Positions 1 to 63,483 of a stretch of DNA of 63,483 nt are shown here, in pieces. The notes beneath the pieces were generated by a model. That model saw only the letters and a program-made list of their open reading frames with translations, searched no databases and was not told the origin of the DNA. The stretch's first letter is position 1; each line of letters opens with the position of its first letter. Origin of the DNA: Clostridiales bacterium (lineage in GTDB: Bacteria > Bacillota > Clostridia > Lachnospirales > Lachnospiraceae); contig JAJQCD010000029.1 in NCBI GenBank assembly GCA_021202925.1, positions 1-63,483 on the forward strand, given 5' to 3'. Both the position numbers and the translations under genes were made by a program.

Positions 1-77
1 TCATCCTTCGCCTGAAGCTTCACTGACTTTCATTGTAAACAGCTATGCTAAGCTCTACCCGAAGGGCATGCAGAGCA

Positions 78-164
78 AGTCTGCGCCTGCGGCTTGACTT
101 CGCCAAGCGCCGCTGCATACATGAAACTAAGCACTCAGCTTCGCTTCGCTGAGTTTCATTGTAA
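78..164. repeat. Dispersed palindromic repeat, copy A
   Basis: This 87-base stretch matches 6437-6523 with only three differences, in the same orientation. It ends in an imperfect hairpin (ATGAAACTAAGC paired with GCTGAGTTTCAT, one mismatch). A flanking stretch at 43-54 (CTATGCTAAGCT) also occurs next to copy B, but here 23 extra bases separate it from the core. A fragment at 17-40 resembles the hairpin's right arm again. It has no recognisable transposase and looks like a REP- or MITE-type intergenic repeat. It supplies the 3' end of the adjacent histidine kinase gene. Confidence 0.8.
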
Positions 165-1809
165 ACCAGAAGTTTACGCCTCCGGGCACATTCTCTACGC
201 CGCACTCCTGGTGGTGCGCGTCCATAATCGCCTTCACAATCGAAAGGCCAATGCCGCTGCCTCCGTAAGCACGGGTACGGGCCTTATCCACCTTGTAAAA
301 CTTCGTCCACAGATTCGGCAGATCCGACTCCGGAATGTGATTCCCGGTATTGAAAACATTCGTCCTTACTACTCCATTGCCCTGTTCCAACGCGATTCGT
401 ATGATCCGTTCGCCGTCTACATGATGGATCGCATTCGTCAGATAGTTTGTGATCACTTCTTCGATCTTAAACTCATCCCCCAGAACATAGACCGGATCCG
501 GTTTTTCGTAGTAAATCGTCGCTTCATTCGACGGAAGAAGAATCGATGAAGAATTCACCAGATCCTGAATCAGTTCGCTCAAATCAAACGTCGACAAAAC
601 CGGTGTGTCATTGCCAAATTCCAGAGCTGTCAGCGTCAGCAGCTGTTTCACCAGCTTGTTCATCTTCGAGGCCTCATCCATAATGACTTCGCAGTAATCA
701 TTGCGACTCGCCTCATCCTCGCACATTCCTTCCGCCAGACCCTCCGCATAGCCCTGAATCAGGGCAATCGGAGTCTTGAGTTCATGTGAGACATTGGCGA
801 TGAATTCCTTCCTCATCTCATCAATCTGAATCTTCTCCTCAATATCATGCTGGAGCCTGCAGTTCGCATCCTGCAATTCTCCAATTGTCTCCTTCAGCTT
901 GCCGGAAAGCGTATTCATACTCGCACCCAGGATTCTGATCTCATCCTTTTCCGTTCCCTGATAGCTGACGTCAAAATCCAGATTCGACATCCGCTCGGAC
1001 AATGCGGCCAGCTGAAGAATCGGCTTCGTCACTCGGTTCGTCACGAAATACATGATGACACATCCGATGATCAGCACAACAATGCCTGCAAATGTCGTAA
1101 ACCGGTTCGTCAGAACCACGCTGTCGTGAATGCTTGCCAGCGGCATCGACATGATAAACTGCGTCCGATTGTCGGAAAAGAATCCCCAGCTCTCCATATT
1201 GCTGGAATGTGTGCGGGAATCATAGTTCGTCTCAATAATATAATTCTCATGTTCCTGTAAAATGGTTGATTCCGCACCATCCATACCGATCACATATCGC
1301 TGCACCTTCTGCGCCAGGAAATCGCCTTCCCTGCCGGAACTCAGAAGTGCTTTGCCCGTATCGCTGTCAATCAGAACCGTCGTGATATTATTCTTGACCT
1401 CGTAAGATCGCAATACGGTAATCAGGGAATCATCCGCTTCCATCTCTGGCTCCACCAACGCGCTGTCTCCTGATTCCGGCAGTGTTTCAGTTGCTTCCGA
1501 TTCGAAATAGGCGGGCGGTTTTCTCCACTGCTCCCATTCCTGTTCCATCTCAGCCCTGATCACGCTTCCGATATCTTCGCCCGCGTTGACCTTCTCCATC
1601 ACAACGTGATCCAGCTCCTCATAGGCTTCCTCCATCATAAGAAGTTTCTGATTCACATAGTAGTGTTCCAGCCAGAAGTTGTTGATTGCCCATATGGCAA
1701 AAATCATAATCGCCATCAGCCCGACAAAAATCAGCATGATCCGATGGCGCAGCGAGTGATGCAGCGTAGTATGCGAGCGAATCTGTCTCTCGAGTGCCCC
1801 GCTTGTCAT
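127..1809 (-). CDS. Sensor histidine kinase of an OmpR-type two-component system
   Basis: A 560-residue membrane kinase. A first transmembrane segment lies near residues 24-46, a large extracytoplasmic sensor region spans about 47-235, and a second membrane segment lies near 237-256. HAMP follows to about 310, then a dimerisation domain with phospho-accepting His342 in SHELKTP. The ATPase domain has an N box (NYLTNAIHH) and a glycine-rich GSGIGLSIVK. The start overlaps the stop of the upstream response regulator by four bases, so the two are co-translated. The C-terminus is odd: after the usual final strand (NFWFT) the frame runs into repeat copy A, which supplies MKLSEAKLSA and the stop codon. 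The signal sensed is unknown; the overall form resembles PhoR/VanS-class kinases. Confidence 0.93.
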   Translation of the reverse strand: MTSGALERQIRSHTTLHHSLRHRIMLIFVGLMAIMIFAIWAINNFWLEHYYVNQKLLMMEEAYEELDHVVMEKVNAGEDIGSVIRAEMEQEWEQWRKPPAYFESEATETLPESGDSALVEPEMEADDSLITVLRSYEVKNNITTVLIDSDTGKALLSSGREGDFLAQKVQRYVIGMDGAESTILQEHENYIIETNYDSRTHSSNMESWGFFSDNRTQFIMSMPLASIHDSVVLTNRFTTFAGIVVLIIGCVIMYFVTNRVTKPILQLAALSERMSNLDFDVSYQGTEKDEIRILGASMNTLSGKLKETIGELQDANCRLQHDIEEKIQIDEMRKEFIANVSHELKTPIALIQGYAEGLAEGMCEDEASRNDYCEVIMDEASKMNKLVKQLLTLTALEFGNDTPVLSTFDLSELIQDLVNSSSILLPSNEATIYYEKPDPVYVLGDEFKIEEVITNYLTNAIHHVDGERIIRIALEQGNGVVRTNVFNTGNHIPESDLPNLWTKFYKVDKARTRAYGGSGIGLSIVKAIMDAHHQECGVENVPGGVNFWFTMKLSEAKLSA

Positions 1810-2483
1810 TCATCTACCTCAAACTTGTAACCCATGCCCCAGATTGTCTTGATGTAGTTGCCTTTCTCTCCCATCTTGCTGCGCAGTTTTTTTACATGCG
1901 TATCAATCGTACGCGCATCACCAAAGTAATCATAATTCCATACATTGTTGAGAATCTTTTCCCTGGAAAGCGCGATTCCCTGGTTTTCCACAAAATAATT
2001 CAGCAGTTCAAATTCCTTGTAGCTCAACTCGATTGGTTTGCCGTCCACGGTCACCTGATGCGCTTCCTTATCGACCCGGATCCCACCTGTTTCTATCACA
2101 TCGGTCGATACGACATTGCTCCGACGCAGGATTGCTTCCACCCTTGCCACAAGAATTTTGGGGCTGAACGGTTTCGAAATATACTCGTCAACGCCCAGCC
2201 GGAATCCCTGCAGCTCGTCTCTCTCCTCGCCGCGCGCCGTCAGCATGATGATCGGCACCTTTGAATACTGGCGAATCGTCTTGCAGACTTCCCAGCCGTC
2301 CATCTTCGGCATCATTACATCCAGAATCACCAGCGCAATATCCTTCTGCTGAAAAAACAGGTCGACCGCTGCCTCACCATCTTCTGCCTCCAGGACCTGA
2401 AATCCCTTCACACTCAGGAAATCTCTCACGAGCTTGCGCATTCTTGCTTCGTCATCAACCATCAGAATCTTCAACGCATCCAT
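1806..2483 (-). CDS. OmpR/PhoB-family response regulator
   Basis: A 225-residue regulator with a receiver domain at residues 4-118. The phospho-acceptor is Asp55 in LVILDVMMPKMDG, with acidic residues near 10-12 and a Lys in the SKPF motif near 105. A winged-helix DNA-binding domain spans about 128-222. The start follows GAAGGAGGGGACGAC. It is the first gene of the operon and overlaps its partner kinase by four bases, which identifies the cognate pair. Its target genes cannot be told from the window. Confidence 0.95.
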   Translation of the reverse strand: MDALKILMVDDEARMRKLVRDFLSVKGFQVLEAEDGEAAVDLFFQQKDIALVILDVMMPKMDGWEVCKTIRQYSKVPIIMLTARGEERDELQGFRLGVDEYISKPFSPKILVARVEAILRRSNVVSTDVIETGGIRVDKEAHQVTVDGKPIELSYKEFELLNYFVENQGIALSREKILNNVWNYDYFGDARTIDTHVKKLRSKMGEKGNYIKTIWGMGYKFEVDE

Positions 2484-2613
2484 GTCGTCCCCTCCTTCAT
2501 ATACGCCTGACAGAAAGTCGTTCCTCTGTTCTATTCTAACAGATCAATCCAGGGAATTCCACCGTTTCACAGACATTTCACAGATGGCGGGAAACCGGCA
2601 TCTGCTTCCCTGA

Positions 2614-4116
2614 TCAAAAGCCGAGCACTTCCTCCCGAAGCGCACGGTTCGCGAGCAGCGCCAGATACCGCCGGATTGCAAGCCGGCCTTCATTGAACGT
2701 CAGATTCCGATCGGCAAGCTCCCAGTTGTAAACCGTGTCGCCGATCACGCTTCCCTTTGCACGGTTCCGATCCATCAACGCCGCCAGCAGGCGCACGGCA
2801 GCCTGATACTCCCGCGAATCCGCATGAACTTCAAACTCCTGAATCATCTCCCCAAACGGATAAATCCGCTTATAAAAGGTATCCGTCTCCACAAGCAGCT
2901 CCGCCAGACGGGCAGACATATCCCCCGCCGGGACCGCCTCCCATCCTTCCGCCAGAATCGCAGCGAATTCTGTCTTCAATCCAGCCAGCCACTGGCACAT
3001 CCCGTCGGAAAAATGTACATCGCCGTCTTTTCGCCACCAGAACGCACGATCGTCGTCTGTCGTATGATAATTCTCCTCGCCGACCTCACGCTCCACCCGG
3101 CAAAAACAGACATCCTCATCTGACACATCAACAAATTCCGCAGTTGTCATGGCTTCTATCGCCTCCGGAACCGGTTCCGGTCTCTCCTCCCACACAACGC
3201 CGTCCCAGGCAGAATCCCGCACCGTCTCCCAGAATGCCCAGAAATCCAGCCCGAATACCATGGCTGTCGCCTTTGCCATAATCCGGGCAGAAAGCAGTTT
3301 CAGAAGAACCACAAATCCGGCGTAAACCGGATCATACTCCAGTTCCTCATGCGGGTTCGCTAGCAGAATTGCCCGCAGATCCTCCAGTATCTCCTCATCC
3401 GGCTTCGTACATTTCTGTTGCAGCTCCCGGACGACCGGTTCTGCCTGAAGAATGATCTGTCCCAGGCCAATGCGTCCGGCCTCGACCCGGTTCACATCCA
3501 CACCGCCGTCCGTCAGCCAGCTGCGAAATTCCTCTGGCCCGCCAGACACATACAGATATTCCGCCAGGGCATACAATTTCCCACCTTCCGGCTCATACAG
3601 ATCGCGGATCGCGCGAACTGCTTCGCTTCCATCCGCATATCCGCAATCGTGCAGCAGCTGGTACATCCGCCACGGATCGGTCGCCCGACGATTCGTATAA
3701 GTCTCGCCGAACAACTGATTCAGCCATGCAATGTATGGCACCGCGTCAAACAGTTCACCATCTACCTCGGCCATCCCGAATGACTCTGCGTAAAATTCAT
3801 AAAGCACATAAACCGCCGAAGTAACCCACTGATACTCATAAGAACCGACCTCGCCCGTACAGAACTTCGCTTCTCCGGTCCGATACTCCGCCTGCTCCCA
3901 CTCACAATCTCCAAAATAACTATACCCAAAGGCAACCTTGCCGTCCGCATCTGCCGCCGGTACATTCAGAACCCGAAGCTTCCGTCCGCCGAACGGAATC
4001 GTCTCTGATCGCATCATTCCTCCCTGCCGCAGAATCTTCAGCACCCGGGCGGAAAATTCCTCTTTTCGTTCCTCTGGTATCTGCATCTCTCCCAGATAAC
4101 CTGCATGAATTGCCAT
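2614..4116 (-). CDS. Unrecognised 500-residue acidic soluble protein
   Basis: I do not recognise this family. The protein is about 500 residues, acidic and rich in Trp, Tyr and Glu, with no signal peptide and no membrane segment. The N-terminal 25-140 region (including FGYSYFGDCEWEQAEY) and a central helical part are the most structured-looking stretches. The frame is open up to 4191, but the start at 4116 is preferred because GGAGGAAGAAAG precedes it. A consensus promoter (4215-4243) lies about 100 bases upstream. It is monocistronic by position. No catalytic motif could be named. Confidence 0.8.
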   Translation of the reverse strand: MAIHAGYLGEMQIPEERKEEFSARVLKILRQGGMMRSETIPFGGRKLRVLNVPAADADGKVAFGYSYFGDCEWEQAEYRTGEAKFCTGEVGSYEYQWVTSAVYVLYEFYAESFGMAEVDGELFDAVPYIAWLNQLFGETYTNRRATDPWRMYQLLHDCGYADGSEAVRAIRDLYEPEGGKLYALAEYLYVSGGPEEFRSWLTDGGVDVNRVEAGRIGLGQIILQAEPVVRELQQKCTKPDEEILEDLRAILLANPHEELEYDPVYAGFVVLLKLLSARIMAKATAMVFGLDFWAFWETVRDSAWDGVVWEERPEPVPEAIEAMTTAEFVDVSDEDVCFCRVEREVGEENYHTTDDDRAFWWRKDGDVHFSDGMCQWLAGLKTEFAAILAEGWEAVPAGDMSARLAELLVETDTFYKRIYPFGEMIQEFEVHADSREYQAAVRLLAALMDRNRAKGSVIGDTVYNWELADRNLTFNEGRLAIRRYLALLANRALREEVLGF

Positions 4117-4214
4117 CTTTCTTCCTCCATTTCTATATTTGCGCCTGTCATGACTTCTTCTTTCGTTGAAATGGAACATCTCTGTAAACATACGTTTGTC
4201 TCAAGGCTGGTTCC

Positions 4215-4243
4215 ATTATACTACACGCTTCCCCTTTTGTCAT
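4215..4243 (-). promoter_or_regulatory. Sigma-A-type promoter for the gene at 2614-4116
   Basis: On the minus strand ATGACA (4238-4243) is followed after 17 bases by a perfect TATAAT (4215-4220). Transcription would start near 4208, leaving a leader of about 90 bases before the start at 4116. Confidence 0.7.
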
Positions 4244-4401
4244 TGAATTCATCGTTCAAAACGACTGAAATTACAAGAAATTTGCATTTTCCGGTTCTTT
4301 TTTCCGGATTCCGGCGTATGTATATATGGAACCATTCAGGGCAGTGCTCACGGTAGTTTTCCGCAGCACGGAAAGCCTGTCGAAATCCGGAGGATACAAA
4401 G

Positions 4402-4605
4402 ATGAGAGAAAATACCGACCACACCTGCAGCCAGTGTGCCAGGATTGAGGAACTGAACGCAAGGATCCGTGACCTGCAGACCGAAAACCGGGACCTTGAC
4501 AACACCGTCGGCTGGATGCATCAGCTGATCTGGGATCTGCTCGCACGCAACCGTTCTCTGCTCCGTCAGATGGAAGCCCTGACTTCCGAGGACGATCCAC
4601 ATTGA
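4402..4605 (+). CDS. Small coiled-coil protein with a CxxC motif
   Basis: A 67-residue protein preceded by CCGGAGGATACAAAG. After an N-terminal HTCSQC motif, which could bind a metal, residues 14-58 are a continuous amphipathic helix with heptad spacing (IEELNARIRDLQTENRDLD...). No membrane segment. The role is unknown. The good ribosome binding site and strong coiled-coil pattern suggest it is real. It may be co-transcribed with the thioesterase gene 84 bases downstream, although that gene also appears to have its own promoter. Confidence 0.6.
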   Translation: MRENTDHTCSQCARIEELNARIRDLQTENRDLDNTVGWMHQLIWDLLARNRSLLRQMEALTSEDDPH

Positions 4606-4637
4606 GAAAAATTTCCCTTCCGCCGAACCGGAGATTG

Positions 4638-4646
4638 TGATATACT
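4638..4646 (+). promoter_or_regulatory. Extended -10 promoter for the thioesterase gene
   Basis: TGATATACT is an extended -10 element (TG-N-TATACT) 44 bases before the thioesterase start. No convincing -35 box precedes it, which is usual for this promoter class. Confidence 0.4.
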
Positions 4647-4689
4647 CGATCCGAACCATCCCGATTACGATACAGGAGGAACGACTGCA

Positions 4690-5076
4690 ATGCTGACGAC
4701 AGGGATCAAAGGAAGACAGGAAATCATGGTTTCGGCGGCCAACTCCGCCAAAACGCTTGGAAGCGGCACACTCGATGTGTTCGGTACTCCAGGCATGATC
4801 GCACTCATGGAAGCAACCTCGCTGAAAAGTGTGGAACCTTATCTGGAAGAAGGAACCGGCACCGTCGGAACCAGCATCCAGGTAACCCATGACGCGGCGA
4901 CGCCCTTCGGTATGAAGGTGTGGTGCGAAAGCGAACTGGTCGAAATCGACCGGAGACGTCTCGTATTTGAAGTCACCGCATACGATGAGAAAGGCCGGAT
5001 TGGCGGCGGACGCCACGAACGCTTCATCGTCGACAATGAAAAATTTCAGGAGAAAGCGAACAGAAAAGCAGACTGA
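4690..5076 (+). CDS. Hotdog-fold thioesterase, fluoroacetyl-CoA thioesterase (FlK)-like
   Basis: A 128-residue single-domain hotdog protein. The pattern with FGTPGMIALMEATS (residues 37-50), the strand GTVGTSIQVTHDA and the tail GRIGGGRHERFIVD is typical of the FlK-like acyl-CoA thioesterases common in Firmicutes. The family hydrolyses small acyl-CoA esters; the natural substrate here is unknown, and a role in fluoroacetate resistance should not be assumed. GGAGGAACGACTGCA precedes the start. Confidence 0.87.
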   Translation: MLTTGIKGRQEIMVSAANSAKTLGSGTLDVFGTPGMIALMEATSLKSVEPYLEEGTGTVGTSIQVTHDAATPFGMKVWCESELVEIDRRRLVFEVTAYDEKGRIGGGRHERFIVDNEKFQEKANRKAD

Positions 5077-5111
5077 TTTTCACGGGACGGCATGCCGTCC
5101 CGCTTTCTCTG

Positions 5112-6206
5112 TTATTTGTCTTCCTCTGCTCTCAGCCGCAATGCCAGATAAAACAGCACGGCATCCCGGAAGCATCTCGGATTCCGCCCGCTCTGCCCGG
5201 CGATGCGGTTCAGACGATACTGTACTGTATTTTTATGCAGATAAAGTTTCTCACAGGTCGCAGCCAGCGACATCCCTGTTTCAAAGTAGGTACGCATCAA
5301 TCCGCAGTCCTCGCCGGAGAGGCCGGACAGGATTTTCTCGCAAAAGGTTTCCCTTGTATACGGCCTGATCTCTGACAGCAGAATTTCCAGCGTCAGGCTG
5401 TCGAACTCCACATAATTCTCTCCGGTTTCCAACCCGTCCAGTGCCGTCTGTGCAGACCGATACGAGTGCTCCATCTCATAAACCCTGCAGCACGTTCCCA
5501 CGGCAACCTTCAGAATCCCCTGATGGTTCTGTGCAAATCGTTTCAGACGCCAGGCCTCATTCTGGCAGATCGCCTCCGGAGCCACCGCCATATAACGGTT
5601 CGGATAATAAAACGTAAACAGCCGAATCTGCATGGCTTCAAACAGACGCTCCATTTCCTGTGTCATCATTTCCACATTGGCCGGATGATAGCGGGAATCG
5701 ATCTCAAACAGAAGCAGATACGCCCCTTCTTCCGGCTGCATCCCCTGCTCGTCCAGCAAATGTTCCAGATAAGGCGTACCGAGATTCTCCCCGTGAATCA
5801 GAGAGTGCACGATGTAATGCCGCCGATCCTCATCCTTCCTGCTTGACGCAGCCAGTTCCTGTTCCCGGATCAGCAGATGGGTAATCCGTTCCGCAAGATG
5901 CACATACCGGCGCACTTCGTCCGGTTCTCCGGTTATGCCGATCACTGCCAGCATCGTATGATTGTGATAAATTGGCAGATTGATTCCCTTAAGCGTTCCC
6001 GGATAAGCGGCATCATCCGCTACCTCAATCGCTTCTCCCAGAAGCGCGGCCTTCTGGCCGATCTCATGCCAGGTTCCGACCCTTGTCTCATCCGTACTTG
6101 CAAATATGATTCCATTGCGGTCAATAAAATTAATATCGCTGCCGCATACCTCTTTCACTGCGTCCGCAATCTGCCGGGCAAATGCCGGATCGATCGTAGA
6201 AATCAT
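5112..6206 (-). CDS. cdaR: CdaR/SdaR-type sugar-diacid transcriptional regulator
   Basis: About 364 residues. Residues 1-135 form the sugar-diacid recognition domain (ISTIDPAFARQIADAV..., INFIDRNGIIFAS). A linker region follows, and the C-terminal PucR-type helix-turn-helix lies at about 300-355 (ATCEKLYLHKNTVQYRLNRI). In Enterobacteria CdaR activates galactarate, glucarate and glycerate utilisation genes. Here the gene is divergent from glycerate kinase, so that gene is its likely target. The frame is open to 6320, but the start at 6206 has GGAAGGAG at the right distance and matches the family N-terminus. The promoter lies at 6309-6337. Confidence 0.9.
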   Translation of the reverse strand: MISTIDPAFARQIADAVKEVCGSDINFIDRNGIIFASTDETRVGTWHEIGQKAALLGEAIEVADDAAYPGTLKGINLPIYHNHTMLAVIGITGEPDEVRRYVHLAERITHLLIREQELAASSRKDEDRRHYIVHSLIHGENLGTPYLEHLLDEQGMQPEEGAYLLLFEIDSRYHPANVEMMTQEMERLFEAMQIRLFTFYYPNRYMAVAPEAICQNEAWRLKRFAQNHQGILKVAVGTCCRVYEMEHSYRSAQTALDGLETGENYVEFDSLTLEILLSEIRPYTRETFCEKILSGLSGEDCGLMRTYFETGMSLAATCEKLYLHKNTVQYRLNRIAGQSGRNPRCFRDAVLFYLALRLRAEEDK

Positions 6207-6308
6207 GCATTTCTCCTTCCCCGGCGGCTTATGTTCCGGCATGTCCTGCACCCCTGAGCAAAAGGATGTTGACGAATGAACCGGCTGCCGACTGCATTCT
6301 CTCCGGAT

Positions 6309-6338
6309 ATTATACTGCATATTGTCATCTATGACAAT
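6309..6338 (-). promoter_or_regulatory. cdaR promoter overlapped by a perfect palindrome
   Basis: On the minus strand TTGTCA (6332-6337) is followed after exactly 17 bases by TATAAT (6309-6314). The -35 box forms one arm of the perfect inverted repeat ATTGTCAT-CT-ATGACAAT at 6321-6338, a good operator candidate for autoregulation of cdaR and control of the divergent glycerate kinase gene. Confidence 0.75.
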
Positions 6339-6379
6339 CTTTCTTTTAATTCATTCAAAAATTCATTATGTATAACATT

Positions 6380-6406
6380 TTGATATTTGTCCTAACCTGT
6401 TATAAT
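6380..6406 (+). promoter_or_regulatory. Probable promoter of glycerate kinase
   Basis: A perfect TATAAT at 6401-6406 is preceded by TTGATA at 6380-6385 with a short 15-base spacer. Suboptimal spacing fits an activator-dependent promoter, here probably CdaR. Repeat copy B lies between it and the gene and would be transcribed as a leader. Confidence 0.5.
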
Positions 6407-6436
6407 ACGATCATAGCAAGCGACTATGCTAAGCTT

Positions 6437-6523
6437 AGTCTGCGCCTGCGGCTTGACTTCGCTAAGCGCCGCTGCATACATGAAACTTAGCGCTCAGCTT
6501 CGCTTCGCTGAGTTTCATTGTAA
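6437..6523. repeat. Dispersed palindromic repeat, copy B
   Basis: An 87-base stretch that matches 78-164 with three differences. The hairpin is ATGAAACTTAGCG paired with CGCTGAGTTTCAT with one mismatch. It lies in the leader of the glycerate kinase gene, between the promoter and the ribosome binding site. It happens to be open in the kinase frame, so automatic start calling can wrongly extend the protein upstream to 6426. Confidence 0.8.
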
Positions 6524-6548
6524 CAATACATGTAGGGAGGATACCATT

Positions 6549-7691
6549 ATGAAAGTAGTCATTGCCATCGATTTCTTTAAGGGAAGCCTGTCGTCTATGG
6601 AAGCCGGGCATGCAGCCGCGGAAGGAATTCTCCGCGCCGACCCGAATGCCGACATCGTAGTTCGCCCGCTTGCTGACGGAGGAGAGGGCACCGTGGAAAC
6701 GCTGGTTCAGGGTCTTGACGGCCGCATTCGGGAAATCCCGGTCACTGGACCGCTCGGTGAGACCATCTCTGCCAGCTACGGAATCATCGATAAGAGCGGT
6801 ATGGCCGTCATTGAAATGTCAGCCGCAGCCGGGCTGCCAATGGTGCCGGCTGACAAACGCAACCCGTTGTATACAACCACCTACGGCGTCGGTGAAATGA
6901 TCCGCGACGCCATTAAACTGGGCATGCGCCGTTTCCTTGTCGGAATCGGCGGCAGCGCCACCAATGACGGCGGCGCGGGCATGCTCCAGGCATTGGGATT
7001 CGGGCTTCTGGATGCGAATGGGAACGATATTCCGCAGGGTGCCCGCGGTCTTGAGGCACTCGCTCAGATCACGGACACGCACGCAATTCCGGAGTTGAAG
7101 GACTGTACCTTCCGCATCGCCTGCGACGTCAACAATCCGCTCTGCGGAGAAAAAGGCGCCAGCGCGGTCTATGGCCCGCAAAAGGGCGCGGATCCCGAAA
7201 TGGTAAAACAAATGGACGCTTGGCTCGCTGCCTTCGCTGCCTTGGCAAAAGAACAGGATCCGGCCATCGATCCGGATATGCCCGGCTCCGGCGCTGCGGG
7301 CGGACTCGGTTTCGCATTCCAGGCATTCTTACACGGCGAGCTGCGATCCGGCATCCAGATCGTGCTCGAAGAAACCGGACTGGAGAATGACGTAAAAGAC
7401 GCAGATGCCGTCGTCACCGGGGAAGGGCGCCTGGACTTCCAGACTGCCATGGGAAAAGCCCCGGTCGGCGTCGCGAAACTCGCAAAGAAATACGGTGCCA
7501 CGACCATCGCCTTTGCCGGAAGTGTCACGCCGGAAGCAACCGAATGCAACCGCAACGGCATCGATGCATTTTTCCCGATTCTCCGCGGAGTCGTCACTCT
7601 CGAAGAAGCGATGGATTCGGAAAATGCCCATCGCAACCTGGCCGCCACAGCGGAACAGGCATTCCGCCTTGCCCTTGCCTGGAAGCACTGA
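6549..7691 (+). CDS. glxK: Glycerate 2-kinase (GarK/GlxK family)
   Basis: About 380 residues, the normal length of this family. It phosphorylates D-glycerate to 2-phosphoglycerate and so feeds sugar-diacid and glyoxylate catabolism into glycolysis. Diagnostic stretches are KVVIAIDFFKGSLSS at the N-terminus, RPLADGGEGTVE, VGIGGSATNDGGAGM and VVTGEGRLDFQT. The ATG at 6549 follows TAGGGAGGATACC; the upstream open frame (from 6426) is translation of repeat copy B and was rejected. The CdaR-type gene is divergent, so induction by diacids or glycerate is likely. Confidence 0.96.
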   Translation: MKVVIAIDFFKGSLSSMEAGHAAAEGILRADPNADIVVRPLADGGEGTVETLVQGLDGRIREIPVTGPLGETISASYGIIDKSGMAVIEMSAAAGLPMVPADKRNPLYTTTYGVGEMIRDAIKLGMRRFLVGIGGSATNDGGAGMLQALGFGLLDANGNDIPQGARGLEALAQITDTHAIPELKDCTFRIACDVNNPLCGEKGASAVYGPQKGADPEMVKQMDAWLAAFAALAKEQDPAIDPDMPGSGAAGGLGFAFQAFLHGELRSGIQIVLEETGLENDVKDADAVVTGEGRLDFQTAMGKAPVGVAKLAKKYGATTIAFAGSVTPEATECNRNGIDAFFPILRGVVTLEEAMDSENAHRNLAATAEQAFRLALAWKH

Positions 7692-7715
7692 TACGCGGTA
7701 ACCTTTTTTTCACGA

Positions 7716-7757
7716 ATGGAAGCCGGAGACAGACCATCGTCCGCCTCCGGCTTCCAT
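7716..7757. terminator. Hairpin between convergent genes
   Basis: A perfect 13-bp stem, ATGGAAGCCGGAG paired with CTCCGGCTTCCAT, with a 16-base loop, lies between the ends of glycerate kinase and the dehydrogenase. No U-run follows on either strand, so it is not a canonical intrinsic terminator but may define both transcript ends. Confidence 0.4.
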
Positions 7758-7792
7758 CTGGATATCCGACCGTTTTTCCCGATAGACTTTTC

Positions 7793-8746
7793 TTATTTAC
7801 ACACGTTCACCGGATTCCCGTCCAGATACGCATAAACATTGTCAAAGACAATCTTTGCCCGGCGCAGCATCGCTTCCTCGGAGATAAACGCCTGGTGGGG
7901 CGTCAGCAGCGTGTTCTTCGCATGAAGCAACGGATAATTCGCCGGCAGCGGCGGTTCCATATCAAACACATCCACACAGGCAAAGCCAAGCCGGTCTTCG
8001 TTCAGCGCCCGTGCCAGCGCAGCATTGTCTACAATCGGCCCTCGCGCACAGTTGATGAACACCGCATCTTTCTTCATACGGGCGATCTGCTCCTCGCCAA
8101 TGAAGCCCCTAGTCTGCGGATTAAGCGGCAGATTCAGAGAAATAATATCACTCTCGGATAATACTTCATCCAGAGATTTGTATTCGATTCCAAGCGCCTT
8201 TGTCTCCTCCGAACAGCTGCGGTTATAGGCGATCACCTTCGCACCGAATGCCAGAAAGAGCTTCGCACACATCGTTCCGATGCGTCCCAGACCAATGATT
8301 CCCACCGTGCGGCCGGCGATCTCGCGCCCGCCAATCCCGGCGCTGGTCCCTCCCTGGCGAACTGCCTCATTGGCCTTCGCTACATTGCGCAGACCATCCA
8401 CAGCCATGCCAATTACCAGCTCCGCCACGGTCTGGTTGGAATACCCTGCGCAGTTGCAGATCATAATGCCCCGTTCCCGGCATGCCTCCACCGCCACATG
8501 ATCGATTCCCGTAAACGCCACAGAAAGCAGTTTCAGACGGTCTGCCGCCTCCACCACACTCGCCGGATACGGATTGTTCGCAATCATGACAACGTCACAC
8601 CCTGCGCTGCGAGCGGCAAGCTCCGCCGGGTCCATCGTCTTCGTATCATAGCTGACAAATTCATGTCCACGCTCCACGAATCCCGCAGACAATCCCGCAA
8701 TCACCTGCTCTGGCACACCGATCGGTTCCAGTAAACTGATTTTCAT
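7793..8746 (-). CDS. D-isomer-specific 2-hydroxyacid dehydrogenase
   Basis: A 317-residue NAD-dependent dehydrogenase of the SerA/LdhA superfamily. The Rossmann motif GLGRIG lies at residues 152-157. The catalytic triad is Arg235 (NCARGP), Glu264 (DMEPPLP) and His284 (LTPHQ). There is no ACT domain, so it is not a regulated biosynthetic SerA. Being next to glycerate kinase, it could reduce hydroxypyruvate or tartronate semialdehyde to glycerate, but this is inference from context. Substrate assignment by sequence alone is unreliable in this family. Confidence 0.9.
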   Translation of the reverse strand: MKISLLEPIGVPEQVIAGLSAGFVERGHEFVSYDTKTMDPAELAARSAGCDVVMIANNPYPASVVEAADRLKLLSVAFTGIDHVAVEACRERGIMICNCAGYSNQTVAELVIGMAVDGLRNVAKANEAVRQGGTSAGIGGREIAGRTVGIIGLGRIGTMCAKLFLAFGAKVIAYNRSCSEETKALGIEYKSLDEVLSESDIISLNLPLNPQTRGFIGEEQIARMKKDAVFINCARGPIVDNAALARALNEDRLGFACVDVFDMEPPLPANYPLLHAKNTLLTPHQAFISEEAMLRRAKIVFDNVYAYLDGNPVNVCK

Positions 8747-8831
8747 CCTCCATACACCTCATCTTTCTGTTATTTCCTGCGAAAATACGGAAATCCGGGT
8801 CACAGACACTGACCTGACTTCGTATCATCAT

Positions 8832-10013
8832 TCACTTTGTATACTCCTGATACACAGCTACATGGTCATAAATGCATCTCCAGGCGCTGTGCGCATTCGC
8901 TGTCACGCAGATATAATGCTTTCCACTCTCTGTCACCGCATAGCTCGCCGCACAGTTTCCCGACTGAAGCACATATCCGGTCTTCGCACAGACAACCTCT
9001 CCATGCGTATCCTTATCCTCGATCCGGCGCAGAAACCAGTTGGAGAGTTCGATTCCATCCGGATGCTGCTCCGTCTGCGAAGTCGTATAAATATGCGCCG
9101 TCAGCACCTCCCGGCTCAGGTCATTCTCCACCGCCGCCTTGAGAATCATCGCCATATCATAAATCGAACAGTAATGGCTGTCATCGTAAAAGCCGACGCA
9201 GTTCGTGAAATGTGCGCTGTCAGACAGTCCCAGCTCATCCAGCTTCTCATTCATCATCCCGACAAAATCATCCAGCGATCCGGCCACATACATGGCCAGC
9301 CCCGCCGCCGCGTCCGCACCGGATGGAAGAATCGTCCCATACATCAGATCCCGCACCGTCACCACCTCGTCGACCGCAAATCCGGCCGCGCTGGCATCAT
9401 TCGAATAGCTGTAATCCGTGATCTCCCTGGTAATGGTGAACGTGTCATCCAGATCGGTGACATGCTCCGCCGCCACCAGCACCGTCAGTATCTTCGTCAT
9501 CGATGCCGGACTGATCCGGTCATAGGCATTCTTCTGTCCAGCTATCGTATTCTCATCCAGATCCACCAGCAATGCATAGCTGCTCTGTACATTTTCACTT
9601 GTGATCGCCACCGTCGCGTCCGTCTCCTGCGGCGCGTATCCCTTCGCAAAAGGAAGATCCGCAGATCCGCTACTCCCGCCAATCACAATCTCTCCGTCAT
9701 CCGTAAGCGTCCGGTCCTGCGTCCCATCTGGCACTCCGCCTTCATCCACCAGATTCTCTGGCGTCGTCTCTGTCCCGGTTCCGGCATCTTCGCCATTTTC
9801 TCTGTCCCCGGACTCAGCCACCGCCGTCTGCTCTTCGGTCATTTCCAAATCGGTATCCCGGCTGCCAACAACCCTGCCCCCGATCACACGAATTCCCACC
9901 ACCAGCAGGATCCCCAGACAGCAGGCCAGTGCAATCCTCCTTCGGATCACCTTTCTTCTTCTCCGCCGCCTTGCCTCCTTCTGCCGCCTGCGGCGTCTCA
10001 TTTCCTCATCCAC
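8832..10013 (-). CDS. Membrane-anchored D-alanyl-D-alanine carboxypeptidase
   Basis: 393 residues. An extremely Arg-rich cytoplasmic start (residues 5-26) is followed by one membrane segment (27-47) and an acidic low-complexity linker to about 120. The catalytic domain follows: Ser171 in SMTK (171-174) and KTG at 344-346. The middle SxN-type motif reads SGA (231-233), with Ala where most class members have Asn. It is predicted to trim peptidoglycan stem pentapeptides outside the membrane. The dehydrogenase gene follows after 85 bases without a clear terminator. Confidence 0.88.
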   Translation of the reverse strand: MDEEMRRRRRQKEARRRRRRKVIRRRIALACCLGILLVVGIRVIGGRVVGSRDTDLEMTEEQTAVAESGDRENGEDAGTGTETTPENLVDEGGVPDGTQDRTLTDDGEIVIGGSSGSADLPFAKGYAPQETDATVAITSENVQSSYALLVDLDENTIAGQKNAYDRISPASMTKILTVLVAAEHVTDLDDTFTITREITDYSYSNDASAAGFAVDEVVTVRDLMYGTILPSGADAAAGLAMYVAGSLDDFVGMMNEKLDELGLSDSAHFTNCVGFYDDSHYCSIYDMAMILKAAVENDLSREVLTAHIYTTSQTEQHPDGIELSNWFLRRIEDKDTHGEVVCAKTGYVLQSGNCAASYAVTESGKHYICVTANAHSAWRCIYDHVAVYQEYTK

Positions 10014-10127
10014 CGGTCAATCCTCTCTGTCCATGTTCTTCCTGAAACAGTATACATCTCCCGATCCGATTTTTCAATATCGATTCTACATGTCCACCGT
10101 TGTTCGCGACACAGGCAACCCGGACAC

Positions 10128-10166
10128 AGTGCGGCGCCCTGACTTTCCGCCAGGGCGCCGCGCACT
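10128..10166 (-). terminator. GC-rich hairpin after the PepSY gene
   Basis: AGTGCGGCGCCCTG pairs with CAGGGCGCCGCGCACT (two extra bases in one arm) just after the stop of the PepSY gene. No U-run follows, so it is a strong hairpin but only a tentative terminator. Confidence 0.4.
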
Positions 10167-10181
10167 GCACACTCACTGTTC

Positions 10182-10769
10182 TCAATCGGAATCAACCTCC
10201 CAGGCCAGAACCTCGCCGGTCGAAGCATCCACCTCTGCTTCGTATTCAAGCTTTGCCGTCCGGAATTCGATCTCATAGATCATTCTTCCGTCGTCGCTGT
10301 CCAGTTTCACCTTCAGCTTACTCACCTGAGACTCGGATACTCCGGCTTTCTCAAAGACAACGGACTTCGCCTGATCCGCGCTGATTTTCACTTCAGCGAC
10401 CGCCGGTTTTAAAGAAGATGACTGCGAATGTCTGTAATGTTCCTCTCTGTCACAGTCAAAATCAAGGATCGCTCCGGTTGAAGCATGAATCTCATATTCA
10501 TACTCGACAAAACTATCGGTATACCATTCGATCTCATACACATGGATTCCATCGTCCCAATCCAGCTTCACCTTCGTAAAGGTCACCTCGTCACTGTCCA
10601 GCCCGGCATGCTCCAGCGCAATTGCTTTCGCTTCCTCCAGCGTGACACTCACATTCGACGCCGACACATTGACCGCGTATCTGGTCGAAGCCTGGACACT
10701 CAAAACCGACGCTGCCATGACCACTCCCATCGCAATTGTCGTTACAAGTACCTGAATTTTTCTCTTCAT
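10182..10769 (-). CDS. Secreted protein with two PepSY domains
   Basis: 195 residues. The N-terminal signal peptide (KRKIQVLVTTIAMGVVMAAS) ends in a likely cleavage site near VQA at 26-28. Two PepSY repeats follow at about 38-97 and 125-192, each with the pattern EAKAIALEHAG...VTFTKVKLDWDDG...YEIEW. PepSY domains are linked to inhibition of extracellular proteases or to sensing at the cell surface. The gene is divergent from the two-component system at 10938, which is flanked on the other side by another PepSY protein, so it probably belongs to that regulon. Confidence 0.88.
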   Translation of the reverse strand: MKRKIQVLVTTIAMGVVMAASVLSVQASTRYAVNVSASNVSVTLEEAKAIALEHAGLDSDEVTFTKVKLDWDDGIHVYEIEWYTDSFVEYEYEIHASTGAILDFDCDREEHYRHSQSSSLKPAVAEVKISADQAKSVVFEKAGVSESQVSKLKVKLDSDDGRMIYEIEFRTAKLEYEAEVDASTGEVLAWEVDSD

Positions 10770-10937
10770 ATCGAAATCCTCCTTCTGTTCTGTATGTTTT
10801 CTGTTTCGTTGTTTTCGTAGTTCTACTATAACGAAAAATAATTAAAAAATTATTAGAGATTTTCATTCCCCGCAATTTATTATATAATTGTTTTACTGAA
10901 CTTTGCATAGTCGTTTGGAAGGAGGAAACAGCCACTC

Positions 10938-11612
10938 ATGAGAATTCTGATCGCAGAGGATGAACGGGATTTGAACCGACTGATTACAAAAACCCTGGAA
11001 AAGAACGGATACGGCGTAGATGCCTGCTTTGACGGCGAAGAGGCACTCTATTATCTGCAGCACACAGAATATGACGGAGCGATTCTGGATATCTCCATGC
11101 CAAAAATGGACGGCCTCACGGTTCTGAAAAAAATGCGGCAAACGGGCAGCGACCTTCCGGTGATGTTTCTGACCGCCCGGGACAGCATCCGTGACCGCGT
11201 CACCGGGCTGGATCAGGGCGCCGATGATTACCTGGTGAAGCCCTTTGATTTTGACGAGCTGCTTGCCCGGGTTCGCGTAATGACGCGCAGGCGAAGCCCG
11301 CACACATCCAGTGTCCTGACCGTCGGCGACCTGACGCTCGATACCGGGACCCATACTGCGTCCCGTGCCGGACGCAACATCGAATTGTCCGCCAGAGAAT
11401 ATGCCATCCTTGAATTTATGTGTATGAATCCGGGCATGATCCTGTCCCGTGAGAAAATTGAAAACCATATCTGGAACTACGACTACACTGGTGGTTCCAA
11501 TGTCGTGGATGTATACATCAGCTATCTGCGCAAAAAGATTGACCAGAAAGGTGAGCCAAAGCTGATTCATACCGTCTGGGGAACTGGCTGGATGATAAAG
11601 GAGGGGACATGA
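10938..11612 (+). CDS. OmpR-family response regulator of the PepSY-linked two-component system
   Basis: 224 residues: a receiver domain with phospho-acceptor Asp51 (LDISMPKMDG), then a winged-helix output domain from about 125 to 220 (IELSAREYAILEFM, ending TVWGTGWMI). GGAAGGAGG precedes the start. The stop overlaps the kinase start by four bases. It is divergent from the PepSY gene across an AT-rich 168-base region, which probably holds its own binding sites. Confidence 0.95.
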   Translation: MRILIAEDERDLNRLITKTLEKNGYGVDACFDGEEALYYLQHTEYDGAILDISMPKMDGLTVLKKMRQTGSDLPVMFLTARDSIRDRVTGLDQGADDYLVKPFDFDELLARVRVMTRRRSPHTSSVLTVGDLTLDTGTHTASRAGRNIELSAREYAILEFMCMNPGMILSREKIENHIWNYDYTGGSNVVDVYISYLRKKIDQKGEPKLIHTVWGTGWMIKEGT

Positions 11613-12952
11613 ACACCATCAAAGCAAAACTGGTGCTGTGGTTTACAGTCTGTATGGCTCTGATCGCCGCCCTGTGTCTGGGGCTCATGCTGCTGGTAAA
11701 TGAGCGCGTCACCCGGCGGGAATCCTACCAGATTCTTTCGCTCTCCGTCCGTTCCAACCTCTCTGAAATAAGCATCGACGACCATACTCTGTCCATTTCA
11801 CCGGATTTCCAGTTCTATCCCAATGACGTCTATATGCTGATCTACGGCGCCGACGGAGCGCTTCTCTCCGGCCAGGCACCACCGGATTTCGCCGTCGATA
11901 CGCCCCTTGAGAACGGAACGACCAGATTTGTCGACGGAGACGGACACGGTTTTTATATCCTTGACCTCTGGATCCCTTCCGGCTGGGAAGACGGCGTCTG
12001 GCTTCGCGGAGTACTGCAAAGCAGGAATCCGATTCAGATGATGAGCAATCTGTTTACCCTGTTTCTGATTGCCATGCCTTTCTGCATTCTCTGTGCCGCC
12101 GGGGGTGGCTACCTGATCGCCCGGCGGGCACTTGCGCCAATCGAACGCATCGCTGAGACCGCCGGAGACATTGACAAAGGGAACGACCTCTCCCGGCGCA
12201 TCGGCCTCACATCCGGTTCGGACGAAACCCGTCGCCTGGCTGACGCGTTCGACCATATGCTCGAACGCCTGGAACGATCCTTCGAGGCTGAAAAACAGTT
12301 CACTTCCGACGCTTCGCACGAGCTGTGCACCCCGACCTCCGTTATTCTCGCCCAATGCGACTATGCGGAAAAATTTGCGGAAACAGCGGACGAATACCGG
12401 GAAGCGATCGAGGTGATCCACCGCCAGGCCGGAAAAATGTCCCAGCTCATCAGCCGTCTTCTTGACATCACAAGACTGGATCTGGGCACGCAAAAGCTCC
12501 ACATGGATGACATCGATCTGAGCGAAATGGTTTCCGTCATCTGTGAAGAGCAGGATACCGGCGAACGCAGGATCACCCTGGAAAGTCAGATTGAAGAAGG
12601 CATTTTCCTTCACGCCGACTCCTTCCTGATCTCACGCGTCATCACCAACCTGCTGGAAAATGCCCGCAAATACGGCCGGGATGGCGGCTATATCCATGTT
12701 TTCCTCACACGCGATCAGCAAAACGCCCTTCTGCGTGTCGAAGACAATGGCATCGGCATCGCACAGGAAGACATGGAAAAAATCTGGCAGCGATTTTATC
12801 AGGCAAATTCTTCCCGCCCGGACGACGGCAGCCTGGGGCTCGGACTTTCCATGGCACGCCAGATTGTCGAACTCCACGGCGGCGTCATCTTTGCAGAAAG
12901 CAGAGACGGAGAAGGCAGCACCTTCACCGTCCGACTGCCAGTGAAATCGTAA
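11609..12952 (+). CDS. Sensor histidine kinase of the PepSY-linked system
   Basis: 447 residues. Membrane segments lie near 8-30 and 147-171 around an extracytoplasmic domain of about 115 residues. HAMP follows (172-225). The phospho-accepting His237 is in ASHELCTPTSVI, a slightly unusual H box with Cys and Thr where Arg and Leu are common. The ATPase domain has NLLENARKYG, DNGIGI and a GLGLSMARQIV glycine box. It is translationally coupled to the response regulator by ATGA. Confidence 0.94.
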   Translation: MNTIKAKLVLWFTVCMALIAALCLGLMLLVNERVTRRESYQILSLSVRSNLSEISIDDHTLSISPDFQFYPNDVYMLIYGADGALLSGQAPPDFAVDTPLENGTTRFVDGDGHGFYILDLWIPSGWEDGVWLRGVLQSRNPIQMMSNLFTLFLIAMPFCILCAAGGGYLIARRALAPIERIAETAGDIDKGNDLSRRIGLTSGSDETRRLADAFDHMLERLERSFEAEKQFTSDASHELCTPTSVILAQCDYAEKFAETADEYREAIEVIHRQAGKMSQLISRLLDITRLDLGTQKLHMDDIDLSEMVSVICEEQDTGERRITLESQIEEGIFLHADSFLISRVITNLLENARKYGRDGGYIHVFLTRDQQNALLRVEDNGIGIAQEDMEKIWQRFYQANSSRPDDGSLGLGLSMARQIVELHGGVIFAESRDGEGSTFTVRLPVKS

Positions 12953-12996
12953 ACCTCGCATGGATTACCATATACGAAAGGGGACCTGTTCTAAAT

Positions 12997-13845
12997 ATGA
13001 CCAGAAAAAACAACTGCAAGGCCGTTCTTTTATCCGTATGCAGCATTCTGACCACCACCCTGCTCCTTCTTGGCGGCTGCAGCCGGAACACGGACTCCAT
13101 TCCCGTCGAGTACATCGGTATTGACGCCGCAAAGGAGACGGCGCTTGACGCCGCCGGACTGGAATCCGGCCAGGTGACCTTCACCACTGCCGGACTCGAC
13201 AACAAAAACGGAATTTTTTATTATCGCGTGGAATTTCAGGATAACGACGTTGCGTACAGCTACGACATCGACGCGCTGACCGGCGTGATCATCGAAGAAC
13301 GGCTCCCGGAGGAAAGCGCCGTGAATGAACCTTCTTCTGCTGAAGGCTCAGATAAAGTAACCAGTTCAGGCGTTTCTCCCACCGATACGAGTATATCAAA
13401 CGGATCGATCAGTGAGAGTGAAGCAAAGGCAATCGCCCTTTCCGCCGCCGGACTGACAGAGGATGCTGTCACCTTCACGAAAGTGAAACAGGATGAGGAG
13501 GACGGGATTCCCGTCTATGATATTGAATTTTTTACCGATGACAAAAATGAATACGATTTCGATATCCGTATCGAGGATGGCGCCATTCTCAGCTATGAAT
13601 TTGAAACCCATGGCGGTCACCAGCCAGTCGCCCTCGGCTCCGGCACCATTTCTCTGGAGAATGCCATTGAGATCGTCCTCGCCCGTGTCCCCGGCGCCGC
13701 TGCTTCCGACGTTTCCATCCGCCTGGACGAACACGGTGGCCGACAGACCTACAAGGGTGAACTGATCTATAACAATATGGAATATGAATTCCGGCTGGAC
13801 GCCTACAGCGGCAGCGTCCTCGAATGGGAAGCGGAACGGAAATAA
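12997..13845 (+). CDS. Lipoprotein with three PepSY-type domains
   Basis: 282 residues. A lipoprotein signal peptide ends in LLLGGC with acylated Cys28. Three PepSY-like repeats follow, near residues 42-100 (AAKETALDAAGLESGQVTFT), 142-205 (EAKAIALSAAGLTEDAVTFT) and 218-280. A Ser/Thr-rich linker separates the first two. It lies 44 bases downstream of the kinase in the same direction, so it is probably co-transcribed and may be a surface partner of the sensor. A strong terminator follows. Confidence 0.9.
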   Translation: MTRKNNCKAVLLSVCSILTTTLLLLGGCSRNTDSIPVEYIGIDAAKETALDAAGLESGQVTFTTAGLDNKNGIFYYRVEFQDNDVAYSYDIDALTGVIIEERLPEESAVNEPSSAEGSDKVTSSGVSPTDTSISNGSISESEAKAIALSAAGLTEDAVTFTKVKQDEEDGIPVYDIEFFTDDKNEYDFDIRIEDGAILSYEFETHGGHQPVALGSGTISLENAIEIVLARVPGAAASDVSIRLDEHGGRQTYKGELIYNNMEYEFRLDAYSGSVLEWEAERK

Positions 13846-13875
13846 ACAATCCTCCATACTGTCTTTGATTGCCTG

Positions 13876-13923
13876 AAACTGCCCGGAAAATCAGAACCTG
13901 TTGTCTGATTCTCCGGGCAGTTT
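13876..13923. terminator. Strong bidirectional terminator
   Basis: A 20-bp stem with one mismatch (13876-13895 pairs with 13904-13923, core CTGCCCGGA/TCCGGGCAG) and an 8-base loop. Both arms end in short A/T runs (AAA and TTT). It separates the convergent PepSY lipoprotein and pflA genes and would serve both. Confidence 0.85.
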
Positions 13924-13940
13924 ATCTGCATCCATATTAT

Positions 13941-14714
13941 TTATATTCCCAGTAATTTCTCCGCCCGCCGAACCTCCTCCGGTGTCGGCGTCGGGACGCC
14001 ATCCAGGGAATAGGGAATTCCCAGATTATCCCACTTGAACCGTCCGAGTGTATGATAAGGAAGGATCTCCACCCGCCGCACTGTGGACAGTTCCTGCGTC
14101 AGTTCGCGCAAAGCGATGAGTTCCTTCTCGGAATCCGTGAGCCCCGGCACGAGTACGTGCCGGATCCACATATCCTTGCCGTGACCGGCAAGATAACGCG
14201 CCATCGCCAGGATATTCTCATTGTCCCAGCCGGTCAGTTCCCGGTGCAGTTTGCCGTCAACCGCCTTGATGTCAAGCAGGAACAGATCCGTGACCGCCAT
14301 CAGACGGTCAAACTGCTCCCGATACGCCCGATCCATGGAAAATGGATTCCCGGCGGTGTCGAGTGCAGTGTTCACGCCCTTCTCCTTCGCCAGGGTAAAG
14401 AATTCCCTGACAAAATCTGGTTGCAGAAGGGGCTCGCCACCGCTGACCGTAATGCCGCCCTTTTCCTTCCAATAATTGTGGTAGCGGTATACCTTCTCAA
14501 ACAGCTTCCCGGCCGTCCAGCATTCGCCTGCGTCGATCTGCCAGGTCTCCGGGTTGTGACAGTACCGGCAGCGCATGCGGCATCCCTGCAGGAATACCAC
14601 ACAGCGCACGCCCGGTCCGTCTACCAGGCCGAAGGTTTCCAGGGAGTGTACCCGTCCGGTTGTCTCTTCAAACGCCAGCTTACAGCGCGGCATGGCAGGT
14701 TCGGTTGATAACAT
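13941..14714 (-). CDS. pflA: Pyruvate formate-lyase activating enzyme
   Basis: A 257-residue radical-SAM enzyme that installs the glycyl radical on PflB. The iron-sulfur cluster cysteines are Cys45, Cys49 and Cys52 (GCRMRCRYC). [13 protein letters not shown] at the N-terminus and [10 protein letters not shown] in the SAM-binding region are diagnostic. The first ATG (14714) has AAGGAG ten bases upstream and overlaps the end of pflB by 35 bases; an internal ATG at 14693 gives the usual family N-terminus but has no ribosome binding site. Same operon as pflB. Confidence 0.97.
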
Positions 14715-16935
14715 CCTGCTGCTGCTCCTTCGTCAGATCAATAAACTTCACGGCGTAACCGGACACACGGATCGTGAAGTTCGCATACTCCGGCTTCTCC
14801 GGGTGCTCCATCGCATCCTTCAGCTTCTCAATGCCAAATACGTTCACATTCAGATGATGCGCACCCTGATCAAAGTAACCGTCAAGCACATTGACCAGGT
14901 TCTCGGTCCGCTCTGCATCGCTGTGACCGAGCGCATCCGGATTGATCGTCTGGGTATTGGAAATGCCGTCAAGCGCATCCTCATATGGCAACTTCGCAAC
15001 CGAATTTAACGATGCCAGCAGACCGCTCTTCTCCGCGCCGTAAGCCGGGTTCGCTCCCGGAGAAAGCGCTTCCCATGCCTTTCTGCCATCCGGCATGGCG
15101 CCGGTATTTTTGCCATACACCACATTTGAGGTAATGGTCAGAATTGAAGTAGACGGTTTGGAATCACGGTAGGTATGGATGTGCTTTAACTTATCCATAA
15201 AGGACCGGAGAACCCAGACCGCAATCTCATCCGCGCGGTCGTCATCGTTGCCATAACGCGGGAAATCGCCCTCGATTTCGAAGTCAACCGTAATGCCCTT
15301 CTCGTTGCGAATCGGCCTGACCTTCGCATATTTGATCGCACTGAAGGAGTCAACCACATGGGAGAAACCGGCGATTCCGGTCGCGAAGCTGCGTTTGAGA
15401 TGGGTATCAATCAGAGCCATCTCGGCCGCCTCATAGTTATATTTATCATGCATGTAATGAATCATGTTCAGCGTGCCGACATACAGATGGGCCAGCCAGT
15501 CAAGCATGTCATTGTACTTCTCCACAACCTCGTCAAAATCGAGATATTCCGAGGTGATCGGCGCATACTTCGGCCCGACCTGCTCGCCGAGTTTCTCGTC
15601 GACACCGCCGTTAATCGCGTACAGCAGGCACTTCGCCAGGTTCGCGCGGGCGCCGAAGAACTGCAATTCCTTGCCCTGTTCGGTCGCGGACACGCAGCAG
15701 CAGATGGAATAGTCATCGCCCCATACCGGACGCATGACTTCATCGTTCTCATACTGGATGGAGCTGGTCTTCACGGAAATCTCAGCCGCATACCGCTTGA
15801 AATTCTCCGGCAGACGGGAAGAATACAGCACAGTCAGATTCGGCTCCGGAGCCGGTCCCATGTTCTCCAGCGTATGCAGGAAACGGTAATCATTTTTCGT
15901 CACCTGATGACGGCCATCGTTGCCAAAACCGCCCATCACCAGCGTCGCCCACACCGGATCTCCGGAAAACAGCTGATTATAGGATTCAATCCTTGCGAAT
16001 TTCACCATCCGCAGCTTCATGACAAAATGATCGATGAGTTCCTGTGCTTCTTTCTCGGTCAGAACACCGGCCTTTAAATCTCTCTCAAAATAGATATCCA
16101 GGAAGGTAGAGATGCGGCCCACGCTCATCGCCGCGCCGTTCTGCGTCTTAACGGCGGCAAGATAGCCGAAATAGGTCCACTGAATCGCTTCCTTCGCGTT
16201 AGAAGCCGGCTGTGAAATATCAAAACCGTAGACCTTTGCCATCTCCTTCATATCCTTCAGGGCATGGATCTGATCCGCAATCTCCTCACGAAGCTGGAAA
16301 TCATATCTTCTCATGCCGTGCCGTTCCGTGGCTGCGAAATCCTTCTGCTTGCTCTCGATCAGATTATCAATGCCATAGAGGGCAATCCGGCGATAGTCTC
16401 CCACAATCCGGCTGCGGCCGTAGGTGTCCGGCAAACCGGTCAGAATGTGCGCGTGACGGGCTTTTTTCATCTCCGGCGTGTAGATATCGAAAACGCCCTG
16501 ATTGTGTGTCTTGTGATATTTCGTAAAGATCTCATGCAGCTTCTCGCTCGGCTGGTAACCATACATCTGACAGGCCTGTTCCGCCATCTTAATGCCCCCG
16601 TAAGGCATAAACGCGCGCTTCAGCGGCTTGTCTGTCTGCAGACCGACCACCTGCTCCAGATCCTTCATACTCTCATCAATATAACCCGGTCCATATGCGG
16701 TCAGGCTGGATACGATCTCCGTCTCCATATCCAGTACACCGCCTTTTGCCCGCTCCTCCTTCTGCAGCTCCTGAAGCCGTCCCCACAACTTATCTGTGGC
16801 CTCCGTCGGTCCTTCCAGGAACGATTCATCCCCTTCATACTGGGTGTAATTATTCTGAATGAAGTCACGCACATCCACCTTGTATCTCCAGTGCGTCCCC
16901 TTAAAGCCCTTCCATTGCTCTCTGTCCTTTAACAT
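14680..16935 (-). CDS. pflB: Formate acetyltransferase (pyruvate formate-lyase)
   Basis: 751 residues. Converts pyruvate and CoA to acetyl-CoA and formate in anaerobic metabolism. The catalytic cysteines lie in [11 protein letters not shown] (Cys412-414; the usual pair is CC, here there are three). The glycyl radical site is Gly726 in [10 protein letters not shown] strong ribosome binding site (AAGGAGGTGCC) precedes the start. The promoter at 17018-17046 overlaps a Rex-like palindrome, so redox control by NADH/NAD is likely. pflA follows in the same operon. Confidence 0.98.
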
Positions 16936-17009
16936 AAGGCACCTCCTTCATCGATATGCGATTTCATGCAGCCGCAGCGTTTTCTCATTAAGTTAGCCTT
17001 GACTAATCG

Positions 17010-17027
17010 CTGTTAAAATTATAACAG
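17010..17027. promoter_or_regulatory. Rex-like operator over the pflB promoter
   Basis: CTGTTAAAATTATAACAG is a dyad with perfect 6-base arms (CTGTTA/TAACAG) that covers the pflB -10 box. It agrees with the clostridial Rex consensus (TTGTTAA-N4-TTAACAA) at 11 of 14 defined positions. Rex is the NADH-responsive repressor of fermentation genes. Confidence 0.65.
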
Positions 17028-17046
17028 AGTCCCATGAAAAAGACAA
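17018..17046 (-). promoter_or_regulatory. pflB promoter
   Basis: On the minus strand TTGTCT (17041-17046) is followed after 17 bases by a perfect TATAAT (17018-17023). It lies just beyond the end of the yesN-type gene, so pflB has its own promoter although it follows the two-component operon in the same direction. No hairpin terminator separates them. Confidence 0.85.
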
Positions 17047-17078
17047 GTTCTTTTACGCGTACAATCGTTAAAAAAACA

Positions 17079-18620
17079 TCAGATAAACGGCTTACTTCTT
17101 CTGAATTCGGCGGGCAGCATCCCCACAGTCTCCTTAAACACCTTGCTCATGTACTTTGGATCCGAATAACCCACCATGTCTGAGATCTGGTTCAGCCGCA
17201 GATTCGAGTGAAGCAGCAGTTCCTTGATCCGCTCAATGCGGTATCCCCGCACAATCTCCGTAAAGGACATCCCGGTTTCCTTTCTGAGCTGTGTACTCAG
17301 ATACTCCTCCGATACATGCAGCCGGTCAGCCAGCTCCTCCAGCGTAATTCCCTGATTGTAATACTCCTCAATGATCTGTTTCGCCCTCTTGACCAGAGCA
17401 CTGACATTCTCCTGTTCCTTCCTCGCCGTCACAAGTTCATAAAGCCGATCCATCACCAGCCAGATCTGATCCCAGGAAACCGCCTGAGAAAGATCACCGA
17501 ACATCTCCCTGGCTGACATTTCGAAACTGTTCAGGCGTCCCAGAGAACTGGCAAAATTGAGAACCGACAGACACAGCCGCACACACGTCTCACGAATCTC
17601 ATCCGGATCATGACGACCGACCGCACAGCTCTGCTGAAACTGAAGATAGCTCCGATGATATTCCTCCCGGTTCCGTTCTGTCACCGCTCCGCAAATCTGG
17701 CTGTCCAGTTTTGCCGGATATTTGAGTGGAATCGTCTGGACATGCTCAATCAGATCCGGGCTGATCAGCGTCCCCTCCGGGAAGCTGATGTTCCATTTCC
17801 GGTTTCCCGAGCAGGCCGCAAACGCTTCCGGCAACTGTTTCATCCCGTCCGATTCTCCCCAAGTAACCACCGGCATCTCCCGGATTCCACGCATCAGTGC
17901 CGGAATCACAGTCCTGGCATAACGCTGACGCACTTTTTCCATATTTCCGACATGATAAAGAATGACCAGCACCATATGAAACCGCACCGACTGAATGACC
18001 ATACTGGTATAATCAAGAACACGCCCGGTATAGAGTTCCATAATCTGCACAACCTTCTGAACATCTTCTGCATAATTCTCGCCCAGCCAGATCGAAAACA
18101 GCCCCAGCCGTTCTCTGACATCCAGTCCGTACTGTCGGGACGTCACACGGTTCAGTTCTTCGTCCACGGGGAGTTCCGCCAGAATACAGGCCCGGAAAAT
18201 CTGTTCCAGAGACAAAAGCTTCTCCTGCAACTTTTCCCGCCCATGTTCCTGCTCTAAAGCCTGTTCCACCAGTTTCAGCGTCTTCCTGAGCTCCCTGATC
18301 TTGATCGGCTTTAACAGATAATTATCAATACCAAGTTCGATCGCCCGCTTGGCATAATCAAAATCGGAATACGCCGACAGTACCACCACATGGCATTCCA
18401 CGCCGCCCTCCCGAATCTTCTCCAGCATATCCAGACCGTTCATCTCCGGCATGCGGATATCCATGATCAGCAGATCCGGGTGAACACGAAGCACCAGCGC
18501 CAGTCCCTCTTTCCCATCCTGTGCCGTCCCGACCAGCTCGTATTCCGGATCCAGCTTCGGAAGCATCGCGACAAGACCGTTGCGAATGGACACTTCATCT
18601 TCCACCACTACAATCTTCAA
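17079..18620 (-). CDS. YesN-type response regulator with AraC DNA-binding domain
   Basis: 513 residues: receiver domain at 1-120 with Asp54 (LLIMDIRMPEMNG), a long central helical region, and two AraC-type helix-turn-helix motifs at about 410-510 (ITLEELADRLHVSEEYLSTQ; LNQISDMVGYSDPKYMSKVF). Regulators of this architecture usually control carbohydrate uptake genes. The start overlaps the stop of the YesM-type kinase by four bases. The next gene downstream is pflB; no sugar transporter lies nearby, so its target is unknown. Confidence 0.94.
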   Translation of the reverse strand: MKIVVVEDEVSIRNGLVAMLPKLDPEYELVGTAQDGKEGLALVLRVHPDLLIMDIRMPEMNGLDMLEKIREGGVECHVVVLSAYSDFDYAKRAIELGIDNYLLKPIKIRELRKTLKLVEQALEQEHGREKLQEKLLSLEQIFRACILAELPVDEELNRVTSRQYGLDVRERLGLFSIWLGENYAEDVQKVVQIMELYTGRVLDYTSMVIQSVRFHMVLVILYHVGNMEKVRQRYARTVIPALMRGIREMPVVTWGESDGMKQLPEAFAACSGNRKWNISFPEGTLISPDLIEHVQTIPLKYPAKLDSQICGAVTERNREEYHRSYLQFQQSCAVGRHDPDEIRETCVRLCLSVLNFASSLGRLNSFEMSAREMFGDLSQAVSWDQIWLVMDRLYELVTARKEQENVSALVKRAKQIIEEYYNQGITLEELADRLHVSEEYLSTQLRKETGMSFTEIVRGYRIERIKELLLHSNLRLNQISDMVGYSDPKYMSKVFKETVGMLPAEFRRSKPFI

Positions 18621-20317
18621 TTGCTCATTCCCCCCTCACTCGTTTGTTCACCTGTCAGGCAGCTGACAAACAGATGAACCGTCGTACCCACGCCTACCCT
18701 GCTTTCAAAATAACAGACCGCATCATCCCCGTAATACAGTTTCAACCGTTTCCGTACATTTAAAATTCCCACATGTCCTTTCAGCTCGCCGTTCAGGTCA
18801 TTCAACACGCGCAGAACATCCGGAGAAATCCCACGTCCATTATCACGGATCACAAAATAAAGCTGCTCGTCAACCAGGCGAAGCCGCAATTCCAGCCGCG
18901 CCGGTCCCTCTTTCTGATACATGCCGTGCTTGATGGCATTTTCCACAAACGGCTGCAGCAACAGCTTATGCATTCGATATCCCTTCAGTTCTTCCGGAAC
19001 GTCCGTCACTACTTCCAGCGGCTGCTCCAGGCGTTCTCTCTGCAGCAGAATATACTGTTCCACCCAGTAAAACTCCTGCCCGACCGTAGCCGTATCACCC
19101 GGATTCCGGATTGTGTAGCGCAGGATATCCGCCAATGCACAGAGCATCCCGCTGATTTCGTACTCCTCACACTCAATCGCTTTCCAATTGATCGTATCCA
19201 GCGTATTGTAAAGGAAATGCGGATCGATCTGCGCTTCCATAGCCGACAGCTCCGCTTCCTTTTGCTCACGCGCCACCGTCCGCACCTGCTCCATCAGCTC
19301 GCCGGCCTTCCACACCATACCGTTGAACCCATTCACGATCGCGTGAATCTCCTTTGTCTGGCCCAAAACACCAGGCTGATCCAGCCTGACCGAAAAATCT
19401 CCATGTCCCACGCGGATCATGGCATCTTCCAGCCTGTCCAGTTCACGAAGCAAGGGCCTCATCAGCAGATAGACCAGAAACATTCCCATCAGAATCGCCC
19501 CAATCGACGTCAGCGTCAGCAGCCATTTCTGAGAAGCCTGCACATCTCCATATTCCTTGGTCGAATAATAATCATAGACCATCCAGCCTGTCATCTGATT
19601 TTTTTTGCTGCGAATCCAGTGATCTTCCCGGTCGAGTTCGCTGATCTGCAGACCGATCCTAGCCGGATCCCGGGCCGCGATGATCTCCCCGTTCCCGTCT
19701 GTCACATACATCCTTGAATGTGACCGCAGGGAATAGATGTCCCAGATCACATTCTGATCGATGCTCATAATAATCGTTCCCAAGGTGCCTCCTGCGCCTG
19801 TTTCATCCAGAATCGGCCTGGCAATCCGCAGCACATGGATCGTCTCCCCGTCCTCTTCCTGCTGCGTTCCGGCCAGATAGAACGTTTTTTCTCCGTCCAG
19901 GGCAATCTCATCCACTTCTTCTGACCAACCGTCTCCACCCGCCTGATACCACTCTCCGGATGCCGTGACAAGGGCGATTGCGAGAGCTTTCTCATTTCGA
20001 CGCAGCAGATGACTCAACGACCGGTTCATTGCGGATGCCGCCGTCTCATCTGCCGCATCCTTATTCAGATTCTTCAGAATCTCCACGAAATCCTCATCAT
20101 AACTGAAATCATCCAGAATCGAATGATACTTGTCCAGGATGATACTGATGACCTGATCCGCCGTGTCGACTTCCGATTCCAGTTCCGTATTGACATTGCG
20201 TGTGATCAATGTCCAGATTCTCGACTGAATGATCCCGGCGAACAGAAGAATCGGCATAATAAACGCGATGGCCGCTATCAGAATCAGAACACGGCGCAAA
20301 GACAATCCGGGCTTCAT
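18617..20317 (-). CDS. YesM-type sensor histidine kinase
   Basis: About 566 residues. Membrane segments lie near residues 10-30 and 285-305 around a Cache-like sensor domain, followed by HAMP. The His_kinase motif is EAQIDPHFLYNTLDTINW and the ATPase domain has DNGRGISPDV and GHVGILNVRKRL. The frame is open to 20482, but the ATG at 20317 follows AAAGGAG and gives the usual short N-terminus before the first membrane helix. It is the first gene of the pair with the YesN-type regulator. Confidence 0.93.
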   Translation of the reverse strand: MKPGLSLRRVLILIAAIAFIMPILLFAGIIQSRIWTLITRNVNTELESEVDTADQVISIILDKYHSILDDFSYDEDFVEILKNLNKDAADETAASAMNRSLSHLLRRNEKALAIALVTASGEWYQAGGDGWSEEVDEIALDGEKTFYLAGTQQEEDGETIHVLRIARPILDETGAGGTLGTIIMSIDQNVIWDIYSLRSHSRMYVTDGNGEIIAARDPARIGLQISELDREDHWIRSKKNQMTGWMVYDYYSTKEYGDVQASQKWLLTLTSIGAILMGMFLVYLLMRPLLRELDRLEDAMIRVGHGDFSVRLDQPGVLGQTKEIHAIVNGFNGMVWKAGELMEQVRTVAREQKEAELSAMEAQIDPHFLYNTLDTINWKAIECEEYEISGMLCALADILRYTIRNPGDTATVGQEFYWVEQYILLQRERLEQPLEVVTDVPEELKGYRMHKLLLQPFVENAIKHGMYQKEGPARLELRLRLVDEQLYFVIRDNGRGISPDVLRVLNDLNGELKGHVGILNVRKRLKLYYGDDAVCYFESRVGVGTTVHLFVSCLTGEQTSEGGMSN

Positions 20318-20528
20318 CCGTCTGCTCCTTTCCCACACACCGGCCATACACAGGCTACATCTGAACGCTTTCTCATACAGACTCCCATCCTTCCCGCTTC
20401 TCTCATACAGTATAACAAAAAATAACATGGGAACCAAGAGGAAAAATCCTCCCACCGGCATGACTGCCGATACCGGCCGCAACGCACGGATCCAGGCAAA
20501 GCCGGAAGGCCTGAAAAACCGGATTTAT

Positions 20529-20548
20529 CCAGGAAGTACGCTTCCTGG
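20529..20548. other. Perfect palindrome upstream of the Spo0A-like gene
   Basis: CCAGGAAG-TACG-CTTCCTGG is a perfect 8-bp inverted repeat 64 bases before the start of the gene at 20612 and upstream of yesM. No U-run follows on either strand, so an operator is as likely as a terminator. Confidence 0.4.
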
Positions 20549-20611
20549 CGCTTTCTCCATGAAAATGTTACACTTTTACGAAACGAATCCATTCGCAAAG
20601 GAGAACTGCTT

Positions 20612-21226
20612 ATGAACAACTCAGATCAGAAATTTCGAACCGTAGTCCGCGACATCATCTGTGATTACCAATGCAGAGCCCATCTCAGCCATGAAGCCAT
20701 GGCCAGATATCTGCACATTTCGACACGCGCTTACATGGCACAGGAACACGGCGATTACGGCTTCTCCGCCAAAACGCTGGCGTCCTTCTTTCTGGTGCTT
20801 CCGTTCGAGGAACGAGGAGCCACGCTGGAAACCATACGCACGCAGATGGAGTGGCCGGACCATTCCTTCGATACCCGGCTGAAAGCACCTCCCAGGCGAA
20901 TCGATCATCTGCTTCGATTCCTCGGCGCAAATCCGCACTACAAAGGATACTGGTACACAAAATATGGACTGACGCTGATCTGCAAAAATACAGAGTATCT
21001 TCATGCAGTCAGTAAATGGCTGTACCCGGAAATTGCCCGTCATTTTGACACAAGCAGCAACGCAGTAGAACGCAATATCCGCACCATCGCCCACATTGCC
21101 TGGAAAACCAATCGCCAACGCCTGGAAGCCATTGCCGGTCATCCCATTCCCCAACAGCCGACCGCAAGTCATTTCCTGGCCATTCTTTTTTTCTGGCTGG
21201 AAAATTCGGAATCTCCATTCATATAG
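20612..21226 (+). CDS. Regulator with N-terminal HTH and Spo0A C-terminal DNA-binding domain
   Basis: 204 residues. Residues 97-200 match the Spo0A output domain: HYKGYWYTKYGLTLI (Spo0A HIKGYQYLREAI), WLYPEIARHFDTSSNAVERN and IRTIAHIAWKT, the segment that contacts 0A boxes in Spo0A. Instead of a receiver domain, the N-terminus (about 25-65, LSHEAMARYLHISTRAYMAQ) looks like an XRE-type helix-turn-helix. It therefore lacks the phospho-acceptor Asp of Spo0A and cannot be controlled by the phosphorelay in the usual way. AAAGGAGAACTGCTT precedes the start. It may bind 0A-box-like DNA or act on other targets. Confidence 0.85.
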   Translation: MNNSDQKFRTVVRDIICDYQCRAHLSHEAMARYLHISTRAYMAQEHGDYGFSAKTLASFFLVLPFEERGATLETIRTQMEWPDHSFDTRLKAPPRRIDHLLRFLGANPHYKGYWYTKYGLTLICKNTEYLHAVSKWLYPEIARHFDTSSNAVERNIRTIAHIAWKTNRQRLEAIAGHPIPQQPTASHFLAILFFWLENSESPFI

Positions 21227-21433
21227 GCGGGACCGGGCAGGCCATGAACCGATTCCGGTTGGCACCGCCCTTCCCGCCTGTCAATCACACATAACATCTT
21301 TACAGCATCTCTGTCCCAAACACAATCTGTTTCACAGACAGATATGCTGTCTGCACCAGACATCCGGTTTGCACAATGAAAATACTGTTTTTAACTTCAT
21401 CCCTTTCCGTTTTTCCAACAACCAATCGCAAAT

Positions 21434-21440
21434 TTCGACA
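21434..21440. promoter_or_regulatory. 0A-box-like heptamer
   Basis: TTCGACA (TGTCGAA on the minus strand) equals the core of the Spo0A box and lies in the 287-base gap between the Spo0A-domain gene and the XRE gene. One heptamer can occur by chance. The rest of the gap (21227-21513) shows no gene or clear terminator. Confidence 0.3.
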
Positions 21441-21513
21441 TTTCAATCCAACGAAAAAACGGTCGAATGCCCTGACCACAAGGCAGTCGTCATGACCTGG
21501 CAGTCGCATTGTC

Positions 21514-21864
21514 TTACAAAACACTGTCCTGCCTGAAACAGCGGACAATCCGGATCAGGAGTTCACGGTCATCCACATTCAGAGCCTGCCATGTCTCCAC
21601 CAGTTCCTTCTGTTCTTTTGTCAGATCGATGTTCGTCCCCTCGCCAGCAAAAAACTGAGCCAGGGAAATACCAAATGCTTCGCAGATTCTTGCCAGGGTA
21701 GAAAAATTGGGAATGCTCTTTTTCGTCTCGATGTCCTTCAGAGCAGTCTGAGAAATTCCGGTGATCATAGAAAGTCTGTATTTCGTCATATCATGCCTGT
21801 CACACAACTCCCGTAAACGCTCACCAATATCATCCACTGACTTCGGATACTCCTTTTTACACAA
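21514..21864 (-). CDS. XRE-family transcriptional regulator
   Basis: 116 residues. The helix-turn-helix spans about 12-66 (RLRELCDRHDMTKYRLSMIT, GISQTALKDIETKKSIPNFS), followed by a short helical tail (TKEQKELVETWQALNVDDRE) seen in many small repressors of mobile and accessory regions. No enzymatic domain. A palindrome at 21954-21971 in its upstream region is a candidate operator. Confidence 0.9.
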   Translation of the reverse strand: MCKKEYPKSVDDIGERLRELCDRHDMTKYRLSMITGISQTALKDIETKKSIPNFSTLARICEAFGISLAQFFAGEGTNIDLTKEQKELVETWQALNVDDRELLIRIVRCFRQDSVL

Positions 21865-21953
21865 GTAAAATACACCTCTCTCCTGTCTAAGTAATGATAA
21901 TATTTTATCGTCAAAGCAGGAGATTCTTTAGTCTGGAAGAACGTCAGTATATT

Positions 21954-21971
21954 ACTAAGGTAAACCTTAGT
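21954..21971. promoter_or_regulatory. Operator-like palindrome upstream of the XRE gene
   Basis: ACTAAGG-TAAA-CCTTAGT is a perfect 7-bp inverted repeat 90 bases before the XRE gene. On the minus strand it lies just ahead of TATACT (a possible -10), so a repressor bound here would block transcription of the XRE gene. Autoregulation is inferred. Confidence 0.5.
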
Positions 21972-22014
21972 ATCTGTGAAGACTGCGGCAGGCTTTCCAT
22001 ACACCTGATAAACA

Positions 22015-22062
22015 ACAATGACTCAGAGAGAAATCATTCTGATTTCTTCTCTGAGTCATTGT
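22015..22062 (-). terminator. Hairpin terminator overlapping the end of loaP
   Basis: A 15-bp perfect stem (22015-22029 with 22048-22062) continues after a small internal loop into six more pairs (AAATCA/TGATTT). It includes the last codons of the loaP-type gene. On the minus strand it is followed by TGTTTATC, a weak U-rich tail. Confidence 0.65.
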
Positions 22063-22585
22063 CAGCGGTTTTGGCCGGAAGCTTCTGTGTGACTTCCAGC
22101 CCCATCTCAATCCCAATCTTCATGCCTCCGAACATCTCCACTTCCACACGGGCAATCCGCTTGTGGCGGTCAATAAACCGCACCAGCCCTTCCTTGCCCT
22201 TGAGCGGACCGGAGCGAACGATCAGTTTGTCTCCGACGAGAATCCCTTCGGACAATCCAGCTACATGTTCCTCATCCGTAAAGCCCTGGATAAAACAGAC
22301 CTCTTCCTCCGTGAGTGGAACCGGAGTCTTGTCAGTACCAAGAATCTTCGTCAGTTTCGGAACCTGATAAAATTTCTCATACAGTTCCTCAATCCGATTT
22401 GTAATGGCAAAAATATATCCAGGAAACATCGGAGCCATGATCTTGTGCCATTCTCCCCGGAAATGCCGGTTGGTGGCGATCTGTGGACAGAACATATCTT
22501 CCAGACATTCCTGCCCGATCAACTCCCGGCAAAGAAAAATTGTCTCTTTCTCCTGCCCGGTTGTCACCTGCATGGCATACCACAT
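22034..22585 (-). CDS. loaP: NusG-family antitermination factor, LoaP-like
   Basis: About 183 residues. The N-terminal NGN domain (2-100: MWYAMQVTTGQEKETIF, MFPGYIFAIT) and a KOW domain near 120-155 (GDKLIVRSGPLKGKEGLV) are clear. LoaP proteins are specialised NusG paralogs of Firmicutes and allies that let RNA polymerase read through terminators in long polysaccharide or antibiotic operons. The ATG at 22585 has AAGGGGGAAAAGCACG upstream; an in-frame ATG at 22648 has no good site. It has its own consensus promoter. No long biosynthetic operon lies next to it here, so it is an orphan in this window. Confidence 0.88.
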   Translation of the reverse strand: MWYAMQVTTGQEKETIFLCRELIGQECLEDMFCPQIATNRHFRGEWHKIMAPMFPGYIFAITNRIEELYEKFYQVPKLTKILGTDKTPVPLTEEEVCFIQGFTDEEHVAGLSEGILVGDKLIVRSGPLKGKEGLVRFIDRHKRIARVEVEMFGGMKIGIEMGLEVTQKLPAKTADNDSEKKSE

Positions 22586-22707
22586 CGTGCTTTTCCCCCT
22601 TATCTCTCGTTCGCCGTCGTTTCGTATCCATCCAAACAACCGCTTCATCCGGACGGTTCCCAGGCCGCATCACCCTGACCCTGGTACTGCCTTCCGGAAT
22701 CGTTTAC

Positions 22708-22736
22708 ACATTATCATCTGAAAGGAACTCTGTCAA
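22708..22736 (-). promoter_or_regulatory. Consensus promoter of the loaP-type gene
   Basis: On the minus strand a perfect TTGACA (22731-22736) is followed after 17 bases by TAATGT (22708-22713). The -35 box lies inside the last codons of the interrupted permease gene, so the promoter predates the mobile element and is not supplied by it. Confidence 0.85.
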
Positions 22737-22835
22737 GCGTTTGTCCGATAAACGTAACGACACGATACAACGCAGCCGAAATCAGGCAAAGAATCACAAT
22801 ACTCATCATAACCATATCCAGCTTAAAGACCTGAC
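22714..22835 (-). pseudogene. 3' fragment of the interrupted ABC permease gene
   Basis: The minus strand encodes (QV)FKLDMVMMSIVILCLISAAL... to a stop, which is the final membrane helix and tail of an SsuC/TauC-type permease. It has no start of its own. Joined at the 10-bp core to the fragment at 28959-29668 it gives one uninterrupted frame (GGC AGT CAG GTC TTT AAG CTG GAT). The junction falls within a Val-Phe pair. A longer open frame (to 22989) runs on into the mobile element and its terminator and is not a gene. Confidence 0.92.
22826..22835. repeat. Left attachment core
   Basis: AAGACCTGAC, identical to 28959-28968. It marks the crossover region of the recombinase; bases to its left are permease coding sequence, bases to its right are element. 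Confidence 0.88.
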
Positions 22836-22840
22836 GATGC

Positions 22841-22861
22841 AAAATGATACGTTTAATATCG
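22841..22861. repeat. Left terminal inverted repeat of the element
   Basis: AAAATGATA-CGTTTA-ATATCG. Its inverse counterpart at 28925-28945 has the same outer 15 bases around a different 6-base centre. It lies 5 bases inside the core and is a probable recombinase binding arm. Confidence 0.8.
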
Positions 22862-22919
22862 TGGTCAGCTTTTCTATGTACCCATTCTACCACAATCATC
22901 GTCTTTTTACTATCTGCAA

Positions 22920-22965
22920 AAATCAAAAAAGAGAGGAAGAGACAAGAGTATGTCTGTTCCTCTCT
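22920..22965 (-). terminator. Intrinsic terminator of the recombinase gene
   Basis: Directly after the recombinase stop, AGAGAGGAA-AGACA pairs with TGTCT-TTCCTCTCT (one internal mismatch, 6-base loop), followed on the minus strand by a TTTTTTG run. It keeps recombinase transcription inside the element. Confidence 0.88.
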
Positions 22966-22966
22966 G

Positions 22967-24778
22967 CTATCCATCATCGGATCCCTCATGTACTACCCAC
23001 TCACCATGTCCTCCACGCCCGACAAAAGAGAGGACTCCCTTTTGCTTTAGCTGTCGAATTCTTGCATGAATCGCCGATACGCTGACCTGTTCTTTCTGTG
23101 CAATCATTTTCGCAGTGATGTGTGGATTTTCCTTCATATACTGTACGATTCGCTCCCGCTCAGCTTCTTTTCTTCCTTCATAGAAGAATTCTTTATTTAA
23201 AGCGACCTCGAACCCCGGAACCGGATCCGACTGCAACGTAATCACCAGTTTCGTCCTGTATACTTCAATCTGCGTGATACTCTCCACCATATCTGCCACA
23301 GTTACCTGTTTCACCAGATTTGTTTCCAATCGCTTGCGGATCCATTGCAACCGTTGCTCAACAAGTGCCTGTGCCTCCTGGCTGTCCTGAATCGCCTCCT
23401 TTTTCTTCGTCCATTCATTAATTTTATCTGTCAACTCCTGGTTTCGCTTCCTGTAGTCCGAATCAGAAATCACCTCTGCCAGAAGCTTATCCAGCAGTTT
23501 CCTGCGTTGTTGCTCGTATTTATCAATGCTTCGCTGGAGTCGCTTTCCCTCTGACGCGCTGTTGCCCTGACTCAGCACTTCCTCAATCAGAGCAATCGCC
23601 CGATTCACAATCGCCTGATCATCTGCTACAGAATCCTGATCATACTGCCCGGCTGCTTTCTCCAGCACCTGATACAACTGCTCTTCATTCAGATGAACAT
23701 TGTCGCATCCGCTGCCCGGACTGATCTTTACAGTACGAACAGAATCTCGCTTTTTATCCTTCTCGTTTCTTCCATATTGTAAATAACGCTGACATTTCCA
23801 TTCGATAATGGTCTTTTTATCCTTATATGTTCTACGCCTGGTCCGATAGTAAGGACTTTTACAGATACCACACCGAATCTTACCCGACAGCTGATATCTG
23901 CCAGAATGGATGCCTTGCGGATATAATTCATTGGCCTTGCTGCTGGATGCTCTTCGATCTACCGCTGCGTTCGCTTCTCTCCATTCCTCTTCGGATACGG
24001 CAGCCGGAACCGCGTTCCGATGTACAATCCACTCGCTTTCCGGCATGATAATGGTCTTTTTCGTCTGAAAATCAAAATGCTTTCGATTTTGTACCACCAT
24101 CCCACAACGAATCGGATTGCGTATAATCCGGCGGACAGCCTGTGCCTGGATCGGCTTTCCATTGCGATCGTGAAACCCGTTCTCCTCCAGATAGTGTGCG
24201 ATCGAGTTGCAGCCCATATCCCTGCTGAGACAGAAGATGACCCGAATCGCCTCCATCTCCTCTTCGACCGGCACGAAGGTTCCGGTCTCATCCTTTTTCA
24301 GGCCAAAGGTCAGGGGCGGCAGGAGAAAATTCCTGCCGTCCTTCTGCCGATGGTGATGGGCATTGTTAATCTTTTTGGAAAGCTCCTTGCTGAACTCCTC
24401 GGCCAGAATCGCCTTGATCCCGGTAATCAGCGCATCGTCAGCGGAGTAGAACTTATGTTCCAGATACAGATAAAGGCGTTTCCCATTCGATACCAGCCGG
24501 TCGATGAACAGATACCAGTCCTTCGTGTTGCGCATCAGCCGGTCCTGTGATTTTACCTGAACAATGTCAAACTGATCCGTTGTCAGATCAGCAAACAGAC
24601 GGTTGTACTCTCCACGCTTTTCTGTAGTCGTACCGCTCCTGGCCTCGATATACTCGCCGACCAGGAACCAGCCCTGTTGTTCCACGCTCTGTCTGGACTC
24701 AGTCACCTGTTGCTGGAGCGCATTCTGCTGCGCCTCTTCCTCGGTGCTGCAACGACAGTAAATAACCGCGCGAAGCAT
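22967..24778 (-). CDS. Large serine recombinase (site-specific integrase)
   Basis: 603 residues. The catalytic resolvase domain spans 3-145 with nucleophile Ser11 (YCRCS). Further motifs are QVKSQDRLMRNTKDWYLFID and an E-helix region. A recombinase domain (155-265) and a zinc-ribbon with CGICKSPY and a later CQRY follow, then a long coiled coil (about 400-460). The C-terminus carries an extra helix-turn-helix (KENPHITAKMIAQKEQVSVS). Such enzymes integrate and excise elements between short non-identical att sites, as seen around this element. It is coupled to the 37-codon gene upstream and ended by an intrinsic terminator. Confidence 0.96.
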   Translation of the reverse strand: MLRAVIYCRCSTEEEAQQNALQQQVTESRQSVEQQGWFLVGEYIEARSGTTTEKRGEYNRLFADLTTDQFDIVQVKSQDRLMRNTKDWYLFIDRLVSNGKRLYLYLEHKFYSADDALITGIKAILAEEFSKELSKKINNAHHHRQKDGRNFLLPPLTFGLKKDETGTFVPVEEEMEAIRVIFCLSRDMGCNSIAHYLEENGFHDRNGKPIQAQAVRRIIRNPIRCGMVVQNRKHFDFQTKKTIIMPESEWIVHRNAVPAAVSEEEWREANAAVDRRASSSKANELYPQGIHSGRYQLSGKIRCGICKSPYYRTRRRTYKDKKTIIEWKCQRYLQYGRNEKDKKRDSVRTVKISPGSGCDNVHLNEEQLYQVLEKAAGQYDQDSVADDQAIVNRAIALIEEVLSQGNSASEGKRLQRSIDKYEQQRRKLLDKLLAEVISDSDYRKRNQELTDKINEWTKKKEAIQDSQEAQALVEQRLQWIRKRLETNLVKQVTVADMVESITQIEVYRTKLVITLQSDPVPGFEVALNKEFFYEGRKEAERERIVQYMKENPHITAKMIAQKEQVSVSAIHARIRQLKQKGVLSFVGRGGHGEWVVHEGSDDG

Positions 24779-24891
24779 CAGGTCTTCTCCTGACGGATAC
24801 GTTCAAGCAGACAACGCTCTTCCTCTGGCGTCAGCAGATTCTCCTCCCTCAGGATTCTGACAAGCCGGATTATTATCATATCTTCACTCAT
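24778..24891 (-). CDS. 37-residue helical protein coupled to the recombinase
   Basis: The protein reads MSEDMIIIRLVRILREEN then LLTPEEERCLLERIRQEKT. A strong ribosome binding site (CAGGAGGG) precedes it. Its stop and the recombinase start share a base (TGATG), so translation is coupled. The pattern of a helix, a turn with LLTPEEE, and a second helix resembles SHOCT-type short domains, which often occur at protein ends or as small companions of mobile-element proteins. It may help or direct the recombinase, for example as an excision factor, but that is inference. Confidence 0.72.
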   Translation of the reverse strand: MSEDMIIIRLVRILREENLLTPEEERCLLERIRQEKT

Positions 24892-25058
24892 ATGCCATTT
24901 CCCTCCTGTTTCACAGCCTCTTTTTCATCCTCCTGTCAGAGTATGCTGATAAAGATTGTCCTGTTCCGCTTCAAAAGGATTCTGCTTCGCTGATGGCAAG
25001 TCCGTCCGGCTTCACCCGTGATACCTTGGTAAATTTCCCATAAACAGTCAAAAACTGG

Positions 25059-25087
25059 TTGCTTTTATCGGTTTAACGTGCTAAACT
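25059..25087 (+). promoter_or_regulatory. Promoter of the element's cargo operon
   Basis: TTGCTT (25059-25064) and TAAACT (25082-25087) are separated by 17 bases, 75 bases before the dehydrogenase start. Just upstream, AACAGT-CAAA-AACTGGTT forms a partial dyad and ACTGTT recurs at the -10, so a regulator may bind. The rest of the divergent gap (24892-25162) shows no further gene. Confidence 0.6.
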
Positions 25088-25162
25088 GTTCAGGTGAGTA
25101 CGCCTGCCGCCAATGGAAGCGCAATTCAGGATACGGCAGGCCAGAACAATAAGGAGCTAAAA

Positions 25163-26029
25163 ATGAAAAACCAAATCACGGGACACACAGAACTGTTAAC
25201 TCTGATGGCGTATCCGATCCGGCACTCAAGCTCACCGGCCATGCAAAACGAGGCCCTGAGCTATCTCGGACTGGACTACGCCTATCTTTGTTTTGACGTC
25301 GATCAGAACAATCTGCCGCAGGCAATTGATGCGATGCGCACACTGAACGTGCGAGGCGGCAACATCTCCATGCCGAACAAAATCGCAGTCATGCAGTATC
25401 TCGACCGGCTGACGCCGGAAGCCGAGCTCTGCGGAGCCGTCAACACGATCGTCAACGACGACGGTGTGCTGACCGGCCATATCACGGACGGGATCGGATA
25501 CATACGGGGGCTTGCGGATCACGGCTTCGATATCCGGGGAAAGAAGATGACGATCGTGGGCGCGGGCGGTGCGGCAAAGGCCATCCAGGTGCAGGCAGCG
25601 CTCTCGGGCGTAAGGGAGATATCGATTTTCAATATCCATGACCAACACTGGACGCGTGCACAGGAGACAACCGCTCTCCTGAATGGACAGCTGAACTGCC
25701 GGGCGACACTCTATGATCTGGAGAATCTGGACGCATTGAAACGGGAAATCTACGACAGTGACCTGTTTGCCAACGCGACCGGCGTGGGAATGGCGTCACA
25801 GAAGGAGTGGACCTACATACCCGATCCGGGCTATTTCAAACCAGGTATGCTCGTGACGGATGTCATCTATTCGCCTCCCAAAACCCTGTTTCTCAGGATG
25901 GCGGAAGAGGCCGGCTGCGATACGATGAACGGGTTTCCGATGATGTTATTTCAGGGGGCGGAAGCGTTCCGGTTGTGGACCGGACAGGACATGCCCATTG
26001 AACATATGAAGGAATTTCTTAAAATCTGA
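25163..26029 (+). CDS. aroE: Quinate/shikimate dehydrogenase, AroE/YdiB family
   Basis: About 288 residues, the length of YdiB. The substrate domain has YPIRHSSSPAMQNEAL and SMPNK (catalytic Lys); TDGIG holds the catalytic Asp; the cofactor domain has VGAGGAAKAI; the tail has FQGAEAFRLWTG. It interconverts shikimate (or quinate) and the dehydro form with NAD(P). It resembles YdiB more than biosynthetic AroE and is placed with a TRAP importer, so a catabolic role is likely. AAGGAGCTAAAA fixes the start at 25163 rather than the open-frame start at 25094. First gene of the element's cargo. Confidence 0.92.
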   Translation: MKNQITGHTELLTLMAYPIRHSSSPAMQNEALSYLGLDYAYLCFDVDQNNLPQAIDAMRTLNVRGGNISMPNKIAVMQYLDRLTPEAELCGAVNTIVNDDGVLTGHITDGIGYIRGLADHGFDIRGKKMTIVGAGGAAKAIQVQAALSGVREISIFNIHDQHWTRAQETTALLNGQLNCRATLYDLENLDALKREIYDSDLFANATGVGMASQKEWTYIPDPGYFKPGMLVTDVIYSPPKTLFLRMAEEAGCDTMNGFPMMLFQGAEAFRLWTGQDMPIEHMKEFLKI

Positions 26030-26052
26030 CGAAAGATGGGAGAAAAAATGAA

Positions 26053-26538
26053 ATGAAACTATTGAAATGGATCGATGATAATCTGGAGGAAACGCTCCTG
26101 ATCCTGCTTCTGGTCTGCATGGTGATCATCATGGGCATTCAGATCTTCGCACGGTATGTTCTCAACCAGTCCTTAAGCTGGTCAGAAGAATTGACGCAAT
26201 ATCTTTTTGTATGGGCAACCTTCTTAAGCGTCAGCTATTGTGTAAAAAAACGCATTTCCATCAAGATTGAACAGGTGATAAACAGCCTGTCCGACCCGGG
26301 AAAGACCCTGTTGCGGCTGCTGCGCCATACCCTGGTGCTCGCGTTCTGCATCATTATGCTGCCATTCTGCTATACCTATGTGAAGCAGGCCGTCAGTCTG
26401 GGCGCAACGAGCGCGGCTCTTAAGATACCGATGTACTATATCCAGTCCGCTCCGCTCGTTGGATTTCTGCTGCTGACTGTTCGTGTCATTCAGGCATGGA
26501 TCCGCGAAGCAAAAACAATGAGGAGGTTTCTGCCATGA
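26053..26538 (+). CDS. dctQ: TRAP transporter small membrane subunit (DctQ)
   Basis: 161 residues with four predicted membrane helices (near 13-35, 50-70, 90-112 and 130-150). The family signature FARYVLNQSLSWSEELTQYLFVW is clear. It pairs with DctM to form the membrane part of a sodium-driven importer of organic acids. Its start lies 23 bases after the dehydrogenase, and its stop overlaps the dctM start by ATGA. Confidence 0.94.
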   Translation: MKLLKWIDDNLEETLLILLLVCMVIIMGIQIFARYVLNQSLSWSEELTQYLFVWATFLSVSYCVKKRISIKIEQVINSLSDPGKTLLRLLRHTLVLAFCIIMLPFCYTYVKQAVSLGATSAALKIPMYYIQSAPLVGFLLLTVRVIQAWIREAKTMRRFLP

Positions 26539-27821
26539 CAGCACTGATCATGATTTTATTTGTCGTCCTGCTGGTGCTGGCTGTACCGGTCGGTCTGACG
26601 GTTGCTATCACAAGCATGATGCCAAGCCTGTTTTCGGAATCCTTCACCGTCAGCGGCGTCTATGTGTTGCGTGCGATGCTCGGCGGTGTGAATTCCTATC
26701 CGCTTCTCGCAATCCCGATGTTCGTCCTCTCCGGCGTCATCATGTCAAAGGGCGGCGTTTCCAAAAAACTGTTTGAGGTGTTCACTTATTTTATTGGCAG
26801 ATACACCGCCGGCATCCCATGCGCGGTCGTGATTACCTGCCTGTTTTTCGGCGCAATCTCCGGATCCGCTCCGGCAACGGTGGCGGCAGTCGGCAGCATG
26901 ACGATCCCACTGATGCTCGAGATGGGGTACGATAAAAAGTTCAGCGTCGCGCTCGTTGCAACGGCAGGCGGCCTCGGCGTCATCATTCCGCCGAGCATTC
27001 CCTTCATCCTCTACGCACAGGCGACAGGGACCTCGGTGAGCGATATGTTTCTCGCCGGTATCATCCCGGGAATCATGATCGGCCTGATTCTCATGGGTTA
27101 CGCGTTTCACTACTGCCGGAAAAACGGAGAAGACCGTCAGAAAATCGATGTGATTGTCAATGAACTGCACGGACGTGGTTTCCGGAAGGTATTCTTTGAC
27201 AGTCTGTTCGCTCTGCTGACGCCCGTGATCATCCTCGGCTGCATTTATACCGGTGTGACAAGTCCGACGGAGGCCGCAGTCATCTCGGTGTTTTATTCGC
27301 TGATCATCAGCTTGTTTGTCTACCGAAGCCTGAAGTGGAAGGATCTGTGGAAAATTTTCGGGGAAGCGGTGCGCACCTACTGCCCGATCCTGTTCATCCT
27401 GGCAGCATCGGTTGCCTTCTCCCGCATCCTGACACTGATGCATGTACCGCAGACGGTGTCTGCATGGATGACAAGCTCCTTTACGAACCGGATCAGCCTG
27501 CTGCTCATCATCAATCTGCTGCTGCTCGTCGTCGGCATGGTCATGGATACAAGTCCGGCCATTCTGATCCTCGCGCCGATCCTGCTGCCAATCGTCGAAA
27601 TCTACGGCGTGGACCCGGTACAATTTGGTATCATCATGGTGGTCAACCTGGCAATCGGCTTTGTCACACCGCCGATCGGCGTCAATCTCTTTGTCGCGAG
27701 CTCGCTCTCAAAAGTGCCGGTCATGGAGATCGCCAGAAAGGCGCTGCCGATGATCGTGTTGTTCTTTGTCGCACTGCTGCTGATCACATATATTCCACAG
27801 ATCAGCCTGCTGCTGGTATAG
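26535..27821 (+). CDS. dctM: TRAP transporter large membrane subunit (DctM)
   Basis: About 428 residues with a dozen or so hydrophobic segments. Typical DctM stretches are FFGAISGSAPATVAAVGSM, GGLGVIIPPSIPFILY, TSPTEAAVISVFYS and GFVTPPIGVNLFVAS. It forms the ion-coupled transport channel. The ATG at 26535 overlaps the dctQ stop (ATGA) and follows GAGGAGG; an open frame from 26496 is not used. Confidence 0.96.
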   Translation: MTALIMILFVVLLVLAVPVGLTVAITSMMPSLFSESFTVSGVYVLRAMLGGVNSYPLLAIPMFVLSGVIMSKGGVSKKLFEVFTYFIGRYTAGIPCAVVITCLFFGAISGSAPATVAAVGSMTIPLMLEMGYDKKFSVALVATAGGLGVIIPPSIPFILYAQATGTSVSDMFLAGIIPGIMIGLILMGYAFHYCRKNGEDRQKIDVIVNELHGRGFRKVFFDSLFALLTPVIILGCIYTGVTSPTEAAVISVFYSLIISLFVYRSLKWKDLWKIFGEAVRTYCPILFILAASVAFSRILTLMHVPQTVSAWMTSSFTNRISLLLIINLLLLVVGMVMDTSPAILILAPILLPIVEIYGVDPVQFGIIMVVNLAIGFVTPPIGVNLFVASSLSKVPVMEIARKALPMIVLFFVALLLITYIPQISLLLV

Positions 27822-27831
27822 GGAGGGAAAG

Positions 27832-28833
27832 ATGATGAAAAAGAAAATATCACTCTGCCTGATCGGGCTCATGGCCACCTTCGCAGTCCTGTCTCTCACC
27901 GGCTGCCATGAGAGTACGCAGACTTACGCCTGGGTTCTCGGAACGGCCAGTCCGGAGGACACCGTCACGCAGATCTACGCGGAAACCTTTGCAGAGGAAG
28001 TCGAACGTCTCTCAGACGGCGCAATGCGCATCGAGGTTTACGCAAACAGTTCACTCGGCGGCGATACGGAACTGATCGAATGCTGCATGACCGGCGACAT
28101 CCCGTTCGTTGTACAGAACACGGCCCCGCAGGTCAGCTATCTGCCCAAACTCTGCCTTTTCGATCTGCCGTGTGTATTCAGCGATATCGAGGAGCTGCAC
28201 AGGGTGCTTGACCAGGAAGCATTCATGGAGAAGATCAATGAAATCTACGCGGAAAAGGGACTCGAACTGCTCGGTATGAGCGACCAGAACTTCCGCGTCA
28301 TGAGCTCCAACGTCAGGGTCGAAGACCTGAATAATTTTTCCGGTATCAAGATCCGCACCATGGAAAACTCCTATCACATGGCATTCTGGAAGGCAATCGG
28401 CGCGAACCCCACGCCAATGTCATTCTCAGAAGTCTACATTGGCCTGCAGCAGAACACGATCGACGCGCAGGAGAATCCCTACGAGGTCATCGTTTCAAAC
28501 CGGTTCTACGAACAACAGGATTATGTGATCCAGACGAATCACCTGCCACATCTTCTGAGTCTCATCGTAAGCGAAGATTTTATGGACGGCCTGTCCGGGG
28601 AACAACAGAAAATCATCCGCGAGGCCGCGGCCACAGCCTGCGCCTATGCGCGCGAACAGGCACAGGAACGCGTGGATAACCGCATCGCGATCTGCGAAGA
28701 TGCCGGAACAACGATTGTTGAAGTCTCCGACGAACTGGTCTCAGAAATGCGCGCAGCATCCGCTGACCTCTACGAGGAAATCCGGAATGCAGTCGGAGAC
28801 GATGAATTATACAGGATGTATACGGGTAAATAA
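27832..28833 (+). CDS. dctP: TRAP transporter substrate-binding lipoprotein (DctP)
   Basis: 333 residues. A lipoprotein signal peptide ends in LSLTGC near residue 24, as expected for an extracytoplasmic binding protein in a Gram-positive. The DctP fold is shown by FAEEVERLSDGAMRIEVYAN, GIKIRTMENSYHM and GLQQNTIDAQENPYEV; the Arg of the KIRTM segment normally binds the substrate carboxylate. GGGAGGGAAAG precedes two adjacent ATG codons. With a shikimate/quinate dehydrogenase in the same operon, a cyclic carboxylic acid such as shikimate or quinate is the likeliest ligand. Confidence 0.94.
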   Translation: MMKKKISLCLIGLMATFAVLSLTGCHESTQTYAWVLGTASPEDTVTQIYAETFAEEVERLSDGAMRIEVYANSSLGGDTELIECCMTGDIPFVVQNTAPQVSYLPKLCLFDLPCVFSDIEELHRVLDQEAFMEKINEIYAEKGLELLGMSDQNFRVMSSNVRVEDLNNFSGIKIRTMENSYHMAFWKAIGANPTPMSFSEVYIGLQQNTIDAQENPYEVIVSNRFYEQQDYVIQTNHLPHLLSLIVSEDFMDGLSGEQQKIIREAAATACAYAREQAQERVDNRIAICEDAGTTIVEVSDELVSEMRAASADLYEEIRNAVGDDELYRMYTGK

Positions 28834-28862
28834 AAACCACCTGCTGCCCATCATACGAAAAA

Positions 28863-28895
28863 GGATCGCTGCGATATGCGGCGATCCCATTTTTT
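28863..28895 (+). terminator. Intrinsic terminator of the cargo operon
   Basis: GGATCGCTGC pairs with GCGGCGATCC (one G-U pair, 5-base loop), followed by CATTTTTT. It lies 30 bases after dctP and inside the element, so cargo transcripts should not enter the antisense permease fragment. Confidence 0.88.
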
Positions 28896-28924
28896 ACGCT
28901 TTCATTTTCTCTTTCATAATCCAA

Positions 28925-28945
28925 CGATATCTTTTTTATCATTTT
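28925..28945. repeat. Right terminal inverted repeat of the element
   Basis: CGATAT-CTTTTT-TATCATTTT, the inverse of AAAATGATA-N6-ATATCG at 22841-22861. It lies 13 bases inside the right core, against 5 bases on the left. Confidence 0.8.
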
Positions 28946-28958
28946 ACCTCTTCACTGC

Positions 28959-28968
28959 AAGACCTGAC
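28959..28968. repeat. Right attachment core
   Basis: AAGACCTGAC, identical to 22826-22835. To its right the permease coding sequence resumes (minus strand ...GYLIIYGSQV). Confidence 0.88.
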
Positions 28969-29668
28969 TGCCATAAATAATCAGATAACCCAGCCCCCGG
29001 TCGGCTGCCAGAAATTCACCTATGATCACGCCGACCAGACACAGACCGACATTTACCTTCATATTACTGACAATCAGGGGCAGTGAGCCGGGAAGCAGAA
29101 CTTTCGTCAGTACATCCATCTTCGTCCCACCCAGCGAACGAATCAGCCGCACCTGATCCGGATCCATCGCAGAAAAGCCGGTGTAAAGAGTCATAACAGA
29201 ACCAAAGACAGCAACGGACACCGCTGTCACTACGATTGTCCGCACATGTGTCCCCAGCCACACAATCAGCATTGGCGCCAACGCAGACTTGGGAAGCGAA
29301 TTGAGAAGCACAAGATACGGTTCCAGAACCTCCGCCACTCCACGGCTTGCCCACAACACCAGTGCAATGGCAATCCCGGCCAGCGTTACAATCAGAAAAC
29401 TGAACACGGTTTCCAGCAGAGTGACGCCGATGTGGCCGAAAATACTGCCGTCAGTCGCCATGCTCCAAAAACAGAGAATGACGCCGGACGGGGAACTGAA
29501 AATGAAATCGTCCACGATCCCAAGCCTCACACTCAACTCCCAGACTGCCAGCAGCAATACCAGCAGCATCACACGGCAGACTGCTGTACTTCTTCTGTGA
29601 AAACGTTCCCTTTCCATATATTCCATCTGAAACCGTTCCGATATCGTCTGGTTTTCCTGTTTCATCAT
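28959..29668 (-). pseudogene. 5' fragment of the interrupted ABC permease gene (SsuC/TauC type)
   Basis: Encodes the first 236 residues of an inner-membrane permease of the nitrate/sulfonate/taurine-type ABC family: several membrane helices and the EAA loop (RLIRSLGGTKMDVLTKVLLP). The frame then enters the element and stops after two foreign codons (28952). The missing last helix and tail are at 22714-22835; together they make 273 residues, a normal length. No ATPase or binding-protein gene lies nearby on either side, so it was already separated from usual partners or uses remote ones. The truncated protein probably does not function. Confidence 0.92.
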
Positions 29669-29734
29669 GGTCCCCCAAATTGTGCATATACCTTATAGTA
29701 TGCGGACGGGGAAACGCGGTTCGCGTGTCCATTC

Positions 29735-30604
29735 TCAGTTCGTCAGGAATCCCTTTCCGATAATCTCGCTGGAATTGGTAATCAGCATAAAAGCGGACGG
29801 CTCCGTGCGACGGATAAAATTGCGAAGACGAACCGCCTGCCCGCGTTTCATGGTCATCATGATGATCTTCTTCTGATGCTGGGTAAACGTGCCCCGCGCT
29901 TCATACACCGTCGCATCCCGGTTCAGTTCATGAATAATAAAATGACAGATCGGCTCCGCGTCATCACAGATGATATTGAAGCACTTGCACATATTAATGC
30001 TCTCAATTACACCATCAACCGCAAACGATTTCGCCAGCAAACCCAGCAGAGAATACAGCCCCGTTGTCGGGCCGACAACAAAAAATGATAACAGCACCGT
30101 CGTCACATCCACAACAATCAGCGCCGTACCGATATTCATACTGGTATGCTTTCTGAGAATCATCGCGATGATATCCGTGCCGCCACTCGACGCTCCGATA
30201 TTGAACAAAAGCGCTGCTCCGACCGCCGGAAGAAAAATCGCAAAAATCAGTTCCAGTAACGGTTCATCTGTAATCGTTCCGCTCATCGGGCAGATCCGTT
30301 CAAGAAGGGAGAGGCCAAAAGACAGCAGAAGGCTCGCGTATACCGTCTTGATGCCCACATCCGGCCCCAGAAAGAGAAACCCAATCACCAGCAGCAGAAT
30401 GTTCACGACGGTTGTAAAATCGCCTGCGCTGACCGGCAGAATCTTGCTGATGATCGTCGAGAGACCAGTCACACCGCCGAACGCAAAGTTGTTCGGAAAT
30501 TTAAAGAAATAGACGCCGATAACCGAGATCAGAATACCCGCCGTAATCAGCCCGTACTCTGCGCCTATTCTCAGCATCGGATTCTTAATCTGCCTGATTG
30601 TCAT
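29735..30604 (-). CDS. YitT-family membrane protein
   Basis: 289 residues. The first about 210 residues hold five or six hydrophobic helices with the family stretch FKFPNNFAFGGVTGLSTI and GASSGGTDIIAMILRK. The C-terminal DUF2179 domain follows (about 215-285: EARGTFTQHQKKIIMMTMKR). The family is widespread in Firmicutes; its transport or signalling role is not settled. AAAGGAGCGTTCAAT precedes the start. It may be co-transcribed with the phosphoesterase 62 bases upstream. Confidence 0.92.
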   Translation of the reverse strand: MTIRQIKNPMLRIGAEYGLITAGILISVIGVYFFKFPNNFAFGGVTGLSTIISKILPVSAGDFTTVVNILLLVIGFLFLGPDVGIKTVYASLLLSFGLSLLERICPMSGTITDEPLLELIFAIFLPAVGAALLFNIGASSGGTDIIAMILRKHTSMNIGTALIVVDVTTVLLSFFVVGPTTGLYSLLGLLAKSFAVDGVIESINMCKCFNIICDDAEPICHFIIHELNRDATVYEARGTFTQHQKKIIMMTMKRGQAVRLRNFIRRTEPSAFMLITNSSEIIGKGFLTN

Positions 30605-30666
30605 ATTGAACGCTCCTTTGTTCCATTACTCCTGTCATATCCTGACATCGTTCCTTTCTCCTCGTC

Positions 30667-32274
30667 TCATTCCATCTCATTTCCCTGATCCGGCAGTGTC
30701 AATCTTCCATCATAACACCATGTATGCTGCCCGGTCCGCACATCCCGGATCATCTGTGCAATCCCTGCCGTATATTCTCCGTCAGGGTAAACGCGCTCCC
30801 ACAGCCGATATGCGGAAGTCGTCCGTACCTCACTCCATGTCATGGCATTGCCATTGCAATACTGATAATAGAGTTCTGCATACAGATCAGCCATCTTTTC
30901 CTTCAGTTCATCCGGAACCAGATACAGTTCTTTCATGACCTGGTTCCGAATCACATTTCTCAGATAATCCTGGCTGTAAGCACGAAAATTGAGAAGATTT
31001 TCATCCTCTGTCTGGCACGCTGCCGCCCAGGCCGCCACATCGACCTGCCCGGTCGTAAATTCCATTTCGCCGCCCGCCTGATCCCAGTACAGGCTTCCGT
31101 ACTGGTTATCGGGAATCGAATAAGGGCTCAGCACGATCTCCGTGATTCCATACGCGTCATCGGCCGCGCCAGGCTCCGGTTTGTGCTTCTTGATCCGCTG
31201 TGCGTGAAGATGCCCGCTGATGTACAACGGAACCTGGTACTCCTCCAGAAGTGCAAGGAGTTCATCGTGATTCTCAATCGTGCAGTCCGTCGTATACAGT
31301 CGACTCTCCGACAGAAGATTGTGATGCGCCACCGGCAGCACCTGAATCTGATTTTCCTGCGCCACCTGCAGATGCACACGAAGCCAGGCCAGCGTCTCCG
31401 GCCGGATGCGCCCATTCACCTGATTCCCGTCTTCGTACTGACAGGAATCGATCATCAGAAGCCAGTGTGTCGCATCCACCGGATAGACATAACTCAGGGA
31501 AGCCGGGTCGCGGTTCGGTGACTGATCGTAACCGAACGCATGATAAATCTCATAAAAATCGTCCGCGCTCTCCAGCGTCTTAGCGCATTCGGACACGCGC
31601 CCGAAATAGACAGCAGCATCCGGTTTATTGATATCATGATTTCCGGGAATTACCACCACCGGAACACCTGCCTCCTGTACCTTCGCCAGTTTTTCTGCCA
31701 GCTTCTCGTGATTCTCCCGCTCACCATTCAGCGTCAGGTCTCCACAGAGAACCAGCGCCGCCGGCCTGGTCCGCACAGCTTCCTCCAGAAGCGCATCCAC
31801 CATCTCATCGCTGTACTGCGTGATTTTCCCGTCATCGTTCTCCACCATCTGCCAGAACGCATAACCATCGTCATGCGTTGTCTCACTCATATAATGAAGA
31901 TCCGAAGCAAACATCACTGTCGGCGGGACATAGGGTTCCTCTTCCGTATCCTCTGTCGCATCCATCCCACCTTCCATCTTCACGGATTTCTTCCCGGACA
32001 GCATCCAGTCCGGTCGTTGATGGGCGGCAAGCCATGCTTCATACTCTTCTTCGATGTCCCGCTCTGCTTCTTTGTCCACTGCCTCCGACGGTGTTGCCGT
32101 ATCCGGAGCCGAATCCGGAGGCAGAACATCCGCAGATTCCTCCGGTACACACAAAGTCTGCGTCGGCTGCCTGGCTGAACGGTTCCAGATTCCGGACAGC
32201 CAGACAATTCCGACGCAGATCACAACCAGAAAGATAACAGCAATAATATGTATATACTTTCGTATGATTTTCAT
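30667..32274 (-). CDS. Membrane-anchored calcineurin-like metallophosphoesterase
   Basis: 535 residues. One N-terminal membrane segment (about 8-28) places the catalytic domain outside the cell. Metal-binding motifs are in order: FASDLHYM (D-x-H), LCGDLTLNGE (GD), IPGNHDIN (GNHD), VAHHNLL and SGHLHAQR (GHxH). A long C-terminal region of about 150 residues has no clear family. The natural substrate is unknown; extracellular nucleotide, lipid or wall phosphate esters are possible. Confidence 0.9.
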   Translation of the reverse strand: MKIIRKYIHIIAVIFLVVICVGIVWLSGIWNRSARQPTQTLCVPEESADVLPPDSAPDTATPSEAVDKEAERDIEEEYEAWLAAHQRPDWMLSGKKSVKMEGGMDATEDTEEEPYVPPTVMFASDLHYMSETTHDDGYAFWQMVENDDGKITQYSDEMVDALLEEAVRTRPAALVLCGDLTLNGERENHEKLAEKLAKVQEAGVPVVVIPGNHDINKPDAAVYFGRVSECAKTLESADDFYEIYHAFGYDQSPNRDPASLSYVYPVDATHWLLMIDSCQYEDGNQVNGRIRPETLAWLRVHLQVAQENQIQVLPVAHHNLLSESRLYTTDCTIENHDELLALLEEYQVPLYISGHLHAQRIKKHKPEPGAADDAYGITEIVLSPYSIPDNQYGSLYWDQAGGEMEFTTGQVDVAAWAAACQTEDENLLNFRAYSQDYLRNVIRNQVMKELYLVPDELKEKMADLYAELYYQYCNGNAMTWSEVRTTSAYRLWERVYPDGEYTAGIAQMIRDVRTGQHTWCYDGRLTLPDQGNEME

Positions 32275-32313
32275 TTAACCAAACACTTCCTACACTGTCA
32301 TTGCATCGCAAAC

Positions 32314-32335
32314 AACCATGCCAGGCTCTCTGCGC
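32314..32335. repeat. Possible degenerate copy of the dispersed repeat
   Basis: CCATGCCAGGCT then CTCTGCGCCTGTGGC resembles the start of the repeats at 43-100 and 6423-6455 (CTATGCTAAGCT, then TCTGCGCCTGCGGC). The hairpin part is absent. Only a rough similarity. Confidence 0.25.
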
Positions 32336-32395
32336 CTGTGGCAAGTGTTTATCATAGCACAACTCAGCAGAAAAAGGAAGAGTCTTTCTGTTCCA

Positions 32396-33685
32396 TTAAA
32401 GAAGGTCATTCACACAGACCGCCCCATAAGGCCGGATGCTCATCCGCCAAGCACATCCTTCTCCAAGCGCCTTCTCTATGTATTCAATATACTCATCGAC
32501 CAGATCATTCGGCAGCATGGCCAAGATCACGCCGGCAAACCCGCCTCCATGTATCCGGCAGGCTCCTCTCTGTTTCTCTGCAAGGAAAAGCTCCGTGAGC
32601 GCAAGTGCCACAGAAATCCCCTGTTCCTGCCAGTTGGAGTTGGTATAACAGTTCTGCAGCCACTTCCAGGATGAATTGCCCGACGCCGTGATGTTGCTCA
32701 GGAAATCTCCGAAACGCCCCTCCTTCAACGCTGCCACTTCCGCCTCAACGCGTTTATTCTCCTCGAAGAAATGCAGCGCACGCAGAACGGAACGATCGCC
32801 CGCATAGGCCCGAACCGCCTTCAGGTTATCCAGAACCTGTTCTTCCGTGATCTCGGCGCAGACTTCCTTTCCGAAGAACTCCGCAACCTTCTTCATCTCA
32901 CTCGGAACCGCAGAATAATCCGCACTCAGATCCGCATGCCCTTTGCCTGTCTGGACAATGATCAGACTGTGGTTCTGAGAAGCAAAGTCAAAGTCAATCT
33001 TCTCCACAACCGGAGCCGACGGCTCTACAAAATCGATGGTAATCAGGCCACCCACCGCGCATGCCATCTGGTCTAACAGGCCGGAAGCCTTATCCCAGTA
33101 TACATTCTCCGCATATTTTCCGATGTGTGCATAGGCCACAGTATCAATCCGCCCTTCATTGAAGAAATGATTGACCATGGAGCACAGCAGCATCTCAAAC
33201 GATGCGGAAGAACTGACGCCGGCGGAACTGATGACATTGCTCGTGATATAAGCGTCAAAGCCGCCCACCTGGTAACCGCTTTCCCGGAACCCCTCAAACA
33301 GCCCCTTCACCAGATCGACTGTCCCGGCCTTCTTCGCGCTGGGCGCCAGATCGTTCAGATCAATCTCGAACTGCTGGTGAAACGTCTCACTCACAATGCG
33401 TACCTTCGACGACGGATTCTTCGCCGCGACGCCCACGCAGTCCAGGTTAATGCTTCCGGCCAGAACCTTCCCGTGGTTGTGGTCGGTATGGTTGCCACTG
33501 ATCTCTGTCCGTCCGGGTGAAGAAAACATCTGCATGTCTCTATCCCCGTAGGTCGCCTGGAATTTCCGGACCATATCCTGATAACGGGCTTTATTCTCTG
33601 CCGCACCTTCTGTCCCATAGAGCTGTTCCATCAGTGCATCCGCCGCCGGACTGTCCAGCAACCGTAAAGTCTCTTCTGCTTTCAT
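32396..33685 (-). CDS. galK: Galactokinase
   Basis: About 429 residues, GHMP kinase family. It phosphorylates galactose to galactose 1-phosphate in the Leloir pathway. Motifs: SPGRTEISGNHTDHNHGKVL (sugar-binding signature), SAGVSSSASFEML (the ATP-binding GHMP motif) and RIHGGGFAGVILAML near the C-terminus. The start at 33685 follows AGGAGATGG and begins MKAEETL; an upstream ATG at 33739 is not supported. No other Leloir gene lies nearby, so galT and galE must be elsewhere. Confidence 0.95.
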   Translation of the reverse strand: MKAEETLRLLDSPAADALMEQLYGTEGAAENKARYQDMVRKFQATYGDRDMQMFSSPGRTEISGNHTDHNHGKVLAGSINLDCVGVAAKNPSSKVRIVSETFHQQFEIDLNDLAPSAKKAGTVDLVKGLFEGFRESGYQVGGFDAYITSNVISSAGVSSSASFEMLLCSMVNHFFNEGRIDTVAYAHIGKYAENVYWDKASGLLDQMACAVGGLITIDFVEPSAPVVEKIDFDFASQNHSLIIVQTGKGHADLSADYSAVPSEMKKVAEFFGKEVCAEITEEQVLDNLKAVRAYAGDRSVLRALHFFEENKRVEAEVAALKEGRFGDFLSNITASGNSSWKWLQNCYTNSNWQEQGISVALALTELFLAEKQRGACRIHGGGFAGVILAMLPNDLVDEYIEYIEKALGEGCAWRMSIRPYGAVCVNDLL

Positions 33686-33761
33686 GCCTGTCCATCTCCT
33701 GTTCTTTTTTCCGGCGTGACATACCATACTGTCATACAAAAAGCAACGCCGGTATGGGTCA

Positions 33762-33790
33762 GTATATCATGAACTTCGTTCATGATATAC
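33762..33790. repeat. Perfect 13-bp palindrome in the galK-htpG gap
   Basis: GTATATCATGAAC-TTC-GTTCATGATATAC has perfectly matched 13-base arms and a 3-base loop. It is followed by a further imperfect dyad (33790-33855, TGATATACA...TGTATCA) with GTGAGC/GCTCAT inside. No U-run follows. It looks like a REP-type element or an operator rather than a terminator. Confidence 0.7.
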
Positions 33791-33914
33791 ATTCGCCGTT
33801 CGCCGCGAGTGAGCAAGCTCCCTCTCGGACTCTCTTACGCTCATTGTATCACATCCCCCGCCAGGCAGGCAAGAGCATATAAAAAATCGGCTGGAAGCGT
33901 ACGCAGTATATACA

Positions 33915-33956
33915 TTTGCTCCGCACCCTGCGACGTCGCGCATGATACGGAGCATA
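33915..33956. repeat. Second palindromic unit after htpG
   Basis: TGCTCCG and CGGAGCA flank a central perfect palindrome GCGACGTCGC. It lies just beyond the htpG stop and could terminate htpG transcripts, though no U-run is present. The remainder of the 33686-33975 gap holds no gene. Confidence 0.5.
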
Positions 33957-33975
33957 TCAGAAAGCCTGTATTCTT

Positions 33976-35976
33976 TTATTTTGCCAGCAGCATCATAATC
34001 TCATTGCTGCGGGCGATAAATTTCGTCATCCGTTCCGGCTGCAGGGTGCCATGACTGATCAGCGCCAGATCATAAAGCTGCTCACAGAACTTCGGCGTAT
34101 TCTCCTCTTCTCCGTGATTCAGCACATACTGTACCAGATCATTGTTCGCATTCAGTACCAGCGTCTCTCCTTCTCCACCAAACATCGACGGATCCATACT
34201 GTACATATTGTACATCTTCATCATTTCCTGCATCCGGCGGCTCTCCTCCGATACCGTCAGCATCGAAGACACATTCCTGTCCTTCAGCTTCTCAACCCGG
34301 ATCGTCAGCTTGTCATTGTTCAGGGCCTTCTTGAAAATCTCAGTCAGAGAATCCGCCTCTTTCTTAAACGCCTCATCGTCCTCTTTGACTTCTTCCTTAA
34401 ATGTCCCGGCCAGATCCGCATCCAGACGCTGGAACTTCACGCCCTCGTTCTTCTGCTCCAGATGACCGATAAACGGGCTGTCGATGTTGTGCGGGAGGAT
34501 CACCGCATCCAGTCCCTCCGCCTTGAACATATTGATATACTGGCTCTGCTCCTTCTCATCGGTTACATAGAAGACAAGGTTCTCATGCTTCTCTTTGCCC
34601 GCCTCCAGATAATCCTTCAGCGTCAGATACTTGCCTTCCAGATTCTTGAAGATGATATAATCGTTCATCTTCTCGGCAAATTTTTCATCCTTCAGGCAGC
34701 CGTATTTGATAAAGGGAGCAATGTCATCCCAGTATTTCTCATAATTCTCGCGATCCGTCTTGCACATACCGGTCAGCTTATCCGCCACCTTCTTCGTGAT
34801 GTAATCGGAAATCTTCTTCACAAAGCCATCATTCTGAAGCGCGCTCCGGGATACGTTCAGCGGCAGATCCGGGCAGTCGATCACGCCCTTTAACAGCATC
34901 AGAAACTCCGGGATCACTTCCTTAATGTTATCCGCGATAAAGACCTGCGTATTGTACAGCTTGATCGTTCCCTCAATCGAATCATACTCGGTGTTGATCT
35001 TCGGGAAGTAGAGGATGCCCTTCAGGTTGAACGGGTAATCCATATTCAGGTGGATCCAGAACAGCGGTTCCTTGTAATCATGGAACACCTTCCGATAAAA
35101 CTCTCTGTACTCTTCCTCCGTACATTCATTCGGATGCTTGTTCCAGAGTGGCGTCGTGTCGTTGAGCGGCTTCGGGCGGCGCAGAATCTTATAGCGCTCT
35201 TTGGCCGGCTCGATCTCCACGGTTTCCTTCTCGCCGTTCTCATTCTCCTTTTCCTCGGTCTTCGCCGGTTCCAGAACCGTCTCGACAATCGTATCCTTCT
35301 CTGTCAGTTCTTCCTTGTCAATCGTATCATACTGCGGCTCCGCCTTTTCATTGTTCAGGAAAATCGGGATCGGCATGAAGGAGCAGTATTTGTCCAGTAC
35401 CTCACGGGCACGATATTCATTCGAAAACTCATAACTGTCTTCGTTCAGATACAGCGTAATCGCGGTTCCCTGCTCCGTGCGCTCGCCATCCTTCATATCA
35501 AAGGTCAGGCCGCCCTCGGATTCCCAGTGTACCGCTGTGCTCCCCTCGCGATAGGAAAGGGAATCAATCGTCACTTTGTCCGCTACCATGAATGCAGAAT
35601 AAAATCCCAGACCGAAATGGCCGATGATCTGATCCTCATTCGCCTTGTCCTTATACTTCTCCAGGAAATCCTGCGCACCGGAGAAAGCGATCTGGTTGAT
35701 ATACTCGTCCACTTCCTCCGCCGTCATGCCCAGGCCGTTATCCGTCACGGTGATCGTCTTGTCATCCGGGTTCACCGTCACCTGGATTTTGTACTCCATG
35801 TCATCCGGCTTCGTATATTCCCCCATCAGCTCCAGCTTCTTTAACTTCGTGATGGCATCGCAGCCGTTCGAAATCAGCTCACGATAGAAAATATCATGGT
35901 CGGAATACAGCCACTTCTTGATGATTGGAAATATGTTCTCACTGTTGATTGATAAATTGCCGCTCTTGCTGCCCAT
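33976..35976 (-). CDS. htpG: Hsp90-family chaperone HtpG
   Basis: 666 residues. The N-terminal GHKL ATPase has ELISNGCDAITKL, VTDNGLGMTAEEVDEYINQI and GHFGLGFYSAFMVADKV. An acidic linker (about 215-260, rich in Glu and Lys) follows, then the middle and dimerisation domains, ending EIMMLLAK. Unlike B. subtilis htpG, it has a perfect CIRCE element directly upstream, so HrcA control is likely. Promoter at 36054-36082. Confidence 0.98.
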   Translation of the reverse strand: MGSKSGNLSINSENIFPIIKKWLYSDHDIFYRELISNGCDAITKLKKLELMGEYTKPDDMEYKIQVTVNPDDKTITVTDNGLGMTAEEVDEYINQIAFSGAQDFLEKYKDKANEDQIIGHFGLGFYSAFMVADKVTIDSLSYREGSTAVHWESEGGLTFDMKDGERTEQGTAITLYLNEDSYEFSNEYRAREVLDKYCSFMPIPIFLNNEKAEPQYDTIDKEELTEKDTIVETVLEPAKTEEKENENGEKETVEIEPAKERYKILRRPKPLNDTTPLWNKHPNECTEEEYREFYRKVFHDYKEPLFWIHLNMDYPFNLKGILYFPKINTEYDSIEGTIKLYNTQVFIADNIKEVIPEFLMLLKGVIDCPDLPLNVSRSALQNDGFVKKISDYITKKVADKLTGMCKTDRENYEKYWDDIAPFIKYGCLKDEKFAEKMNDYIIFKNLEGKYLTLKDYLEAGKEKHENLVFYVTDEKEQSQYINMFKAEGLDAVILPHNIDSPFIGHLEQKNEGVKFQRLDADLAGTFKEEVKEDDEAFKKEADSLTEIFKKALNNDKLTIRVEKLKDRNVSSMLTVSEESRRMQEMMKMYNMYSMDPSMFGGEGETLVLNANNDLVQYVLNHGEEENTPKFCEQLYDLALISHGTLQPERMTKFIARSNEIMMLLAK

Positions 35977-36053
35977 ATAAAGTCACTCCTATTCAAATTC
36001 TGTTTCTCACTTCAGGCTGCTCTTTCTTTGCTGCCCGGATTTGTATCATGGTT

Positions 36054-36082
36054 AGTATAAAACGACTTTTTTCAAAAGTCAA
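36054..36082 (-). promoter_or_regulatory. htpG promoter
   Basis: On the minus strand TTGACT (36077-36082) and TATACT (36054-36059) are separated by 17 bases, about 80 bases before the htpG start. Confidence 0.85.
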
Positions 36083-36089
36083 CAAAATA

Positions 36090-36116
36090 TTAGCACTCAT
36101 TTTTGTTGAGTGCTAA
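36090..36116. promoter_or_regulatory. CIRCE operator (HrcA binding site)
   Basis: TTAGCACTC-N9-GAGTGCTAA matches the CIRCE consensus at every position. It ends 7 bases upstream of the htpG -35 box. HrcA represses heat-shock genes at this site until unfolded protein accumulates. Confidence 0.95.
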
Positions 36117-36145
36117 TATTTTATAATTTTTTTACATTTTTCTCT

Positions 36146-36646
36146 TCAGGATTCTTCCGTAAACGGAATTCTGTTCTTCCTGAAATATCCTTTCACGGCT
36201 TTATCCCACTCCTGTTCAATCTGTTTATCGAGAGTAAAGATACGAAGTGACAGCCCACTGACACAGCGCAGTTCCCCATTTTCATAGCGGATATGAAGAT
36301 AAAGCCCGCCAACCTGCTCTGCATCCACCTCCAGTCCGGCGTCTGACAGGAACCCACGCAATTGCTCCGAGGCCGCCTGCAAGGTAATGCGGAAACTTTC
36401 CGGCAGTCGTTTCCCTCTGATCAGCGAAAAACAGAAGGGGCGCAATGCCTTCCAGAACGAGAGCTCTTCCATCTGCCCGGCCTCTCTCTCCTCCTCGGAA
36501 TAGTATCCGCTGCGAATCCGTCCGTCCACGGTGAAGGTATTAAACGTGACAATGGCGGCCTCCCGAACCAGCCAGCCGTCAAACGTATCCCCGATAAACA
36601 ACCGCCTGGTAAAGTCCTTCAGATCCTCCGCCTTAAGCGATATCAT
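36146..36646 (-). CDS. DUF5721-like hypothetical protein
   Basis: About 166 residues, soluble, no signal peptide. The N-terminus (MISLKAEDLKDFTRRLFIGD, then FNTFTVDGRI) looks like a family of unknown function common in Lachnospiraceae (DUF5721, from memory). The start at 36646 follows GGGAGAAGG; an open frame reaches 36682. It lies just downstream of the foldase gene (57 bases) and may share its transcript. Confidence 0.75.
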   Translation of the reverse strand: MISLKAEDLKDFTRRLFIGDTFDGWLVREAAIVTFNTFTVDGRIRSGYYSEEEREAGQMEELSFWKALRPFCFSLIRGKRLPESFRITLQAASEQLRGFLSDAGLEVDAEQVGGLYLHIRYENGELRCVSGLSLRIFTLDKQIEQEWDKAVKGYFRKNRIPFTEES

Positions 36647-36703
36647 CCTTCTCCCGCCTTCCATCTCACAGGCCACCACCATCGTGCCTGTATGCCCTTC
36701 TGA

Positions 36704-37702
36704 TTAATCGATCTGCTCCTGATACATTTCAAAGAAGGCAGTCGTGCTGCTTTCCTCGCCTTCTTTCAGGGAAATATTCTCCCAGACGCTTTCATCGATC
36801 TGCACCGGATTCTCCGCTGCAAACGCATCATAGATCCGGTGAAAAGCCTGGTTCTTGCGCTGCAGAGAAAGCCGCTCCTTGCGTTCCTGCGTCTTCTCCT
36901 CTTCATAATCGTTGACGCAGCGGACAACATACCAGACGCCACCGTCAGAAAACGGCGCGCTGATCTGTCCGTCTTCCAGGACGAACACCGCGTCGTCATA
37001 GACTTTCGAGCGCTCACCCCGTCCCACCAGGATCTCTGTCACACCATCCTCCGTAAATCCGGCAGCCATCGCAGCGAAATCCACACCTTCCGTCGTCAGC
37101 TGCAGGTATGCATTGTGCGCCGTGGACTCATCGGAAAAGGTCAGCTCCTGGACCGTCATGATCCGTGCCTCACTGTCACTGATCTCCAGATCTACATCGG
37201 CAGTCAGCGCATCCACCAGCTTATTTGCCCGGCAGTAAGCCTCATACATCACATAAACATCTTCTTCATCCGCTCCGATATAGTCCAGATCCTCCTGGCT
37301 GAGCGATTCATAGTATCCGTCTGCCAGAGTTCTCAGCTTTTCCCGCTCCTGACTGGTCAGCGTAACGCCCTGCTCATCCGCAAGCAGGTTCATCTGCTGA
37401 ACCTGTCCCACGAAATTCTGAATTTCCCCGAGCAGGTATTCTTCAAAAGTCGTTCCTTCCTCGTCTGCTTCCACCTGCCAGATCTGATCCGTATACACAT
37501 CCCGATACCGATTGCGCTCATTGGCAACGATCAGCATGACCTGCGGTCTGGTGTAGGACGAAATCTCCCCGGAACCGGAGTTCGACGCCGAAGTGCCACA
37601 GGAAGTCAGCCCTACGGTCAGAAACGCCGCAACGCCAAACGCCGCAAGCCGACTGACGAAAACTTCAGGCGCCCGAAAGCCTCTCTCTCTCTTATCTGTC
37701 AT
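36704..37702 (-). CDS. PrsA/SurA-like peptidyl-prolyl isomerase lipoprotein
   Basis: 332 residues. A lipoprotein signal peptide ends in VGLTSC near residue 35, so it is anchored outside the membrane. A helical SurA-N-like region (about 60-185) is followed by a parvulin-type domain (about 190-275: LTFSDESTAHNAYLQLTTEG, VFVLEDGQISAPFSDGGVWY). The parvulin part looks divergent, so isomerase activity is uncertain; a foldase role in secretion is likely. Confidence 0.85.
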   Translation of the reverse strand: MTDKRERGFRAPEVFVSRLAAFGVAAFLTVGLTSCGTSASNSGSGEISSYTRPQVMLIVANERNRYRDVYTDQIWQVEADEEGTTFEEYLLGEIQNFVGQVQQMNLLADEQGVTLTSQEREKLRTLADGYYESLSQEDLDYIGADEEDVYVMYEAYCRANKLVDALTADVDLEISDSEARIMTVQELTFSDESTAHNAYLQLTTEGVDFAAMAAGFTEDGVTEILVGRGERSKVYDDAVFVLEDGQISAPFSDGGVWYVVRCVNDYEEEKTQERKERLSLQRKNQAFHRIYDAFAAENPVQIDESVWENISLKEGEESSTTAFFEMYQEQID

Positions 37703-37711
37703 AAAAAATCC

Positions 37712-38494
37712 TCAAAGCAGTCCCTTCAGTATTTTCAGGACGCCATTGTTTCGGTTCGAGTCAGCCTGAAAACGCGCCGCAGCCTTGACCTCCGGCCGGG
37801 CGTTGGCCACCGCAAAGCTGTAATACGCCTGATTCAGCATTTCAATGTCATTCATCTGGTCGCCAAATACCATCGTCTCCTTCGGCGCAATGTTCAGGCT
37901 TTCCTGGAGCAGCCGCACCGCATAGCCCTTGTTAATCCCCTTCGCCATACAGTCCATCCACATATCTCCGGAAATCGTAATTTTCAGGCGATCGCGATAT
38001 TTCTCCCGAATCTGTACCGTCGCCGTCTCGATGTCCGTCTTCCGGTAAGCCGACACCTTGATGTACGGAGCTTCAACCTGCAGCAGATCAGCCACCCGTT
38101 CGGCCCGGAAACGATACCCATTCACGATCCAGTCATAAAACTTATCATCCTGATTCTCCATATAAACAACGTCCGGTCCGCTGAGCATCACGGTCAGACC
38201 GGCCGCACGGATATCCTCAATCATCTCACGAACCGTCTCCTGATCGATGGTGTTCAGATACAGGTTCCTGCCACACAATCCGACATAAGCTCCGTTGTCA
38301 GAGAGATAGAAAATCTTTTTCTTGATCGGCTCAAACGTCCGCTCTATACTGACCCATTGGCGGCCACTTGCCGCCGCAAACTGGATTCCCTTCTCACGCA
38401 GCTTCAGAATCACATCGAAATAGTCCGGATTCAGCTGGTTGCCCCCGTCCTCCAGAAGCGTACCATCGATATCCGATACAATCAGTTTGATCAT
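37712..38494 (-). CDS. Cof-type HAD hydrolase
   Basis: About 260 residues. HAD motif I is SDIDGTLL near residues 7-14, motif II ASGRQWVSI, and motif IV VFGDQMNDIEML, with a C2-type cap between. Typically a broad-range sugar-phosphate or nucleotide phosphatase. The start at 38494 has AAAGGAGACACAAC upstream; the frame continues to 38653 without a plausible start. It lies 9 bases ahead of the foldase gene in the same direction. Confidence 0.93.
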   Translation of the reverse strand: MIKLIVSDIDGTLLEDGGNQLNPDYFDVILKLREKGIQFAAASGRQWVSIERTFEPIKKKIFYLSDNGAYVGLCGRNLYLNTIDQETVREMIEDIRAAGLTVMLSGPDVVYMENQDDKFYDWIVNGYRFRAERVADLLQVEAPYIKVSAYRKTDIETATVQIREKYRDRLKITISGDMWMDCMAKGINKGYAVRLLQESLNIAPKETMVFGDQMNDIEMLNQAYYSFAVANARPEVKAAARFQADSNRNNGVLKILKGLL

Positions 38495-38570
38495 GTTGTG
38501 TCTCCTTTCCTCTGTCCGTATCCCCAGTATCCACGCAATGAAACACCAGCCCCGGTTTGAACCGCCCATG

Positions 38571-38614
38571 AAACAAAAGAGAACCGGCATCCGCACATGG
38601 TCAGATACCGGTTC
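38571..38614 (-). terminator. Terminator of tRNA-Ser
   Basis: On the minus strand GAACCGGTATC pairs with GATGCCGGTTC (one mismatch, 12-base loop) and is followed by TCTTTTGTTTC. It lies 43 bases past the tRNA 3' end. Confidence 0.7.
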
Positions 38615-38656
38615 CCCACCCGGCAGCCATGTACCGGATCCCTTGTAAAACAACAG

Positions 38657-38744
38657 CGGAGATGGAGGGATTTGAACCCTCGCGCCGGTTACCCGACCTA
38701 CCGCATTTCGAGTGCGGACCCTTCAGCCACTTGGGTACATCTCC
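38657..38744 (-). tRNA. tRNA-Ser (anticodon CGA)
   Basis: 88 bases. Acceptor arms GGAGATG and CATCTCC pair; the T arm has GGTTCAAATCC; the anticodon loop reads CTCGAAA, giving anticodon CGA. A long variable arm (TAGGTCGGGTAACCGGC region) is the class II hallmark of tRNA-Ser. CCA is not encoded. Confidence 0.96.
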
Positions 38745-38784
38745 ATCCCGTCGGCCAAACCTTCTCCGGCCGAACGCGACTCCT

Positions 38785-38813
38785 ATTATACACGATGTTT
38801 GGCAAATTGTAAA
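38785..38813 (-). promoter_or_regulatory. Promoter of tRNA-Ser
   Basis: On the minus strand TTTACA (38808-38813) and a perfect TATAAT (38785-38790) are 17 bases apart, about 40 bases before the mature tRNA start. Confidence 0.85.
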
Positions 38814-38828
38814 TGACAAGTTTTCCAA

Positions 38829-40115
38829 TCACTCAAAAAAATTGTCCAGTCCGTCCGCCAGGCCTTCCGCCAGTGTCTCCAGCGCAGCCGCGGAATGATT
38901 GGAAACCTTATCGCCCAGTTCGATGTCCACCGACGGAATGGTCGAATAGGACGTCTGTGTCAGATCCATCGCCATCGATCCACCGGAAAAAATCTTCACG
39001 CCCGCGCCTTTCAGGCCTGCGATCAGGCTCTCGCCCAGAGCATGATGCTGCTGCCAGTGAGAGGCCACCGGCTCCATGCTGCGGTAAGACGACACGTCGG
39101 GAACACTCATATAGAAAGCACCCTTATCACTCTCAGTGGAATCCCAGTGCAGCGCCAGGTGGCAGTCCGCCACGTTATTGGCAATCACGGTCCGGGCAAT
39201 ATTGTCAAGCTGGACATCCTCGCTCTCGCGAATCATCAGCACGTCATACCCCCGCGCCAGAAGCTTCTCCTTCAGCACCTTCGCCAGCGCCAGCGTCACC
39301 TTCGATTCCGCCGTTCCATCAGCAAACGTCATCCCGCCGGAAACCGCCACAGCTGTGGTCGCTCCCGCTGCCGTCGTACCGCCGGTCACCTTCGCCGAGC
39401 CATCCGGGTGGCACTGCGTTTTGACACTCGATCCTCCTGATGTGCCATGACCAGCGTTGACACAGACCACCTTTCCCTTGCGGTTTGCCGTCTCAGACGA
39501 ATACAGAACCGCACGACCCGACGTAATCTTCGCAAATCCGGCGTATGTCCAGCCAGAATTCAGAGCAATCTCTGTCCCGCCCGAAACAGCCGCTGCAGAC
39601 GAAACGGTCTCGCTGTCCGGCTTTTCCGTCGTCAGATAACGGGAGGCCACATAGCGCTCCACATCCTGCCAGATCACACGGCTCCAGGAATCCCCCTGTC
39701 CCGTCCGTCTCAGTTCCGTTCCCCGGTTGAGCCGTGTCACAACAGCCGCGTCCGTATCCGGCATCTCGCGTACATTCACGCTGTCAGCACTGATATATAC
39801 GGTTTCGTCACAGGCCTCCATCGCAGCCGCCCGCGAAACCGGCACCGCAACCGAACTGCTTTCAGCCACCGCAACCGTCGTCTCTGCAGGATTCTCCGGC
39901 CCGGAAACCTCCCGGTTCTCTGTCCCGGTTTCCACCGTCCTGCCCTCCAGCTTCGGATATTTCTGCGAAGCACAGCCGGACATTGCCAGTACAGCCACCA
40001 GCAACATTCCTGCCACGAAAACGGTCAGCGGCAGCTTCTTCTGTATCCTGTGACATCTGTCAGATATGCGGCACAGTCTCTCTGCACTTCCCGCTCTTTT
40101 CTCTTCTCTGCTCAT
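38829..40115 (-). CDS. N-acetylmuramoyl-L-alanine amidase with SH3 domain
   Basis: 428 residues. A membrane or lipoprotein signal segment lies at 28-48 ([11 protein letters not shown]). An SH3b domain follows near 105-165 ([20 protein letters not shown]). The Amidase_3 catalytic domain starts near 215 with [10 protein letters not shown] (first zinc ligand His), the Glu in [21 protein letters not shown] (His) and [15 protein letters not shown] (catalytic Glu). It cleaves the bond between muramic acid and the stem peptide. Its start overlaps the end of mnmA by four bases. Confidence 0.92.
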
Positions 40116-41215
40116 CGAATCACCCCTCCGCCGAGCACATACTCTCCATCATAAAACACGACAGCCTGTCCCGGCGTGATTGCCCGCACCGGCTCGTCAA
40201 ACCGACATTCCACCCGATCCTCTCCGATCAGCCGGATGACGCCGGGTGCACCCGCATGGCCGTAACGGATCTTGGCCGTCACGCGCCGTTCCCCGCCATG
40301 CAGGCCGTCTTCTGCCATCCAGTTCAGGTGATCACAGGTGAGTACGTCCGCGAGCACGTCACCGCTGTCGCCAATCACCACTTCATTAGTCTCCGAACGG
40401 ATCGCCGTCACAAAAACCGGACGTCCCATCGCCAGATTCAACCCCTTGCGCTGACCGACCGTATAGTGAATGATTCCTTTATGTCGGCCAATCACACGCC
40501 CCTGCCCATCAACAAAATTTCCTTCTCCGGGAAGCGTCTCTGCCTCTTTTTCAATAAATCCTGCATAGTCATGATCGGGAATAAAGCAGATTTCCTGACT
40601 GTCTGCCTTATCGGCAACCTGCAGACCGATCTTCTCCGCAATTCGCCGAATCTCATCCTTGTGATAATCCCCTACCGGCATCAGCGTATGGGCAAGCTGA
40701 TCCTGCGTCAGGCTATACAGGGCATACGTCTGATCCTTCCTGGCCGTCACTGATTTTTTCAGGGCAAGCCGACCGTTCGGCAGACGATCAATCCGGGCAT
40801 AATGCCCGGTCGCAATAAAGTCCGCGCCGATTTCCATGCTGCGCCGAAGCAAAGATTCCCACTTCACATAGCGGTTACAGGCGATGCAGGGATTCGGCGT
40901 CCGGCCGTGAAGATACTCTCCCACAAAGTAATCAATCACTGACTGGCGAAATTCCCGTTTGAAATTCATCACATAATGGGGAATTCCGATCTGCCACGCA
41001 ACACGCCGCGCGTCTTCTACCGCTCCCAGGCCGCAACAGCCGCCATTTTCCTCCTGCTGCTTTTCCGGCTCATCCTGCCAGATCTGCATAGTCACGCCGA
41101 CCACATCATAACCACGTTCTTTCAAAAGCCAGGCAGCCACCGACGAATCGACGCCGCCTGACATGCCTACGACTACCTTCCTGCTCAAATTCGTTCTTCC
41201 TCTTCCTGCTGTCAT
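40112..41215 (-). CDS. mnmA: tRNA-specific 2-thiouridylase
   Basis: 367 residues. Makes 2-thiouridine at the wobble position of Lys, Glu and Gln tRNAs. The PP-loop is [15 protein letters not shown]; the catalytic cysteines lie in [12 protein letters not shown] and [11 protein letters not shown]. The first ATG gives a nine-residue extension; a TTG at 41188, after GGAAGAGG, would give the common family start (M/L-SRKVVVG). It follows the cysteine desulfurase, its likely sulfur donor, after 27 bases. Confidence 0.97.
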
Positions 41216-41242
41216 CGCTGCGAACGCATGGGTAAAAGACGA

Positions 41243-42421
41243 TCACCGATGCTCCGTCTGCCGGATATACGCTTCATATTGCGGCGACATGCCGCGCAGC
41301 CGACGGGCAATCGCCGCGACATTCTCCACTACAACATCCATCTCTTCCTTTGTATTCTCCTCACTGAGCGTCAGCCGCACCGAACCGTGCGCGATGTCAT
41401 TTGGCAGGCCAATTGCCAGAAGCACATGAGAAGGATCAAGAGAACCGGACGCGCAGGCCGAACCACCCGATCCGCAGATTCCCTTGCCGTCGAGCAGAAT
41501 CAGCAGAGACTCTCCTTCCAGGAACTGAAACGCGAAATTCGCATTGTTCGGAAGACGCTGCGTGCGATGTCCGTTCAGTCTTGTATACGGCACACGGCTC
41601 AGCATCTGTTCAATCAGATAATCCCGCAGGCCGGTCTCATACTGCGCACGTTCTTCCATGGTTGCCATGGCAATCTCCGCAGCCTTTCCCATCCCCACGA
41701 TCCCCGGCACATTTTCTGTGCCGGCACGCCGTCCACGCTCCTGCGCGCCGCCATGCATCAGCGACGGAAGCTTCACGCCGGTTCGAATGTACAGGAATCC
41801 AACGCCCTTCGGGCCATGAAACTTGTGTCCGCTCGCACTGAGCATATCGATGGAATCCGCATTCACATCAATCGGCAGATGACCGTACGCCTGTACCGCA
41901 TCCGTGTGGAACAGAATCCCGTGCTTTTTTGCAATCCGGCCGATCTCGCGGACCGGCTCGATCGTCCCGATCTCATTGTTCGCAAACATCACGCTGATCA
42001 GGATTGTCTCCGGGCGAATCGCCCGCTCCAGCTCCTCCAGCTTCACGACGCCGGTTTCATCGGTATCCAGATACGTCACTTCAAAGCCATGTCTCTCCAG
42101 ATATTCGCAGGTGTGCAGAATGGCGTGATGTTCAATCCTGCTGGTGATAATGTGATTTCCTTTTGCCCGATATGCATCGGCTGCCGCCTTAAGCGCCCAG
42201 TTATCCGACTCCGTACCACCGCCCGTAAAAAAAATCTCGCTGCTCTTAGCACCGATCGAGCTTGCGATCGTCTCGCGTGCCCGCGCGATTGCCTGCTTCG
42301 AGACGGACGCAAAATCATAGATTGACGATGGATTTCCATAAGATTCCGTGAAATACGGAAGCATTGCCTCCACGACTTCCGGGCAGGTTCTCGTCGTGGC
42401 CGCATTATCAAGATAGATCAT
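41243..42421 (-). CDS. Cysteine desulfurase (NifS/IscS family, YrvO-like)
   Basis: About 392 residues. PLP enzyme that strips sulfur from cysteine. Motifs: MIYLDNAATT at the start, HAILHTCEYL, SASGHKFHGPKG (PLP-binding Lys) and the active-site loop with SGSACASGSLDPSHVLLA (catalytic Cys). The start at 42421 follows GGAAGGTG. No iscU gene is present and mnmA is next, as with the B. subtilis pair YrvO-MnmA, so it probably serves tRNA thiolation. Confidence 0.95.
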   Translation of the reverse strand: MIYLDNAATTRTCPEVVEAMLPYFTESYGNPSSIYDFASVSKQAIARARETIASSIGAKSSEIFFTGGGTESDNWALKAAADAYRAKGNHIITSRIEHHAILHTCEYLERHGFEVTYLDTDETGVVKLEELERAIRPETILISVMFANNEIGTIEPVREIGRIAKKHGILFHTDAVQAYGHLPIDVNADSIDMLSASGHKFHGPKGVGFLYIRTGVKLPSLMHGGAQERGRRAGTENVPGIVGMGKAAEIAMATMEERAQYETGLRDYLIEQMLSRVPYTRLNGHRTQRLPNNANFAFQFLEGESLLILLDGKGICGSGGSACASGSLDPSHVLLAIGLPNDIAHGSVRLTLSEENTKEEMDVVVENVAAIARRLRGMSPQYEAYIRQTEHR

Positions 42422-42572
42422 CTGTTTCACCTTCCATATATTTGCTTCCAGCAAATGTCATTTTCTTCGAAAACGGAATCCTCATCGGCGTTTGCCGCTC
42501 CAACTCCGCTTCTTACTCTCTATCATATGAAAAGTTCCGGTCATTCGCAACCAGACCGCCCGACAGCGTTCC

Positions 42573-43157
42573 TCACACCCGGCCATTCGCATCCCATCGA
42601 AACAGTTCCTGGCAGATACGGGCGACAGGCAGACCAACCACGTTGTTATAGTCGCCGTCAATTCCGCGCACCCAGGCAGCGAACCGTCCCTGAATCCCGT
42701 AAGCGCCCGCCTTGTCCATCGGTTCACCGGTTGCGACGTAAGTGCGGATCTGCGCCTCTGTCATGGGATAAAAATGGACATCTGTCTCTTCGGCAAACGT
42801 CTGCAGAGCATCATCTGCCGCGCAGTCGATCATCGTCACCCCGGTATAGACCTGGTGGCTTCGTCCCTGTAACAGGCAAAGCATACGCACGGCCTCTTCT
42901 TCATCCCGTGGTTTCCCCAGAATCCGCCCGTCGGCCGCGACCACGGTATCCGCACCAAGAACAATCACATCTTCGCCCCGATGCAGGCCGGCAATATCCG
43001 CCGCTTTCTGGCGCGACAATTCCTGCACCACTTCTGCCGGAACGGTTCCGGTGATGACCTCCTGCACATGGCTGGGTTCGACGACCGGCTCCAGTCCCAC
43101 CTGCCTTAACAGCGCGCTCCGCCTCGGCGAGGCGGAGGCAAGGATAATCTGTCTCAT
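42573..43157 (-). CDS. maf: Maf-family nucleotide pyrophosphatase
   Basis: 194 residues. The N-terminal ILASASPRRSALLRQVGL and the later VLGADTVVAADGRILGKP and GAYGIQGRFAAWVRGIDGDY are the family signatures. Maf proteins hydrolyse non-canonical or modified nucleoside triphosphates such as dTTP/UTP or modified bases. Its start overlaps the metA stop by four bases (ATGA). A gap of 151 bases without a gene separates it from the desulfurase. Confidence 0.96.
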   Translation of the reverse strand: MRQIILASASPRRSALLRQVGLEPVVEPSHVQEVITGTVPAEVVQELSRQKAADIAGLHRGEDVIVLGADTVVAADGRILGKPRDEEEAVRMLCLLQGRSHQVYTGVTMIDCAADDALQTFAEETDVHFYPMTEAQIRTYVATGEPMDKAGAYGIQGRFAAWVRGIDGDYNNVVGLPVARICQELFRWDANGRV

Positions 43158-44074
43158 TCCGGATCCGCCTCCAGAATATAATTTGTCGTCTGATAGACGT
43201 AGAAATTCAGCCAGTTCGCGTACAATGTGTTCGACATATTTCTCCAGGAAAGAATCGGTACGCTGAAGGGATCATTATTCTCATAATAATTCAACGGCAC
43301 ATTCGGGTTCAATCCCTTCTTCAGATCGCGGTGATATTCATTGTTCAGCGTCATCCGGTCATACTCCGGATGTCCCTGACAGAAAATCTGGCTCCCGCTC
43401 CGGTTCACCACCAGCAGCACACCTGCTTCCCTCGATTCCACCAGAATCCGCAGATCCGGCACCTTTGCGATATCCTGCCGCCGCACCTCCGTATAACGGG
43501 AATGCGGGCAATTCACATAATCGTCCATGCTGCGTACCAACGGTACCTTGCGGTCAAGCACGCGGTGGCGGAAAATACCGGAAAGCTTCTCCCCGCGCGG
43601 ATACTTTTTCAGTCCATAATGATAATAGAGCGCGGCCTGTGCTCCCCAGCACTGATGAAACGTCGAGTGGGCGTGCGTCTTCGACCACTCCATGATCTTC
43701 GTCAGTTCATCCCAGTATTCCACATCTTCATATTCCAGGTTTTCTACCGGTGCTCCCGTGATAATCAGACCGTCGTATTTCCTGCGGCTGATCTGGTCAA
43801 AGGTGACATAAAACTTGTTCAGATGGCTGTACGATGTGTGTGTGGATACATGTGTCGACAGCATCAGAAACGTCACATCCACCTGCAGCGGCGTGTTGGA
43901 AAGCGCACGCAGAATCTGCGTCTCCGTATCCTCCTTGATTGGCATCAGATTCAGAACCAGAATCTGAAGCGGACGGATGTCCTGGCTCAACGCTCTCGAC
44001 TCATCCATGCAGAAGATATTCTCCGATTCCAGAATCGCTCTGGCCGGCAAATCATTTTGTACTTTAATTGGCAT
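43154..44074 (-). CDS. metA: Homoserine O-acyltransferase (MetA family)
   Basis: About 306 residues. First committed step of methionine synthesis, acylating homoserine. Motifs: PIKVQNDLPARAILESENIF, LMPIKEDTETQILR, GLIITGAPVE, HQCWGAQAALYYHYGL with the catalytic Cys, and FCQGHPEYD with the catalytic His. Many Firmicute MetA enzymes use acetyl-CoA rather than succinyl-CoA; sequence alone does not settle this here. The ATG at 44074 has GGGAGG 8 bases upstream and the usual family N-terminus; a TTG two codons earlier (44080) is less likely. It overlaps the end of ligA. Confidence 0.96.
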   Translation of the reverse strand: MPIKVQNDLPARAILESENIFCMDESRALSQDIRPLQILVLNLMPIKEDTETQILRALSNTPLQVDVTFLMLSTHVSTHTSYSHLNKFYVTFDQISRRKYDGLIITGAPVENLEYEDVEYWDELTKIMEWSKTHAHSTFHQCWGAQAALYYHYGLKKYPRGEKLSGIFRHRVLDRKVPLVRSMDDYVNCPHSRYTEVRRQDIAKVPDLRILVESREAGVLLVVNRSGSQIFCQGHPEYDRMTLNNEYHRDLKKGLNPNVPLNYYENNDPFSVPILSWRNMSNTLYANWLNFYVYQTTNYILEADPE

Positions 44075-46043
44075 CTCCAATTCCTCCCATCCTGTTCAGG
44101 AAATCCTCTTCCGAAAGGATCGGGATTCCCAGTTCCTTTGCTTTTCTGTTCTTAGACGAATTGGATGTCACATCGTTGTTGATCAGAAATGTGGTCTTCG
44201 CCGTCACCGAACCCGTGACCTTACCGCCCCGCTTCTCGATCTCCGCCTGCAGCGCCTTGCGGTTCGCAAAATGCGTCACCGTGCCGGTGATCACAAACGT
44301 CATTCCGGCAAACACCGCTTCCTCCTGGTTCGTATTCTCCTTCTCGATATGCAGTTCCGCCAGCAAGCCATCCAGCAGCCCATTGTTTCGCTCCGAACTA
44401 AACCAGGTAATCCAGACTTCCGCCAGCACTTCCCCGATGCCATCCACCTCAATCAGCTCTTCCTTCGAGGCATGTCGCATTCGGTCAATATCCGCGCCAA
44501 AATGCCGGCAGAGCATCTTCGCGTTGGCCAGTCCGATCCCGGCAATCCCCAGGCCGTAGATGACACGCGGCAGCGTCGTCACGGAGGCCCGCTTCACAGC
44601 CGCAATCAGATTGTCGTAGGACTTCCGGCCAAACCCTTCCATCCCGACAATCGTCTCCTCATGCCGATCCAGATGAAACATATCCGCATAGGTATGGATG
44701 AACCCGGCGGCGATGAACTTCTCCAGCGTCATCTCGGAAAGGCCGTCTATATTCAGCGCATCCCGGCTTGCCAGCAGCGCAAAGCTTTTGACCTTCTTCG
44801 CCTGACAGTCCGGATTGGTACAGTACAGGGATTTCACTTCATTCGCGCAGCGAATCTCCGTCGCCCCCGCACAGACCGGACATATCTTCGGAATATCGAT
44901 TTTCCCACTGCGTGTCCGGTTCTCGGCAATCTGCGGGATGATCATGTTCGCCTTGTAAACGGTAATGGTATCGCCCACGCCCAGTTCAAGCGCCTCCATA
45001 ATGCTCAGATTGTGCACGCTCGCACGGCTGACCGTCGTCCCTTCCAGTTCGACCGGTTCAAAAATCGCGACCGGATTGATCAGCCCCGTCCGCGACGCAC
45101 TCCACTCAATTTCCAGCAGACGCGTCTCGCGAACCTCATCCGCCCACTTAAACGCAATCGAATTGTGCGGGAACTTCGCCGTCCGCCCCAGTGAATCGCC
45201 ATAGGCAATATCCTCGTAGAGCAGCACCAGCCCGTCCGACGGGATATCATAATCCGTGATCGCCTCCGCAAACCGGTTCACGGCCTCCGGCAACGTCTCC
45301 CGGTTCACCATCTGGTACTCCACCACGTCAAATCCCTGTCCACGAAGCCACTCAAACTGCTCCCGGCGGGAGTTGTGGAAATCCACGCCCTCTGCCCGTA
45401 CCAGCATAAAGGCCTCAAAATTCACATTGCGCTGCGCCGTGATCGCATTGTTCAGCTGGCGAACCGAGCCGCTGCACAGATTCCGCGGATTCTTATATTT
45501 CGCCTCCACGTCCTCTATCTCTTCGTTGATCCGGCCAAAGTCTGAATAGCGGATCACCGCCTCGCCCCGGAGAATCAGCTGTCCCGGATACGCAATCTGA
45601 AGCGGCACATTCGCAAACACGCGGGCATTATTCGTAATGACCTCACCAATCTCCCCATTGCCGCGGGTCACAGCCTTGACGAGCACTCCGCCCTCATAGG
45701 TCAGGACAATCGTCAGGCCATCCAGTTTCCAGGAAAGGATCGCTTCCTGATCGTCCAGCCACTCCTGCAGGGCGCCCACATCCTTTGTCTTGTCCAGAGA
45801 CAGCATGGGAGACTCATGCGCCTCCTTCGGAAGTTCGCTCAATACTTCATAGCCAACCTTCTGCGTCGGACTGCCCGCCAGAATCACGCCAGTCTCCCGC
45901 TCCAGATCCTGCAGCTCATCATACAGTCTGTCGTATTCAAAATTGCTCATCAGCTCCCGGCTTTCCTGGTAATATGCCTTTCCAGCCTCCGAGAGCACCC
46001 GGACAAGTTCTTTCATCCTCTGCAGTCCCGCATTCTGTCCCAT
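44064..46043 (-). CDS. ligA: NAD-dependent DNA ligase
   Basis: 659 residues. Seals nicks in replication and repair. The adenylation domain has the nucleophilic Lys in SWKLDGLTIVLTYEGG (KLDG; KxDG motif). An OB fold, a four-Cys zinc finger (CPVCAG then CTNPDCQAKK), helix-hairpin-helix repeats and a C-terminal BRCT domain (FAGMTFVITGTV) follow. The protein begins directly at the Ia domain without extra residues. Confidence 0.97.
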   Translation of the reverse strand: MGQNAGLQRMKELVRVLSEAGKAYYQESRELMSNFEYDRLYDELQDLERETGVILAGSPTQKVGYEVLSELPKEAHESPMLSLDKTKDVGALQEWLDDQEAILSWKLDGLTIVLTYEGGVLVKAVTRGNGEIGEVITNNARVFANVPLQIAYPGQLILRGEAVIRYSDFGRINEEIEDVEAKYKNPRNLCSGSVRQLNNAITAQRNVNFEAFMLVRAEGVDFHNSRREQFEWLRGQGFDVVEYQMVNRETLPEAVNRFAEAITDYDIPSDGLVLLYEDIAYGDSLGRTAKFPHNSIAFKWADEVRETRLLEIEWSASRTGLINPVAIFEPVELEGTTVSRASVHNLSIMEALELGVGDTITVYKANMIIPQIAENRTRSGKIDIPKICPVCAGATEIRCANEVKSLYCTNPDCQAKKVKSFALLASRDALNIDGLSEMTLEKFIAAGFIHTYADMFHLDRHEETIVGMEGFGRKSYDNLIAAVKRASVTTLPRVIYGLGIAGIGLANAKMLCRHFGADIDRMRHASKEELIEVDGIGEVLAEVWITWFSSERNNGLLDGLLAELHIEKENTNQEEAVFAGMTFVITGTVTHFANRKALQAEIEKRGGKVTGSVTAKTTFLINNDVTSNSSKNRKAKELGIPILSEEDFLNRMGGIGDAN

Positions 46044-46076
46044 CCAAACTCCTTCTGTGACGCCTCACGGCTCACT

Positions 46077-46832
46077 TCATTCTCCACTTACCTTCGCACT
46101 CCGCGAAAGCTCCAGTTCCCGGCGCAGTTCCTCCATCTCTCCCGGCGTTGCCTTCCGATAGTCCCCTGAATTCAGCCGGCCCAGGTGCAGATTCATAATA
46201 CGGACACGCTTCAGCGCCGTCACCCGGCAGCCCAGCGTCTCACACATCCGGCGAATCTGACGGTTCAGCCCTTGCGTGAGCACGATCCGGAATGTCTTCT
46301 CGTCCACCGGTTCTACCCGGCACGGACGGGTCGTCTCTCCCAGCTCCGGAATCTCAACACCTGCTCCCATCTTCTTTAAAAATGCCGCCGTATATGGCTG
46401 GCTCAGTGTCACAATATATTCTTTCTCATGCAGATTGCCCGCATGCATAATCTCGTTGGCCAGTTCTCCCTGGTTCGTTAACAGGATCAGACCTTCGGAA
46501 TCCTTATCCAGACGCCCCACCGGATACACGCGGGTCGGATAATGAACCAGCTCTACCACATTGGGCGCCCGGTCCTTGTCTGAGGTAGTACACACCACCC
46601 CTTTCGGTTTGTTCACAATCAGCAATACGGGCTTAGCCCGTTCCGTCCCGACCGCGCCGACCAGTTTCCCGGCACAACAGATGCGCTCCTGCCCAGTCAC
46701 ACGTTCTCCTACCTGCGCCGTTCTGCCGTCCACCGTCACCTCGCCCGCCGCAATCAGGCGATCCGCCTCACGTCGCGAACAGACTCCCTGTCCGCTCAGA
46801 TATTTGTTTAAACGCACCGATTCGATTTCCAT
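46077..46832 (-). CDS. rRNA pseudouridine synthase, RsuA/RluF family
   Basis: About 251 residues. An N-terminal S4 RNA-binding domain (RLNKYLSGQGVCSRREADRL) is followed by the synthase domain with the catalytic Asp in VGRLDKDSEGLILLTN and the motif LTQGLNRQIRRMCE. The SRREADRLI form resembles RluF, which acts on 23S rRNA position 2604, but RsuA or RluB activity cannot be excluded. The ATG at 46832 follows AAAGGATGGGG; an open frame reaches 46922. Confidence 0.93.
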   Translation of the reverse strand: MEIESVRLNKYLSGQGVCSRREADRLIAAGEVTVDGRTAQVGERVTGQERICCAGKLVGAVGTERAKPVLLIVNKPKGVVCTTSDKDRAPNVVELVHYPTRVYPVGRLDKDSEGLILLTNQGELANEIMHAGNLHEKEYIVTLSQPYTAAFLKKMGAGVEIPELGETTRPCRVEPVDEKTFRIVLTQGLNRQIRRMCETLGCRVTALKRVRIMNLHLGRLNSGDYRKATPGEMEELRRELELSRSAKVSGE

Positions 46833-47041
46833 TCCCCATCCTTTGCCCCTTTCAAACTTTTCCCACGCAATTATAGCATCACTTCCCCGATTACGCAACA
46901 AACGAACCGAAGGTTCCGCCAAAAATACACTCAGACTTCACAGGCAGACCCTTCCGTATGCCATGGCAAAAAACGCCCGGCGCAGCAGCCAGGCATCTTT
47001 CATACAACAATACAAACCAGGGATTCCATGGTATCTTCCAC

Positions 47042-47698
47042 TCAGCCATTCATCAGCTGCCGCGCAATTGACGGAATCTCCGTCAGGCTCTCCATGCGCC
47101 AGTCCGCCAGAGACTGATCAAAATGAAAGCGATGATCCACCAGTGCGGCAATCCGCATCCCCGCACGCGAAGTGGCCGTCACGCCAAACGTGGAATCCTC
47201 AATCGCCAGACATTCCCCCGTCGGAATGCCCAGAGCCTTGCAGGTATAAAGATAGATTTCCGGATCCGGCTTGCTTCGCCGGAACACTTCCCCGCTGACG
47301 ACCAGTTCAAAGAACGAACGAATCTCATTCATGGCAAGAATCTGCTCAACCAGAACAAGCTGCGTCGATGAAGCAACAGCCAGGCGCAGCCCCATGGATT
47401 GAAGCTCCGTCAGGATGCCCGGAACCTCCCGGCGAAAAATGGCATGATAATCGACCGCCTCAAACCCGTCCCGCTCCCGATAAAACTCGTCCCGCAGCTC
47501 CTGCCAGGTCTGTCCATTGTGAACGGCCCGCTCCATACACATCCATGCATCTTTCCGGGAAGAACCGACCATGCCAAACAGATCCTCCCTCGTCACCTCC
47601 GGATTCCTGGCCTTCGCAAACGCCAGATCCCGCTTCAGATATTCGATCTCACTGTCGATAAGGACGCCATCCATATCAAAGATTACCGCTTTTAACAT
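47042..47698 (-). CDS. HAD-family phosphatase, beta-phosphoglucomutase-like
   Basis: 218 residues. HAD motif I is FDMDGVLIDSE (7-17), motif II AVASSTQLV, then VVSGEVFRRSKPDPEIYL and motif IV IEDSTFGVTA. The helical cap and these motifs match the YcjU/PgmB branch, which includes phosphomutases and sugar phosphatases. It is monocistronic, with tRNA-Arg upstream. Confidence 0.92.
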   Translation of the reverse strand: MLKAVIFDMDGVLIDSEIEYLKRDLAFAKARNPEVTREDLFGMVGSSRKDAWMCMERAVHNGQTWQELRDEFYRERDGFEAVDYHAIFRREVPGILTELQSMGLRLAVASSTQLVLVEQILAMNEIRSFFELVVSGEVFRRSKPDPEIYLYTCKALGIPTGECLAIEDSTFGVTATSRAGMRIAALVDHRFHFDQSLADWRMESLTEIPSIARQLMNG

Positions 47699-47739
47699 CC
47701 GTACCTGTTCCTCCTGACCGTTCTTTGTACGCAGACAGA

Positions 47740-47772
47740 GAAAAAGCCCCAGTCTCCCTCGTCTGTCTGGGG
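47740..47772 (-). terminator. Terminator of tRNA-Arg
   Basis: On the minus strand CCCCAG and CTGGGG pair around a 14-base loop and are followed by CTTTTTC. It lies 22 bases past the tRNA 3' end. Confidence 0.75.
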
Positions 47773-47794
47773 TTCAACTAAGGCTCTTTCTTCG

Positions 47795-47866
47795 TGCGTC
47801 TGATAGGAATCGAACCTACGCACGCGGCTCCGGAGGCCACTGCTCTATCCACTGAGCTACAGACGC
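47795..47866 (-). tRNA. tRNA-Arg (anticodon CCG)
   Basis: 72 bases. Acceptor arms GCGTCTG and CAGACGC pair; D arm AGCTCAGTGGATAGAGC; anticodon loop CTCCGGA gives CCG; T arm AGGTTCGATTCCT. CCA is not encoded. Confidence 0.96.
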
Positions 47867-47875
47867 ATCTCATTT

Positions 47876-47904
47876 ATGATACACTATTTTTTTTGGATTT
47901 GCAA
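47876..47904 (-). promoter_or_regulatory. Promoter of tRNA-Arg
   Basis: On the minus strand TTGCAA (47899-47904) and TATCAT (47876-47881) are 17 bases apart, about 10 bases ahead of the mature tRNA. Confidence 0.65.
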
Positions 47905-48048
47905 GAGGGAATCTTGCTTTTTTTCTCTTCTTTTGCTACTATTGTGATATCCATTCGGGCAGATCCCGTACTGTGGCAAACCGTACCGGAGCAGATGCCG
48001 CCCGCATGATCCCATTATGACAGAAAGCTCTGTGATTTGGAGGAAATT

Positions 48049-49041
48049 ATGAGACAGGACAGAAGATTTCAAAAAAAACCGGAGGATGACTGGAAACACT
48101 GGCTGCCGGTGATTGCCATTCCCCTGATTGTTATGTTGCTGATTGTTGTCATCCTGGTCGCAGACCGGGGAAAGGATTCCGGGCAGTCGGCAGAAACCGT
48201 TGCCGCCGAAACAGCCGAACAGACCGCTTCCCTGCCGGATGCCACTGAAACAGAGGCCGCCCCCGAAACCGAAGCACCCACAGAACCTGCCCAAGCCGAG
48301 GTCGAACCGCCGACGGAACCGGAACCCCCGAGACTTCTCTCTCAGGACAGCGACCCGGCCATTCTTGCATTGATGCAGAAATATTTTACCGCGCGCACGG
48401 AAGCCGATGTGGAAGCGATGAACAGCGTATACGGTATCACGGATATGTCCGCGTCAGATCTGGAAAGCGAACAGGCAAAGATGCGCAATTATTCCAAATA
48501 CCTCGAAGGTTTTGAGCAGGTGACCACTTATGTTGTCAATACCGACACGGAGAATCTCTGGCTGGTCTACACGACTGCGGATATTCGCTTTCTGACCGCT
48601 GACACCCCGGCACCGATGATCATGTGGTGCTTTGTCCAGGCAGATGAAAACGGCACCTACACGATATTAGACGAAGAAGCACTGAGCGATGCGATGCTGG
48701 ATTTCGTTCACGTCACCAATCATCATCAGGAAGTGCGCCAGCTTGCGTCTTCGATCAACACAGCGTTAAAGGAAGCACTGCTTTCTGACGCGGATCTGAA
48801 CGAAGTATATGGCGTCCTGCGGGACGGCTCTCCGGTGTGGGGCGACGAGACAGCGACACAGGAGGTTATTGTCATGGATGAAACCGAAGCTGTGATCGAG
48901 ACGGAAGCAGCTGCGGAGACTCCCGCCGAAGAAGAAGCGTCGGAAGAGGACGCAGAAGAAGACGCTGCTGAAGAAGGCGCAGAAGAAGACGCTGCTAAAG
49001 AAGAAAGCAATACAGACGAGACAGAAGAGGCAGACACATGA
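48049..49041 (+). CDS. Single-pass membrane protein with acidic low-complexity tail
   Basis: About 330 residues of unknown function. One membrane segment (about 18-39, [20 protein letters not shown]) follows a short basic N-terminus. A Glu/Pro/Thr-rich linker (50-100) leads to a folded domain (about 105-270) that resembles small NTF2-like or lipoprotein folds ([20 protein letters not shown]). The last about 50 residues are almost only Glu, Ala and Asp. GGAGGAAATT sets the start at 48049. Its stop overlaps the queA start by four bases. Confidence 0.85.
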
Positions 49042-50063
49042 ATGTAAAAGATTTTTATTATGATTTACCGAAGGAACTGATTGCGCAGGATCCGTTGGAA
49101 GACCGTTCTTCCTCACGGCTGCTGGTCCTGGACAGGAACACCGGCGAGATCGCTCACCGGACCTTCCTGGATATCACGGAGTATCTCCGGCCCGGAGACT
49201 GCCTGGTCATCAATGATACCAAGGTCATCCCGGCCCGGCTTCTGGGCGTGAAGGCAGATACCGACGCAAAAGTTGAAGTCCTTCTTTTGAAGCGCAAAGA
49301 ACACGACATCTGGGAAACCCTGGTGAAACCCGGCAGGAAATGTCGGCCGGGTGTGGTTCTGTCCTTCGGAGACGGTCTGCTTACCGCAACGGTCCTGGAT
49401 ATCGTCGACGAGGGGAATCGCCTGATTCAATTCTCCTATGAAGGGATCTTTGAGGAAATACTGGATCAGCTCGGACAGATGCCCCTGCCCCCTTACATCA
49501 CGCATCAGCTGAAGGATAAAAACCGCTATCAGACCGTGTACGCGAAACACGAAGGCTCCGCCGCTGCGCCGACCGCAGGCCTGCATTTTACAAAAGGACT
49601 GCTGGCGCAGATTGAAGCGATAGGGATCCACATTGCCCATGTGACTCTGCACGTCGGGCTGGGAACCTTTCGCCCGGTCAAAGCGGAACAGGTGCAGGAT
49701 CATCATATGCACTCCGAATTTTATGTGGTCGAAGAATCAGAGGCAGAGAAAATCAACCGCACGAAAGCGGCCGGTGGCCGCGTGATCTGTGTCGGAACCA
49801 CCAGCTGCCGGACGCTCGAATCTGCGACCGGCGAAGACGGCATCCTCAAAGCCGGAAGCGGATGGACAGATATCTTCATCTATCCGGGATACCGCTTCAA
49901 AATTCTTGACTGCCTGATCACCAATTTTCATCTGCCCGAGTCGACACTGATCATGCTGGTATCCGCGCTCGCCGGACGGGAACAGGTGCTGCACGCATAC
50001 GAAGAAGCCGTGAAAGAACGCTATCGCTTTTTCAGTTTTGGCGACGCCATGTTCATAAAATAA
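49038..50063 (+). CDS. queA: S-adenosylmethionine:tRNA ribosyltransferase-isomerase
   Basis: 341 residues. Builds epoxyqueuosine on tRNAs with GUN anticodons. Signatures: [63 protein letters not shown] and [15 protein letters not shown]. Translation is coupled to the acidic membrane protein by an ATGA overlap, an unusual partner. No tgt, yajC or ruvB gene lies nearby. Confidence 0.97.
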
Positions 50064-50151
50064 ACCGTCGGCCGCCATCCGATCCAATTGCCGGGGATAA
50101 AACAGTGATGCGACAATTCTTATTATTAACGAACCGCATAATTCTGACCGC

Positions 50152-52977
50152 TCAGCGCAGCATCTTCCCGACATACATCCCGGTATAGGAGGCCGGATTC
50201 TGCGCAATCTCCTCCGGTGTCCCTCTGGCGATCACGGTTCCGCCGTTGTCTCCGCCCTCCGGACCCATGTCGATGATATAATCCGCCGACTTGATCACGT
50301 CCAGATTGTGTTCGATGACAACCACCGTGTTCCCGCCGTCAGACAGACGCCGCAGGATATCGACGAGCTTGTGGACGTCCGCAAAATGCAGGCCGGTCGT
50401 CGGCTCATCCAGGATATAAATGGTCTTGCCCGTACCTCGCCGGGAGAGCTCGGTCGCCAGTTTGATTCGCTGTGCTTCACCACCGGAAAGTTCGGTAGAC
50501 GGCTGCCCCAGCTTAATATACGACAGGCCGACGTCGTAGAGCGTCGCAATCTTCCGCCGGATCGATGGCACATTCTCGAAGAATTTCAGCGCCTCCTCCA
50601 CCGTCATATCCAGCACGTCATAAATACTCTTTCCCTTATACTTCACCTCCAGCGTCTCCCGGTTGTAGCGTTTGCCCCCACAGACCTCGCAGGGTACGTA
50701 GACGTCCGGTAGGAAATGCATCTCAATCTTAATGATGCCGTCTCCGCTGCATGCCTCGCAGCGCCCGCCTTTCACATTAAAGCTGAACCGCCCCTTATTG
50801 TAGCCTTTTGCCTTCGCGTCTGCGGTTGACGCGAACAGATCCCGGATCATGTCAAACACACCCGTATAGGTGGCCGGGTTCGAGCGCGGTGTACGGCCAA
50901 TCGGAGACTGGTCAATGTTAATCACCTTGTCCAGCTGCTCCATTCCCTCGATCTTCTTAAATTTGCCGGGAATGGTGCGCGCCCGGTTCAGTTTTCTCGC
51001 CAGGGCCTTGTAGAGAATTTCATTGACCATGGAGCTCTTGCCGGAACCGGAGACGCCGGTCACACAGGTCATGACGCCGAGGGGAAATGCCACATCAATC
51101 TTCTTCAGGTTGTTCTCCGCCGCGCCGCGCACCGTCAGCCATCCGCTCGGTTCTCTGCGCACCGACGGAACCGGAATCCGCATCCGTCCGCTCAGGTAAG
51201 CCCCTGTCACCGATCGTTCGCACTGCATAATGTCTTTGGCCGCTCCAACCGCTACGACCTCGCCGCCATGCTCACCCGCGCCTGGTCCGATATCCACAAG
51301 ATAATCCGCCGCCCGCATCGTGTCCTCATCATGCTCCACCACAATCACGGTATTTCCCAGATCCCGCAGGTGCTTCAATGTTGCCAGCAGTTTATCATTA
51401 TCGCGCTGATGCAGTCCAATACTCGGCTCATCCAGAATATAGGCGACGCCCACCAGTCCCGAACCGATCTGTGTTGCCAGCCGGATTCGCTGTGCCTCGC
51501 CTCCGGAGAGCGTTCCCGTCGCCCGCGACAGAGACAGATATTCCAGTCCCACATTCAGCAGGAAATCCAGCCTCGCCTTGATCTCCTTCAGGATCAGGTC
51601 ACCGATGGAATGCTGCATCGGCGTCAGTTCCAGTTCCTCCAGAAATGCCCGGAATTTCGTAATCGAAAGCGTCGTCGCCTCATAAATATTCTTATCTCCG
51701 ACTGTAACCGCCAGGGAGCCCGGTTTTAACCGTTGTCCCTTACACGCCTTACAGGGTGTAATCCGCATAAACGTCTCATACTCGGCCTTGGACGCTTCCG
51801 AGTAGGTTTCCTTATAGCGACGCTCCACATTTTTAATCAGGCCCTCAAACGCCACATCGTAAACGCCCACACCGCGCTGTCCCTTATAATGTACCTTCAC
51901 CTCGTGGCCGTTCGTCCCGTAAATCAGAATATCATGAATTTCCTTCGGATAATCCTCAAACGGCGTATCCAGGTCAAAGTGATACTCCTTCATCAGCGCA
52001 TCCAGAATCGCATAGGTGAAGCTGGTCTTATCCGTGCAGGACTGCCAGCCCAGCACCGTGATCGCCCCCTGCATGATACTCAGAGACGGATCCGGAATCA
52101 TCAGTTCTTCATCGAATTCCATCTTGTAGCCCAGGCCAAAGCAATCCGGACAGGCGCCAAACGGATTATTAAAGGAAAAGCTGCGCGGCTCTACTTCCTC
52201 GATGCTGACGCCGCAGTCCGGACAGGCGAAATTCTGGCTGAAGCGGATCGATTCCCCGCCGATCACATCCAGAATCATCAGACCGCCGGACAGTCCCATC
52301 ACCGTCTCAATCGAATCAGCCAGGCGCCGCTCAATTCCCGCCTTCACCACCAGACGGTCTACGACGATTTCAATGTTGTGCTTGATATTTTTTTCCAGTT
52401 TGATTTCTTCAGAAAGTTCATACTGATTTCCGTCAATCCGTACCCGCACATAGCCGCTTCTGCGCGCCTGATCCAGCAGCTTGACATGCTCGCCCTTGCG
52501 CCCGCGCACCACAGGCGCCAGCAGCTGAATCCGCGTCCGCTCCGGCATCGCCATGATCTGATCGACCATCTCGTCAACCGTCTGCCTGCGAATCTCCCGC
52601 CCGCATTTCGGACAATGCGGAATGCCGATCCGCGCGTAAAGCAGACGCATATAGTCATAGATCTCGGTCACCGTCCCTACCGTCGAACGGGGATTGCGAT
52701 TGGTCGATTTCTGGTCAATCGAAATTGCCGGAGACAACCCTTCGATGCTCTCCACATCCGGTTTTTCCATCTGGCCAAGGAACTGTCTGGCATAGGAAGA
52801 CAGCGACTCCATATAGCGCCGCTGTCCCTCTGCATAAATCGTATCAAAAGCCAGCGATGACTTTCCGGAGCCGCTAAGCCCCGTCAGCACCACCAGCTCA
52901 TCCCTGGGAATATCCAGGGAAACATTCTTCAGATTGTGCTCATTTGCACCACGTATCTTTATATATTGCTTTGCCAT
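50152..52977 (-). CDS. uvrA: Excinuclease ABC subunit A
   Basis: 941 residues, full length. Nucleotide excision repair damage recognition. Two ABC modules: Walker [15 protein letters not shown] near 33 and [15 protein letters not shown] near 640, each with an [15 protein letters not shown] signature. Zinc fingers have CPDCGV/CPDCFG and CEACSG/CEVCGG. The uvrB gene is not in the window. It lies 9 bases after ftsH. Confidence 0.98.
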
Positions 52978-52986
52978 GTCCGCATA

Positions 52987-54882
52987 CTACTCCTCCTGCG
53001 GCGATTCTGATGCCGCGTCTTCTTCCCCCCGGTTGAGCAATTCCATGAATTCCTCCCCGGAAATGCTCTCCTTCTCCAGCAGATAGATTGCGATCTCATT
53101 CAGCTTCGCCGCATGATTCCGCAAAATATCCATCGCTTTCTGATACTGCTCTTTCACGATGCGGATCACTTCCTCATCAATGAGCCGCGCCGTTTCCTGC
53201 GAACAGGCCAGTGAGGTGTCACCGCCCAGATACTGATTCGTCACTGTCTCCAGTGCCACCATACCGAACTGGTCGCTCATCCCATACCGCGTCACCATGG
53301 CGCGGGCAATTCTCGTCGCCTGTTCGATGTCATTCGAAGCGCCGGTTGTGATCGACCCGAAGATAAATTCTTCCGCAGCCCGCCCGCCGGTCAGCGAAGC
53401 GATCTTGGAAAGCGCCTCGTCCCGGCTCATCAGAAACTTCTCGCCTTCCTCCACCTGCATGGTATAACCAAGCGCACCTGACGTCCGCGGCACAATCGTA
53501 ATCTTATGCACCGGGGCGCTGTGACTCTGGCAGGCAGCAACCAGGGCATGTCCCACCTCATGAAACGCCACAATCCTTCTCTCATTCGTTGAAACGCTGG
53601 AATCCTTCTTCTGATAACCGGCGATCACCACCTCGACACTCTCCTCAAGGTCTGTCTGATTGACCACCCGGCGTCCCTGGCGAACCGCCCGCAACGCCGC
53701 CTCATTGATGATATTCGCCAGGTCCGCGCCGCTCGCGCCTACCGTCGCGTGACCAATCGCCTCAAAATTAACGTCGTCCTGAATACGCACCTTCTTCGCA
53801 TGGACCTTAAGAATAGCGACCCGCCCCTTCAGATCCGGCAGTTCCACCGGAATCCGCCGGTCGAAACGCCCCGGTCGCAGCAATGCCTTGTCCAGAGAAT
53901 CCGGCCGGTTCGTCGCCGCCAGAATCACCACGCCTTTCCGGCCGTCGAAACCGTCCATCTCCGCCAGCAGCTGGTTGAGCGTCTGCTCTCTCTCGTCATT
54001 GCCGCTGAAGCCGGAACCGTCACGCTTCTTGCCGATTGTATCGATCTCATCGATAAAAACGATGCAGGGTGCCTTCTCATTTGCCTGTTTGAACAGATCC
54101 CGGACCTTGGCCGCTCCCATACCGACAAACATCTCGACAAACTCCGAGCCGGAAATCGAAAAGAAGGGCACATGCGCCTCTCCCGCCACCGCGCGGGCAA
54201 GCAGCGTCTTGCCGGTTCCGGGCGGACCCACAAGCAAAGCGCCCTTTGGCAGCGTCGCACCGATGTCCGCATATTTGCCCGGATTGTGCAGGAAATCCAC
54301 AATCTCCCGCAGCGCGTCCTTCGCTTCCTCCTGGCCGGCCACATCGAGAAAGGTCTTGCCGGTCTCTGACTCCGCGTAAATCTTCGCATTTGACTTGCCA
54401 AAGGTCATCACATCACCCAGACCACCGCCCATCCGCTTCATCATCATCCGGCTTAAAATCTGACCGATCACCACAAACATCAGGATCGGCAGCACCCAGT
54501 TGAAGATAAAAGTCTGCAGCGGAGAAGCCGTCGTCGGGATATCCTGTGCAAAACTGACGCCACTGTCAATCAGTTTCTGCGTCAGGCCCTCATATTCCCA
54601 GTCGCCCGTCTTATAAATCGCTTCTTCCGACCAGACGTCGTCCGGATCCTTCGCCGTAAAGGTGATCTGCCCGTCTCCCTTTGCTACACGAACCACCTCG
54701 CCGTCATCTACCATTTCCAGGAAACGGTCAAACGACACTTCCGTGATTTTCCGTTCCGACATCATCGGCACAACCAGAGCGTTCAGCACCAGCGTCACCA
54801 ACAGGACAATTCCATAATAATACAGTAGCCTTTTCGACGGCTGTTTAAAATCCTTTCCGCCGTCGTCTTCGTTCATTCCCAT
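52987..54882 (-). CDS. ftsH: ATP-dependent zinc metalloprotease FtsH
   Basis: 631 residues. Two membrane segments (about 20-40 and 128-148) flank a short outer domain. AAA module: Walker [18 protein letters not shown], Walker [20 protein letters not shown] with [21 protein letters not shown]. The zinc site is HEVGHAL (the commoner form is HEAGHA), with the third ligand later in the protease domain. It degrades misfolded membrane proteins and regulators. The hflX stop abuts its start. Confidence 0.97.
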
Positions 54883-56160
54883 TTATTTCTCCTTCTCTGT
54901 ACCACGAAACTGCTTCATCAGACCCGCAAACAGTTCGGCCGGAATATACGCTCGAACCCGGATGCCGTCCGCCTCATATTCTTCCGAAATCAGTTCCCCG
55001 CTTCGCCGGATCATCTGAATCATCCCGGCTTCCTGATAGGAAAACAACCGCTCCAGATAGACTCTCCGGCTGCGCAGGATCGCTTCCAGCAATTCCAGCA
55101 GTTCCAAAACGCCCTGCCCGGTCTTCGCCGAAATCTGCACCTGGTAATCCGCGTGCAGGTCGCGTGGAATGTCCTCCTCCCGTTTCCGGTCAATCTTATT
55201 GAACACGGTCACAATCGTCTTGTCTCCGATCTCCAGATCACGAAGCGTCTCATACACCACATGCATCTGCATATCCATCGATGGATTCGAGCAATCGACC
55301 ACATGAAGAATGATATCGCTGTACTTCGCTTCTTCGAGCGTACTCTTAAATGCCTCAATCAGATGATGCGGCAGCTTGCGGATGAATCCGACCGTATCAG
55401 TCAGCAGGATACTCTGACCGCCCGCAAGAGAAAGACTCCGCGTCGTGGGATCCAGCGTCGCAAACAGCTTATCCTCCGCCAGAATCCCGGCATCCGTCAG
55501 ACGATTTAACAGCGTCGACTTCCCGGCGTTCGTGTAACCGACAATCGCGGCCACCGGCGTATGCGATTTCTCCCGCTGACGGCGCACCAGATCCCGATGC
55601 CGCTTTACTTCTTCCAGTTCCGCCTTCAATACACTGATTCGCTCATGTATCAGGCGACGATCCATCTCCAGCTTTTTCTCGCCCGGTCCTCTCGTGCCAA
55701 TGCCTCCGCCCAGACGGGAAAGGGAATTTCGCATGCCGACCAGACGGACCGCCCGGTATTTTAACTGCGCCAGTTCCACCTGAATCTTGCCCTCAGCCGT
55801 CGTCGCACGCGCTGCAAAAATATCCAGGATCACCATCGTCCGATCCATGACCTTCGTCTCCAGCGCGTCTTCGAGATTGCGAAGCTGCGCTGGTGACAGC
55901 TCGTCATCGCAGACTACACCGGTCGCGCCAAGCTGCGCAATCTGTTCCCGGATCTCTTCGATCTTTCCCGTACCGATATAGGTCCCCGGATGAATCTGCA
56001 CACGGTTCTGTATCGTCTTTGCCAGCGTCACCGCGCCCGCCGTCTTCACCAGTTCCTCCAGCTCGTCAAGAGATGCCATCGTATCGCTCTCCTCACCGGT
56101 ACTCGCTGCAATCAGGATGACTCTTTCCTGCTCTTCCCGAATTTCAATCAAATCTGCCAT
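54883..56160 (-). CDS. hflX: Ribosome-associated GTPase HflX
   Basis: 425 residues. N-terminal HflX domain (GTYIGTGKIEEIREQI, VCDDELSPAQLRNLE), helical linker, then G domain: GYTNAGKSTLLNRL (G1), DTVGFIRKLPHHLIEAF (G3), VFNKIDRK (G4) and SAKTGQG (G5). It splits or rescues stalled ribosomes under stress. It directly precedes ftsH, with the two genes touching. Confidence 0.97.
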   Translation of the reverse strand: MADLIEIREEQERVILIAASTGEESDTMASLDELEELVKTAGAVTLAKTIQNRVQIHPGTYIGTGKIEEIREQIAQLGATGVVCDDELSPAQLRNLEDALETKVMDRTMVILDIFAARATTAEGKIQVELAQLKYRAVRLVGMRNSLSRLGGGIGTRGPGEKKLEMDRRLIHERISVLKAELEEVKRHRDLVRRQREKSHTPVAAIVGYTNAGKSTLLNRLTDAGILAEDKLFATLDPTTRSLSLAGGQSILLTDTVGFIRKLPHHLIEAFKSTLEEAKYSDIILHVVDCSNPSMDMQMHVVYETLRDLEIGDKTIVTVFNKIDRKREEDIPRDLHADYQVQISAKTGQGVLELLELLEAILRSRRVYLERLFSYQEAGMIQMIRRSGELISEEYEADGIRVRAYIPAELFAGLMKQFRGTEKEK

Positions 56161-56245
56161 GCCATTTCCATTTTCCTTTTCCGCCCGGTCCGCCTGGCAA
56201 CAACGATCTCATGTCCCTGCTTCACCCGGAACGGTTGTTACCTGT

Positions 56246-57592
56246 CTACTGTGCTGCTGGCGACGACTCGGCCTCAGTGCCTTCCTCCTGGCTTTCTTCT
56301 TCCGTGCTTTCTTCCGCCTCGCCCGAATCCGTCTCTTCCTGGCCTTCGGTTCCGGCCAGAATCTCATCCGCGTTATCCACTCTGGTTCGCAGGAATTCGA
56401 TTTCCCGTTCTGCCTCATCCGTAGAGCCGTATTTCGTCACCCAGGCCTGAAACAGCCGCAGAGCGCTTTCATAATCCCCGGTTCCCTCTGCGACAACCGC
56501 TTCATTATACGCCAGTTCCTTCTGCGCCGTCTCGTCATCCGTATATGCCTTGCCGAGTGCAATGTACTGCGCGGCCATCTCGTAATCCTCGATTGCGATC
56601 CGCTGCACTGCCATCTGGTTATAAATCCGCCCCTGTGCCACGCCGATCTCCAGCGCCGACTCCAGATCCCCGGTCTCAATCAGGCACAGGACAACGCCGG
56701 TCTTATAATCCGTATCATCCGGATACGCCTCCATCAGCTTCCGGTAGGTCGCCAGCGCGGCCTCATAATCGCCTTGCCGGTACTCCGCTTCTGCCCGGCA
56801 GCTGAGCACCTCTGCCTCAAACTCGCCGATCTGGCTCCCCGACTTCGCAAGCGCCGCATCCAGAGCCGCAATCGCAGCCTCATAATCGCCCTGAGCCAAA
56901 AGTTCGGCTCCCTCCTGCGCATAGGCCTGCATCTGTTCCCGGTTCCGGTTTCGGATATAAAAGAAGGCGCCGCCAATCACAGCCACAACCAGTACCGCCA
57001 GTACAAGCCATGCCCCCGGTCCGACTCCCCGTCTTCTGCGGCGGCGTCCTGAACCACGGGATCCATTTCCGGACCCCAGCGGCGGACGCTGCCCGGACAC
57101 AACACGTCCGGCTCCGGCCGATGACTTCCGTCCGCTGCTTCCGGTCCGGCCGGAAGCAGACATACCGCCACCGGCAGACGAATACGAGCCGGTCCGCGTT
57201 CCCGTTGTACGCATTCTCGAACCGCCCGTCCTGTTCCGTTCACTGGAAGCCGTACCTCTCGATCCTCCTGCCGCGTTTCGCTGACCAGAGCCGGTACTGC
57301 GCGAAGCCGATGCACGAGGCCCTTCCGTTCTCCCTGCTCCGGCACGCGCACCCGTCGTTCCACTGCGTCCGGACAGCATATCTACACTCGGCCCGGAAGC
57401 GGCAGACGCGCTGCGCGCCGTGCGGGATCCGGAAGCACCGTTTCTCACATTGCTTCGCAGGCCATTCCCGGTTCCGCCAATCACATTCAGTCCACGGCCG
57501 CCATCACGAGCCTGTCCATTTTGCTCCGCAGCCGCAATTCTCCTTGCGGTCTCCCAGTTGCCGCTCTCACTTCTTCTGCCGTTTCTGTCCAC
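56246..57592 (-). CDS. TPR membrane protein with Gly/Ser/Arg-rich cytoplasmic region
   Basis: 448 residues. The first about 190 residues are a low-complexity stretch of Gly, Ser, Arg and Thr with no predicted fold. A membrane helix follows (about 193-214, AWLVLAVLVVAVIGGAFFYI). The outer part holds four or five TPR units (AQEGAELLAQGDYEAAIAAL, AEAEYRQGDYEAALATYRKL and others) and ends in a Glu-rich tail. GTG is the probable start. Function unknown; TPR scaffolds next to wall and division genes are common. Confidence 0.82.
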   Translation of the reverse strand: MDRNGRRSESGNWETARRIAAAEQNGQARDGGRGLNVIGGTGNGLRSNVRNGASGSRTARSASAASGPSVDMLSGRSGTTGARAGAGRTEGPRASASRSTGSGQRNAAGGSRGTASSERNRTGGSRMRTTGTRTGSYSSAGGGMSASGRTGSSGRKSSAGAGRVVSGQRPPLGSGNGSRGSGRRRRRRGVGPGAWLVLAVLVVAVIGGAFFYIRNRNREQMQAYAQEGAELLAQGDYEAAIAALDAALAKSGSQIGEFEAEVLSCRAEAEYRQGDYEAALATYRKLMEAYPDDTDYKTGVVLCLIETGDLESALEIGVAQGRIYNQMAVQRIAIEDYEMAAQYIALGKAYTDDETAQKELAYNEAVVAEGTGDYESALRLFQAWVTKYGSTDEAEREIEFLRTRVDNADEILAGTEGQEETDSGEAEESTEEESQEEGTEAESSPAAQ

Positions 57593-57659
57593 ATTCTCAC
57601 ATCTTTCTGCCGGCCTGACCGGCTTATGTCGCCTGTTATTCTCCCGGCTTCCTCAAAAT

Positions 57660-58094
57660 CTATTTCCTGCCCGTGCTTCCAAATCCGCCCCGGTCCTCGT
57701 GTCCCAGCCGATCCGTCTCCTCGAACTCGATCGTCGGCTGATGCTCCATGATCCGAAACTGGCAGATCCGGTCCCCCTCACGGATTTCCGTATCCTGAAG
57801 CGCATATGCAGGAAAAAACCACTGATCCTTGTCCCCACAATATGTCTCATCAATCACGCCCATGTGATTCGTCTGAATAATTCCAAAATTCTTAAACGTA
57901 CTGCTGCGCGGCACAATATGCGCTTCATAGCCGGCCGGCAATTCCATTGCCACTCCCAGCGGAATCAGGGCAAACTCTCCTGCCCGCAGCCGGATATTCT
58001 GCGCCGCCCGCAGATCAATCCAGTCAGACTTCCCGCCTATGTAAGCAAGCTTCTCCAGGTTCTCATTCAGATATTTAATCCTGATCTTCGGCAT
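57660..58094 (-). CDS. dut: Deoxyuridine 5'-triphosphate nucleotidohydrolase
   Basis: About 144 residues, the trimeric dUTPase fold. Motifs: [54 protein letters not shown] and the C-terminal phosphate-binding tail RGGFGSTG. It removes dUTP and supplies dUMP. GAGGAGAAGACAG inside the end of scpB sets the start at 58094; longer versions of this frame overlap scpB more and are not used. Confidence 0.94.
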
Positions 58095-58917
58095 CTGTCT
58101 TCTCCTCATCCTCCTGCCCGTCCGTCTTCTTTTCCCGCTCGTCCAACGGCTCCGCCAGATCTTCATCCAGCTTCAGCTGCAGTTCCTCCTCGACTTCCTG
58201 TACAATTTCTTCCTCCTGCTCCGGGTTCACCGACGGCAGATCCGATGTCGACGTCACGCCAAAGCGGCGTAAAAATTCCTCCGTCGTCGCAAAAAGCACC
58301 GGACGTCCAGGAGCGTCCATCCGACCTACCTCGCAGATCAGGCCATATTCCACCAGCCGGTTTACCGCATGATCCGAGGAAACGCCGCGTATCCGGGCAA
58401 TCTCCATCTTGGTCACCGGCTGCTTGTAAGCCACAATCGACAGCGTCTCCATCAGGACGTCGGTCAGAACCTGCCGCTTCGGCGCCTTCGCCACCCGGAT
58501 CAGATTCTCATAAAACTGCGGACGCGTACACATCTGATAGGCTCCGTCCAGTTCAATAATCTGCATCCCCCGGTTCTCCCGTTCCAGGCGTTCCCGCAGA
58601 TGTTCCACTGCACGTTTCGCGACCGGTTCCGTCTCATCGAGCGCCGCCGCCAGCTGCCGCAGTTCCACCGAATCCCCCATGGTAAAAAGGATCGCCTCGA
58701 TCACCGCTTCCCGATCGGATTCTCCCTCCGGGACAATCATCTCCATCTGGCCACTCTCATCGCCTTCACTCAGCGCGACTGCCACTCCGGCCTCCGGTTC
58801 CCCTGACGTCTCCTCGTCAGGCGGGCGCCGGTTCCAAAGCCGCTCCCGCTCCTGCTGGGCTTCCAGATCCATATCCGCGGCCAGTTCAAACTCATCTTCC
58901 TCAAACTGATTCTGCAT
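58075..58917 (-). CDS. scpB: Segregation and condensation protein B
   Basis: 280 residues, longer than the usual about 190. The winged-helix core lies at about 70-225 ([74 protein letters not shown]). Both ends are extended by acidic stretches rich in Glu and Asp. It works with ScpA and SMC in chromosome compaction. It follows scpA by 8 bases; dut overlaps its end. Confidence 0.96.
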
Positions 58918-58925
58918 CTCTGTTT

Positions 58926-59729
58926 CTATCCCTCAAACTCCTCGATTCCCTCCAGAACCAGGTCTTCCTCCTCGCCCTCTGCTTCAAGCGTCTCAATCTG
59001 CATATCACCGAAGCTGTACTCCTGCGTCAGACCGATTTTTCCGATCTTCATCAGTTCAAGAACCGCCAGAAAGGTTACCACAATCTCCAGGCGATCTCCA
59101 TGCCGTTCCAGCATCTGGCGAAAGCCGAATCTTCGATGGATCCGGGCGTAATCCATGACTTCCCGGACCCTCGTCTCCAGACTGACCGGTTCCCTGCGAA
59201 TCGTCCCAAACTCGCTGCGGATCGGATCGATCTTGTCTCTCTGCCGCTTCATCACCGATTCAAAAACCTGCCGCAGCTTCGCCAGCGTCAGGCCGTCCAG
59301 CATCCCGTCCAGATCCACCGGCGGCTCATACCGCGAGACCTCCTCCGGAAGCGCCCGCGACCGAAACAGTACCTCTCCCGCATCCTCCTCCATATCCTGC
59401 AGGGTCAGCGCCATCATCTTGTACCGCTTGTACTCCAGCAGACGCGCCACCAGCTCTGCCCTCGGGTCTTCCTCTCCGCCTTCTTCCTCCGGCTCTGCCG
59501 GAAGAAGCAGCCGGGATTTGATATCCAGAAGCGTAGCCGCCATCACCAGAAAATCACTGACCACATTTAAGTCTTCCCGTTCCATCCGGCTGACATACTC
59601 CAGATATTGTCTAGTGATCTCCACAATGGGAATGTCATAAATATCAACCTTATTCTTCTCAATCAGGTGAAGCAGAAGATCTAACGGTCCCTCAAACTTC
59701 TCCAGCTTATACGAAATTGCCAAGCCCAT
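58926..59729 (-). CDS. scpA: Segregation and condensation protein A
   Basis: 267 residues. Kleisin subunit that links SMC heads. Signatures: YKLEKFEGPLDLLLHLIEKN at the start, DFLVMAATLLDIKSRLLLP, and the C-terminal winged helix with VVTFLAVLELMKIGKIGLTQ. The start overlaps the end of the upstream phosphoesterase by 23 bases. Forms an operon with scpB and dut. Confidence 0.97.
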   Translation of the reverse strand: MGLAISYKLEKFEGPLDLLLHLIEKNKVDIYDIPIVEITRQYLEYVSRMEREDLNVVSDFLVMAATLLDIKSRLLLPAEPEEEGGEEDPRAELVARLLEYKRYKMMALTLQDMEEDAGEVLFRSRALPEEVSRYEPPVDLDGMLDGLTLAKLRQVFESVMKRQRDKIDPIRSEFGTIRREPVSLETRVREVMDYARIHRRFGFRQMLERHGDRLEIVVTFLAVLELMKIGKIGLTQEYSFGDMQIETLEAEGEEEDLVLEGIEEFEG

Positions 59730-60636
59730 ATTCCTCCGTCATACACGCTTTCTGCTCACACACCGGCGCATTCCCTGGCACAAGTTTCAGAACTGCTACC
59801 TGCGGCCGGTTATTAAAACGGATGTTAATCGAGTGTGTGCCCAGCCCACGTCCGACGATCATGCAGCATCCGTCCCGCTCAAATGTCCCCGCGCAATACG
59901 GCAGAAAGAACTGGAACTGCGGCGTCATCACGCCGCCGAGTCCCGGCAGCCGGATCGTTCCGCCATGGAAATGCCCCGCAAGCGTCAGATCCGCTCCCCA
60001 GCCGATGCACGCGTCGAAAAACAGCGGTGAATGCAGCAGCAAAATCTGATACCGCGAGTGATCTGCCTCTCCCAGCCGATGCGTCAGATCATCCGCCTGC
60101 AGCTTCGGCGGAACCAGATTCCGATAATAAATTTTATCAATATTCGCGCCGCTTACAACAATATCGTCACCAAACGGCGCCGAACGATCCGACAGATAAA
60201 TCACTCCGAATTCACGCAGCAGATGCCGGAATTCCCGATACAGGCCGCCGTAAATCTCCCACTCACTGCACAAACGTTGCTCATGGTTCCCGTTGCCATA
60301 AAAAACCGGCACTCCCAGACCGGCAAGCCCTTCCAGGAGACGGCGCGTCACCTCCAGCGAGGCCTTCCCCGGCTTCGCAATCATCGTGTCCCCGCCAATC
60401 AGAACCGCGTCCGGTGCGGTGCTGCGGATCGCAAGCAACAGCTGTCCGTTCCCCTCGCCAAATTCCTTATCATGCAAATCCGTCAGGAACACCATCGTCC
60501 GATCCCGCCGCAGCTTCGGAGAGTACAACGTCGTTTCCTCCACCACAAAGTGATCCCGCTCAAACTGGGAACGGGCAATCCCGCCCGCCGCAGCCGCTGC
60601 CAGAAACGCCGCGCCTCTTTTCAAATACCGGTTCAT
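59707..60636 (-). CDS. Calcineurin-like metallophosphoesterase, YkuE-like
   Basis: About 309 residues. An N-terminal hydrophobic segment (10-22, AAFLAAAAAGGIARS) may be a Tat-like or membrane signal. Motifs in order: VFLTDLHDKEFG (DxH), IGGDTMIAK (GD), YGNGNHEQR (GNHE), LLHSPLFFD and LAGHFHGGTIRLPGL (GHxHGG). The GHFHGGT form matches the YkuE/YaeI type of phosphodiesterase. GGAAGGAGGGAACCG sets the start at 60636. Confidence 0.91.
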   Translation of the reverse strand: MNRYLKRGAAFLAAAAAGGIARSQFERDHFVVEETTLYSPKLRRDRTMVFLTDLHDKEFGEGNGQLLLAIRSTAPDAVLIGGDTMIAKPGKASLEVTRRLLEGLAGLGVPVFYGNGNHEQRLCSEWEIYGGLYREFRHLLREFGVIYLSDRSAPFGDDIVVSGANIDKIYYRNLVPPKLQADDLTHRLGEADHSRYQILLLHSPLFFDACIGWGADLTLAGHFHGGTIRLPGLGGVMTPQFQFFLPYCAGTFERDGCCMIVGRGLGTHSINIRFNNRPQVAVLKLVPGNAPVCEQKACMTEEYGLGNFV

Positions 60637-60791
60637 CGGTTCCCTCCTTCCGATCCGGACATAACACCCGTTTTCCCTGTCATGGCGAAAGAAAGAGTCC
60701 TGCACGCTTCAGAACTCTTCCTTTTGCAAAGTCTATGCAATTATAACATACTTTCATCCACGATGTAAACATCTATTCGGAACGACAGCCG

Positions 60792-62453
60792 TTACCGGAT
60801 GAGGATGCCGTTCTCATCGACCTGATATCCGTCCGGCGTCGTCGTATCCGTCAGAAGCACGCCGTCCTCTCCAAGATAATACCAGCAGCCGCCATCATAA
60901 ATCCAGCTCGAAGTCACCGCGCGGCCGCTCTCCGGCGAGAAATAATACCAGGAACCATTGGTGAAATTTCTCCATCCGGTTGCCATGTAACTGTTGGAAT
61001 CAAACCAGTATTCATAGCCGTCGATCGTCAGCCACTCCCCCTCCGCCAGCGTACCATCCGGCTTGATATAATACCAGCCGACAGTATCCTTCCGCCAGCC
61101 CCAGGAAGCGTCCGTACTCTGCGTGTCTCCGGATGGTCCGGCCGCCACGTCCACATCATCCGCCATCACCGTCTCAGCAGTCGTCTCTGTCGCAGCTGCT
61201 GCCGGTGTCTCTGCTTCCGTCTGATCCGCCTGCTCCGACGCCGCACCCGGTCCCGAAACGACCGTCGGTCCGCTCTCTTCCTCTCCGGTCTCCACGCTTC
61301 CGGCCTGTGCACTTAACGCAGGTCCCGACAATACACCGGCATTGCCTGTCCCCGGCGTCTCCGTCTGTCCCGTGCTGCCCGTCAATCCCGTCAGTGCCGT
61401 ATAATTGGCGAATCCATAGTCCAGCATCGCTTTCGTATCCGTATAATGCGTTCCCGTCGCCTTCAGGACGACCGCAATTAATCGCACTCCGTCGCGCTCC
61501 ACCGCCGTCACCAGCGTATTGCCGGCAAGAGAAGTATATCCCGTCTTGCCGCCGATGATTCCTTCATAATAACGGGAATCCGACGGATACATCATCTTAT
61601 GTCCCATGGTGATCGTCCGCGCCGCCTCATTGATCGTAGACGGGAAATCGTAAGTCAGCGTCGTATCAATCTTACGGAATGTCTCACTCTGAACCGCCGC
61701 GCGCATGATCAGCGCCATGTCATACGCCGTCGTCCTGTGCGCGGAATCATTGAGACCATTCGGGTTCACAAAATTCGTATTCGTGCAGCCAAGCTCCGCC
61801 GCGCGCCGGTTCATCAAATCCGCAAACGCGCTGACACTCCCGGAAATATGCTCCGCCAGGCCATTGGCAATCTCATTCGCCGATTTCAGCAGCAGGCCAT
61901 ACAGGCACTGCTCCACCGTCAGCTGATCGCCCTCCGTAATATTTAACGACACCGCGCCCGACTCCAGATCCGTTGTCGCCGACGCCGAGAAGGTTACCAC
62001 GTCATCCAGCGAACAGTTCTCCAGCGTCAGCAGCGCAGTCATAATCTTCGTAATGCTGGCCGGGTAAAACTGCTCGTTCTCATTCTTTCCGTACAGCACC
62101 TTCCCGGTCGCCGCATCGAGAAGAACCGCGCCTTCCGCTGAAACCGTCGGCTCCTCTGTACTCGCCACAGCCACCGATGCTTCGGTCTCCGTCCCCGACG
62201 CCACGGATTGCGAACTTTCTACATTCGTCTCTGTGCCTGTCGTCGCCGCGCCAGCCGTTCCCTGAATCGGTGAAGAAAGCGTCCCGCCCAGTCCGGATGA
62301 AAGCACCGATGATTCTGTCGGCAACGAAGTCGACAGAGTTCCCGTCTCTCCCGCTACAGAAATCGGCGAAATGATGATCTCCGCATAAGCTGTCTGACCG
62401 AATGCCAGCGCAAACCCCAGCCCAAGGGCCGCCAGTCTTTTCCAGTATTTCAT
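60792..62453 (-). CDS. D-alanyl-D-alanine carboxypeptidase with C-terminal wall-binding repeats
   Basis: 553 residues. A signal peptide (1-24) leads to a Ser/Thr-rich stretch and the PBP5-like catalytic domain: SITK (near 133-136), SAN (in LKSANEIANGLAEH) and KTG (GGKTGYTSLAGN). A second Thr/Ala-rich linker (about 360-450) joins four aromatic repeats of the choline/cell-wall-binding type (VGWYYIKPDGTLAEGEWLTI, WRNFTNGSWYYFSPESGRAV). It would trim peptidoglycan stems while held on the wall. Confidence 0.94.
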   Translation of the reverse strand: MKYWKRLAALGLGFALAFGQTAYAEIIISPISVAGETGTLSTSLPTESSVLSSGLGGTLSSPIQGTAGAATTGTETNVESSQSVASGTETEASVAVASTEEPTVSAEGAVLLDAATGKVLYGKNENEQFYPASITKIMTALLTLENCSLDDVVTFSASATTDLESGAVSLNITEGDQLTVEQCLYGLLLKSANEIANGLAEHISGSVSAFADLMNRRAAELGCTNTNFVNPNGLNDSAHRTTAYDMALIMRAAVQSETFRKIDTTLTYDFPSTINEAARTITMGHKMMYPSDSRYYEGIIGGKTGYTSLAGNTLVTAVERDGVRLIAVVLKATGTHYTDTKAMLDYGFANYTALTGLTGSTGQTETPGTGNAGVLSGPALSAQAGSVETGEEESGPTVVSGPGAASEQADQTEAETPAAAATETTAETVMADDVDVAAGPSGDTQSTDASWGWRKDTVGWYYIKPDGTLAEGEWLTIDGYEYWFDSNSYMATGWRNFTNGSWYYFSPESGRAVTSSWIYDGGCWYYLGEDGVLLTDTTTPDGYQVDENGILIR

Positions 62454-62635
62454 TCGTAATCTCCTGTCCTGTGTTTGGATTTTCTACAGTATAACACAGA
62501 ATCTCACGATGAAATCTGACGACTTTCTTACGGTTTGCGAAATAAATCCAGCGGCAACTGCCGCCGGACGAACCGGAACATTCATAAGATTCCGTCCGCA
62601 ATCGTATCATTTAAAAAACAGAACCGGAGATTTCC

Positions 62636-63442
62636 ATGATCCGAACCCTCACCAGAATCAGTCTTCTTCTGGTTGCGGCCTTCCTGATCGGCAACCGCAT
62701 CGCCCGTCTGACCGCCCCTCATGACCAGGCCACGAGCGCCGCCGTTCCTGTCTCATCAGAAGAGAACTGGGGTCTTTCCTTTCAGCAGGAAGGCCAGCCC
62801 CCGGTCGCCAATGCCACTTCCGACTACCTGAGCCAGTTCCATGCCCATTATGCTGCCGACACGGATGAAAAAGTCATCTACCTGACCTTTGACGCCGGCT
62901 ACGAGAACGGCAATACCGCTCCCATCCTCGATGCGCTGAACAAACACCACGCCCCCGCAACCTTTTTTCTGGTCGGAAATTTTTTAAACACCAGCCCTGA
63001 CCTCGTCCGGAGAATGGTTGCGGAAGGCCATACCGTCGGCAACCACACCTTTCATCACCCGGACATGTCCGGCATCTCCACCCGGGAAGCCTTCTCCGAA
63101 GAACTGACTGCCCTGGAAACACTCTATGAACAGGTCACCGGTCAGCCCATGAAAAAGTATTACCGTCCTCCCCAGGGCAAATACAGTGAAACCAACCTGC
63201 AGATGGCAAAGGAACTCGGCTATCACACCTTTTTCTGGAGCCTCGCCTATGTCGACTGGTACGAAAACGATCAGCCGACCCACGAAGCCGCCTTTGGCAA
63301 ACTCCTCTCCCGCATTCATCCGGGCGCGATTGTTCTGCTGCACAGCACCTCCCGTACCAATGCCGAAATTCTCGATGAACTGCTGACCAAATGGGAGGAA
63401 ATGGGCTATACCTTTCATTCCCTGGATGAACTGGTTGTCTGA
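62636..63442 (+). CDS. Polysaccharide deacetylase (NodB fold)
   Basis: 268 residues. An N-terminal membrane or signal segment (7-23, ISLLLVAAFLIGNRI) places it outside the cell. NodB motifs: IYLTFDAGYENGNT (catalytic Asp), GHTVGNHTFHHPDM (zinc ligands), YYRPPQGKYS (Arg of motif 3), WSLAYVDWYEND, and HPGAIVLLHST. The first motif is TFDAG, as in the PdaA-type peptidoglycan deacetylases rather than TFDDG. PdaA makes muramic delta-lactam in spores, so a spore-cortex role is possible. Confidence 0.93.
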   Translation: MIRTLTRISLLLVAAFLIGNRIARLTAPHDQATSAAVPVSSEENWGLSFQQEGQPPVANATSDYLSQFHAHYAADTDEKVIYLTFDAGYENGNTAPILDALNKHHAPATFFLVGNFLNTSPDLVRRMVAEGHTVGNHTFHHPDMSGISTREAFSEELTALETLYEQVTGQPMKKYYRPPQGKYSETNLQMAKELGYHTFFWSLAYVDWYENDQPTHEAAFGKLLSRIHPGAIVLLHSTSRTNAEILDELLTKWEEMGYTFHSLDELVV

Positions 63443-63483
63443 GCGTGGAAACAGAAGATTGTCTCATCGGGCAAAGAATGTTA

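Follow-up and report, generated by a model that had tools for sequence, protein, structure and literature searches.

The window, that is, the whole stretch of 63,483 nucleotides analysed here, contains an SsuC-like ABC permease gene that is interrupted between the Val and Phe codons of GSQV|F by an element of 6,133 bp. The N-terminal 236 codons lie on the minus strand at 28959..29668 and were assigned from the open reading frame (ORF) call, the BPD_transp_1 domain (PF00528) and homologues; the SsuC/SaoP-like match of this fragment in the profile search was below the cut-off. Its ORF spans 28952-29668 (minus strand) and reads ...IIYGSQV, followed by LQ and a stop codon. The C-terminal 37 codons and stop codon (FKLDMVMMSIVILC...), which are conserved in intact homologues, occupy 22714..22827 on the same strand and begin at the Phe codon. 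Joining the flanks in frame yields 273 codons plus a stop codon, and removal of the element at the crossover would leave an intact reading frame. Both fragments and both junctions were located where the initial annotation had placed them, the continuous 273-codon permease that it had proposed was reproduced by computing the join, and its limits of 6,133 bp agree with the length from crossover to crossover. Searches of the window's own genome found the permease only in split form.

A 10-bp direct repeat, AAGACCTGAC, is present in exactly two copies in the window, at 22826..22835 (3′ junction) and 28959..28968 (5′ junction); in 100 shuffles the mean count was 0.06, and one shuffle reached two copies. 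This identity, described initially as a shared core, is real, but the conserved core is shorter, as only the TT that opens the Phe codon (AA on the plus strand) is common to all junction pairs listed. From the repeat count and junction comparison the AA/TT crossover was placed at 22826-22827 and 28959-28960. The element-side att arms, at 22828..22867 (3′ junction) and 28919..28958 (5′ junction), together form a palindrome around the TT crossover (attP), with 16 of 22 positions paired in the window. Across 43 elements, attP complementarity was 0.67 when centred on TT, versus 0.21-0.31 for 16 centres displaced from it; attB itself lacks palindromic symmetry.

A site-specific recombinase is encoded on the element itself, and the att sites match it. 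This protein of 603 aa (22967..24778, minus strand) comprises, in Pfam terms, Resolvase, Recombinase and zinc ribbon domains and a C-terminal winged HTH, a domain set which together with the catalytic serine identifies it as a large serine recombinase (LSR). Arg9, Ser11 and the four zinc-ribbon cysteines are conserved in 43/43 aligned elements. A 37-aa ORF (24778..24891, minus strand), the stop codon of which overlaps the LSR start, belongs to a family whose members precede 81 of 99 recombinases and do not occur (0) on the reverse strand. It has no Pfam match above the curated cut-off, and its product is a candidate directionality or helper protein. Sequence and group statistics point to an imperfect mother-cell-type promoter of the LSR operon at 24937..24964 on the minus strand (AC-N17-CATACTCTG). 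The mother-cell-type motif occurs between -260 and -120 in only 31 of 88 LSR upstream regions, and sigma-E-type patterns upstream of the LSR show no excess over the reverse strand. The imperfect promoter and this count were entered against the developmental reading presented below.

The cargo lies on the plus strand and consists of genes for a shikimate dehydrogenase (AroE, 25163..26029) and the TRAP transporter components DctQ (26053..26538), DctM (26535..27821) and DctP (27832..28833), assigned by profile search or, for DctQ, from Pfam. Cargo mostly differs between elements: the LSR is the sole ORF of at least 60 aa common to 44 bounded elements, in which it is usually preceded by an ORF of about 40 aa, and recombinase orientation also varies widely. 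Among the genes of the window's element, the profile search recognised none for phage structure or conjugation, and no phage or conjugation family is among the 25 of 85 Pfam families listed for 122 cargo proteins. An NCBIfam scan of the cargo gave mainly generic ABC ATPase models and was left out of the results. A viral origin was also considered and rejected: five LSR relatives on viral contigs (34-39% identity) showed no permease fragment, and the window's attP string had no exact match in viral contigs.

Motif statistics identify a sigma-K-type promoter upstream of the permease (AC-N16-CATACTATA; 29694..29720, minus strand). The conserved form of this operon promoter is AC-N16-CATANNNTA; the element CATANNNTA precedes 96 of 109 ATPase genes, compared with a shuffle mean of 8.1 (maximum 16) and with 71 of 763 control ORFs, and the AC 16 bp before it appears though it was not selected for. 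In a sample of 397 genomes of the family, the sporulation marker spoIVA is present in 202 of 206 permease carriers versus 55 of 191 other genomes (1e-54, a value not corrected for kinship), and a spoIVA match is absent from the remaining four carriers. Because of the sigma-K-type promoter and the association with spoIVA, the host operon has the appearance of one transcribed late in the mother cell during sporulation, and the permease that of a sporulation gene. The permease and the SsuB-like ATPase are candidate counterparts of B. subtilis YtlD and YtlC; ytlA, ytlC and ytlD are assigned to sigma-K in PMC3416734, as is Clostridioides difficile ytlC in PMC3789822. For the C. difficile region from CD1891 to CD1904, PMC3789822 lists under sigma-K a 'fragment of ABC-type transport system' and an ABC permease. 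The word 'permease' does not occur in PMC10083194.

Within the genus, the permease is cut at that codon in 7 of 24 genomes, which are exactly the seven for which the LSR search gave a relative at E<1e-130, and is in one piece in the other 17/24. In the family sample, the gene is broken at this codon in about 20 of the 206 carriers, and for 19 of these an LSR relative was detected at E<=1e-60; the elements found at this site across many related gut bacteria have the recombinase in common and differ in cargo. The continuation FKLDMVMM, which the initial annotation had expected of full-length homologues, has its counterpart in uncut homologues, the listed genes reading F-K/Q/R-L/M-D or a close variant. 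Split permeases without a recombinase, which it had regarded as telling against an element, are few if a full-length recombinase is demanded (G159, G141 and G294): the G159 contig stops roughly 0.2 kb beyond the junction, and in G141 and G294 the recombinase is shortened and the C fragment conserved.

Other carriers depart from the simple pattern. In G216 the C fragment is on the strand opposite to the N fragment, so that simple excision could not rejoin the permease; G136 has a whole permease paralogue besides the split copy, and the same may hold for G422, with its frame of 269 aa, and perhaps for G434, with one of 216 aa. In G197 and G425 the C fragment is in tandem or present in extra copies. 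In the weighing of the developmental reading, the shortened recombinases, the strands of G216, the paralogue of G136, perhaps those of G422 and G434, and the four carriers lacking spoIVA were counted against it; L191, with a frameshift in the LSR and a complete permease next to junction remnants, was counted for it.

These irregularities bear on whether the elements are plain site-specific mobile elements, for which a conserved but dispensable gene would be a safe harbour, the permease being broken at little cost without programmed excision; conservation of the severed fragment would then mean no more than that the insertions are young or often replaced. The wide variation in cargo and recombinase orientation fits such an account, as do the broken or shortened recombinases (G141, G294, L191), the extra C fragments, the rearranged G216 and the places where LSR and permease similarities disagree (in L107 versus L133, 52% and 87%, respectively). 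The severed 3′ fragment, however, gives no sign of relaxation: its nonsynonymous differences in split-split pairs are close to those in intact-intact pairs at matched divergence, and no internal stop was found in the 35 genomes in which it was detected (sought in 40). Judged from these comparisons, purifying selection acts on it as it does on intact genes. The window LSR differs from those of G006 and G008, its closest relatives, with pS of 0.73-0.75 and pN of 0.12, and is thus as old as the host genes and constrained. As its synonymous sites are saturated, recent horizontal spread was set aside as the whole story. Since sigma-K genes are also known places of programmed excision (PMC5595907, PMC5025042), we regard insertion into a dispensable gene as unlikely, albeit deserving of serious consideration.

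We favour with some confidence a sporulation gene-intervening element of the skin or gin type that is excised in the mother cell; what we infer is that excision occurs, when and in which kind of cell it does so, and what the small protein does. The sigma-K-type promoter would drive late expression of the permease and the SsuB-like ATPase in the mother cell. During growth the element would keep the permease cut, and the interrupted state would be inherited. In the sporulating mother cell, the LSR would recombine both junctions at the TT dinucleotide, the coupled 37-aa protein perhaps acting as its directionality factor, restoring the permease in frame and releasing the element as a circle. The circle would be lost with the mother cell, and the forespore would retain the interrupted copy. 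The recombinase module would then be the constant, selected part, and the cargo a passenger replaced many times.

The initial annotation had suggested a reversible switch resembling skin or the comK prophage. The likeness to skin is well supported by the sigma-K-type promoter, spoIVA and purifying selection, but excision confined to a mother cell without descendants would be one-way there, no excised or circular form came to light, and the label 'reversible' probably does not hold. The comparison with comK, a competence gene, fits less well because no phage family is among the listed cargo Pfam families. A population switch in growing cells, with excision and reinsertion and the permease expressed in subpopulations, could draw on the ability of serine integrases to carry out integration unaided and excision when a directionality factor is present (PMC5025042), and on the yin element of Clostridium botulinum, cultures of which contained it in the integrated as well as the excised state (PMC10747680). 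Given the sigma-K type of the target promoter and the recovery of only the split permease from the window's own genome, we consider it highly improbable.

Excision would be unneeded if the fragments were translated apart and then assembled. An in-frame ATG precedes the C fragment in 29 of 43 elements, often five codons upstream, where the att palindrome itself contains an ATG, and AlphaFold models of Bacillus subtilis YtlCDA have one domain-swapped transmembrane helix (PMC11466899). Against this, 11/43 have no in-frame start, among them L187 and G013, in which a stop codon lies three and five codons upstream, respectively. A Shine-Dalgarno-like string precedes the start in only 2/43, one of them the window (49-50 codons upstream of the C fragment), in what is a weak test since the string precedes only 32 of 99 LSR starts. 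After these checks, translation of a split chain was set aside as having next to no likelihood.

Few sporulation-intervening elements are known, and many are phage-derived. The gin element in gerE of Bacillus cereus ATCC10987 is, like the present elements, of non-phage type with a serine recombinase and an extra factor, sits in a late mother-cell gene and has an att inverted repeat centred on a dinucleotide; it differs in its size (28.6 kb), three recombinases, transcription factor target and restriction to few strains (PMC5595907), whereas elements of the window's type have one recombinase, are mostly smaller, and occupy an ABC permease gene in many genera with changing cargo. In the skin element of C. 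difficile sigK, as in the window, the LSR adjoins the 3′ portion of the interrupted gene and is in line with it, and a small directionality factor and mother-cell excision are described, the counterparts of which are here candidate or inferred; its target gene, prophage-like genes, constitutive recombinase and separately encoded directionality factor set it apart (PMC5025042). The yin element likewise lies inside a sigma-K gene, yabG, and its candidate directionality factor is preceded by a putative SigK promoter, but it is prophage-like and has been reported from one isolate only (PMC10747680).

Staphylococcal cassette chromosomes insert at the end of a gene, leaving it unbroken and working, whereas the permease here is broken. 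They too combine a serine recombinase with exchangeable cargo at one chromosomal site, and form composites (PMC5595907). Somewhat short of an even chance, in our estimation, is the broader proposal of a family-wide, non-viral class of cassettes that is kept in the germline and excised from the soma: a long-resident recombinase module in one sigma-K transporter gene would be removed solely in the mother cell, which is doomed, and would offer a fixed docking site for swapped metabolic and other cargo, with sporulation selecting for the recombinase and thereby for the cargo site. Among open-licence PMC articles, none of the titles and abstracts listed reports an element in this transporter gene. 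If true, the proposal would provide a large natural series, spanning many genera at a single codon, with a single recombinase family and changing cargo, in which one could ask why spore genes are split, whether the host benefits and how cargo is exchanged. It would also supply many serine integrases with inferred att sites. The carriers include named isolates, such as Faecalicatena orotica NLAE-zl-C242 and Dorea sp. D27, so that excision is open to testing by PCR.

The permease gene is represented in the window by two minus-strand pieces, an N-terminal ORF (28952-29668) ending in GSQV-LQ-stop and the last 37 codons (22714-22827). Joining the flanks yields a single 273-codon gene, which bears out the initial annotation's proposal of a split permease with fragments rejoinable in frame. 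Between the fragments lie a 603-aa large serine recombinase (LSR; 22967-24778, minus strand), a 37-aa ORF (24778-24891, minus strand) whose stop overlaps the recombinase start, and four plus-strand cargo genes, for shikimate dehydrogenase and the TRAP subunits DctQ, DctM and DctP. At E<=0.001, the window's own genome holds one recombinase copy, and its permease matches are the two fragments only. The recombinase C terminus bears a winged helix-turn-helix (residues 541-583) after a zinc ribbon and linker. A LoaP-type NusG antiterminator gene (22034-22648) directly follows the permease; genome G007, whose permease is uncut, has a LoaP-like gene (69.5% identical) on that side too, at a distance of ~3.4 kb.

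The same codon is interrupted repeatedly. Among 24 genomes of the genus searched with the joined permease as query, 17 have the gene in one piece, the intact relatives that the initial annotation had looked to, and seven have it cut after residue 236, with inserts of 3.95 to 33.9 kb. An LSR relative at E<1e-130 is present in these seven genomes and in no other of the 24; the next-best (1e-70) is in G022, where the permease is uncut. A pattern-based scan of a one-genome-per-species collection, which reaches close relatives only, placed LSR relatives at 71 loci. A permease fragment was recognised by motif inside the fetched stretch at 65, one of them (L191) beside a whole copy. For four of the remaining six a C fragment lies elsewhere in the genome; the other two are L186 and L188 (LSR identity 39% and 35%).

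Across 397 genomes of the family, 206 carry the permease (match at E<=1e-45), and 20 of these, counted from listed match ranges, have it split (G000, G080, G127, G128, G129, G134, G136, G141, G159, G185, G197, G216, G223, G275, G284, G294, G303, G368, G395 and G406). This count leaves aside the partial matches in G059 and G220, and G041, whose match stops at a contig end and is unclassifiable as split or uncut. A split permease in relatives without the recombinase would have spoken against the initial annotation; an LSR relative at E<=1e-60 accompanies the split in 19 of the 20, the exception being G159, whose contig stops ~0.2 kb past the permease junction. Six of the 186 other carriers also have such a relative (G087, G145, G165, G286, G295 and G343). 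In five, its identity in the listed match is 33-42%; the contig positions of G343 coincide with those of L191, a locus with a broken recombinase.

The only bases common to every printed junction pair are the TT that starts the Phe codon at the split. Since the junction sits on a codon boundary, rejoining keeps the frame. In attP sites reconstructed from joined element ends (22+22 bp, n=43), complementarity around this TT is 67%, versus 21-31% at 16 shifted centres, with inner arms TATCA and TGATA and GATAT-like outer arms. Individual elements match at 7 to 19 of 22 pairs (16 in the window), the weakest palindromes being those of L187, L150 and L166. In contrast to attP, attB is not palindromic, its complementarity at the centre being 24%.

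The severed C fragment appears to be maintained. In pairs drawn from 43 split and 49 intact genes and binned by N-fragment divergence, its nonsynonymous difference is alike in split-split, split-intact and intact-intact comparisons (for example 0.109, 0.144 and 0.121, respectively, at an N-fragment divergence of 0.05-0.10), in a set chosen by C-fragment motif, which favours conserved genes. A profile search of 40 genomes, in which the locus had usually been without a matching fragment pair, recovered a C fragment in 35, and none of the matches listed has an internal stop. Of the five without one, four lie on contigs shorter than 10 kb, and in the fifth the LSR is located at the end of a contig. 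Most frames span 26-137 aa, and those in G434 (216 aa) and G422 (269 aa) may be whole permease genes. Similarity of the LSR correlates with that of the permease (r=0.61; 0 of 2000 permutations). In eight elements (L132, L161, L164, L167, L169, L170, L176 and L180) the two have diverged together while most cargo differs; clear exceptions exist outside this group. Between the window and genomes G006 and G008, pS is 0.73-0.75 and pN 0.12 for the LSR, against 0.68 and 0.19-0.21 for the permease.

The 44 bounded elements contain 309 ORFs of at least 60 aa; of the clusters that these form, only that of the LSR is present in all 44 elements (in L191 in pieces), and 164 ORFs are singletons. The small ORF, searched with a profile built from 24 of its members (E<=1e-3), precedes 81 of 99 LSRs, and 80 of the 88 with 38% identity or more, with no reverse-strand matches; its stop overlaps the LSR start in 33 of the 81. 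No Pfam model reached its cut-off for this ORF. In a scan of 122 cargo proteins of 200 aa or more (elements G013, G015 and L191 excluded, two window starts adjusted), the 25 of 85 Pfam families listed include AAA-ATPase-like/PDDEXK_9 proteins, ABC transporters, AMP-binding enzymes, two-component regulators, sodium symporters, pyruvate-type oxidoreductases and TRAP genes, and no phage or conjugation families. AAA-ATPase-like/PDDEXK_9 is the commonest listed (10 of 122 proteins). As an exception to cargo turnover, L128, L165 and L172 have a common five-gene cargo (clusters of 432, 205, 575, 516 and 554 aa). The LSR points in the permease direction in 13 of the 44 elements, including all seven of the window's genus, and the opposite way in 30, with the broken L191 set apart; as orientation varies at a constant insertion codon, the module has at some time been turned or rebuilt.

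In other genera the permease typically lies directly 3' of an SsuB-like ATPase gene; in the window's genus it stands alone. The motif CATANNNTA occurs upstream of 96 of 109 ATPase genes (shuffle mean 8.1, maximum 16; reverse strand 21), versus 71 of 763 control regions upstream of ORFs at least 250 aa long, which still include any ATPase or LSR genes. Aligned on the CATANNNTA -10, the ATPase regions show AC at -18/-17 (A 57%, C 65%), for which they were not selected. According to PMC3789822, sigma-K and sigma-E promoters of C. difficile have a common -10 and differ at -35, with AC for sigma-K and ATA for sigma-E; a sigma-K gene list in PMC3416734 includes ytlA, ytlC and ytlD. In the window's genus CATANNNTA is found in 21 of 24 permease upstream regions (300 bp), and AC precedes it by 16-18 bp in 12 of 15 rows chosen for having CATANNNTA. 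Over all permeases it occurs in 32 of 138 upstream regions (shuffle mean 6.7, maximum 14; reverse 12); if most of these permeases are second genes, this is what one would expect. Of the 206 permease carriers, 202 have the sporulation gene spoIVA, compared with 55 of the 191 other genomes (Fisher p=9e-55, a value that ignores kinship); the window's genome has it too. In that genome a sigma-K model gave two good matches, the better ~15 bits under the cut-off, which a Bacillus subtilis control did not pass either. At 31 of 88 loci, CATANNNTA lies 120-260 bp upstream of the LSR operon (shuffle mean 4.2, maximum 11; reverse strand 7), imperfectly in the window and its two closest relatives; the pattern is suggestive but not decisive.

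The most likely reading is that the recombinase module is carried inside a gene needed in the mother cell alone, where it would be cut out to restore the permease, while the spore would inherit the split copy. The same logic has been published for skin (PMC5025042), gin (PMC5595907) and yin (PMC10747680). Because known directionality factors are mostly small and unlike one another (PMC5025042), the 37-aa protein is a candidate for this role. The kind of element is already known, skin, gin and yin preceding it; the permease target, compact one-recombinase design, replaced cargo and breadth are undescribed in the portions of the open-licence PMC literature searched.

L191, whose LSR is in pieces, has a complete permease beside junction remnants. 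Other loci depart from the pattern: in G141 and G294 the C fragments are conserved though the LSRs are shortened; and on G216 contig C126 (L109, L273) the permease N and C fragments are on opposite strands ~1.3 kb apart, by inversion or assembly error. G141, G294 and G216 fall outside excision in the mother cell as proposed, except in the case of recent damage or a faulty contig. Multiple C fragments occur on G197 contig C73 (two) and G425 contig C25 (L270, L271; two and a partial third), facing one direction and separated by kilobases, a layout suggestive of elements stacked one upon another at this position.
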